From positions 1 through 34,876 of the IMG/VR virus record IMGVR_UViG_3300009428_000029: a stretch of DNA of 34,876 nucleotides, one strand, 5' to 3'. Shown piece after piece: positions 1-34,876 of this stretch (the first letter of the stretch is position 1; every line of letters starts with the position of its first letter). A program made the translations under genes and the position numbers. The notes under the pieces were generated by a model. It had not been told where the DNA came from, searched no databases, and was given only the letters and a program-made list of their open reading frames with translations. The stretch comes from a virus.

Positions 1-203
1 GTGACAACGTTACCTCAGTAGAAGCTGTTTCAGGCTTTACTTTTGTAAACAATAGAGTACTAGTTGATGGTAATTCAGTAACAGCGACAACAAACTATAA
101 TGGGGTTAACTTTGATAAAAATAGTGCAGATGGCAACAGGTGGTCTGTTAACATTAACAACTCAGGAATTTTTTCAGCCTCAACCACAACAAAACTACAG
201 TAA
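1..203 (+). CDS. 3' end of a fibre-like structural protein (partial)
   Basis: An open frame enters from the left edge (codons from base 3) and stops with TAA at 201-203. The visible 66 residues are rich in Ser, Thr, Asn, Val and Gly and end in STTTKLQ, a composition typical of beta-structured phage fibre or spike C-termini. The segment lies two bases before a glycosyltransferase gene on the same strand and upstream of another beta-rich fibre-like gene, so a tail fibre or similar adhesion protein is likely. The family cannot be identified from this fragment; the N-terminal part is outside the window. Confidence 0.6.
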   Translation, partial: DNVTSVEAVSGFTFVNNRVLVDGNSVTATTNYNGVNFDKNSADGNRWSVNINNSGIFSASTTTKLQ

Positions 204-205
204 TT

Positions 206-838
206 ATGTTTCATAAATTAGTAGATAAAGTATACGCAATAAACCTAAAGTCAAGTGAAGACCGAAGGGCTAATATTCTACAGCAATGTCATAAAATAGG
301 TACACATTTTGAATTAATTGAAGCTATAGACGGCAGGGAAGAAAATGTTAAATGGGTCGAAAACGAATGGAATAGTTGTGAAGATGGTTGGACACAAGGT
401 GCTGCTGGTTTAGTTTATACAACAATGAACATAATTAAGGACGCAAAAGAAAAGGGTTACAAGTCCATAATGATAATGGAAGATGATATAATCTTTAAAG
501 ATAATGCATACAAGGAAGGTAAAACACTTTTTAACGAATTACCAGAAGATTGGGAATTATTTCATTTAGCATCACAAAACTTTAAAAAACAACCAAGAAG
601 GTTCGGCGATTTAATTAGATTAACTGGTGCTTGGTCATGTCAAATATATGTGATTCATGAAAGAATATATGATGAATACTTAGAGTGGCTTGAACTGGTT
701 GATAGACCAATTGACAGTATTACAAGTGGTATAATACACCCAAGAGGTAAGTCATACGCTCCAGCACATGATTTAATAAGAACTATACCTAATTATTCAA
801 CAATAAGGGATAAGGAAATTAACTACGGAATAAGATAA
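206..838 (+). CDS. Glycosyltransferase family 25-like protein, copy 1
   Basis: A 210-residue protein with the layout of GT25 (LOS/LPS-type) glycosyltransferases. The N-terminal strand and sugar-nucleotide motif VYAINLKSSEDRR is at about residues 9-21, and the acidic metal-binding motif MEDD is at about 91-94 after a hydrophobic strand. A conserved AWSCQIYVI-like strand follows in the C-terminal half. These enzymes transfer sugars from nucleotide donors, usually in the cytoplasm. It sits directly after a fibre-like gene and one base before a paralogue, in one operon with a second fibre-like gene. The acceptor is unknown: a fibre protein or a host surface glycan are both possible. The family call is firm, the substrate is not. 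Confidence 0.8.
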   Translation: MFHKLVDKVYAINLKSSEDRRANILQQCHKIGTHFELIEAIDGREENVKWVENEWNSCEDGWTQGAAGLVYTTMNIIKDAKEKGYKSIMIMEDDIIFKDNAYKEGKTLFNELPEDWELFHLASQNFKKQPRRFGDLIRLTGAWSCQIYVIHERIYDEYLEWLELVDRPIDSITSGIIHPRGKSYAPAHDLIRTIPNYSTIRDKEINYGIR

Positions 839-839
839 T

Positions 840-1457
840 ATGTTAAACGAATTCTTCGATAAGGTCTACTTAATTAACTTACCCCAATCAACAGATAGGC
901 TTGAAAGGGCTATTATAAATTGCGAAAAAGTGGGTGTTGAATTTGAACTTGTGCCCGCTATTGACGGTATAAGTAAAGAAGTGATTATTAACGGTAAAGA
1001 ACATGACGGATGGAACAGGAACGCTGCTGCATTAAGTCTTACAACACTTAATATAATTAAAAACGCAAAAGAAAAAGGGTATAAGAATATATTCATAATG
1101 GAAGATGATATAGATTTTATACAAAATAGGTTTAATTTAATACTGACTAGAGCACTTAGTGGTCTACCTGAGGATTGGGATTTTTTTCATTTAAACGTAA
1201 CAAACGAAACCGAACCTTTATGGGTATCTAATTGTCTTATTAAACTTGGTGGTGCGTGGTGTTGTCAAGCTTATGGTATTAATTCCTCAATGTATGATAT
1301 TTATATAAGTGAGTTAGATAAACACATGATGCCTATCGATGAAATTACTAGGGACCTACATAAATCAAGAGGTAATTCCTACGCTACATTACCATCTATA
1401 GTCGTTCACCATGAAGGTAATTACTCAACGCTTAGAGAAAAGAATGTAGAATATTAA
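840..1457 (+). CDS. Glycosyltransferase family 25-like protein, copy 2
   Basis: A 205-residue paralogue of the preceding gene. The same motifs occur at the same places: VYLINLPQSTDR at about 9-20, the KEKGYKNIFIMEDD segment ending at residue 90, and an AWCCQAYGI strand that parallels AWSCQIYVI of copy 1. The start follows the upstream stop after a single base (TAA-T-ATG), so translation is probably coupled. The two copies differ clearly in the middle and C-terminal parts, so they are an old duplication that may act on different acceptors or add successive sugars. The next gene is a fibre- or spike-like protein, a possible acceptor. Confidence 0.8.
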   Translation: MLNEFFDKVYLINLPQSTDRLERAIINCEKVGVEFELVPAIDGISKEVIINGKEHDGWNRNAAALSLTTLNIIKNAKEKGYKNIFIMEDDIDFIQNRFNLILTRALSGLPEDWDFFHLNVTNETEPLWVSNCLIKLGGAWCCQAYGINSSMYDIYISELDKHMMPIDEITRDLHKSRGNSYATLPSIVVHHEGNYSTLREKNVEY

Positions 1458-1485
1458 AATTAAAGAATATAACACTAGATAGAAA

Positions 1486-3450
1486 ATGGCAATACATACA
1501 AAACAAATAAAGGGAGGTAACGGAATTAATTATACAAAAGAAGTGGATGGTCCATCTGATTGGACTGGAATAACAAACAATACCTATTTCAAAGACCTTA
1601 GCGATGGACTTATATACTTCAAAAACTCAATCGGAACTACCATAGCCATCTATGAAACAGCAGGGGCTATTGGTGACGGTGACTATGGTAGTATAATCTT
1701 TGTATCTGAGGTTGGAAAAACAGGTAGTACTAGAAGTGATGTTATCGGCAAGATACTTAAACCCGTAGAACTTAACTGGGCTACTAGAATAGCTCAGAGT
1801 GGTGACACAATACACGTTAAGGCTGGGGTATATGACTTCAATATATCAATAGCTACTGGAAACACCCTTAGTGTTACTGGTGTAAACCACTACTTTGAGG
1901 AAGGTTCTAAAGTATACAACAACACTGTTAAAACCCTATTTACTAAAGACTCATATTATGCATACGGTGCAGCTACTGAGGGGAATGTATATGGGGGTGG
2001 CTCGTTTTACGCCACTAATAGTGATATTGGATGTGTTATATTTAAAGACTATGCAGGTGCTACAGACTTCTCCACTATGACTGTTTTCGAGTTTAATGAA
2101 TGTACTTCATTATCTGTAGGTTCTATTATCGACGTTGGTACAAGTGGAAACCCATATGGTGTTATAATTTATGGTAAGAACAGAATAGTTAGCCATAGCG
2201 GAACGTGTATGTCTTTTTTAACTACTTCCGCTACAAAAATTACAGTAGACTGCCCTCAAATTATAAGTGAGGCGCCTGGTAAAGACACTATTAGAAGTGG
2301 TGTAGGTGGTGGTACTGGTGGTGATTTAATAATTAAAGGTCACATTATTAAATCATTCGACACTTGTAGCACCAACGCAGCTATTAATCTTTACGGGGGT
2401 AACTGTAGAGTAATATGCACAGCTTCTTACATTAATAATATTTCTGGGTTTTCGGTACCAAACAGGGATGTAGATATAACCGCTGATAGAATAGACAGAG
2501 CAGAATTACAATGTGAACTAATTAATTTAAACGCACATGTCGGGAAATTAATATTATACAAATCCTCAGTAGTTAACGTAAAGCTATGTGATACATTTGA
2601 GATTAAAGGTGTAACTAGTGAAAACTCGGTAGCAAATATATGTATGAGTGATATACTACATGAGACTAGTGGGAAAACTAGTAGTAGCGTAAGTTATGGT
2701 ACAGTGAATTTAAGTACAGTTAAATGTGATATTTCCTCAACTGAGTTTCCTAATAACTACGGATATTATACAAAGGGTTCTAAAGAATACTTAATAACTG
2801 GAATTAAGGGTAAAACCAACTTAATTGGTAACTGGGATAATGGAGATACCATAACCCTACAGAGTTCTAACGTCTTAAATATAGACAGTAACGCACATAT
2901 TAAAGACACAACAATTAATGCGAAGCTTGGTACGTTAGAAATACGAGGTAAAACCGAAGACACTCAAATTAACTATACTGGTGGGACAATTATAATGAAC
3001 GGAGCCACAATGATTGTAAGTGACCAAAACAAACAACTTATCACAACGCCATCCAGTAGTAAAAACGTAAAGGTATATAGTGGAGGACTTAACACAAATA
3101 AAATGAATCCATTTCTTTCTGAAAAAGAAAAATTAAAGGTAAATGTATTAACTACTAGCCCTAATATTACTATAAATGGGGAAACATTCACAGTAACAAC
3201 TGCTACTGTATCTTTATCTGCGGCTGGAATATTGTCTGCGATAAACGCTAGTGGAACTTTAGCTGTTACAGCAACACAAGACAACCCAGGGTCTGATAAC
3301 TACTTTTATATCGAAGCTAACGTAGCTGGCGCATCCATGACTGTAGCATATAATTCTAATGTGTCTTTAAATAAAAAAGTAAGATACGCTAATAACGGTG
3401 TAACTGACATAGTTGGAGGTACTGTTATAGAAGATTCTGATATAACTTAA
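1486..3450 (+). CDS. Putative tail fibre or tailspike protein
   Basis: A 654-residue protein of low complexity, rich in Gly, Thr, Ser, Asn, Val and Ile, without transmembrane segments. After a short N-terminal part there is a long stretch of irregular beta-strand repeats (about residues 100-530) with many Gly and Asn turns, resembling a right-handed parallel beta-helix as in phage tailspikes. The C-terminal 110 residues form another beta-rich, Thr/Ala-rich region ending in VIEDSDIT. No catalytic motif is recognised. It follows two glycosyltransferase genes and precedes two small genes on the same strand. The role as a receptor-binding or fibre protein is inferred from composition and position. 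Confidence 0.6.
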   Translation: MAIHTKQIKGGNGINYTKEVDGPSDWTGITNNTYFKDLSDGLIYFKNSIGTTIAIYETAGAIGDGDYGSIIFVSEVGKTGSTRSDVIGKILKPVELNWATRIAQSGDTIHVKAGVYDFNISIATGNTLSVTGVNHYFEEGSKVYNNTVKTLFTKDSYYAYGAATEGNVYGGGSFYATNSDIGCVIFKDYAGATDFSTMTVFEFNECTSLSVGSIIDVGTSGNPYGVIIYGKNRIVSHSGTCMSFLTTSATKITVDCPQIISEAPGKDTIRSGVGGGTGGDLIIKGHIIKSFDTCSTNAAINLYGGNCRVICTASYINNISGFSVPNRDVDITADRIDRAELQCELINLNAHVGKLILYKSSVVNVKLCDTFEIKGVTSENSVANICMSDILHETSGKTSSSVSYGTVNLSTVKCDISSTEFPNNYGYYTKGSKEYLITGIKGKTNLIGNWDNGDTITLQSSNVLNIDSNAHIKDTTINAKLGTLEIRGKTEDTQINYTGGTIIMNGATMIVSDQNKQLITTPSSSKNVKVYSGGLNTNKMNPFLSEKEKLKVNVLTTSPNITINGETFTVTTATVSLSAAGILSAINASGTLAVTATQDNPGSDNYFYIEANVAGASMTVAYNSNVSLNKKVRYANNGVTDIVGGTVIEDSDIT

Positions 3451-3468
3451 AAATAAATAAAAAACATT

Positions 3469-3798
3469 ATGAGTATTAAGAGTATGAATTATACAGCGGT
3501 TAGTGGAGGTACATTAACTGTGAACACTGAAATTAACGGGAGGTTACAAAACGTTAAAATTAAAACACCTCCCAACTTATATTATTTAATCACTATATTA
3601 GAAACAAAAATAGGTGTTATAGATAACATTAATTTTCAAATATCTAAAGAACAAAGTATGTCGGAAGAAAGGATGATAATTAATTACAAAACAAATACAG
3701 AAACATTTAAAAACACTAAGATTATTCTTAACATTAAAGACTTAGATGGTTCTGAATTATTAAGGTATAATAACCTAATTAAAGAAGTTAACTTATAA
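3469..3798 (+). CDS. Small protein of unknown function
   Basis: A 109-residue protein starting at ATG after an A-rich stretch, 18 bases behind the fibre-like gene and on the same strand. It is rich in Asn, Ile, Thr and Lys, with alternating hydrophobic residues suggesting beta strands in the first half (TAVSGGTLTVNTEINGRL). No signal peptide, membrane segment or known motif is visible. By position it may be a fibre-associated or chaperone-type protein, but this is only inferred from gene order. Confidence 0.55.
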   Translation: MSIKSMNYTAVSGGTLTVNTEINGRLQNVKIKTPPNLYYLITILETKIGVIDNINFQISKEQSMSEERMIINYKTNTETFKNTKIILNIKDLDGSELLRYNNLIKEVNL

Positions 3799-3833
3799 CT
3801 ATTAAATTTCTGTACAAAAAAATAAAAAAATAA

Positions 3834-3962
3834 ATGATAACAATACTACTTATTGTAGCAATAATAGTGACCAGTATAGATTTATACACTAACAGACTAA
3901 CAAACCCAATAGAAATAGAAAATAAAGAAATTTTTGAAGAAAACGAAAAAAAAGGACTTTAA
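3834..3962 (+). CDS. 42-residue single-pass membrane protein
   Basis: A short frame with ATG at 3834 and TAA at 3960-3962. The product starts with a strongly hydrophobic segment (MITILLIVAIIVTSI, residues 1-15) and continues with a charged tail rich in Glu, Lys and Asn. This is the layout of a tiny membrane-anchored protein with a cytoplasmic or periplasmic tail. It is the last gene of the plus-strand block and faces the minus-strand cargo genes. A spanin- or lysis-accessory role is possible but nothing in the sequence proves it. Confidence 0.45.
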   Translation: MITILLIVAIIVTSIDLYTNRLTNPIEIENKEIFEENEKKGL

Positions 3963-4085
3963 CAGCTCTCGTTTAATGAACTTTCTAATAATACCTGGTG
4001 TGATACTATACTTAACCTATTTAAAACTTACTAGGCACTCTTAAAATAAGTTCTAGTTGGTGAATGTCTGTAACTGTTATTTAAA

Positions 4086-5171
4086 CTAACCATTAAACGG
4101 GTACAAACTCATCCATTTAATACCTATCGATGTACTAAGTTCTTCATGTACGCCGTAAAAATATTCATTATCCACAAACCCAAAATCATGCTTCTCAATG
4201 GCATCCTTTCCATCTTCTGAATAAACATTAGCAATCCCATCTATTCCTATTTTAATCTTAACACCATATTCATCAGTCTCAATTTGGTAACTATTATGTT
4301 TTTCAGCCATATATTTACTAACGCCATATATTAATCTTTCAACATACGCAAACAACTCAGGCATATACTGTTCTAATTCAGTTAATAAGTCAAATAAATT
4401 TTCTAACTCTAATTTAGTGTTAGTAAGTTCGTGAGCATCTATCGCATACTCAACCTTATCAGGTTTTTTATTGAACTCTTTTAAAATAAGGTCGTGTAAC
4501 TGTTTAAAAGGTTTATCCCAGTACACTTCTGGTAAATATATTCTCATATTAGCCTTACGATACCCATCGTTTCTAGCTGATGAAAACTTAAAAGTTTCAT
4601 CTTCTAAAGTTGCAGACGCTATATTACGCCCACGACTAAAATTAGGTACGACTTCGTGTAAAAATTCATTAAATTCATCAGGAAGTAAACTCGAAAATTC
4701 TCGATACTCACCAGAATTATTTAAATCGTAACTTTTCTTAAAACTTTCATCTTCTATTTCAGGTCCTTCAGGCCCCCAATCGATAATTAACACAGGTATC
4801 TTATCAAGACCTAGTTTACTAGCTGCAACAACTCTATGTCTACCCTCTTGCTCTCTATCTATATAGTTTAAGTACCCGATATTGTATTTAGCGCCCGAAG
4901 ACATATCCTTTATAATCTTATTTACATTTTCTTTATAAATATATTTAAATTGTTCCTCATAACTAGTATGTTGTATATTAGCGACCTCTTTAATATACTC
5001 CTCCATAGTCATATATTCAATATATGCTTCGTATCGTTTAAATTTTTCTGGTACGGCATCATAATTCTTAGCTAATAAATTATCATAATCTTGAGCACTT
5101 GTTTTTAAGTTGAAATATTCGCTTTCATTCAACAACCCTTCCCTCAGTAACTTCTTTATTAACCTCTTCAT
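4086..5171 (-). CDS. Tagged cargo protein with ParB-like domain
   Basis: A 361-residue protein. Residues 1-14 carry the MKRLIKKLLREGLL tag shared with two other proteins here; LRE at 9-11 fits the (L/I)-x-E cleavage rule of T4-type prohead proteases. Residues about 55-135 resemble the ParB/sulfiredoxin fold: an EGRHRVVAA motif at 109-117 is followed by LGLDKIPVLII, the typical Gly-Arg-His-Arg, helix, Ile-Pro-Val pattern. ParB-like domains bind nucleotides and some act as nucleases or NTPases. The C-terminal 200 residues are not recognised. It is the last gene of the cargo block downstream of the capsid gene. Packaging and injection are inferences from the tag; the biochemical activity is unknown. 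Confidence 0.7.
   Translation of the reverse strand: MKRLIKKLLREGLLNESEYFNLKTSAQDYDNLLAKNYDAVPEKFKRYEAYIEYMTMEEYIKEVANIQHTSYEEQFKYIYKENVNKIIKDMSSGAKYNIGYLNYIDREQEGRHRVVAASKLGLDKIPVLIIDWGPEGPEIEDESFKKSYDLNNSGEYREFSSLLPDEFNEFLHEVVPNFSRGRNIASATLEDETFKFSSARNDGYRKANMRIYLPEVYWDKPFKQLHDLILKEFNKKPDKVEYAIDAHELTNTKLELENLFDLLTELEQYMPELFAYVERLIYGVSKYMAEKHNSYQIETDEYGVKIKIGIDGIANVYSEDGKDAIEKHDFGFVDNEYFYGVHEELSTSIGIKWMSLYPFNG
5131..5162 (-). repeat. Tag-coding repeat, copy A
   Basis: A 32-base block starting aacaacccttccctcag on the plus strand; on the minus strand it encodes most of the IKKLLREGLL tag. It differs from copies B and C at a single base (aac instead of aat). Such near-identity between genes whose other parts are unrelated points to recent copying or recombination. 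Confidence 0.85.
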
Positions 5172-5174
5172 GTA

Positions 5175-5182
5175 TATAAATA
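5175..5182 (-). promoter_or_regulatory. TATTTATA box before the ParB-like cargo gene
   Basis: In the direction of the gene the octamer TATTTATA is followed by only three bases before the ATG at 5171. One of eleven same-orientation copies in the window. If it is a promoter -10 type element, the transcript would start at or very near the start codon. Confidence 0.4.
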
Positions 5183-5196
5183 TATAAAATTATTAT

Positions 5197-5415
5197 TTAA
5201 CAATCCTCTTTTTTACCCTTTTTTAAATTTAATAGTATATATTCACCAACTATGGTAGTTATAGAACCTAATATAAAAGCTATTAATTCTTCAATTCTAC
5301 CATTGGTATCATGTTCTAAGAACACTATACTAATAGTAGATATAACTAATATAGAACATAGTGTTATAGTTAGTAATAACACGGCAATATCTTTTGGTTT
5401 TAAGTCTTTAAACAT
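5197..5415 (-). CDS. Small two-helix membrane protein (holin candidate)
   Basis: A 72-residue protein with two predicted membrane helices: about residues 10-33 (AVLLLTITLCSILVISTISI) and 45-63 (FILGSITTIVGEYILL). They are separated by a short acidic and polar turn (EHDTNGRIEE), and the tail is lysine-rich (KKGKKEDC). Size, topology and positive C-terminus are those of many phage holins, but also of other small phage membrane proteins. It lies between two tagged cargo genes, 25 bases before one and 16 bases after the other, yet carries no tag itself. Holin function is a guess; the lysozyme-like gene is far away at 27707-28405. Confidence 0.6.
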   Translation of the reverse strand: MFKDLKPKDIAVLLLTITLCSILVISTISIVFLEHDTNGRIEELIAFILGSITTIVGEYILLNLKKGKKEDC

Positions 5416-5420
5416 ATATC

Positions 5421-5428
5421 TATAAATA
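5421..5428 (-). promoter_or_regulatory. TATTTATA box before the two-helix membrane protein
   Basis: TATTTATA in gene direction, five bases before the ATG at 5415. Same orientation and similar tight spacing as the boxes of the two neighbouring tagged genes, so each gene of this block may have its own start signal. Confidence 0.4.
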
Positions 5429-5431
5429 TAT

Positions 5432-6793
5432 TTAGTTAATGGTAATTTCTTTTATGTATTTTATTTTTGGTTTAGTCTCCGATTTAATTATAATCTCATC
5501 TTCATGTGAGTATTGGTGATACTCCATATCATCATTTTGAATCATTTCCCCTGTTAACTCATCCCAGAATAAACCAATGTTCTTTATTAATCTCTTATCG
5601 ATAGTGGTTTCAATATTAATATCCTCTTTATTGATTTCAGCTTCAATCACCACTAATACATAGTCTTCATCACTTGTAAATGACTCATACCTAAATAAAT
5701 TCTCAACAAAGTATTTATCTAATGACCAATGAACACCTAAATTATTTTTATTTATCCTTTTATCATCAATGGGTAATATTAACCCACGATACAAAGTGAT
5801 TACATTAGGTAAGTTATCTAAAAAGTCAATTATTTCATTCTTATCTGAAGAATATGTTTCTCTTAATTGGTTATAATACGAATCATTATCACCACTAAAT
5901 TGTCTTTTATAAATTGGTAGGTCATGTAGTTCATCAACACCATATGGTGCCTCAGCGTCATAATGTTTACCATCATAAACTATCCAAGTATGAGGTTCTA
6001 AATCATCACTATAATCAGAACTTATAACTAATTTTACCCCGTTGAACGTTCTATAAAAGAGTGAGTCAACTAATTCTCTGTCGAAAAAATATTCTAAAAC
6101 ATTAACAGCGAAATTATCACAAGAACCACTATTAATCTCCTCTATTGAGCAATTTGGTTGTAGACCTTGATATTTTGGTATTAGTTTCTTTATTATCTTA
6201 ATTAAATTAGACACATTAAATTCTAATTTATTATCAGTATAATCAAACGGACCAACTTTTAATTCCTTTAACAACCCTTCCCTCAGTAATTTCTTTATTA
6301 AATCATCTATAAAGGAAAAGTCGGGTTTGAACCCATAGTTATTTTCATCATTAATAAGTAATTTATTAGCTATATCACCAGTTGGGTCAATAACTGTCTT
6401 ATAATTTTTTAAATTAAACCGATTAACTATGTTTCCTTTTGTTGTAAAACCGCTTGAATCGTACAATTGGTCACCTACCTTAATGACAGTATGTACCAAG
6501 TAGTATTTATGTGGGTTAAATGGTGAGTCTTTATCACCCTCATAATCATCATCAATTTCATCGTATTCGTTACTAAATTCAAAAAAATGAATTAATGGAT
6601 AACGACTACCTTTAGTGGGTAATAATTCTTTTATCTTTAAAGCTAAATAAGTACATTGTGCCATACCACTATTATTAAAATCTGGATGTTCTTTACTGAT
6701 TTTATCACTAAGATTAATTAACGCCTGCTTATCTAAAGAATGTGATTCTCTTAACAACCCTTCCCTCAGTAATTTCTTTATTAAATACGTCAT
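5432..6793 (-). CDS. Double-tagged cargo polyprotein, Cys-His-Asp and ART-like domains
   Basis: A 453-residue protein with two copies of the tag: residues 4-14 (LIKKLLREGLL) and again at about 165-175, each with L-R-E suited to prohead protease cleavage (after E11 and E172). Between the tags, C47, H101 and D112 lie in a pattern (MAQCTYLA ... YYLVHTVI ... QLYDSSGF) like papain- or transglutaminase-type folds. The second part has a similar C225, H268, D279 arrangement (SGSCDNFA ... PHTWIVYDGKHYDAE). The C-terminal 125 residues resemble ADP-ribosyltransferases of the R-S-E class: LYRGL at 334-338, GVHWSLDKYF at 353-362 and E-D-E at 431-433. Cleavage would give two mature proteins. The domain calls are by motif pattern only. 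It lies just behind the capsid gene terminator. Confidence 0.7.
   Translation of the reverse strand: MTYLIKKLLREGLLRESHSLDKQALINLSDKISKEHPDFNNSGMAQCTYLALKIKELLPTKGSRYPLIHFFEFSNEYDEIDDDYEGDKDSPFNPHKYYLVHTVIKVGDQLYDSSGFTTKGNIVNRFNLKNYKTVIDPTGDIANKLLINDENNYGFKPDFSFIDDLIKKLLREGLLKELKVGPFDYTDNKLEFNVSNLIKIIKKLIPKYQGLQPNCSIEEINSGSCDNFAVNVLEYFFDRELVDSLFYRTFNGVKLVISSDYSDDLEPHTWIVYDGKHYDAEAPYGVDELHDLPIYKRQFSGDNDSYYNQLRETYSSDKNEIIDFLDNLPNVITLYRGLILPIDDKRINKNNLGVHWSLDKYFVENLFRYESFTSDEDYVLVVIEAEINKEDINIETTIDKRLIKNIGLFWDELTGEMIQNDDMEYHQYSHEDEIIIKSETKPKIKYIKEITIN
6270..6301 (-). repeat. Tag-coding repeat, copy B (internal to a gene)
   Basis: A 32-base block identical to copy C and one base different from copy A. 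It encodes the internal tag of the 453-residue cargo protein. Its place in the middle of a frame suggests that two tagged genes fused, or that the tag was copied in. Confidence 0.85.
6753..6784 (-). repeat. Tag-coding repeat, copy C
   Basis: A 32-base block identical to copy B, encoding the N-terminal tag of the 453-residue cargo protein. The fourth protein-level tag, at 26849, is not conserved at DNA level. Confidence 0.85.
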
Positions 6794-6796
6794 GTT

Positions 6797-6804
6797 TATA
6801 AATA
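6797..6804 (-). promoter_or_regulatory. TATTTATA box before the double-tagged cargo gene
   Basis: TATTTATA in gene direction, three bases before the ATG at 6793 and downstream of the capsid gene terminator. That makes a separate promoter for the cargo block plausible. No TTG is found at the -33 distance. Confidence 0.42.
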
Positions 6805-6832
6805 TCTGTGATTATTATAAAAGTTAAGACAT

Positions 6833-6861
6833 AAAAAAAAGGTGAACATAAATGCTCACCT
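6833..6861 (-). terminator. Intrinsic terminator after the major capsid gene
   Basis: On the minus strand a 9-10 bp stem (AGGTGAGCAT pairing with ATGTTCACCT, one G-U pair) with a very short loop is followed by eight T's. It lies 30 bases beyond the stop of the capsid gene and before the cargo block. Confidence 0.8.
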
Positions 6862-6890
6862 TTCTTAAATATGTAAAGATTATATTTCTA

Positions 6891-8696
6891 TTATCTCAAT
6901 TCTGCAACATTAAATGTTGGAACACCATCAACTCTAACATGTCCGTAGAAACGGTTATTAACCATTTTCTTAGCGTATCTTGTCATGATTCCTTTTACAG
7001 GAGCAAAGTTGAACGGATTGTACATTGTTGGAGTAAGTTGCATTGGCACGTATGGTGCGTAGATGTAACCAGTGTCTAACAATGATTTTCCTTTATGTCC
7101 AATAATCATAGAGTATGCAGGAGCATATGGGTCTCTGTAGATTTGGTATCTTCCTGAAAGAGAACCAACTCTTTCAATACCCATGTTATATTGGTCTTGC
7201 TCTGGGTTAGCGTCAGAAACGTGGAAGTATTCTAAATCATCAAAAATAGCTGAGATTTCAGAAGATACTACTACGAAGTTTGCACCACCTCTAAGTGTAG
7301 ACTTATGAATTTGTGCAGAAATTTGGTTAACTTTAGTTAATAAAGTTTGATTCCAATCTTTTTGCGTATAAGGGCTAGCAGCAGTAGAAGCTTTTCTCCA
7401 TCCGTTGTAATCCCATCTTGTAGAAACACCAGCAACTCTTAAGTCTCTAAGTATCTCTCTATCAATCTCTGCAGCAACTTGCTCAGAAAGGATAGCAGTC
7501 AATTCAGCTTCAGCGTCAATGTTGTGGAATGCACTAACATCTTGCGCTAATTCTGGAGACCAAGTAGCTCTAAGTTTTCTTTCTTCAACAGCTACAACAA
7601 CTTCGTCAAGCTTGAAAGAAACCTCTCCTAATTCTGTTTCTAATTCTAAAGAAGCATATTGTGTCCAAGAAATTTCAAAATCAGCAACAGTGTGATTTGC
7701 TTGAGTACCACTCATAGCAGCTCCAACGTATCCATCAAAAGTAGATGTTCCGTTAGAATCAACTGGCTTAGTTAAATCAACTTCAATAAATAAAGCTCCT
7801 GTTGTATCAACAGTATCGCCATATTCAACAATACCTTTTCCGTATTTTTGAGTAACTAATCTAAATGGTACTTGACCACCAGCAGCAACGATTACTTTAG
7901 AATCAGCATCAGTTAAACCACTAACAGAAGTAACTTTTAAAGAAGCTAAGAATGCTTCAGTATCCATTTCGTTTCCGTCTGGTCCAGTTAATACACCTTT
8001 TGCTCTTCCAGCTCCAAATCCACCTACCTTAACGATAGCACCTCTAAGTGAACCATCAGTAGCTCTTGGAAGTACACCAAATGTAGCTCCAGAAGTAAAT
8101 GTTCCATTAGCACCTAAAGTTTGTAATGATTTTGTTGGGTTAGTAAACATAGTTACAGTTCCTTTTGAATTATCAAATAATCCATCATTGTAGTATAAGT
8201 CATATAAAGACTTAGCTTTCATTGTTGTAGCAGCACAACCGTTAGAAACGTCTACACAGTCAGGAAGACCGTCAGCAGCCATACCAGTGTGTGCAGAATA
8301 CTGAGCACCATTAGCTCCGTAAAAATCTCCAGCCTCAGCAGGAGTAGCACCATTAACTCTGTTAGAAGTTTGCGGTACAAAGAAGAACAATTTACCAATT
8401 GGCATGTTCATAGCCTGTACAGACACGATGTCGTTTGCTAATAATTTTGAGAATACCCGTCTTACGATAGGGAATACTACAGTTTCGAAAGACCCTGAAG
8501 ACGAAGCGTCAGTAGTTTCTGTTAATAAAGAAGACGCTTGGTTCTCAAATAATTGAGCAACGTTTTCTTTAACGTGACCTTTAAGTCCTTCTAAGAATCC
8601 TAAAGAATCCCATTTTTGTTGAGTTTGAGTACGGATAGCCTTCATGTGGTTTAATCCGATGTTCCCAACTTGTCCTGAATTTAATAAATGTGACAT
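6891..8696 (-). CDS. Major capsid protein, T4 gp23-like
   Basis: A 601-residue protein with the gp23 pattern: a helical N-terminal propeptide, then a VRRVF...DIVSVQAMNMPIGKLFF region (about 77-108) that matches the conserved gp23 segment around VRR...DI..VQPMN.P.G. It is longer than T4 gp23 (521 residues). The propeptide ends with a likely prohead protease site, L-T-E at 58-60, followed by a Ser/Thr/Ala-rich linker, so mature capsid protein would begin at about T61. It forms the hexamers of the head shell. It is the last gene of the head module, directly after protease and scaffold as in T4, and is followed by a strong terminator. Confident by sequence and gene order. Confidence 0.92.
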   Translation of the reverse strand: MSHLLNSGQVGNIGLNHMKAIRTQTQQKWDSLGFLEGLKGHVKENVAQLFENQASSLLTETTDASSSGSFETVVFPIVRRVFSKLLANDIVSVQAMNMPIGKLFFFVPQTSNRVNGATPAEAGDFYGANGAQYSAHTGMAADGLPDCVDVSNGCAATTMKAKSLYDLYYNDGLFDNSKGTVTMFTNPTKSLQTLGANGTFTSGATFGVLPRATDGSLRGAIVKVGGFGAGRAKGVLTGPDGNEMDTEAFLASLKVTSVSGLTDADSKVIVAAGGQVPFRLVTQKYGKGIVEYGDTVDTTGALFIEVDLTKPVDSNGTSTFDGYVGAAMSGTQANHTVADFEISWTQYASLELETELGEVSFKLDEVVVAVEERKLRATWSPELAQDVSAFHNIDAEAELTAILSEQVAAEIDREILRDLRVAGVSTRWDYNGWRKASTAASPYTQKDWNQTLLTKVNQISAQIHKSTLRGGANFVVVSSEISAIFDDLEYFHVSDANPEQDQYNMGIERVGSLSGRYQIYRDPYAPAYSMIIGHKGKSLLDTGYIYAPYVPMQLTPTMYNPFNFAPVKGIMTRYAKKMVNNRFYGHVRVDGVPTFNVAELR

Positions 8697-8739
8697 AATT
8701 GTTTAATTTTTATTTTACTTTTTATTTTACTTGTTATTA

Positions 8740-10113
8740 TTATTTTCTATCAACTCTTTTCATTAAGTCCATGATTCTAGATGTTTCTTTATCAACGTAG
8801 ACAGTGCTTTCGCTTAACTGCTTTGATACGCCAGAAGAAACTTCCTTATCAATCTTATTACTTATTGATTCATTCATTGGCTTTCTAGCCCCTAATTGAC
8901 TTGCAAGAGTTTTGTAGAGTTTTTTCGATTCCTTAAGTGTTGAAACTTCATTATCGAATCTTTTAAAGATTCCTTCTTTTTCAGACTTAGTTGTCGAATG
9001 CTCCATAAATAACTTAGTTACATAAGTTAAGTTTGAGTTAAACACTACAGTTTCTGCTAACATTGTTCTAAATTGTTTAAGAGCTTGTTTGTATTCACCA
9101 TTCTTACCCTTTAATTCTTTAGCTTCAGTTAACAAAGCATTATATTTTTTAATTGTTGCTGTTGACTCGTTTTGTCTTGGTCTTGGTTGTCCAATATTAG
9201 CTTTCTGACCTTCAGTTCTTTTTTCTTGTGCGCCTCCTACTGGGATTTGCTCTTCTAAAGATTCATCATCACAGTCATCTGCTTCTTTGATTGGCTCTTC
9301 AGATTCATCACAGTCATCTGCTTCTTTGATTGGCTCTTCAGATTCATCACAGTCATCTGCTTCATCTAAAGCGATTTCATACATAAGTTCGTCTTCTTCG
9401 CCAGCATCTTCAACATCACCTTCAACTTCTGCATCTAGAGCATCACCCACTGGGTCAATTTCTAAAGCGTCAACTTCTACGTCTGCTTCAATACCACCAT
9501 CGATATCACTCATGTCAATTTCTGAATCATCACCCATGTCATCTAAATTAACATCACCACCTTCAACATCGTCCATCTTTATGACAAACTCTCCAGGTTC
9601 GTTTACTGTTAATTTAACTTCACCAGCTTCATCATCAACTACAACTTCGATTTCATCATCACCAGTTAACTTTTTGTAAACTGCAATAACATCATCATCT
9701 GACGCTGTCGTCATATCCATCTCTATCTCATCATCTGATGCTACTGCATCCATTCCAGTCTCGTAATCACCTTCAAGGTCATCACCTACATCTGAGCCAT
9801 CGATTTCAATATCACCGTCGATATCATCACCATCTACTTCAATTTCTGCGTCAGCTTCATCCTCACCCTCGATATCATCAAGTTCGATTTCTTCACCTCC
9901 TTCAGAATCTTCAGCACCCGCTTCGATTTCTTCTGTGTCATCTTCAACATCTTCTTCAACATAACCTTCTTCCAAAGATTCTTTCACTAAACTTTCAATT
10001 TCTTCTTTCGCTACCGAACGAAGTATTTCTTTTGTGTTGGCGTTAAGAGCTTCTTGAATTCTTTTCGCATCCAATATCGCCTCTTCTAAAATTGATTTCT
10101 TTTTATCAGCCAT
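8740..10113 (-). CDS. Prohead scaffold/core protein, gp22-position, very acidic
   Basis: A 457-residue protein between protease and capsid genes, the place of T4 gene 22. Residues 1-45 are helical with the KSILEEAILDAKR start. Residues about 45-290 are extremely rich in Asp and Glu with many DDIEGD-like units, including a 13-residue tandem repeat (ADDCDESEEPIKE) near 262-287. The C-terminal 150 residues are Lys-rich and helical. Scaffold proteins build the transient core of the prohead and are degraded by the protease during maturation. The length exceeds T4 gp22 (269 residues) mainly because of the acidic middle. The assignment rests on gene order and composition; sequence identity to gp22 is not obvious. 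Confidence 0.75.
   Translation of the reverse strand: MADKKKSILEEAILDAKRIQEALNANTKEILRSVAKEEIESLVKESLEEGYVEEDVEDDTEEIEAGAEDSEGGEEIELDDIEGEDEADAEIEVDGDDIDGDIEIDGSDVGDDLEGDYETGMDAVASDDEIEMDMTTASDDDVIAVYKKLTGDDEIEVVVDDEAGEVKLTVNEPGEFVIKMDDVEGGDVNLDDMGDDSEIDMSDIDGGIEADVEVDALEIDPVGDALDAEVEGDVEDAGEEDELMYEIALDEADDCDESEEPIKEADDCDESEEPIKEADDCDDESLEEQIPVGGAQEKRTEGQKANIGQPRPRQNESTATIKKYNALLTEAKELKGKNGEYKQALKQFRTMLAETVVFNSNLTYVTKLFMEHSTTKSEKEGIFKRFDNEVSTLKESKKLYKTLASQLGARKPMNESISNKIDKEVSSGVSKQLSESTVYVDKETSRIMDLMKRVDRK
9270..9363 (-). repeat. 39-base tandem repeat inside the scaffold gene
   Basis: The unit cacagtcatctgcttctttg... (39 bases, plus-strand reading) occurs twice perfectly (9270-9308, 9309-9347) with a partial third copy to 9363. 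It encodes ADDCDESEEPIKE, 13 residues per unit, so copy number changes keep the frame. Identical units indicate recent slippage or duplication. Confidence 0.85.
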
Positions 10114-10173
10114 TTTTTTTATTAATTTTTAAAATTTTATTAAAATTATTGCAGGTAGCTATACCCACTTGTT

Positions 10174-10181
10174 TATAAATA
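10174..10181 (-). promoter_or_regulatory. TATTTATA box before the scaffold gene
   Basis: TATTTATA in gene direction, 60 bases before the ATG at 10113. It lies downstream of the hairpin that ends the protease gene, a suitable place for separate transcription of scaffold and capsid genes. Confidence 0.4.
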
Positions 10182-10214
10182 TGTCTCTTTTTAATAAAAA
10201 GACAAGTTTATTAA

Positions 10215-10254
10215 AAATAAATTCCTATTAAATTATTTTAATAGGAATTTATTT
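10215..10254 (-). terminator. 18-bp perfect inverted repeat over the protease stop codon
   Basis: The arms at 10215-10232 and 10237-10254 are perfect reverse complements separated by four bases. The stem is AT-rich, one arm codes for the last residues of the prohead protease, and the loop contains most of its stop codon. On the minus strand a T-rich stretch follows but the U-run is interrupted. It could be an inefficient terminator, an RNA processing site or a 3' stabiliser that lowers protease output relative to scaffold and capsid. Structure certain, function inferred. Confidence 0.65.
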
Positions 10255-10931
10255 ATCTTATCTACTAGTATATTTTTTTTATTTTCTTTTGATTCTGTAA
10301 ATGGTTTAGCTTGAGCAGCATCCTTAAACATCCATGAACCAGGGGTGCTAGGTGATGTTACAACATCCCAGCAAATTAATTCAAAGTCATCTTGAACTAT
10401 GTTTTGACCAGCTATCTCCTTAAGAGAACCAACACCTCTTGAGGATACGCCAATCATAATATTATTTCTAACTAAGTTAGCGACTTCATCACCCTTAGTG
10501 GAAACTATACCGTAATTAACATACCCAGGCGACATAAGAATTTCCATCTTACCCATAAGTGTTTTACCTTCCCACCAAGTTTCTGTGATATTATGTGATA
10601 TCCTATCACCAGCAATTATTGATGACTCTGGATGGTCTAATTCACCAATAGCTCTCCTCTCTTTTATTAACTGTTGGTAATTGTTGTTTTCTCTCTCAAG
10701 TATTTCTTTTGGATATATCCTACCGTTTCTATTCTTAACACCCCACTTTTGTAGAACGACATATAATATTAACGGAGAAGCTATAATAGGACTTCCAGCG
10801 TCTAATTTTTTTATTTCGTTTACGAATGGTTTATTTCTAGAGTCACCTGGATTAATAAATCCAGCATCCTGCTCTATCAAGACACCTAAACCTTGTTGTC
10901 CAGGTTTTAATATTTTTAAGTCTTCTGACAT
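10233..10931 (-). CDS. Prohead protease, T4 gp21-like
   Basis: A 232-residue serine protease of the phage prohead/herpesvirus assemblin-like fold. The hallmark GELDHPE motif supplies the catalytic His at residue 100. The GVSSRGVGSL motif supplies the nucleophilic Ser at about 163-164 with the conserved Arg-Gly next to it, as in T4 gp21. N-terminal residues NGRIYPKEIL are also typical of the family. In T4 this enzyme cleaves scaffold, capsid protein and internal proteins after (L/I)-x-E. Here suitable sites occur in the capsid protein (L-T-E) and in the cargo tags (L-R-E). It is followed by an 18-bp hairpin and then the scaffold gene. Confident call. Confidence 0.92.
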   Translation of the reverse strand: MSEDLKILKPGQQGLGVLIEQDAGFINPGDSRNKPFVNEIKKLDAGSPIIASPLILYVVLQKWGVKNRNGRIYPKEILERENNNYQQLIKERRAIGELDHPESSIIAGDRISHNITETWWEGKTLMGKMEILMSPGYVNYGIVSTKGDEVANLVRNNIMIGVSSRGVGSLKEIAGQNIVQDDFELICWDVVTSPSTPGSWMFKDAAQAKPFTESKENKKNILVDKINKFLLK

Positions 10932-10942
10932 ATCTCTTTTAT

Positions 10943-10950
10943 TATAAATA
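10943..10950 (-). promoter_or_regulatory. TATTTATA box before the prohead protease gene
   Basis: TATTTATA in gene direction, 11 bases before the ATG at 10931 and immediately downstream of a terminator hairpin (10963-10991). Terminator then box then gene argues for a real transcription start. Confidence 0.45.
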
Positions 10951-10962
10951 TGTCAGATAAAC

Positions 10963-10991
10963 AAAAAAACCCAGAAGATTAATTCTGGGTT
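10963..10991 (-). terminator. Intrinsic terminator upstream of the protease gene
   Basis: On the minus strand AACCCAGAA pairs with TTCTGGGTT (9 bp, 6-base loop), followed by a T-rich tract of about seven T's. It lies just beyond the stop of the 147-residue gene and ends that transcription unit. Confidence 0.8.
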
Positions 10992-11015
10992 TATTAATTA
11001 TTACTTAAAGTATGT

Positions 11016-11459
11016 TTATTTTTTAGTTTTACTAAAATTAAAATATTTTACATTTTCAAATATATCCGTAGTTATTATTTTAGATATATTATTTAATTCA
11101 TTTTGAATTTTTTTCTCTTGTAACTTAAATAAGTTCTTTTGATAAAGAGTAATCTCACAATTCATATAACTTTTCTTACCGTACACAATACCTGACTCAC
11201 GCATGTCAAAATCGATAATACATTTGTTGTTATGAAATAAGTTTTTGTTTAAGTTTTTAGCTAATGCTTTCTTGATATCCTTAGTAATTAACCTAATTAC
11301 TGAAGTGTAATTAATATCTTCTTTTATCAATGTTTCACCCCAAGCTGATATTGTAAGGTATAAAGCCTTTGGGTTTTTATTATCTACCGTTCCAGATAAA
11401 ACTCTGTAATTATTATAATTTTTTGTTGATAATTGCTTTCCGTTTTTTGTAATAATCAT
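11016..11459 (-). CDS. Conserved-position head-module protein of unknown function
   Basis: A 147-residue basic protein rich in Lys, Asn and Ile, starting MIITKNGKQLSTKNY. It mixes predicted beta strands in the first half with a helical, Lys-rich C-terminal part (about 110-147). No signal peptide, membrane segment or known motif is visible. It lies between the coiled-coil gene and the prohead protease on the same strand, and a terminator follows its stop. Position within the head module suggests a head or neck role, but the sequence itself gives no function. Confidence 0.6.
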   Translation of the reverse strand: MIITKNGKQLSTKNYNNYRVLSGTVDNKNPKALYLTISAWGETLIKEDINYTSVIRLITKDIKKALAKNLNKNLFHNNKCIIDFDMRESGIVYGKKSYMNCEITLYQKNLFKLQEKKIQNELNNISKIITTDIFENVKYFNFSKTKK

Positions 11460-11503
11460 AACCTATATCGTTTTGTTAAATATAGGTAATATACACAACA
11501 AAG

Positions 11504-11848
11504 TCAAATCATATCACCCCTTAAATAAAGCAATAAACACTCCGAAGGCAACTTGAACAACAGCCCATACCTAACCGCTACAGTCTTAAACGTATTCAAC
11601 GAAGCAACATCAGACTTCATCTCTTTAAGTGTGTTAGGGCTAGCTACATCATCCATATAACGCTTCCATTTAACCACACCCTCAATCTCTCTTTCAATAG
11701 CATCAACCCTACCTAATTTCAAGTTAATTTCATTAAGAATATCTTGAATCTTTTCATCATTCTCATTAAGTCTTTCTAATTCGTTTAAAACTAATTTAGA
11801 ATACTCGTTCCATCCGTTTTGCGGTATATTTTTCTGACCCTTGTCCAT
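11504..11848 (-). CDS. Coiled-coil protein, C-terminal membrane helix lost by a probable frameshift
   Basis: The 114-residue frame begins one base after the PAS gene stop (TAG-A-ATG). Residues about 17-60 form a coiled coil (LVLNELERLNENDEKIQDIL...), followed by two related units (DVASPNTLK, DVASLNTFK). After TFKTVAVR the frame ends in an unlikely tail (KLPSECLLLYLRGDMI). In the -1 frame from about 11570 the same DNA encodes VWAVVQVAFGVFIALFKG and a stop at 11514-11516, a clean membrane helix. Small phage proteins with a coiled coil and a C-terminal helix are common. Most likely one base was lost near 11569-11572 in the phage or the assembly; programmed shifting is less likely because no slippery run is present. 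Confidence 0.65.
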   Translation of the reverse strand: MDKGQKNIPQNGWNEYSKLVLNELERLNENDEKIQDILNEINLKLGRVDAIEREIEGVVKWKRYMDDVASPNTLKEMKSDVASLNTFKTVAVRYGLLFKLPSECLLLYLRGDMI

Positions 11849-11849
11849 T

Positions 11850-12299
11850 CTATAAATCTGTAATATCTATATGTGTCCCAACCATCCTGATTGGTTTATT
11901 ATTTTTATCCCACTCTATAACACTACCTCTACATAAGATTGTTATTTCGTGACCCTCCTTGTGCGTGTACCTACCTATTGACCTATAAGGCAAAGTACCT
12001 TTACTATTAGCATGTTTATCAAACTTATCTAACGCTAATTTTAAATCTTCAGGATGTATTAATGACATCCAAGACTCAGGTTTGTTTTCCATTTCGTCAA
12101 CTTCGTAACCTAATTGTTTTTTAAACGCTGGACTAAGGTATTGGATATTATTAACAACATCCCAATCCCAATAACCATCAGTAGTAAGTTCAAGAGTAAG
12201 TTCAAGAATTTCCCTCATCTTAAAAACTTCTGCGTCACGAATTGGTAATTTAGTTACTAAGTTACGTAACTTTTTTATATTTTCTGACTCCCTGAACAT
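11850..12299 (-). CDS. Stand-alone PAS domain protein
   Basis: A 149-residue protein. Residues 30-149 match the PAS (PAS_3-like) fold: TTDGYWDWDVVNNIQYLSPA at the first strands, LGYEVDEM, the WMSLIHPEDL segment, then the RSIGRYTHKEGHEI and GSVIEWDKNNKPIRMVGT beta strands ending in DITDL. PAS domains sense small ligands, redox state or light, or mediate protein contacts. No kinase, cyclase or other output domain is attached. It sits three bases after the 271-residue helical gene and one base before a coiled-coil gene, inside the head module between portal and protease. A chromophore- or ligand-binding residue cannot be named. Fold confident, role unknown. Confidence 0.88.
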   Translation of the reverse strand: MFRESENIKKLRNLVTKLPIRDAEVFKMREILELTLELTTDGYWDWDVVNNIQYLSPAFKKQLGYEVDEMENKPESWMSLIHPEDLKLALDKFDKHANSKGTLPYRSIGRYTHKEGHEITILCRGSVIEWDKNNKPIRMVGTHIDITDL

Positions 12300-12302
12300 A
12301 AA

Positions 12303-13118
12303 CTACTCAGCTGTCAAATCATCTTTAAGTTCTAACACCTTAATAATATCTGCATCAAAACTTTCTTTTATGTATTTTCTATCCAATAGACTTTCTTTAA
12401 GTGATAAAAGTGTTTCTTTTAAACTATCTGAAGAATCTTCTAACTTAGTATTAACTAAACTAAGACATTCTGAAATATTAAGATTAAAAAAACCCTCCCT
12501 ACCATTCTCATCTGATTCTAAGATAATCTTAACAGTTTTTACCTCACTCTCGCTAAGGTCTGAATATCTATCATTATATTTACTAACCATCAAAGAAGCT
12601 AATTCTTTGTTGGATAAAATAACTTCGTCAAGACCTTCGATTATAACCTCATCTTCTTTTTTATTACTTACTATGTATTGAGCAACTTTCTGCGTAGTCT
12701 CAACCAACGAACTAATCGTGCCAGGACCTTTCTTAGTGGTGATTAATTTTGAAATATTTTCATGTAATTCTTTAACCCTAACAGTTGCGGAATATAATTT
12801 AGCATTTTCAAAAACTAAATCTAATATAAGTTTTTTATTTGCCTCGTTTATCTCTTTCTCGGTGAAATTATTCATAAGATTAATATTCTCTTTAATGAAT
12901 TCAATCGCTCTACTTTCGTTTTCTTCAAGTTTATTTTGAATGTTTGAATATATAAAAAATTGTGATTTAAGAATCTCATTTTCCTTAAGAGCTTTAATAT
13001 AACCTTTGAAAAGCCCCTTTTTCTTCTTATTACCTGTTGAAATTGATTCAGCAAGGAGTTCATTATAAACATCCTTAATCTGACCAAAATTCATATGTGT
13101 TGTATTTTTCTTTGCCAT
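12303..13118 (-). CDS. Helical protein, candidate prohead core protein
   Basis: A 271-residue, almost entirely helical, Lys- and Glu-rich protein starting MAKKNTTHMNFGQ. It lies directly after the portal gene, where T4 has the small prohead core genes 67 and 68. N-terminal residues 17-24 read NELLAESI: L-A-E is a good prohead protease site, so a 23-residue N-terminal peptide could be removed. The rest contains long amphipathic helices without known motif. A core or internal head protein is inferred from place, composition and the possible cleavage site; other structural roles remain possible. The next gene (PAS) starts three bases after its stop. Confidence 0.6.
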   Translation of the reverse strand: MAKKNTTHMNFGQIKDVYNELLAESISTGNKKKKGLFKGYIKALKENEILKSQFFIYSNIQNKLEENESRAIEFIKENINLMNNFTEKEINEANKKLILDLVFENAKLYSATVRVKELHENISKLITTKKGPGTISSLVETTQKVAQYIVSNKKEDEVIIEGLDEVILSNKELASLMVSKYNDRYSDLSESEVKTVKIILESDENGREGFFNLNISECLSLVNTKLEDSSDSLKETLLSLKESLLDRKYIKESFDADIIKVLELKDDLTAE

Positions 13119-13165
13119 AGTGCGTACTTTATATTTAATAAATATTTAATTTTAAGTTAAAAAAC

Positions 13166-15205
13166 TTATTCATTAATCATTTTATCAATATCGTCAATCA
13201 TATTTCCGATATTTTCATTAATCTTAACATTCTTATTAGTAACCTTAACCCTTTCATTTAAAACAACATCATCGTCTTTTTTAACCGAATCAAGTAACTT
13301 ACCAAAGAAATTATCCTTATATCTATTAATTTTTTTATTATAAGCTGTTCTATGTTCAGTAAGCATGTTTTCAGCCTTCTTATTAATACTCTCCCCGAAA
13401 CCACCAGCATCATCACCAGCATCACCACCAGCATCATCATCACCACCAGCATCACCACCAGCATCGTCACCTTCTTCTTCTCCGAAGCCAGAATCGTCAC
13501 CTTCTTCTCCAAAGTCAACATCATCACCACCTTCGAATCCACCTCCGCCACCGAAGCCGCCACCGCCGCCGCCACCGCCGAAGCTATCGCCGCCACCATC
13601 GTCACCACCTCCTTCATCACCACCAGAAGCGCCACCACCTTTAGCAATATTAATATCACCATATAGTCTATCAACCTCGTCAAAAGTACCAGTATGTTTA
13701 ATAACTTTACTAGTGTTTTCCATCTCAGCCGCTGCAGCTTTTTCAAGTCTCTGCTCAAGGAAATCTTGTTTAATTTCATCATCAGACCATTCCAGAATAT
13801 CTCTTTTACCTTTCATCATAGACATAACCGCAAAACCACCACCAGCATCAACTGTAGCATCCTTATACAAGGTAACTTTAGATTGCATTTGTTCAATCTT
13901 CATCATTTGAGCCTGAGTAGATGGGTTATTAAGTGTAAGTGTAAAGTTATCCAACTCATCTTCTAATCCTAATAAGAATAAATGTAAGATAGCAATCTTA
14001 TTTAATTCCATAATCATAGACTGCTGAATTCTATTAATGGTTCTAGTAAATCTAATATCCTGTAATGCCAAGTTTTTACCATCACCCTGCGCTTCTTCAT
14101 AACCTAAGAAAGACTTAGGTACTCTAAGCGCAGTAAACAACTTTCTTTGTAGATATTCAATATCTGCAATTTGGTCAAGGTTACTAGCCCCTGGAAGCGT
14201 ATCAATAGGGTTTGGTGCATCCTCACTCCTAACTGGAATAAAGAAGTCTTGGTCATTAGCCATTTGGTTATACTGAAGGTCAACCTGCCCCGTTTGAGGG
14301 TCAGTAATTGGCGTTCTTTTAAACCTATTGGCAATTTCATCTACGTAAGATGGTACATCCTCATCATCGATGTTCCCAACATAAATCTTATATACTCTTC
14401 TTTCTGGTGCTCTAGTTACTCTATAAATAAGCATAGCATCTTCTGAAAGAATTAACTGCTTCCAAATTCTTCTAGCTTTTTCTAATACTGACGTTCCGTA
14501 AGGTAGTCTTCTATCATCGCCTAATAACCTAAAGTGAGCTACTTGCCAAGAGTTAAACACAATATCCTTACCTCGCCAAACAAACTTAACCTTGGGGTCA
14601 TCATCTTCTTCATCACTAGTATTCATAATTCTACCGAACACATCACCCTCTCTTCTTTCTATCTCAAAATTAGGTAATTGTCTAGCTCCAACTACACCAG
14701 CTGCATCATCAATATTAAGGAAAACAAAGTTATCCCCATATTTACATGTGTTTCTAACCCACATAGGAAGTGTTGTGTGTATGTCAAGCCTGTTAAAGAA
14801 TAAATCTTCTAAAAGTGTCTTAACTCTCTTAGAATTTGAGTAAATATTCAATACTCTACCCTTGTCATTTACAGTAGTAGATTCTTCCATCATTATATCA
14901 AGAGTTGCTGATATTTCTGGATAGAACTCCATACTCTCAAAATCTGAGTAAGAACCTATACGAGTTGTTTCATAATGAATTGTTTTTTGAAACATCTCAT
15001 TATCAACCTTCCTCCACATACCACCAACATATTTGTTTTGTTGAGCTTGTAATTTAGCAGTCTCAAATTCACTCTTATCTGTGGTCTTTAATATTGCATC
15101 ATTACCGATAGAATACCTATTAGTTTGCGTTCTTGGTGATTGTACGCCAGTTGGTCCAAATACATTACTTAATTTTTGAAATACTGTTAGTTTTCTTTTA
15201 GCCAT
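13166..15205 (-). CDS. Portal protein, T4 gp20-like, with Gly/Asp-rich C-terminal extension
   Basis: A 679-residue protein. The first 520 or so residues have the length and motifs of T4-type portal (524 residues): the WVRNTCKYGDNFVFL region, RRLPYGTSVLEKARRIWKQL, YRVTRAPERRVYKI and the LFTALRVPKSFLGYEE segment. The portal is the dodecameric ring through which terminase pumps DNA. Residues about 518-607 are a low-complexity tract of Gly, Asp, Glu and Phe, coded by locally GC-rich DNA. A helical Lys-rich tail of about 70 residues follows and ends in NMIDDIDKMINE. Such an extension is absent from T4 gp20. Located between a small gene downstream of terminase and the putative core gene. Confidence 0.92.
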   Translation of the reverse strand: MAKRKLTVFQKLSNVFGPTGVQSPRTQTNRYSIGNDAILKTTDKSEFETAKLQAQQNKYVGGMWRKVDNEMFQKTIHYETTRIGSYSDFESMEFYPEISATLDIMMEESTTVNDKGRVLNIYSNSKRVKTLLEDLFFNRLDIHTTLPMWVRNTCKYGDNFVFLNIDDAAGVVGARQLPNFEIERREGDVFGRIMNTSDEEDDDPKVKFVWRGKDIVFNSWQVAHFRLLGDDRRLPYGTSVLEKARRIWKQLILSEDAMLIYRVTRAPERRVYKIYVGNIDDEDVPSYVDEIANRFKRTPITDPQTGQVDLQYNQMANDQDFFIPVRSEDAPNPIDTLPGASNLDQIADIEYLQRKLFTALRVPKSFLGYEEAQGDGKNLALQDIRFTRTINRIQQSMIMELNKIAILHLFLLGLEDELDNFTLTLNNPSTQAQMMKIEQMQSKVTLYKDATVDAGGGFAVMSMMKGKRDILEWSDDEIKQDFLEQRLEKAAAAEMENTSKVIKHTGTFDEVDRLYGDINIAKGGGASGGDEGGGDDGGGDSFGGGGGGGGFGGGGGFEGGDDVDFGEEGDDSGFGEEEGDDAGGDAGGDDDAGGDAGDDAGGFGESINKKAENMLTEHRTAYNKKINRYKDNFFGKLLDSVKKDDDVVLNERVKVTNKNVKINENIGNMIDDIDKMINE

Positions 15206-15257
15206 TTTGTTTTAATATTTTGTTTTAATATAGTTAATTTTTAGTAAAATTAAAGAG

Positions 15258-15500
15258 TTACTTAACGTAATCACATTGGAAATATGCACTTCTTGTTAAG
15301 TCACTACCAATTACTACTATTACATAAGAATATGTGCTAATGAAGTCATTACCTTGAGAACCTAAAGGTGTTGAGCAAAAGTAATTAGAAACAGAACTAC
15401 TCCTTACGTTCTTTTTCACAGACTCATCTGGTGACCACTTATACAAACCAGCACCGTTAGCACCACTCTTTCTTACAAATACTTTTTTATCTAATCCCAT
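15258..15500 (-). CDS. Small protein between terminase and portal, unknown
   Basis: An 80-residue protein, Ser-, Val- and Tyr-rich, probably beta-structured (SYVIVVIGSDLTRSAYFQC), with two Cys and no membrane segment. The 18-base gap to terminase and 52-base gap to portal put it in the head transcription unit. T4 has the tail sheath and tube genes at this place, but this protein is far too short for either. Function unknown. Confidence 0.55.
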   Translation of the reverse strand: MGLDKKVFVRKSGANGAGLYKWSPDESVKKNVRSSSVSNYFCSTPLGSQGNDFISTYSYVIVVIGSDLTRSAYFQCDYVK

Positions 15501-15518
15501 ATCTATTTTTTTTATTTA

Positions 15519-17336
15519 TTACCTTAAACCACTAAATAACCATGCGTTGGCACCAGTAGGGTCTTGCATATTCTTACTAACATTCTTATCAAATTTAGGT
15601 CTTGGAAGTGCTTTCTTGTTTCTTTGATTCTTAGGTACAAAACCCCCAGTATCGTCAGCTACTGAACCACTACCAACTTTCCAACTAGATAATATAGCCT
15701 TAGTTTGACTTTTAACTTTCTCTAATTTCTTGAAAGAATGTTCTAGTACCCACAATGGCATACCAAACGCCATAAGAAGGTCATCATGGTAACCCTCCAT
15801 GTGGTCAGGTCTACCATTTCTATATACGAATGTTTTCATTTCAGACGTGGTCCTTCTTGACTTAATCACAACACCATTACTTCTAATCATATACTCTAAA
15901 TGAGTAATCATTGATATTCTAACACCATTGGCATTAAATCCAGGCATTTTATCATCTTTATTATAAGTCTCAAGTTGATTTCTTTTACTATTAAGTATCT
16001 TACCCTTTGGTTCTTCGTAGTGTAAGTACTTATAATCCAATTCAATTAATTTAAGAACTGTTGACACCCCCATACCTCCAGCAATATCTACAACAGTATA
16101 AGCCTTATACAAGTTACCGTACTCATAAACATATTCAGCAAGTATATCTGGCTGTACTTTTCCCTGGTACTCCATAACTTGCTCCATTGTGGTGGTGTCA
16201 ATTATAACTATTGTAGACGCATCCTTTCCATCACCCCTAGCAACATCAACACCCATAATATACCTATGACCATCAATAGGTTTATTCCATATCCAAAACT
16301 CAGATTCAATTCCATCTGTCCATTCAGGTTCACAAACATTATTATCTTCATGAAAAGCAATATCAACATCTTTTATAACATTCCCCCCAGAACCAAGGAA
16401 AGAAACATCAAGCTCTTGCGCAATCTTCCTGGTGTTATGGTTAAGCGTACCACACATCCCTTCATACCAGTCAGAAGTAGGCTTATAACCATCTTTAATT
16501 TTATCACCATACTTAGAATTAAGATACTCAACCTCCCTAATTCTTTCAATTTCCTCACCAGAATCATCTTTCTTAATCCAGAATAGACCAGTACCGTCAT
16601 TTTTACCATTATAACGTGGGTCTTCAAACCAACGCATCTCAATTATATTATAATCATTACCCTTACCCTTTATTGTAACTTTAGACTGTTCATATGTTTT
16701 ATAATACAAGGGGTCCATACCATTTGGTGTGGATATAAGCATTACTCTACCACCAGTAGCACATGACGACATCGCCGCAGCATATACCGCATCACCATTA
16801 TCAATAAAAGCAGCCTCATCAAATACCAAGTATGTTGGCGTATAACCCCTAAGAGCATCTTCAGACGTCGCAACTGCAATAATTTGAGTACCATTAGGTA
16901 ATTCAATTTCAATCTTAGAATCAACAACAAATATAGACTTTTTTTCATTTTCAACAGAACCATAGTAATCTTCCCCCCAAACCCATCTAGGTAATTGGTT
17001 TAAGTAGTCTTTAATACCCTTAACAAATTTTTGTGCTAGTTTTAACTTATTGGCAATAACCAATATAGTCTCTGGACTACCCTCGTCAGCAAAGGCACCC
17101 TTAATAGCCATGTAAGCTTGTGTGGTTGTAGATATACCCGCCTGTCTAGGTTTCGTAACTAAATTAAATCTATGTTTCTCATACGCTTTAATAATCTCTT
17201 TCTGCCTAGGGAATAAAAGAAACGGGACAAAACCACCTTGAGTTAAATCCTTAGTCTCCAAATACGTAGTAATTGCGTAGATTGGATTATCTGCACATTT
17301 AAAATATTCAGTTAATATTTCTGTACTTGTTAACAT
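15519..17336 (-). CDS. Large terminase subunit, T4 gp17-like
   Basis: A 605-residue ATPase-nuclease that packages DNA into the prohead. A Walker A-like motif KPRQAGIST is at about 62-70; the Lys of the classical loop is replaced, as in other terminases with an RQ-x-G-I pattern. Walker B LVFDEA is at about 170-175 and an ISTPNG coupling motif follows. The C-terminal RNase H-like nuclease has IMGVDVARGDGKDAS and the late acidic motif YHDDLLMAFG. ATG at 17336 is chosen over an in-frame ATG at 17387, because the longer form would translate the terminator hairpin at 17374-17396 and adds an unlikely FFFLIVSLYLYI start. A TATTTATA box lies 10 bases upstream of the chosen start. Confidence 0.93.
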   Translation of the reverse strand: MLTSTEILTEYFKCADNPIYAITTYLETKDLTQGGFVPFLLFPRQKEIIKAYEKHRFNLVTKPRQAGISTTTQAYMAIKGAFADEGSPETILVIANKLKLAQKFVKGIKDYLNQLPRWVWGEDYYGSVENEKKSIFVVDSKIEIELPNGTQIIAVATSEDALRGYTPTYLVFDEAAFIDNGDAVYAAAMSSCATGGRVMLISTPNGMDPLYYKTYEQSKVTIKGKGNDYNIIEMRWFEDPRYNGKNDGTGLFWIKKDDSGEEIERIREVEYLNSKYGDKIKDGYKPTSDWYEGMCGTLNHNTRKIAQELDVSFLGSGGNVIKDVDIAFHEDNNVCEPEWTDGIESEFWIWNKPIDGHRYIMGVDVARGDGKDASTIVIIDTTTMEQVMEYQGKVQPDILAEYVYEYGNLYKAYTVVDIAGGMGVSTVLKLIELDYKYLHYEEPKGKILNSKRNQLETYNKDDKMPGFNANGVRISMITHLEYMIRSNGVVIKSRRTTSEMKTFVYRNGRPDHMEGYHDDLLMAFGMPLWVLEHSFKKLEKVKSQTKAILSSWKVGSGSVADDTGGFVPKNQRNKKALPRPKFDKNVSKNMQDPTGANAWLFSGLR

Positions 17337-17346
17337 TGTCTTTATA

Positions 17347-17354
17347 TATAAATA
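17347..17354 (-). promoter_or_regulatory. TATTTATA box before the terminase gene
   Basis: TATTTATA in gene direction, 10 bases before the ATG at 17336, directly after the terminator at 17374-17396. It may start transcription of the terminase-portal-head unit. Confidence 0.45.
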
Positions 17355-17373
17355 TAAAGAAACTATTAAAAAG

Positions 17374-17396
17374 AAAAAAAGCCCCAAATTGGAGCT
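17374..17396 (-). terminator. Terminator upstream of terminase
   Basis: On the minus strand AGCTCCAA pairs with TTGGGGCT (one G-U pair, tight loop), followed by seven T's. It ends the unit 22570-17421 and separates it from the terminase unit. The plus strand also ends in five T's, so weak activity both ways is possible. Confidence 0.75.
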
Positions 17397-17420
17397 TTTT
17401 ATTATTTAATCATATAATAT

Positions 17421-18593
17421 TTACAGTAGTTCATCCATTGAAAAATGGTCTGGACCCATTTTTTCGTTAAAATCATCCTCAGATAATTCTTTCTTAATAC
17501 CCTTAATCATCTCGGAAATTCTATGCTTACCCTTTTTTGTACCAGCAATTATCTCTTTCATTAGATTTGAAAACTCAACTGGTTCCATTGATGCTAAATC
17601 AGTATAAACGTAGTGTTTTAATTTAAAATCATCTGCTGGTATAGCATCACAGAAACTTCTCCATAAACCAGGGCCAAATCTCATATCCCATGGTTCAGCC
17701 TGAATGAAATCAGCTTTATCAATTACATACTGAGCAATATTCTCTTGTGTTGGTAATCCATTTAAAGATAACACCTCCATAACACCCTTACATAATTCAT
17801 GTAGAAGTACTGGAAAAACCATTCCTCTAGCTTTAATAACTGATTTAACACCATCTTCGGTTTCATTATAATCCACCTCACAAGACCCAGCGTCTACAGC
17901 ATTACTTAAATCAGGAACTATGAAATACATATAATCTGCAGCAGACATCATTTTTTTATAAGTTCCAGGTAACCTAGTATTTATATCACTTAATTCTTCA
18001 TGAACCATATGAAACATATGGTTAACACTTTTTGAAGCGCCTTGAATTAAAGCGTTTACAGCTCTTCTCTTTTTTACTTCCGCATTAGCCATCACAATTT
18101 CTTCGTGGTCATTAAAATCACTATCTTCACTTTCTATTGGTTTATCATTTGAACCAGAACGAGTAATATCATTAGTTAATGCAACATCGAATTCAACAGA
18201 ACCTTCTGGAATATCAAACTCTTCCATAATCATAGAAACAGCTAGTTTTTCTAAGACATCTTTATTTGACTCTTCAAGTGATATAGCATCACGAACTAAA
18301 TTCATTTGCTCTGACTTTATTACCTTATCGTCAATAAGTTCCATATCGAATGCCTCACGACACCTCTTTACTACTTCTTTAAACCTTTTACGAATAATTT
18401 TCATTTCACTTGAAATAATATCTCCTTCTGGAAATATACCACAACCAGCTAATGAGTGAGCGTTTCGTCTCAAGTCTTCTTCTAACTTCGGATGTATTCT
18501 TTCAGTAATACCATCAGAATAAAGTATATTTTCATTTAACGGGGTTTTTCTGTTCTCTAAAGCTTTCTTAGCTAAATCTCTATATTTACTCAT
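17421..18593 (-). CDS. Virion-module protein of unknown function (390 residues)
   Basis: A 390-residue acidic, mostly helical protein. A hydrophobic segment FPVLLHELCKGVMEVLSL lies at about 262-279; the HELxxG string is not a full HExxH zinc motif. The middle has an acidic linker with ESEDSDFNDHEE. No membrane helix or signal peptide is seen. It is the last gene of a minus-strand unit whose members overlap by a few bases (8 bases with the upstream gene), which argues for coordinated expression of proteins that work together. A structural or assembly role next to the head genes is inferred only from position. Confidence 0.6.
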   Translation of the reverse strand: MSKYRDLAKKALENRKTPLNENILYSDGITERIHPKLEEDLRRNAHSLAGCGIFPEGDIISSEMKIIRKRFKEVVKRCREAFDMELIDDKVIKSEQMNLVRDAISLEESNKDVLEKLAVSMIMEEFDIPEGSVEFDVALTNDITRSGSNDKPIESEDSDFNDHEEIVMANAEVKKRRAVNALIQGASKSVNHMFHMVHEELSDINTRLPGTYKKMMSAADYMYFIVPDLSNAVDAGSCEVDYNETEDGVKSVIKARGMVFPVLLHELCKGVMEVLSLNGLPTQENIAQYVIDKADFIQAEPWDMRFGPGLWRSFCDAIPADDFKLKHYVYTDLASMEPVEFSNLMKEIIAGTKKGKHRISEMIKGIKKELSEDDFNEKMGPDHFSMDELL

Positions 18594-18924
18594 TTCTTAA
18601 GTCTTTTACTTTTAACGTCTTAACAACCTTTCTAGGTTTCTTAATATTCTTACCGATATCCTTAACTGATTCAATTAATTCACGCTTAGTCATACTTGGT
18701 CTAACCACTTCAGTTAATTGTTTCTCTAACTCGCTAGAAACTATTTCTTTAGCAATCTCATCCGCATCATCCACTTTAATCCCTAAATCCTCAAGCCCAT
18801 CACTTGTATTATTTATAGCAACCTCAACCTTCTTAACACCGCTATCTGATGCTTTATTAGGGTCTTTATATCCTGATTCTTCATCACCAAAGCCCTCTCT
18901 AATATTTTTCTTTTTAATCCTCAC
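18586..18924 (-). CDS. Small charged protein, possible protease site near N-terminus
   Basis: A 112-residue, highly charged helical protein. It begins MRIKKKNIREGFGDEESGYK: a basic start and I-R-E at residues 8-10, followed by G. This resembles, loosely, the L-R-E-G pattern of the cargo tags. The GFGDEE string also occurs in the downstream-frame product at 19330-20967 and, as GFGEEE, in the portal tail. The rest forms amphipathic helices ending in KTLKVKDLRNE. It overlaps the upstream gene by 11 and the downstream gene by 8 bases. Function unknown; a processed internal or connector protein is possible. Confidence 0.55.
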   Translation of the reverse strand: MRIKKKNIREGFGDEESGYKDPNKASDSGVKKVEVAINNTSDGLEDLGIKVDDADEIAKEIVSSELEKQLTEVVRPSMTKRELIESVKDIGKNIKKPRKVVKTLKVKDLRNE

Positions 18925-19330
18925 TTTTATTTATTTTTTTACTGTTATCATAATTATAATCTAAAACTAAATCTTTTTCATATAACCTATCTTCAATGTT
19001 AGTTACACTCTCACCAAACTTAAAATAAAGCCTAACCTCAGGGTATTCATCATAATCTAATAGATTCTCCCACCCAAGAGCTATAACTCCATCTACAGCA
19101 TCAAAAACAGCAAACGTGTCACTATTCTGTATTAAGTCAAATTTTAAGTCTGTAACCAACTTACCAACTTTCTTAACAAATTCACCATTTGGTGGTCCTG
19201 GATTCCCAGAAGCTGGATACGCATCCCAATCATCACCGTGAATATCTTCTAACGTATCTGAGAATAAAAACTCATATATGTTATTACCAGTCCAATCAGA
19301 ACCTATTTCGTTTATATAAATTAATTTCAT
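18914..19330 (-). CDS. Conserved-looking virion-module protein (138 residues)
   Basis: A 138-residue acidic protein of mixed alpha/beta type starting MKLIYINEIGSDWTGNNIYE. The segments YPASGNPGPPNGEFVKKVGK and DTFAVFDAVDGVIALGWENL look like conserved blocks. I recall similar sequences in other large T4-like phages but cannot name a family. The start shares a base with the upstream stop (TAATG), so translation is coupled, and the end overlaps the next gene by 11 bases. No enzyme motif or membrane helix. Probably a structural or assembly protein, by context. Confidence 0.6.
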   Translation of the reverse strand: MKLIYINEIGSDWTGNNIYEFLFSDTLEDIHGDDWDAYPASGNPGPPNGEFVKKVGKLVTDLKFDLIQNSDTFAVFDAVDGVIALGWENLLDYDEYPEVRLYFKFGESVTNIEDRLYEKDLVLDYNYDNSKKINKSED

Positions 19331-20967
19331 TACTCTTCATCACTTATAACACTATTAAAATCAATATCACCATCAAAGTTTATTTCTTGAATTCTAATGT
19401 TACTAACATTAAACTTATTTTTTAATATAGCACTAAATCTATCAGCTTGCTCCCTTGTTGTAATTTTTTTACCTTTAATCTCAGCTAAAACAATTACTTC
19501 TTTACCGTCTTCACTATTAGCAGGAACTCCCCAGATAACATACTCATTAGACATACTAGCAGATTCATTTTCAAACTCTTCCATCTTTATCTTTGGCTTC
19601 ACAGATGGCTTAGTTTCCCAAATCCTCTTCCTTTTAGGTGAAGCTGGTTTCACACCTGGCTTAACAACAGGAGGGGCAATACTAGGCTCAACTGTTTCAT
19701 GTAATCTGTATAATATAAGTTCTTTCATAATGTTACTTTCTACAAACTTACTATTTTTTTCTGACTCTTGCAAATCCTCACCCACAATATCAGAAACTTT
19801 TTTATTGGACCACATTTTACAAGACCAATATCCCGCAGTTGTTTTATCTTTCTTTTCAGAACACTTATGTCTAGCTCTAAATGATTTTTTAGCTTTAGGA
19901 TTATCCCTTCTAATTTCCATATTCTTATCACCGAAATTAACCTTAACTACATTCCCTTTGTCATTCTTAACATATACTTTGTATTTTTTAACATCACCAG
20001 GTTTAGGTTTATTCAACTCTACTTTCTTTCCTTTATATTCCCCCTCCATAAGCGACTCACTAGTTTTCTTTCGGCAAGAACCCTTATCACCCTCTTTAGT
20101 TCCAGGTACTCTTTCATACCCATCCCAACATGGACCACCTTCGTTTGTTAAAAAATCAGCAACTTCTTCAGCATCATCAGCTGATGTTGAAATATGGTCA
20201 TCTGCCCACTTATGACCTTTTAATTTTTTCTCACGAGCCTCAACATCCATTGACAATATATCTTTAGTATCTTGTTCCATGTTTTTAAGGTTTATTGTCA
20301 TAGTGTCCTCCTCATATATGCCTTCTTCCAACTCTTCTTCATCACCGAAACCCGACTCTTCTTCTGAACCACCATCAAGTTCATCTTCTTCTTTGTCTAT
20401 CTCAGCATCAACATCCTTTTCTAAGCTATCATCATCTTTTTCAACACCAGAGGTCTTAACCTTTCTAATTATATCCTTCTGGTCTTCCTCATCCATTTCA
20501 GAAGTATGTGAAGCAGAAATTAAAGAATTAATCGCATATTTTTCTAAGTCGAAATCAGGCTCACCTCTTTCGTCACTATACTTTCTAAGTGAGGTACCTA
20601 TCTTTCCAGCAAGTTGTTGTATATATTTCTCTGGGTCTTCATCTTCATCAGCCTCAACTCCAGCATCGAATGGCTCATCGTCAAATGGCTTATCACTACC
20701 CTTATCATCTCCAAATGACGAATCACCACCTTCAGCATCACCGAATGCGTCAAGTGATTCCTCTTCACCACCAGAAGCACCAAAAGCTGGTTCACTCTGT
20801 GGAGCGTCCAGCTTTAGCTTGTACTTTGTTTCTTCTTCTAGATTTTCGGAATTATCTTCCTTAATATTGTAACCACCATTTTCAGGTTGCTCGTCCTCAC
20901 CTATTCCGCAACCCTTAACTGGTGCAAAAGCTGGTAAGTTATCTTCAGCTAGTCTTTTTTTTTTACT
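19330..20967 (-). CDS. Downstream frame of a probable -1 frameshift fusion; Cys-motif virion protein
   Basis: The frame is open from 20967 to the TAA at 19330-19332, but the first ATG is at 20496 and no GTG or TTG start occurs before it. The 150 codons upstream of that ATG are clearly coding: acidic, Gly/Phe-rich, then a YIQQLAGKIGTSLRKY helix that runs straight through the ATG. This frame joins the gene at 20949-22256 by a -1 shift in a run of ten A's, giving about 975 residues. The later part has two Cys-rich blocks, GPCWDGYERVPGTKEGDKGS and ARHKCSEKKDKTTAGYWSCK, the latter a pattern I recall from virion proteins of T4-like phages. Start-independent expression from 20496 is the alternative. 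Confidence 0.7.
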   Translation of the reverse strand, partial: SKKKRLAEDNLPAFAPVKGCGIGEDEQPENGGYNIKEDNSENLEEETKYKLKLDAPQSEPAFGASGGEEESLDAFGDAEGGDSSFGDDKGSDKPFDDEPFDAGVEADEDEDPEKYIQQLAGKIGTSLRKYSDERGEPDFDLEKYAINSLISASHTSEMDEEDQKDIIRKVKTSGVEKDDDSLEKDVDAEIDKEEDELDGGSEEESGFGDEEELEEGIYEEDTMTINLKNMEQDTKDILSMDVEAREKKLKGHKWADDHISTSADDAEEVADFLTNEGGPCWDGYERVPGTKEGDKGSCRKKTSESLMEGEYKGKKVELNKPKPGDVKKYKVYVKNDKGNVVKVNFGDKNMEIRRDNPKAKKSFRARHKCSEKKDKTTAGYWSCKMWSNKKVSDIVGEDLQESEKNSKFVESNIMKELILYRLHETVEPSIAPPVVKPGVKPASPKRKRIWETKPSVKPKIKMEEFENESASMSNEYVIWGVPANSEDGKEVIVLAEIKGKKITTREQADRFSAILKNKFNVSNIRIQEINFDGDIDFNSVISDEE

Positions 20968-22256
20968 TTAGATTCTTCAGACTCTTCAGGTTCTACTTCG
21001 TCAGTATCTATTTGTCCTACAACAGAGTCAAGTTCTGCTTTTTCTTTATCTGTGAATGCAGGTTTCTCATGTTTATCTTTGTGAATTTTTTTCTTAAATT
21101 CACTATCTTCGTAAATTTCATTTACATTTTTATTTAAAGCTTCCATCATGATAGCTTTTTCAGACTCACCAAGAGATTCAAGAATATCATTAACTTTATC
21201 ATCTTCAGTAGCTATTGAATCGATAACTTCATCCATTTCTTGAATTGCTCTAGCTATTGAAAATCCTTTCTTGGCTTTAGGAGCTTGTTCTGAAATCGGC
21301 TCATTCATAAGTTCCGAATTTATTTTAGCGAAGAATAAACGTAATATTTTTTCGGCATCAGGATTAAAGAAATTATTTGGATTAGGTTTAGAACGTAAAA
21401 ATTCTAATTGACTATCAGCCTCGTTATTAAAAATATATTCAAGCATTGACGAGTCATCCTCATGCTCTATCGACTCAATTAATAAATAAATAGCTGGTTT
21501 AGCGTACCTAACTAATTCAGGGTGCTCACTGTTAAATTGGTTAAAAATATTAATTATTCTACCTTTTAAATCAGAATTCTCACCAGTAATCATTTCTTCA
21601 ACTACATCTTTACGACACTTACAATCACCATCACACTTACATTCTTTGTATTCAATCATTTTGTCGATAGCTGTTTCGTTTTCACTTAACTTAACCTTCT
21701 CCACGTCAGCTTCTGCTTTACCTGGTGCAACATTGTCACCAAAACCATCAGCATTAGAACCCTCTTTATTATCATACTTTAAGTTATCTCCTTTTTTGTC
21801 AATAACATACTCGTCACTGTCACCAATTGCCTTACTAGCACTTAATGTAGCGTTTGGATTCATACCATGGTGTTCAGTAAGTAATCCATCACTCTTAAAT
21901 GTGTCAAAACTTCCAGACTTACCTGCAGCTTCATTAATACTCATAAACTTTAAGTTTAATTGCTTAATTGCCTTTGCGTAAGAAGTATATACTTTATCTT
22001 TTTTATTTTGTAAACCACCCATATATTGGAAATCTTCTGTTACTAAGTTACTCTTAGCTTCAGAAACCTTAATATAATATTCGTGGTTTTCTCTAACAAT
22101 AGCGTAAACATTTCCGTCAGGACCTTGCTTAGTTAATTCCACTACAGAACGTGTAATTCCTTCATTAATAGGTGCACTACCCATTAACTCTCTCATTCTA
22201 TTAAGCTTATCGTTACCCTTTAAGCCTGTTGGTTTTACTATATTTGAATTCTTCAT
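20949..22256 (-). CDS. Virion-module protein, upstream frame of a probable -1 frameshift fusion
   Basis: A 435-residue protein starting MKNSNIVKPTGLKGNDKLNR. The N-terminal part has a small beta-rich module (GNVYAIVRENHEYYIKVSEA, about 50-69). A cluster of Cys follows near 200-215 (CKCDGDCKC), a possible metal-binding knot, then helical segments and an acidic tail (ESEESKVKKKD). The stop at 20949-20951 comes three bases after a run of ten A's (20955-20964). A shift of -1 there continues into the 541-codon downstream frame. Possible readings are programmed ribosomal slippage (A AAA AAA heptamer), transcriptional slippage, or a miscounted homopolymer in the assembly. Function unknown, probably structural. 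Confidence 0.7.
   Translation of the reverse strand: MKNSNIVKPTGLKGNDKLNRMRELMGSAPINEGITRSVVELTKQGPDGNVYAIVRENHEYYIKVSEAKSNLVTEDFQYMGGLQNKKDKVYTSYAKAIKQLNLKFMSINEAAGKSGSFDTFKSDGLLTEHHGMNPNATLSASKAIGDSDEYVIDKKGDNLKYDNKEGSNADGFGDNVAPGKAEADVEKVKLSENETAIDKMIEYKECKCDGDCKCRKDVVEEMITGENSDLKGRIINIFNQFNSEHPELVRYAKPAIYLLIESIEHEDDSSMLEYIFNNEADSQLEFLRSKPNPNNFFNPDAEKILRLFFAKINSELMNEPISEQAPKAKKGFSIARAIQEMDEVIDSIATEDDKVNDILESLGESEKAIMMEALNKNVNEIYEDSEFKKKIHKDKHEKPAFTDKEKAELDSVVGQIDTDEVEPEESEESKVKKKD
20955..20964 (-). other. A10 slippery run, candidate -1 frameshift site
   Basis: On the minus strand GTA-AAA-AAA-AAA-GAC-TAG in the upstream frame. One extra A read gives GTA-AAA-AAA-AAA-AGA-CTA, entering the open downstream frame. 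The stop sits two codons after the slip site, typical of frameshift-dependent gene pairs. Confidence 0.6.
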
Positions 22257-22273
22257 CTTCTAATTACTTTATT

Positions 22274-22281
22274 TATAAATA
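22274..22281 (-). promoter_or_regulatory. TATTTATA box before the 435-residue gene
   Basis: TATTTATA in gene direction, 17 bases before the ATG at 22256. This copy extends into TATTTATAAATA, so it also contains the T4 late promoter octamer TATAAATA on the same strand. Confidence 0.4.
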
Positions 22282-22300
22282 TTATGATTTTAGGTAAAAG

Positions 22301-22570
22301 TTATACTGGTTCAGGATATCTACTTAATGTAGTTGGTCCGTCAGCCACATTCTTAGGTTCCCCAATAACGTAAACACTTGTTAATGTACCAGTAATAGTC
22401 TTTACGTAAACGTCAAGTGTAGAACTTGCAGCCATAGTTACTGATGTACCATTAATAACTGGTGCGGCGTTAGCTCCAGCGTATATTCTGAAATATACAA
22501 AATTATTAAAATCAGCGTTAGCCGCTTCGTGGATAATACCATATCCGTTATCTGTTCCTTTTATTGCCAT
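22301..22570 (-). CDS. Small beta-rich protein, possibly decoration or minor structural
   Basis: An 89-residue protein starting MAIKGTDNGYGIIHEAANAD, rich in Ala, Val, Thr and Gly, with alternating strands (FVYFRIYAG, TLDVYVKTITGTLTSVYVIG). No membrane segment or known motif. It is the first gene of a minus-strand unit, with a terminator upstream (22619-22643) and a TATTTATA box 29 bases before its start. Small beta-rich proteins next to head genes are often decoration or fibre-like proteins; that is an inference only. Confidence 0.55.
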   Translation of the reverse strand: MAIKGTDNGYGIIHEAANADFNNFVYFRIYAGANAAPVINGTSVTMAASSTLDVYVKTITGTLTSVYVIGEPKNVADGPTTLSRYPEPV

Positions 22571-22599
22571 CTTTAAATTATTTAACTATGTTATTTAAT

Positions 22600-22607
22600 T
22601 ATAAATA
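22600..22607 (-). promoter_or_regulatory. TATTTATA box before the 89-residue gene
   Basis: TATTTATA in gene direction, 29 bases before the ATG at 22570 and just downstream of the thymidylate synthase terminator. It could drive the whole unit down to 17421. Confidence 0.45.
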
Positions 22608-22618
22608 TATAGATAAAC

Positions 22619-22643
22619 AAAAAAAACCCTCATAAAGAGGGTT
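22619..22643 (-). terminator. Terminator after thymidylate synthase
   Basis: On the minus strand AACCCTC pairs with GAGGGTT (7 bp, 5-base loop), followed by a run of T's. It lies 27 bases beyond the stop codon of the thymidylate synthase gene. Confidence 0.85.
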
Positions 22644-22669
22644 AATTTTAATTTAATATGTAATAACCC

Positions 22670-23635
22670 TTATACTGCTATAGGGACATTTGCCCAATTA
22701 GAGTGATACTGGTAATCCAGTAATTCAAAATCTTCAAATTTGTAATCGAATAGACTGTCAGCTTTATTAAGAAGCAATCTAGGTTTACACTCTTTAGATT
22801 CTCTTTTTAACTGCTTCTCGACATAATCAATATGATTATTATATATATGAACATCACCTAAATTACCAACTAATTCACCTGGCACCATATTAGTCTGCTG
22901 TGCAAACATCTCAAGTAATAACGCATAACTTGCAATATTAAAAGGTAACCCTAAGAAAGTATCAACACTTCTTTGATTCCACATTAACGAGATTTCTCTT
23001 TTAGGGATTTCTAACCTATCCAATTCTTCACTAGTTTCATCTAATCCTAAATAATGAGATGTATAATATATATTTCGTTCTTCTAAGGATAATTCTCTAG
23101 TATAAACTTGAAAGAAGTTATGACAAGGGACTAACTTCATTTGCTCTAGCTCCCCAACATTCCACGCACTTATAACATTTCTACGAGAATCTGGGTCATT
23201 TCGCAATAATTCTATTGCGTTTCTAACTTGATTAATTCCAGGATTATGTTTCTTTACAAATGGGAAATGACCAGATTCGTCTCTTTCTCTTCTAATTAGC
23301 GTTTCATATGTTCCACCCCAATCTACCCATTGTTTACCGTATAATGAACCAAGTTCACCCGAATCATCAGCCCACTCATCCCATATTGTAACACCATTAT
23401 CATTAAGGTATTTAATATTAGTATCACCCTTCAAGAACCAAAGTAATTCATGTATAATTGAACGAAGGTGTAATCTCTTAGTAGTTAATAAAGGAAATCC
23501 ATCCTTCATATTAAACCTAATCTGCCTGCCGAATACAGAAACTGTACCAACCCCTGTCCTGTCATTTTTTTTACTACCATTATCTAGTATATCTTCTAAT
23601 AGAGCGTGATAAACCTTGTCTGTACTATTTAACAT
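22670..23635 (-). CDS. thyA: Thymidylate synthase (ThyA type)
   Basis: A 321-residue enzyme that methylates dUMP to dTMP with methylene-tetrahydrofolate, supplying dTTP for phage DNA synthesis. Family motifs are clear: DRTGVGTVSVFG near the N-terminus, ELLWFLKGDTNIKYL, the active-site LVPCHNFFQVY with the nucleophilic Cys, RSVDTFLGLPFNIASYALLL and the final GNLGDVHIYNNH with the substrate-binding Asn-His. It is longer than the 264-residue E. coli enzyme because of insertions in the middle, including a segment after the active site (about residues 185-215). The start is three bases after the KTSC gene stop, so both are probably co-transcribed from the TTG/TATCTTTG promoter at 24097-24127. Very confident. 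Confidence 0.97.
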   Translation of the reverse strand: MLNSTDKVYHALLEDILDNGSKKNDRTGVGTVSVFGRQIRFNMKDGFPLLTTKRLHLRSIIHELLWFLKGDTNIKYLNDNGVTIWDEWADDSGELGSLYGKQWVDWGGTYETLIRRERDESGHFPFVKKHNPGINQVRNAIELLRNDPDSRRNVISAWNVGELEQMKLVPCHNFFQVYTRELSLEERNIYYTSHYLGLDETSEELDRLEIPKREISLMWNQRSVDTFLGLPFNIASYALLLEMFAQQTNMVPGELVGNLGDVHIYNNHIDYVEKQLKRESKECKPRLLLNKADSLFDYKFEDFELLDYQYHSNWANVPIAV

Positions 23636-23638
23636 ATA

Positions 23639-24070
23639 TTATTTATTTTTTAATTCATTATATAATTTTACCATATTATTTACCGCATCTAGTAAATTAA
23701 CATTAAATATTCCGTCATTTTCAAAGTCGCTAACCATAGTTTTCATTGACTTTATAATACCATCTTCCATGGAAAAAATCTCGGCGTCATTTAATTCAGT
23801 AATTTCCGCTAATATTTTACTCACGTCAACCTTATCGTGTTTAAGGTATGAATATTTTTTTAAATTATTACTAAGTACTTTTCCTTGACTCTCAGCAGTC
23901 TCAAATCTTAAATAATCAGTATCTGGAACATCTTGATATGTATAACTACCACCATACTTAAATACTATATTAAGGTCTTTTTTGTTTTTATCATAAGTCG
24001 ATGCTACGATATTTGACGATTCGTAAAGTGCCTTGACTAAACCATCCTTTTCTACTCTTTCTAAAATCAT
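23639..24070 (-). CDS. KTSC domain protein
   Basis: A 143-residue protein. Residues about 17-75 match the KTSC domain (found alone in phages and fused to some lysyl-tRNA synthetases): SSNIVASTYDKNKKDL, IVFKYGGSYTYQDVP and the AESQGKVLSNNLKKY end. Its molecular role is unknown; binding of nucleic acid or tRNA has been suggested for the family. The C-terminal half is helical and acidic with no known motif. It is the first gene of a unit with thymidylate synthase and starts about 27 bases after a good Bacteroidota-type -7 element. Confidence 0.8.
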   Translation of the reverse strand: MILERVEKDGLVKALYESSNIVASTYDKNKKDLNIVFKYGGSYTYQDVPDTDYLRFETAESQGKVLSNNLKKYSYLKHDKVDVSKILAEITELNDAEIFSMEDGIIKSMKTMVSDFENDGIFNVNLLDAVNNMVKLYNELKNK

Positions 24071-24096
24071 ATTTTTTCTTTTAAAATGTTATAACA

Positions 24097-24127
24097 CAAA
24101 GATACTAATAAAATTTAATTATTTCAA
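24097..24127 (-). promoter_or_regulatory. Bacteroidota-type promoter for KTSC and thyA
   Basis: On the minus strand TTG (24127-24125), a 20-base spacer, then TATCTTTG (24104-24097). It matches the TTG/TAnnTTTG consensus of the Bacteroidota primary sigma factor. It is back-to-back with the promoter of the Clp gene. Confidence 0.7.
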
Positions 24128-24130
24128 GGG

Positions 24131-24161
24131 TTGATTTTTTATAAATTGATTTGTATATTTG
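24131..24161 (+). promoter_or_regulatory. Bacteroidota-type promoter for the ClpC-like gene
   Basis: TTG at 24131-24133, a 20-base spacer, then TATATTTG at 24154-24161. Transcription would start near 24168, about 12 bases before the ATG at 24180. It also shows that the TTG codon at 24159 is part of the promoter, not the start codon. Confidence 0.7.
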
Positions 24162-24179
24162 CGTAAAGATATTATTAAT

Positions 24180-26771
24180 ATGAAAGGGAAGAGAGAAGTG
24201 GTTAAAAAAGTTAAGGCTATAATGAAATTAGCTCAAACAGAAGCTAAAAACAATGCTGACAGAGAGTTAAGACCAGAACATATCACATTAGCTATTCTGC
24301 AAGAAGAAACTAATAGGTCAAATAAAGTTATTAAAAGTATGGGTATTGACACACTTAAGTTGTATGACTTAGTTAGTCAACATTTAAGACACAACCAACT
24401 TAATAGTACTATATCAGATGTAAAGAAACTTAGAGCACCATTAGATACTAATAGCAGTAAAATAATGAAAGGTGTTGATGAGGAAGCTGAATCTATAGGT
24501 GATTTACATATCGATACAACACATATCATTCTTTCGTTATTAAGAGAAACAAAATCACCCCTAACTAAATTGTTAGTTAAGAATAAATTAACTTATACCA
24601 AGTTTAAAAAAGCGATAGTTAATTACGAAAATCTTAATGATAAAGATTTAACAGATTATGAAAAAGAAAAATTAAAAGACATGGAAAATAGATTGAATGA
24701 ATTTAAAGAAGATATTGAAAACTCATTACCATTTGACGATGATGATAACGGAAACCCACTAGGTGAAAGTGTTGGACCCAACAAAGGTAAGAGTAAACTA
24801 AAACGAAAAGAGACTAGTAAAACTCCAGTATTAGATAACTTCTGTAGAGACATATCTAAAGTTGCTACTGAAGGTGACCTTGACCCCGTAGTCGGTAGAG
24901 TTAAGGAGATTAAGAGAGTGTCTCAAATATTAGCTAGAAGAAAAAAGAACAACCCAATACTCATTGGTGACCCAGGTGTGGGTAAGACTGCTATTGTTGA
25001 GGGTCTCACTATGCTTATTAAAGATAATAAGGCACCCAGAATTCTATTAGATAAAAAGATTTATTCATTAGATTTAGCATCAATAGTTGCAGGTACTAAA
25101 TATAGAGGTCAGTTTGAAGAAAGAATGAAAGCTATTCTTGAAGAATTAAAAGAAAATAAAGATATTATATTGTTTATTGATGAGATACACACTATAGTTG
25201 GTGCTGGAAACGCATCTGGAAGTATGGATGCTGCAAATATCTTCAAACCAGCATTAGCTAGGGGAGAAATTCAAGTAATAGGTGCAACAACACTTGATGA
25301 ATTTAGAGAAAATATTGAAAAAGATGGTGCACTAACAAGAAGGTTCCAACAAGTATTAGTCGAAGAACCTACACTTGAAGAAACAACAGTAATACTTAAA
25401 AATATCAAGCAAAGGTATGAAGACCACCATAAAGTTATTTATACTGATGATGCAATCGAAGAATGTGTTAAGTTAGCAGATAGATATATAATGGATAGAG
25501 CTATGCCAGATAAAGCTATAGACGTGTTAGATGAAGCTGGTTCAACTACAAACATTAATCATGACGCTCCTGAAAATATAAAGAAACTTGAAGAAAAATG
25601 TTTAGAATTAAAAGAAGAAAAGGTCTTTGTAGTTAAGAGTCAGAAATATGAAGAAGCTGCAAAATTAAGAGATGAAGAAAAGAAAGTTATAGAAACATTG
25701 AAAATTGAAAAAGATAAGTGGCTTGACAGTATGGATAAGAGTAGAACTACTGTTGATGTTGACTTAGTTGCTGAGGTAGTTTCAATGATGAGCGGAATCC
25801 CAATTAATAAAATATCTTCACAAGAAACTAAAAAACTTGTAACAATGGATAAGGAATTAACTGGTAGAGTTATCGGACAAGACGATGCCGTTGTTAAGGT
25901 TGTTAAAGCTATTAAAAGAAATAGACTTGGAATTAAAGACCAAACTAAGCCAATCGGCTCGTTCATATTCTTAGGGCCAACTGGTGTAGGTAAAACTTAC
26001 TTAGCTAAACTACTTGCTGAATCAATATTTGGTGATTCGGACGCTCTAGTTAGAGTTGACATGTCAGAATACATGGAGAAACACGCTGTGTCTAGACTTA
26101 TAGGTCCGCCTCCAGGGTATGTTGGTTACGAAGAAGGTGGTCAATTAACGGAGAAAATTAGAAGAAAACCTTATTCAGTTATACTCTTTGATGAAATTGA
26201 AAAAGCGCATGATGATGTATTTAATTTACTTTTACAATTACTTGATGAAGGTCAGTTAACTGACGGTCTTGGTAGAAAAGTGAACTTTAAAAATACACTA
26301 ATCATCCTTACATCTAATGCTGGTGTTCAACAACTTAATAACTTTGGTAAAGATATGGGTTTCAAAACAAAAGCTACTGTTGTTAATGAAGAAGAGAAAG
26401 TTCGTTCAATTATTAGTAAGGAACTTAAGAAGAAATTTAAACCTGAATTCCTTAATAGGATTGATGATACAATTATATTTAATTCATTAAATCAAAATGA
26501 TATTCATAAAATTATTCATATGGAATTGGATAAATTAAAAGCTAGGGTTAAAGAATCTTTAAATATTACACTTAAGATTAATAAAACCGCTATTGAACAT
26601 GTCGCAGTACAAGGTTACGACAAGGCTTATGGCGCTAGACCGCTTAACAGAGCTATTCAAAATTATATTGAAGACCCAGTAGCTGATGAAATACTTAGTG
26701 GTAATTTCAAGGATGGTGATACAATTAAGATATCATTTGATAAAAAAACTTCAAAATTGGTATTATCTTAA
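24180..26771 (+). CDS. ClpC-like AAA+ unfoldase
   Basis: An 863-residue HSP100 ATPase that unfolds proteins. Domains in order: Clp N domain (about 1-150, ELRPEHITLAIL), a charged linker, AAA module 1 with Walker A GDPGVGKT (about 261-268) and Walker B LFIDEIHT, a short middle region with a UVR-like motif (SQKYEEAAKLRDEEKK, about 486-501), and AAA module 2 with Walker A GPTGVGKT (about 598-605), Walker B ILFDEIEKAH and FLNRIDD arginine-finger region. The UVR motif and size match ClpC rather than ClpB. The DMGFK tripeptide loop near 725 corresponds to the VGF/IGF loop that docks ClpP, so it could use host ClpP. ATG at 24180 is chosen because an upstream TTG lies in the promoter. Confidence 0.92.
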   Translation: MKGKREVVKKVKAIMKLAQTEAKNNADRELRPEHITLAILQEETNRSNKVIKSMGIDTLKLYDLVSQHLRHNQLNSTISDVKKLRAPLDTNSSKIMKGVDEEAESIGDLHIDTTHIILSLLRETKSPLTKLLVKNKLTYTKFKKAIVNYENLNDKDLTDYEKEKLKDMENRLNEFKEDIENSLPFDDDDNGNPLGESVGPNKGKSKLKRKETSKTPVLDNFCRDISKVATEGDLDPVVGRVKEIKRVSQILARRKKNNPILIGDPGVGKTAIVEGLTMLIKDNKAPRILLDKKIYSLDLASIVAGTKYRGQFEERMKAILEELKENKDIILFIDEIHTIVGAGNASGSMDAANIFKPALARGEIQVIGATTLDEFRENIEKDGALTRRFQQVLVEEPTLEETTVILKNIKQRYEDHHKVIYTDDAIEECVKLADRYIMDRAMPDKAIDVLDEAGSTTNINHDAPENIKKLEEKCLELKEEKVFVVKSQKYEEAAKLRDEEKKVIETLKIEKDKWLDSMDKSRTTVDVDLVAEVVSMMSGIPINKISSQETKKLVTMDKELTGRVIGQDDAVVKVVKAIKRNRLGIKDQTKPIGSFIFLGPTGVGKTYLAKLLAESIFGDSDALVRVDMSEYMEKHAVSRLIGPPPGYVGYEEGGQLTEKIRRKPYSVILFDEIEKAHDDVFNLLLQLLDEGQLTDGLGRKVNFKNTLIILTSNAGVQQLNNFGKDMGFKTKATVVNEEEKVRSIISKELKKKFKPEFLNRIDDTIIFNSLNQNDIHKIIHMELDKLKARVKESLNITLKINKTAIEHVAVQGYDKAYGARPLNRAIQNYIEDPVADEILSGNFKDGDTIKISFDKKTSKLVLS

Positions 26772-26799
26772 AATAACCCCTCCACACATATTAATGATT

Positions 26800-26832
26800 A
26801 AAAAAGCGAAGACTTATGTTTTCGCTTTTTTT
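26800..26832 (+). terminator. Terminator after the ClpC-like gene
   Basis: AAAAAGCGAA (26801-26810) pairs with TTCGCTTTTT (26821-26830) around a 10-base loop and is followed by more T's. It lies 30 bases after the Clp stop and just before the next gene's box. Confidence 0.8.
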
Positions 26833-26835
26833 GTA

Positions 26836-26843
26836 TATTTATA
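26836..26843 (+). promoter_or_regulatory. TATTTATA box before the third tagged cargo gene
   Basis: TATTTATA, five bases before the ATG at 26849 and directly after the Clp terminator. The same tight spacing is seen at the other tagged genes (three bases in both). Confidence 0.45.
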
Positions 26844-26848
26844 TCTAT

Positions 26849-27700
26849 ATGAAACATCTAATAAAGAAGTTATTACGAGAGGCGTTGGTAAATGAAATTA
26901 GCGACGAAGCATACGAGTTGTTAAAAACTAAACATAATAACTCTAGAGTAATAATGAGTAAAGAAAAAGAAATTTCATTTAGAGACCAATCAAATCAAAA
27001 AACAGGGAGAAAACCAAAAGGTTTATGGTATGGAATTGGAGCATCATGGATAGATTGGGTTAGGGGTGAAATGCCAGAGCGGGAAGAAGATTACACCCAT
27101 TTAATTGATGTTGACCCTAATAAAATTAAAGTAATTAAAAATTACGATGAATTAATTGAATTTAATAAACAATATTCCGAAGGGGATAATATTAACTGGG
27201 GTGAAGTAGCAAGGACCTATGATGGTATAGAGATAGTACCGCATATAGGTAAGGCTAGATTTGAACTTGATTGGTATGGCACATGGGATATTGCATCTGG
27301 TTGCATATGGGGAGGAAATGCAATAAAGGGGGTTAACAATTTAAATGATAAACAACAAGACTATAAAAAGGTATATAGAGGTCAACCAAAAGAATATGAC
27401 GCTATATCACCTTTAGGTTCATTTAGAGTAACTTTTGATTATTACTATTCAAAAGAACATGGTGATGATACAGAATACAAACTACCAAAAAGTTTAAAAA
27501 TAATAGATGTAGGAGACTACAGTACTTGGAGACCACTATTAGATGAGTTTACGGATATTGATAATGATGATGATTACTGGGAATACATGGACCGATTTAT
27601 TCCAAACGAAGAAATTATATTATTCTTAAAATCAAAGGGCTATGAGGGGCTTAAAGATGATACTGAAGTTTTAGTCTTTGATAAGAAAAATATAATTTAA
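26849..27700 (+). CDS. Tagged cargo protein with ART-like C-terminal region
   Basis: A 283-residue protein starting MKHLIKKLLREALVNE, the shared tag with L-R-E at 9-11. ATG at 26849 is chosen because it gives the tag at the very N-terminus; a longer frame from 26816 would read through the terminator. Residues about 57-160 form a Trp-rich domain (GLWYGIGASWIDWVRGEMP, INWGEVARTYDGIEIVP, TWDIASGCIWGGNAI) that I recall from other large phages without a known function. Residues about 174-283 (VYRGQPKEYD, GSFRVTFDYYYSKEHG, LKSKGYEGLKDDTEVLVFD) resemble ADP-ribosyltransferase-like domains of phage polyvalent proteins. Activity is unproven. It stands apart from the other tagged genes and on the opposite strand. 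Confidence 0.75.
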   Translation: MKHLIKKLLREALVNEISDEAYELLKTKHNNSRVIMSKEKEISFRDQSNQKTGRKPKGLWYGIGASWIDWVRGEMPEREEDYTHLIDVDPNKIKVIKNYDELIEFNKQYSEGDNINWGEVARTYDGIEIVPHIGKARFELDWYGTWDIASGCIWGGNAIKGVNNLNDKQQDYKKVYRGQPKEYDAISPLGSFRVTFDYYYSKEHGDDTEYKLPKSLKIIDVGDYSTWRPLLDEFTDIDNDDDYWEYMDRFIPNEEIILFLKSKGYEGLKDDTEVLVFDKKNII

Positions 27701-27706
27701 TATTAT

Positions 27707-28405
27707 TTACTTAATGTGACTCATTCTATTTTTAATACCCACAATATAGTGATGTAACATTCCACTTTTTCCAGAACCTAAGTAAGACTTAAGCTGAGAA
27801 GGTCCAATATTATAAGATATCAGAGCATTAGTGATAGTTCTAGATTTAAGCTCACTACTCATTATCTTACCCCAAAGAGTTATGTTATTAACTTCATTAG
27901 ATAACCAAGATTTAGCTTTACCCCATTTTTCACTCTTACAATATTTTTTATTATTTACAAACGAATAATCAGTAACACCCATATTTTTAAAAATAGAACT
28001 ATCAGACTTAGTTATGGTTTTTCTTAAATAACCTATAGATGTAGAACGAAGTATTTGAGCAAATCCAACAGCACCAGTACAACTTAAAACTAAATCACCA
28101 TCATTTCTATACTGCTTAGCGCCAGACTCAAGGAGAACCTGACCCAGCAACCAATCAAATATAATTTCACTAGTGTCTAATTTGTAAAATTGACTAACCT
28201 TACAAAACGTAATAGCTAACGCTGTGTCATTATGATTGTTGTAATTATTAAATGTTGAGAAAACCTTATCAAATTTATCAGGTAAGACAACTTCGTCCTT
28301 AAGTGATGTAACTTTATATATTAACTTAGGTATTGCTACTTTTAGCGGTAATGCGATTAGTATTATTAATACAACCTTTGATATTATTTTTTTCAGCATA
28401 GACAT
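27707..28405 (-). CDS. Membrane-anchored lytic transglycosylase/lysozyme-like protein
   Basis: A 232-residue protein with an N-terminal hydrophobic segment (about residues 7-25, IISKVVLIILIALPLKVAI) that serves as signal anchor, then an SLT/goose-lysozyme-like domain. The putative catalytic Glu is E93 in VLLESGAK, followed by the GAVGFAQIL motif (111-119) and the late ALISYNIGPSQLKSYL motif. Such enzymes cleave the glycan chains of peptidoglycan, either as endolysin with signal-arrest release or as a virion-associated muralytic protein. ATG at 28405 or 28399 are both possible starts. A near-consensus promoter and a short inverted repeat lie upstream. It converges with the tagged gene ending at 27700, only six bases away. 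Confidence 0.75.
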   Translation of the reverse strand: MSMLKKIISKVVLIILIALPLKVAIPKLIYKVTSLKDEVVLPDKFDKVFSTFNNYNNHNDTALAITFCKVSQFYKLDTSEIIFDWLLGQVLLESGAKQYRNDGDLVLSCTGAVGFAQILRSTSIGYLRKTITKSDSSIFKNMGVTDYSFVNNKKYCKSEKWGKAKSWLSNEVNNITLWGKIMSSELKSRTITNALISYNIGPSQLKSYLGSGKSGMLHHYIVGIKNRMSHIK

Positions 28406-28417
28406 AGTTTTAGTGTG

Positions 28418-28437
28418 TTCGTATTTAAATATACGAA
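28418..28437. repeat. Inverted repeat at the lytic gene promoter (operator candidate)
   Basis: TTCGTAT and ATACGAA (7-base arms) are separated by TTAAAT. The repeat covers the -7-like element of the promoter at 28426-28456, so a repressor or activator site is plausible. Confidence 0.4.
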
Positions 28438-28456
28438 TAATAAACTATAAACCCAA
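28426..28456 (-). promoter_or_regulatory. Near-consensus promoter of the lytic transglycosylase-like gene
   Basis: On the minus strand TTG (28456-28454), a 20-base spacer and TATATTTA (28433-28426). The last base differs from TAnnTTTG. It lies just after a terminator and about 20 bases before the start codon. Confidence 0.5.
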
Positions 28457-28464
28457 GCATTTTT

Positions 28465-28501
28465 AAAAAAAAATAAAACGCCGCAGGTATTAACCCGAAG
28501 C
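28465..28501 (-). terminator. Terminator after the 63-residue gene
   Basis: On the minus strand GCTTCGGGT pairs with ACCTGCGGC (one mismatch, two G-U pairs, 4-base loop), followed by a T-rich tract including nine T's after TTTTA. It lies about 20 bases past the stop at 28520. Confidence 0.65.
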
Positions 28502-28519
28502 ATTTTAATTAATTTATAC

Positions 28520-28711
28520 TTACTTTTTAGCTGAAGAGATAGCTCTAACTTTAGCTTCTAACTTAGCAATCTTACTTTCCAAAATAGTACCTTGAGAAGC
28601 TTTTTGCTCCGCTAACCATTCTTTTTTCTTTTCAACTACCGCTTCAGAAACGATGTTATCGATTAATTCTACTAATTCGTTTTCTGTGATTTTAACTGAT
28701 TTCTTTGACAT
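28520..28711 (-). CDS. Small helical protein with ITEN-type N-terminus
   Basis: A 63-residue Lys/Glu-rich protein, mostly one amphipathic helix with a short coiled coil at the end (ILESKIAKLEAKVRAI). The N-terminus MSKKSVKITENELVELIDNI is strikingly like that of the gene at 31221-31562 (MRKKLVITENQLKMLTSVL), and both reach a Ser-Glu at about residues 21-23. The shared start may be a second kind of targeting peptide. Function unknown. It is transcribed alone, between a TATTTATA box and a terminator. Confidence 0.6.
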   Translation of the reverse strand: MSKKSVKITENELVELIDNIVSEAVVEKKKEWLAEQKASQGTILESKIAKLEAKVRAISSAKK

Positions 28712-28745
28712 ATTTATTTTTTTTAAAAGTTTTTATTAGTCACTA

Positions 28746-28753
28746 TATAAATA
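28746..28753 (-). promoter_or_regulatory. TATTTATA box before the 63-residue gene
   Basis: TATTTATA in gene direction, 34 bases before the ATG at 28711. No TTG is found at the -33 distance. Confidence 0.38.
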
Positions 28754-28795
28754 TAACACAAAACCATAAAAAACTAAAAATAAATAAATAAAATT

Positions 28796-28822
28796 AAAAA
28801 CCCCCATTGAACACAATGAGGG
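28796..28822 (-). terminator. Terminator after the LRR protein gene
   Basis: On the minus strand CCCTCATTG pairs with CAATGGGGG (9 bp, one G-U pair, TGTT loop), followed by five T's. It lies 24 bases after the LRR gene stop. Confidence 0.82.
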
Positions 28823-28845
28823 CCTTACTAGTATTTACTTTACAC

Positions 28846-30330
28846 CTACATCATTGTTGACGGTAACAACTTCCTTAACTTTTTGTAATTAGCTTCCCCA
28901 ATCTCTTCACGTCTAAAAGCAATCCTATGTAGACTACCACCGTTAGACTTATCAAGATACTTAATATCATCAGGTATCGACTTTATTTTATTCCCAATAA
29001 GATTAATAAATATTAAATTCTTTAATTTACCAATCTCACTAGGAATTGTCGTTAAATTATTATCTGGTATTAATAATTCCTGAAGAAACTCAAGACTCCC
29101 AATAGATGGGTGCAATTCAATAAGTTTAGCTTTTTTTATTATAAGCGTGGTAAGATTCTTAAATCTAGATACATCAGGTAACTTAGGGACATCTCTGTTA
29201 GTGAACCTTATTATAGGAGAGTATTCTTCAATAATATCAAATAAAGCCTCTGTCCAACCAAATTTAACTAAGTAATCAATATAAACATTATCAGTTGTGT
29301 TTTTGTTTTTCTTCATCTTAGCCATAGTTGTCAATTCTTCATGGATAAAGTTTGATATCCCCTCACTATTTAACAATACTGTCTCAAAAAAGTTGTTAGA
29401 CTTACTCTGTATTCTATCCCTAACCTGCCTACTCTCAAAATGTAATTGGTACAATGAATCACTCTTCAAAGTTCCTGTAAAAAATCTATTATCTATTACG
29501 ATGTAAATATCAGACTTTTCACCATTAGGTTTACGATACTTATTATTCCCTCTATAAAACTCAAACATATCACCCTTACTCTTAGAGGTACACCACCCAA
29601 CAAACTCATCAAAAATTAAACTAGCCTCTTCACACTTAGGTACATACAATGTAAATCGCCTATCTCTAACTGGAATCTCAGCCTTACCACACTCAACAAA
29701 ACTATTAATTAATTTTTCAATATTAGAAGGGTCTTTTTCAATAAATGGGTCAACAGCGTCATATAATTGAGATAACGATTTATATTGATTTATATCTGTG
29801 GGGTCTTTAACACCCTTTAAAATAAAACTATTTGCCGAAAGTTCTTTAAATTTCTTTTTTCTCTTATTCTTTTCAAATACATTTAAATAATCTTTAGCTA
29901 ATGGTAAGTCTTCACTAAAAAATCTTTCAGCTTCATCAATCTCTCCACTCTTAATGTATCTAGTGAATGTATTAAGCATCCATTGGGTGTACATCTTATT
30001 CTTAGAAGGGTCAGCGTTAACCATCTTATTAAACACATCAAAAGATATATCAACCCTAGGCTTCTGATTACCATATTGCACATCAATAACGCCAGAATCT
30101 TCTTTAGTAGTTTTAGTTATAGTAGGGTGTAATTGATTTCCGTTTAAATCAAAAGCTTCATTTGATACCAAAGCAAATATGACATCATCCTTAGACGCAA
30201 GGTTAGTAAATATACGGCGATTTAGTGTTAAGTAAGCCACAAGTTCACTCATCCCTTCATCGGTATTATCAAATACATTATACTTTTCAGCTAAAAATGA
30301 CAACCTATCAATAGACTTATTATTACTCAT
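28846..30330 (-). CDS. Large protein with C-terminal leucine-rich repeats
   Basis: A 494-residue protein. Residues about 1-385 are mixed and Lys/Asp-rich with no recognised motif. Residues about 390-460 contain three to four leucine-rich repeats of the L-x2-L-x-I/L-x2-N-x-L type (LTTLIIKKAKLIELHPSIGS, LQELLIPDNNLTTIPSEIGK, LIFINLIGNKIKSIPDDI). LRRs bind proteins, so it may recognise a host factor. No signal peptide or membrane helix is seen, which argues for action in the host cytoplasm. A good Bacteroidota-type promoter lies upstream and a terminator follows, so it is a single-gene unit, probably early. Confidence 0.75.
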   Translation of the reverse strand: MSNNKSIDRLSFLAEKYNVFDNTDEGMSELVAYLTLNRRIFTNLASKDDVIFALVSNEAFDLNGNQLHPTITKTTKEDSGVIDVQYGNQKPRVDISFDVFNKMVNADPSKNKMYTQWMLNTFTRYIKSGEIDEAERFFSEDLPLAKDYLNVFEKNKRKKKFKELSANSFILKGVKDPTDINQYKSLSQLYDAVDPFIEKDPSNIEKLINSFVECGKAEIPVRDRRFTLYVPKCEEASLIFDEFVGWCTSKSKGDMFEFYRGNNKYRKPNGEKSDIYIVIDNRFFTGTLKSDSLYQLHFESRQVRDRIQSKSNNFFETVLLNSEGISNFIHEELTTMAKMKKNKNTTDNVYIDYLVKFGWTEALFDIIEEYSPIIRFTNRDVPKLPDVSRFKNLTTLIIKKAKLIELHPSIGSLEFLQELLIPDNNLTTIPSEIGKLKNLIFINLIGNKIKSIPDDIKYLDKSNGGSLHRIAFRREEIGEANYKKLRKLLPSTMM

Positions 30331-30347
30331 GTTTCACAATATTTAAA

Positions 30348-30378
30348 CAAATATAGTATTAAAAAATGTGATAATCAA
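30348..30378 (-). promoter_or_regulatory. Bacteroidota-type promoter of the LRR gene
   Basis: On the minus strand TTG (30378-30376), a 20-base spacer and TATATTTG (30355-30348), a full match to TTG/TAnnTTTG, 17 bases before the ATG at 30330. Confidence 0.7.
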
Positions 30379-30390
30379 TAGGTTGGATAA

Positions 30391-30417
30391 AATAAAAGCG
30401 TAACAAACGCTACGCCT
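30391..30417 (-). terminator. Terminator after the 112-residue gene
   Basis: On the minus strand AGGCGTA pairs with TACGCTT (7 bp with one G-U pair, 8-base loop), followed by TTATTTTAT. It lies 12 bases beyond the stop at 30429. Confidence 0.6.
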
Positions 30418-30428
30418 CTAATCTACAT

Positions 30429-30767
30429 TTAATAGAACTCATTTTCAAAATCATCATTTATGTATTCTTCTATTCGTTTTCTTATGAGCCATAGAAACCC
30501 AGATAAGTTGTTCTCTCTATCAATAATGTCAATCATGACTTCATTAGGGTTCTCACCATCTGTAAGTCTATACTTTATCTCGTTAAATAATTCGTACTTC
30601 CCTAATTGTAGTAGCTCAGTCATAATGAGATTATATGTGTCCCACTTATAAATAATATCATCGTCTTTAACACCTCTTAGAGTTTTTTCTAAAAACTTAT
30701 TATACTCCTTATCGAGATTTGTATACCGACCAGAACCACTATTAATAGTGTAATTAAAGTTCTTCAT
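30429..30767 (-). CDS. Small helical protein, paralogue of the gene at 30897
   Basis: A 112-residue charged helical protein. The core WDTYNLIMTELLQLGKYEL and the EIKYRLTDGENPNEVMID block match WITYNQVILELKHNLKDML and ELQYKLTETTNPNDTCIE of the neighbouring gene at 30897-31217, so the two are diverged duplicates. Its N-terminus differs (MKNFNYTINSGSGRYTNLDK) and lacks the basic L-R-E start of the neighbour. No enzyme motif or membrane helix. Function unknown. Confidence 0.65.
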   Translation of the reverse strand: MKNFNYTINSGSGRYTNLDKEYNKFLEKTLRGVKDDDIIYKWDTYNLIMTELLQLGKYELFNEIKYRLTDGENPNEVMIDIIDRENNLSGFLWLIRKRIEEYINDDFENEFY

Positions 30768-30876
30768 AGGTCAAAAATTTACCGTTCTTATATATTCATA
30801 AATATCAATAAAAAACGAAATAATCAAAGTTAATCTTAACTTTTTTATCACTTGTACTCATACTAAACGTATAGGC

Positions 30877-30894
30877 TTATTTTAATTAAAATAA
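30877..30894. repeat. 18-base perfect palindrome
   Basis: TTATTTTAATTAAAATAA reads the same on both strands and lies two bases beyond the stop of the gene at 30897. All A/T, so it may be chance in this AT-rich DNA, or a weak 3' hairpin. The rest of the 129-base gap shows only a second short hairpin near 30831-30846 (AAGTTA/TAACTT). Confidence 0.5.
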
Positions 30895-30896
30895 AT

Positions 30897-31217
30897 TTAA
30901 AAATTACGTATTTTGTTGTACAACCTATCCAACTCAGGCGTTAAATTACTCAAGCTACTTAATACTTCAATACAAGTATCGTTTGGGTTGGTAGTCTCTG
31001 TGAGTTTATACTGAAGCTCCTTAACTCTTAGCATATCTTTTAAATTATGCTTTAACTCTAAAATAACCTGATTATATGTTATCCATTTCTTTTTGTTATC
31101 GATAGTAGATATGTAAATGTTTTCAGTTAGATACTGTTCGTAGGTATTCTCAAGATAGGTCTCCATGTCACCGTATGCCTCTCTTAATTTAAATCTTATT
31201 TTATCCCTTATTTCCAC
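30897..31217 (-). CDS. Small helical protein with basic L-R-E start, GTG start codon
   Basis: A 106-residue protein paralogous to the gene at 30429-30767. The first codon is GTG at 31217, directly after the upstream stop (TGA-TAA-GTG), which suggests translational coupling; the next ATG would be residue 18. With the GTG start the N-terminus reads MEIRDKIRFKLREAYGD, a basic segment with L-R-E at 11-13 followed by A, loosely like the cargo tags. The core has the W-x-TYN and KLTETTNPN blocks shared with its paralogue. Function unknown. Confidence 0.6.
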   Translation of the reverse strand: MEIRDKIRFKLREAYGDMETYLENTYEQYLTENIYISTIDNKKKWITYNQVILELKHNLKDMLRVKELQYKLTETTNPNDTCIEVLSSLSNLTPELDRLYNKIRNF

Positions 31218-31220
31218 TTA

Positions 31221-31562
31221 TCATTCCTTTAATCCTATATTCTTTGATAACATACCATTCTTTATCAACCCCTTAGCCCAGTCGTTAATTACTTGCTTAA
31301 TGAATTTAGGTCCTTGATTATATTTTAACTTAAAATACTTAAGCAAATCTTCACCACTAATCACATTACCATCGAATTTTATCTCAAAAACCTTTCTTTG
31401 TTTATATTCATTACCATCCCTGTATGTCTCTACTGCCTTTCTGTAGTTCCTAGTTAAATCTTCTTCAATAGTTTTAACCACAATAGAATGGTCAGTATTC
31501 TCTGATAATACACTAGTTAACATTTTTAATTGATTCTCAGTTATAACTAACTTCTTTCTCAT
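31221..31562 (-). CDS. Small protein with ITEN-type N-terminus
   Basis: A 113-residue basic protein starting MRKKLVITENQLKMLTSVL and followed by S-E at 21-22; L-S-E there fits the prohead protease rule. The start resembles that of the gene at 28520-28711. The remainder (FEIKFDGNVISGEDLLKYFK, QVINDWAKGLIKNGMLSKNI) looks like a small alpha/beta domain with a winged-helix-like tail, but no family is recognised. It is the first gene of a coupled pair with 30897-31217. A TATTTATT sequence lies three bases before its ATG, a near match to the octamer of other genes. Confidence 0.6.
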   Translation of the reverse strand: MRKKLVITENQLKMLTSVLSENTDHSIVVKTIEEDLTRNYRKAVETYRDGNEYKQRKVFEIKFDGNVISGEDLLKYFKLKYNQGPKFIKQVINDWAKGLIKNGMLSKNIGLKE

Positions 31563-31585
31563 GATAATAAATATCGTAAAAAGAT

Positions 31586-31897
31586 TTAAAGTCCAACTAA
31601 TTCTTTTAATTTATCCTTAGATAACGCTCCAGGTAATTTATCAGTAACCTCACCGTCGTTAAACACTATAGTTGTTGGGATACTTCTAATTGAATATTTA
31701 GCAGCAGCTTCAGGTGCTGAATCAACATTAACCTTACCTATTATTACACCTGGGTTCTCCTTTGAAAAGTCTTCTAATATTGAACCATACATCCTACAAG
31801 GCCCACACCATTCTGCCCAAAAATCAATTAGAACTACCTTATCTTTATTTTCTTTTAAAATTTCTTCAAAATTCGAATCATCAACTTTTACAATCAT
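31586..31897 (-). CDS. Thioredoxin
   Basis: A 103-residue thioredoxin that reduces disulfides, in phages often supporting ribonucleotide reductase or the replication machinery. The active site WCGPC is at about 30-34 within DFWAEWCGPCRM, and the cis-Pro loop RSIPTTIVF and the NDGEVTDKLPGAL end are typical. ATG at 31897 is chosen because it gives the normal family length; a longer frame from 31993 would add an unlikely Tyr/Ile-rich leader and would run through the promoter at 31952-31981. Very confident. Confidence 0.95.
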   Translation of the reverse strand: MIVKVDDSNFEEILKENKDKVVLIDFWAEWCGPCRMYGSILEDFSKENPGVIIGKVNVDSAPEAAAKYSIRSIPTTIVFNDGEVTDKLPGALSKDKLKELVGL

Positions 31898-31951
31898 AAC
31901 TTTTTTTCTTAAACTTAATTTATATTGTTTATTATATTTAATATATATATA

Positions 31952-31981
31952 CAAATATATATATTTATATCTAAAAATCAA
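31952..31981 (-). promoter_or_regulatory. Bacteroidota-type promoter of the thioredoxin gene
   Basis: On the minus strand TTG (31981-31979), a 19-base spacer and TATATTTG (31959-31952), about 54 bases before the thioredoxin ATG. It overlaps the start codon and box of the divergent gene at 31981. Confidence 0.65.
31962..31969 (+). promoter_or_regulatory. TATTTATA box before the 83-residue gene
   Basis: TATTTATA, 11 bases before the ATG at 31981. It lies within the spacer of the divergent thioredoxin promoter, so the two start signals overlap and may exclude each other. Confidence 0.38.
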
Positions 31982-32232
31982 TGACCGATACAAAAATAAT
32001 TTTAAACGTCATAAAAACATCAATCCCTAACGACCACCCACACTTATATTTGTACGTAACTGGTAATAGAAAAGATAAAGAAAGAGCGATTATAAACACT
32101 GTAAAATTATTTGAGGGTATATTGACACCACCATACAGTATAGGTCACGTTAGGAGAGCTGTAAAGACCTTCTTAAAGAGTAAAGAAAGTCAACACAAGA
32201 GTGGTGAAATAAAAATATCACCAATTTACTAA
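31981..32232 (+). CDS. Small basic protein of unknown function
   Basis: An 83-residue, Lys-rich protein with an alpha/beta look (HLYLYVTGNRKDKERAIINT, IGHVRRAVKTFLKSKESQ). No known motif, membrane helix or tag. It is divergent from thioredoxin and separated from the PcfJ-like gene by that gene's own promoter. Composition suits a nucleic-acid- or protein-binding early protein, but no function can be assigned. Confidence 0.55.
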   Translation: MTDTKIILNVIKTSIPNDHPHLYLYVTGNRKDKERAIINTVKLFEGILTPPYSIGHVRRAVKTFLKSKESQHKSGEIKISPIY

Positions 32233-32237
32233 TTTAA

Positions 32238-32269
32238 TTTGGTAGTTTATTTATTATTTACTATATTTG
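32238..32269 (+). promoter_or_regulatory. Bacteroidota-type promoter of the PcfJ-like gene
   Basis: TTTG at 32238-32241, a 20-base spacer and TATATTTG at 32262-32269, a full consensus match. Transcription would start near 32276, which supports the ATG at 32293. Confidence 0.72.
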
Positions 32270-32292
32270 ACAATATCTTAAAAATAAATAGT

Positions 32293-33501
32293 ATGAAAGA
32301 AAGTCAAAAAGTTAAAGAAAAGTTTTATAAAGATGGTCATGTAATGCTTGGTGAACACTACTCAAGTAAGGTTAAAAAATTATATGAACTATACGAGTCT
32401 GATAAATTTAAAGCTAGGGTATATTTTATGAACGAAAAATACGACTTTGTTAATAGTAGACTAGTCTTATTTATGAAAGATAATGGTGATTTTGATATTG
32501 TTAACTTTGTTAGAACTTACGGAATTAGTAAAACCAATAGAGTATACTCTAGAGAAAAAAGAACGTTCCAACTAAAATTTAGTAAGAATAAATTCACACT
32601 AATCATAAATAATAGACAAAGTAGAGTTATTGCACCCACATTATCAAATATTCTTAATGAAATTATACATTTTGATTCTGTATATGAGTCAAATGGCCCA
32701 CATGACCCGAATAAAGATATTTTAAATTTACTTAGTGAAAGATTTGCATGGATTAGATTTATTAGAGAAAATACTTCATTACATAATATAAGTCTTAATA
32801 CATTTATAAATAAAAAATTATTTAGTCTTAAAAAAGCACTTAAATACTATTTTAAATGTCCCTACCCAGTAGCTAAGTTATTTAATGACTCAAAAACAAG
32901 TCATAACGGAATTGCTTATGTCAGACACTACATGGATTATATATCAAATATCGAATCTTTTAAGTCATCATGGGTTAATGAGAGTTTTGATTTTGTGTAC
33001 GACTGTTTAAAAATGGCTAAGATTGTAGATAAAAAAATTAATGCATCTTGGTCCGACAGGAGACTTAAAGAAGAGCATGATAAATGGAGTAAGACAATAA
33101 ACGATATAATGTTTATTGATTGTGATAGAGAAATGAATATAAGTGAAATATTCTTAGATTTTGAAAAATTTTCTAATTATAAGGTAATAAAAACAACGAA
33201 GAGATTAGCACAAGAAGGGTTAAGTATGAACCACTGTGTGGGTAGTTACGTTAGCCGTATAGAGAGTTATAGTTGTGCTATATACACTTTGAATAAACAC
33301 ACCTTAGAATTAAAAAGAAGCTGGCTTAAGGGTAAACAGGTATTAAGTATTGGGCAACTAGTCACATTTAGTAATGGCGCCCCTAACGAAATCCTTAAAA
33401 AAGAAGTTATTGAATGTGTGAATAACTTCAACAAAAAACTACACGATATTACTTGCGTAGAAACTTTGATTGATGAAGATGAAGAAATGTTCCCATTCTA
33501 A
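32293..33501 (+). CDS. PcfJ-like protein
   Basis: A 402-residue protein whose C-terminal region (about 296-360) matches the PcfJ family known from conjugative plasmids and phages: RLAQEGLSMNHCVGSYVSRI followed by SCAIYTLNKHTLELKRSW and a GKQVLSIGQL strand. The His-Cys-Val-Gly-Ser-Tyr core is diagnostic. The family function is unknown. The N-terminal 290 residues are helical and Lys/Asn-rich without a known motif. ATG at 32293 is chosen over one at 32239 because the consensus promoter lies between them. A strong terminator follows directly. Confidence 0.78.
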   Translation: MKESQKVKEKFYKDGHVMLGEHYSSKVKKLYELYESDKFKARVYFMNEKYDFVNSRLVLFMKDNGDFDIVNFVRTYGISKTNRVYSREKRTFQLKFSKNKFTLIINNRQSRVIAPTLSNILNEIIHFDSVYESNGPHDPNKDILNLLSERFAWIRFIRENTSLHNISLNTFINKKLFSLKKALKYYFKCPYPVAKLFNDSKTSHNGIAYVRHYMDYISNIESFKSSWVNESFDFVYDCLKMAKIVDKKINASWSDRRLKEEHDKWSKTINDIMFIDCDREMNISEIFLDFEKFSNYKVIKTTKRLAQEGLSMNHCVGSYVSRIESYSCAIYTLNKHTLELKRSWLKGKQVLSIGQLVTFSNGAPNEILKKEVIECVNNFNKKLHDITCVETLIDEDEEMFPF

Positions 33502-33504
33502 AAT

Positions 33505-33533
33505 AAAAAGCTGGCTAGTAACCAGCTTTTTTT
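33505..33533. terminator. Bidirectional terminator between converging genes
   Basis: AAAAAGCTGG (33505-33514) pairs with CCAGCTTTTT (33522-33531) around a 7-base loop, with T-runs on both strands. It serves the PcfJ-like gene on the plus strand and overlaps the last codons and stop of the zinc-ribbon-like gene on the minus strand. Confidence 0.85.
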
Positions 33534-33769
33534 AGTTCTTCTTTAGTCGGGAACCCTAAGTCCATTTGACATACCTTACAAATCTTTTTAACCTGTATTG
33601 GTGTTCCATAAATAGGTTTAACATCATACTCTAAATGCTTACATTCTTCTTGCATACTATTAACCTTTTCATTAAGTTTAACTATTTCAGTCTTAAACTT
33701 AGAAACTGATTTACTAACGTCTTCAGGTGACAAATTATCCCCAGGGCTAGCTTGTGAGTCTTCTACCAT
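33515..33769 (-). CDS. Small protein with coiled coil and zinc-ribbon-like Cys/His motif
   Basis: An 84-residue protein. Residues about 15-42 form a coiled coil (VSKFKTEIVKLNEKVNSMQE). Then come ECKHLEYDV and KKICKVCQMDLG, giving C-x-H ... C-x2-C, a likely zinc-binding site. Such small Zn proteins often bind nucleic acid or serve as adaptors. The end GFPTKEELKKAGY overlaps a terminator hairpin. Function unknown. Confidence 0.65.
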   Translation of the reverse strand: MVEDSQASPGDNLSPEDVSKSVSKFKTEIVKLNEKVNSMQEECKHLEYDVKPIYGTPIQVKKICKVCQMDLGFPTKEELKKAGY

Positions 33770-33790
33770 TTTAAAAAATTTTTAAGAAAC

Positions 33791-34159
33791 TTATTGATTA
33801 TTTGTGTAAATCTCTGGATTTTGTTTTCCGAAAACTCTGATGATTTCTCCAGCCTTAGCGTTAGCTTCGTTTTCAATAGGTGACCCATCATCACCCTCTT
33901 CAGCTAACCCAGTTAAATCACCACGCTCATTTTGCTGGTGGTGAACTAATTCATGCGCTACTGAACGCATTACGTCCATTATAGCTCTATCTTTTATGTA
34001 AATACAAGCGAAATGGTCCTCTATATTGTAATAAGCACTTGTAGTGATATCCTTTCTATCAACTGTAAGTTTTATCTTACATGATTTTTCAATACCTAAG
34101 AAGTCATTTACAAAAAGTATAAATTTCTCCATTAAATCCCTATTTGACATCATTTCCAT
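33791..34159 (-). CDS. HExxH zinc metallopeptidase-like protein
   Basis: A 122-residue protein with the zinc motif HELVHH at 69-74 (H69, E70, H73) inside a helix (MRSVAHELVHHQQNERGD). Downstream is an ENEANAKAGEII helix whose Glu residues could be the third zinc ligand, as in gluzincin-type peptidases. No signal peptide or membrane helix, so it acts in the cytoplasm or virion. The substrate is unknown. It is very short for a metallopeptidase, so only the minimal catalytic core is present. ATG at 34159 or the one at 34150 may be the start. Confidence 0.75.
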   Translation of the reverse strand: MEMMSNRDLMEKFILFVNDFLGIEKSCKIKLTVDRKDITTSAYYNIEDHFACIYIKDRAIMDVMRSVAHELVHHQQNERGDLTGLAEEGDDGSPIENEANAKAGEIIRVFGKQNPEIYTNNQ

Positions 34160-34164
34160 ATTTA

Positions 34165-34443
34165 TTAGTTTACAGTGTCAAGCATAATAATATCAGGCAT
34201 ATCCATATTATCAAATTCAATAGTATCAAATTCAATAGTATCAACAACCATAGTGTCAATAACCATAACATCAAATGATGCAGTATCTAAATATTCTGTA
34301 TTTTCAACACAGATAATAGAATCCTCTTTTTTATTTAAAGCGAATACAAAAGCAATAATTAATGCTGTTACTATTAACGCTATCCTAAGTATTAATTTAT
34401 TCATTTTCTCAGTCTTACCTAAATCTTTATCTATTTTTCCCAT
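34165..34443 (-). CDS. Membrane-anchored protein with acidic pentapeptide repeats
   Basis: A 92-residue protein with a membrane helix at about 18-38 (LILRIALIVTALIIAFVFAL) after a short basic N-terminus. The rest consists largely of pentads ending in Asp (VMVID, TMVVD, TIEFD, TIEFD), coded by 15-base tandem repeats. The repeats are probably outside the cytoplasm. Single anchor plus short repeat tail resembles small spanin-like or superinfection-related proteins, but no function is recognised. The internal ATG at residue 14 is an alternative start. Confidence 0.6.
   Translation of the reverse strand: MGKIDKDLGKTEKMNKLILRIALIVTALIIAFVFALNKKEDSIICVENTEYLDTASFDVMVIDTMVVDTIEFDTIEFDNMDMPDIIMLDTVN
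34211..34285 (-). repeat. 15-base tandem repeats in the membrane-protein gene
   Basis: Five 15-base units beginning tcaa on the plus strand; the first two (34211-34225, 34226-34240) are identical and the others diverged. They encode Asp-ending pentapeptides. Confidence 0.7.
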
Positions 34444-34447
34444 ATTC

Positions 34448-34876
34448 TTACTTGTTTTTTAAGTAGACATCTTTGCTACTACCATCGTAATATAATTTTT
34501 CTATCTCCTTGTTTAATAATTTTAATTCTTTTTGAATTTTTTTCCTTTCAACCCTAACAGATTTATCATTACCCATTAAGCCCTTCAACTTATCAGTTAA
34601 TCCTTCCTTTTCTCTTTCTAACTCCTTAACCTCAGGAGCTTGTCTCTTAGGTCTATTAGTCTGCTTGTCAAGTAAGTCCATCTTACCAGCAACCTTATCA
34701 GCTAATTCTGGACTATTATTAGCAGCTGCTATCTCAGCACCACTATCATCCGCATCGGTGTAAGCATCATATCCTTCCATATTCGTCTTTATAAAATCTT
34801 CAATAACATCTCCGTAATTAAGATAAGTCTTAATAACAGCATCCGACGCTGGAGAACCTGGTTTAGCAACCTTGTA
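34448..34876 (-). CDS. Unknown protein, 5' part cut by the window edge
   Basis: The frame is open up to the right edge, and the 32 codons upstream of the ATG at 34780 are clearly coding (KPGSPASDAVIKTYLNYGDV), so that ATG is internal and the gene starts outside the window. The visible 142 residues contain an acidic region (YDAYTDADDSGAEIAAANN) and then a Lys/Glu-rich helical tail with coiled-coil character (ERKKIQKELKLLNKEIEKLY). It ends five bases before the membrane-protein gene. No family recognised. Confidence 0.65.
   Translation of the reverse strand, partial: YKVAKPGSPASDAVIKTYLNYGDVIEDFIKTNMEGYDAYTDADDSGAEIAAANNSPELADKVAGKMDLLDKQTNRPKRQAPEVKELEREKEGLTDKLKGLMGNDKSVRVERKKIQKELKLLNKEIEKLYYDGSSKDVYLKNK

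Follow-up and report, generated by a model that had tools for sequence, protein, structure and literature searches.

In phage T4, unrelated proteins are directed to the head by capsid-targeting sequences, whose last residues form the gp21 motif L/I-x-E (PMC9026906). The polyvalent proteins are multi-domain proteins predicted to be injected together with the DNA, for which release mainly by embedded zincin peptidases has been proposed (Iyer et al. 2017, PMC5512222). In the giant phages phiKZ, 201phi2-1 and SPN3US, a gp21-like protease cuts many head proteins after glutamate, with several cuts in each (PMC9026906, PMC10052503). The locus described here resembles the first of these systems: as in T4 IPI-III and Alt, unrelated bodies follow a short N-terminal peptide with L/I-x-E at its end, and an S77 protease is encoded in the head module (PMC9026906). 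One open-reading frame of the locus carries the peptide twice.

The window (by which we mean the whole stretch of DNA analysed, 34,876 nucleotides) is a single IMG/VR virus record, IMGVR_UViG_3300009428_000029. It encodes a T4-superfamily head module consisting of a gp23 capsid, a scaffold-like protein, an S77 prohead protease (gp21), a portal and a terminase. The head and cargo genes that bear on the comparison, apart from the double-tagged gene itself, are:

6891 to 8696, minus strand: major capsid protein gp23 (Pfam Gp23, E 2.4e-71).
10233 to 10931, minus strand: gp21-type S77 prohead protease, predicted to do the processing (Pfam Peptidase_S77, E 1.3e-25; phrog_207, E 4.3e-40).
4086 to 5171, minus strand: neighbouring tagged cargo gene, MKRLIKKLLREGLLNES..., with a ParB-like QEGRHR stretch (weak ParB-like phrog_8071 match, E 0.039).
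26849 to 27700, plus strand: third tagged cargo gene, MKHLIKKLLREALVNE..., with the same tag at its start.

Both of these cargo genes begin with the tag of the double-tagged gene, and the third is identical in one relative (L012) over the stretch covered there. The gp23 sequence reads LLTE near residue 60, and this L-T-E is a candidate site for maturation. The window also encodes a PAS-domain protein within the head-gene cluster (PAS_3, E 2e-21; 11850-12299, minus strand), which is present in two tandem copies in L025, a complete Clp-type AAA+ ATPase with Clp_N and ClpB_D2 domains (24159-26771, plus strand) and two family-25 glycosyltransferases in tandem (206-1457, plus strand).

The double-tagged gene, reported in an earlier note as a 453-residue frame at 5432-6793, has exactly these coordinates and lies on the minus strand. 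Its parts are as follows:

5432 to 6793, minus strand: P0001, the double-tagged protein of 453 residues (open-reading frame with translation; codon usage).
6761 to 6793, minus strand: N-terminal tag MTYLIKKLLRE, residues 1-11, a predicted propeptide with a predicted cut after E11.
6302 to 6760, minus strand: first unit, residues 12-164, with a putative C47/H101/D112 pattern (read from the sequence only).
6278 to 6301, minus strand: internal tag LIKKLLRE, residues 165-172, with a predicted cut after E172 (exact repeat of the N-terminal tag).
5894 to 6226, minus strand: Cys-His-Asp domain, residues ~190-300 (C225, H268, D279), of an 11-member phage family.
5435 to 5821, minus strand: residues 325-453 at the C-terminus, resembling an ART in motif order only (LYRG...HWS...EDE).

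There are two copies of the peptide LIKKLLREGLL, one spanning residues 4-14 (L-R-E at 9-11) and one spanning 165-175 (L-R-E at 170-172), which confirms the two tags of the earlier note as an exact 11-residue repeat. It is the longest exact repeat within the protein and lies beyond chance, the maximum in 2000 composition shuffles being 6 residues. The L/I-x-E motif alone was rejected as evidence for cut sites, as the protein holds 8 such motifs against 7.1 in shuffles (P=0.41), so that only the tag as a whole can carry the argument. Over the entire length of the gene, junction included, this frame is the one favoured by codon usage. Between residue 44 and residue 417 the frame offers no Met, so the second unit and its tag would be translatable only within the fusion, barring an unusual start codon. 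Directly before the internal tag stands TTTATAGAT, which looks like a leader minus its start codon, a weak likeness in that ~6% of window positions score equally well.

To place the tag among related phages, we gathered tagged loci from IMG/VR with a degenerate DNA pattern (29 stretches), followed by two more pattern scans. In the 29 stretches, nearly all tag copies follow a start codon by only a few residues, MKxLIKKLLREGL being the typical form. The three scans together yielded 56 N-terminal instances in 528 kb of loci, a count that includes the window twice (as the window and as L001), and the double-tagged frame was the only one in those loci with two tags. One candidate for a second internal tag of this class (L003) was rejected and counted as N-terminal, as a Met lies five residues before its tag. 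When 28 tagged proteins from the IMG/VR loci and the window were aligned, the tag supplied the only strongly conserved columns; its residues were selected by the search, whilst its N-terminal position and the absence of other conservation were not. The bodies behind the tag include ART-PolyVal, GNAT, NUDIX and nucleotidyltransferase families, and this cargo fits enzyme families known from injected effectors. A short N-terminal peptide is thus common to otherwise unrelated proteins, it ends in L/I-x-E (L-R-E in both copies of the double-tagged protein), and a gp21-type S77 protease and a gp23-type capsid are encoded in the same genome. In these respects the tag matches the behaviour expected of a capsid-targeting propeptide of the T4 type. 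Its sequence differs from that of the T4 tags, and a limited literature search did not find the string LIKKLLRE together with the word phage.

Tags also vary on a single body. The body beginning RYMFFSNLEQ... stands behind a different N-terminal tag in each of L106, L115 and L128; all three tags finish with [LI]xE immediately ahead of it, and they have the look of exchangeable propeptides. With L122 included, the body is found behind differing N-terminal tags in four loci, as if tags had been swapped. A second class of tag is found elsewhere as an N-terminal tag on stand-alone proteins, and a tag of this class II type stands at the N-terminus of a protein starting MSKKSVKITENELVELIDNIVSE in the window itself (28520-28711, minus strand).

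The two units of the double-tagged protein differ in how far their domains can be identified. The earlier note had proposed a Cys-His-Asp pattern in each half, and this holds for the second, where an alignment of 11 phage proteins shows N221, G223, C225, F228, H268, D279, E281 and G285 to be invariant. These N, G, C, F, H, D, E and G residues place the domain in the Cys-His-Asp family of 201phi2-1 gp345, a real phage family, and the triad suggests a hydrolase or transferase. An AlphaFold model of the domain alone has a mean pLDDT of 86, and Foldseek against BFVD matched it to proteins of Phabio, Psa21, 201phi2-1 and Atu_ph07 (best E 1e-5), whilst a search of the PDB gave no match with E <0.001. 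In the full-length model only residues ~190-300 are confident, with the C-terminal region at pLDDT <50, and a PDB search with that model consequently says nothing. For the first unit (C47, H101, D112), no homologue was found in the IMG/VR scans or by tblastn in phages, and neither BLASTP nor hhalign detected a relation between the two Cys-His-Asp sets. The ART-like region with which the earlier note had ended the second half shows the order of motifs and gained no support from Pfam, NCBIfam or phage tblastn, nor from hhalign against the tagged L007 protein, and no ART profile matched the second unit. The first Cys-His-Asp set and the ART-like region are thus assigned at motif level only.

Searches with larger parts of the protein gave little more. 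The IMG/VR scans held no homologue of the whole protein or of either half, the sequence had no match in the PDB, the only part that tblastn matched in phages was the Cys-His-Asp domain, and a search of genome contigs returned a single, distant match. The earlier note had proposed a comparison with relatives in which the halves are separate genes; in the IMG/VR scans and phage tblastn we saw no such genes, and no homologue of the whole protein or of its first unit came to light.

The architecture recurs in relatives found independently of the tag. Among 80 loci found via the capsid protein, modular open-reading frames lie downstream of the capsid gene in at least 16 (17 counted, duplicates included; L107 duplicates L106, and L123 and L124 duplicate L122). 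Modules M1, M2, M3 and M4 appear in differing combinations across these relatives. In a working set of 15 proteins, 38 of 40 module starts, and 23 of the 25 internal ones, fall directly after [LI]xE, a motif with a density of ~0.013 per residue in the modular proteins, the module edges having been drawn with the motif in view. A check on this is provided by M3, found after M1, after M2 and at the N-terminus: between these three contexts similarity rises at position -3, where the motif starts. M4 similarity extends further upstream, and the edge check is independent of the drawn edges for M3 only. In L122, L133 and L144, M4 holds a HELKHEQQ-type, metallopeptidase-like motif and is joined after I-L-E, with a weak DUF6782 match in L122.

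Some of these joints consist of more than the motif. Class II tags stand internally and complete with their Met in L137 and L135, and without Met in L110, whilst tag-like joints with Met occur in L106 and L146. The proteins of L135 and L137 may represent one origin, because they have M1-M3 in common and diverged second bodies; L128 has M1-M3 and no second tag. The phages with the [LI]xE-joined family share ~56-60% MCP identity with the window and are not its nearest kin. In both the double-tagged protein and these relatives, at least two separable units are encoded in one open-reading frame with protease motifs at the joints.

Two tagged cargo genes have very probably been fused in the double-tagged gene, a reading that is well supported because the internal copy comprises the whole of a tag that elsewhere is N-terminal and because like joints recur in relatives. 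Where the earlier note had left the choice between a fusion of two tagged genes and a functional design, the fusion thus stands, and it most probably yields a functional polyprotein, a reading favoured by the gp21 S77 protease in the same module, by the recurrent architecture and by the tags swapped on one body and ending at L/I-x-E. We infer cleavage, packaging, injection and activity of both units, and consider cleavage and packaging, taken together, to be probable. On this reading, the fusion of two capsid-tagged cargo genes would have produced one open-reading frame for a two-unit head-cargo polyprotein, whose N-terminal tag would carry the precursor into the prohead core. There the gp21-type prohead protease is predicted to cut after L-R-E at E11 and E172, with L-R-E and L-K-E five residues downstream as alternative sites. 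The products would be a unit of ~150-160 residues and a Cys-His-Asp/C-terminal unit of ~275-280 residues, both of which would be retained in the head and pass into the host along with the DNA, like T4 Alt and the internal proteins.

The gene itself behaves as a mobile unit, bounded by two copies of a short leader:

6797 to 6805, minus strand: leader ATATTTATA before the double-tagged gene, one cassette edge (identical to the sequence at which the empty site of L013 is joined).
5421 to 5429, minus strand: second leader ATATTTATA, before a 72-residue gene, the other cassette edge.

In L013, which is ~88% identical to the window, the capsid gene and the next genes are present and the double-tagged gene is absent. 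Window positions 4077-5429 and 6797-7859 adjoin there, with the joint exactly at ATATTTATA, and the gene is thus a clean cassette, gained or lost at the leader repeat. A leader resembling ATATTTATA precedes most tagged genes. The leader of the tagged gene of L013 (3923-3993) matches that of the window gene starting at 6793 at 22 of 24 positions, and that of its own orthologue in the window at only 19 of 24. Leaders and tags appear to have been exchanged between genes, as these sequences suggest. Other tagged genes stand soon downstream of the capsid gene in several relatives among the loci gathered by tag, and among the 80 loci found via the capsid protein few (5 of 76 testable) have a LIKKLLRE-type tag in the 1500 nt that follow the capsid gene.

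Absence from the nearest relative also speaks for a recent, accidental fusion by recombination in this lineage, with the internal tag a leftover that has no selected role; its product may be packaged and incidentally cut, or stay a two-domain fusion. The DNA of the two tag copies matches at 34 of 36 nt, with a block of 35 nt identical, where ~4.5 million synonymous spellings of the peptide are possible, so the copies are either recent or homogenised. The double tag is, moreover, unique among open-reading frames with tags of this first class in close kin. We nevertheless consider an accident unlikely, as the frame is intact with normal codon usage across the junction, and both tag-joined and L/I-x-E-joined architectures have been kept in several relatives. 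Even a fusion of this origin would still have a protease motif at its joint.

Less probable still, and by a clear step, is that the tag is a functional amphipathic helix for membrane, core or partner binding and not a propeptide, with the protein working uncut as a two-domain effector. LIKKLLREGLL could form such a helix, and variants of T4 IPIII can be packaged unprocessed (PMC9026906). Against this, the differing tags on the RYMFFSNLEQ... body all stop at L/I-x-E, the homology of M3 between its contexts begins at that motif and the S77 protease gene belongs to the same cluster. That an assembly or sequencing artefact joined two open-reading frames is hardly credible: the contig is metagenomic with repeated short tags and the gene is known from one record only, but the sequence at the joint is unique and upstream of the repeated block, where repeat collapse would not create it, the two bases found here in place of the usual six between ATG and tag are not explained by a single-base error, and the frame is codon-typical on both sides of the joint.

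A processed two-unit polyprotein remains our preferred reading, and it differs from each of the known systems in a definite way. In descriptions of T4, the internal proteins have a propeptide at the N-terminus and Alt is cut at each end, whereas the two tags here would give two mature cargo proteins. The cuts reported for SPN3US remove propeptides from single mature proteins, unlike those predicted for the two-unit protein. The invariant N-G-C-F...H...D-x-E set is shared with 201phi2-1 gp345, Psa21 gp29 and a protein of D6, but in those phages the family is stand-alone or fused to a dual-specificity phosphatase, whilst here it is tagged and fused to an ART-like region. With the polyvalent proteins, the tagged cargo has in common ART, GNAT, Pol-beta-type nucleotidyltransferase, ParB-like and metallopeptidase domains (PMC5512222), and the double-tagged protein has two units, with one verified domain. 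Its joints, and those of the relatives, are prohead-protease motifs or full capsid-type tags, in contrast to the zincin release proposed for polyvalent proteins. A limited literature search found no description of multi-effector precursors released by a prohead protease.

A wider model, to which we give an even chance, is that in this group of T4-superfamily phages the host-takeover proteins packaged in the head are produced as modular polyproteins, in which modules are swapped by recombination at shared leaders and tags, the joints are prohead-protease sites or whole second tags, and one capsid protease frees the effector set inside the head. If true, packaged and injected phage proteins, and the starts of mature effectors, could be recognised from sequence alone by their N-terminal tags and joint motifs, and many of the hypothetical proteins beside capsid genes would become a catalogue of candidate injected enzymes. 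The T4 capsid-targeting rule would then extend to multi-effector precursors released by the capsid's own protease. We regard the double-tagged protein as a variant form of the capsid targeting of T4, conceptually like the polyvalent proteins but with the capsid protease as the predicted agent of release, a different route from the embedded peptidases proposed for polyvalent proteins.
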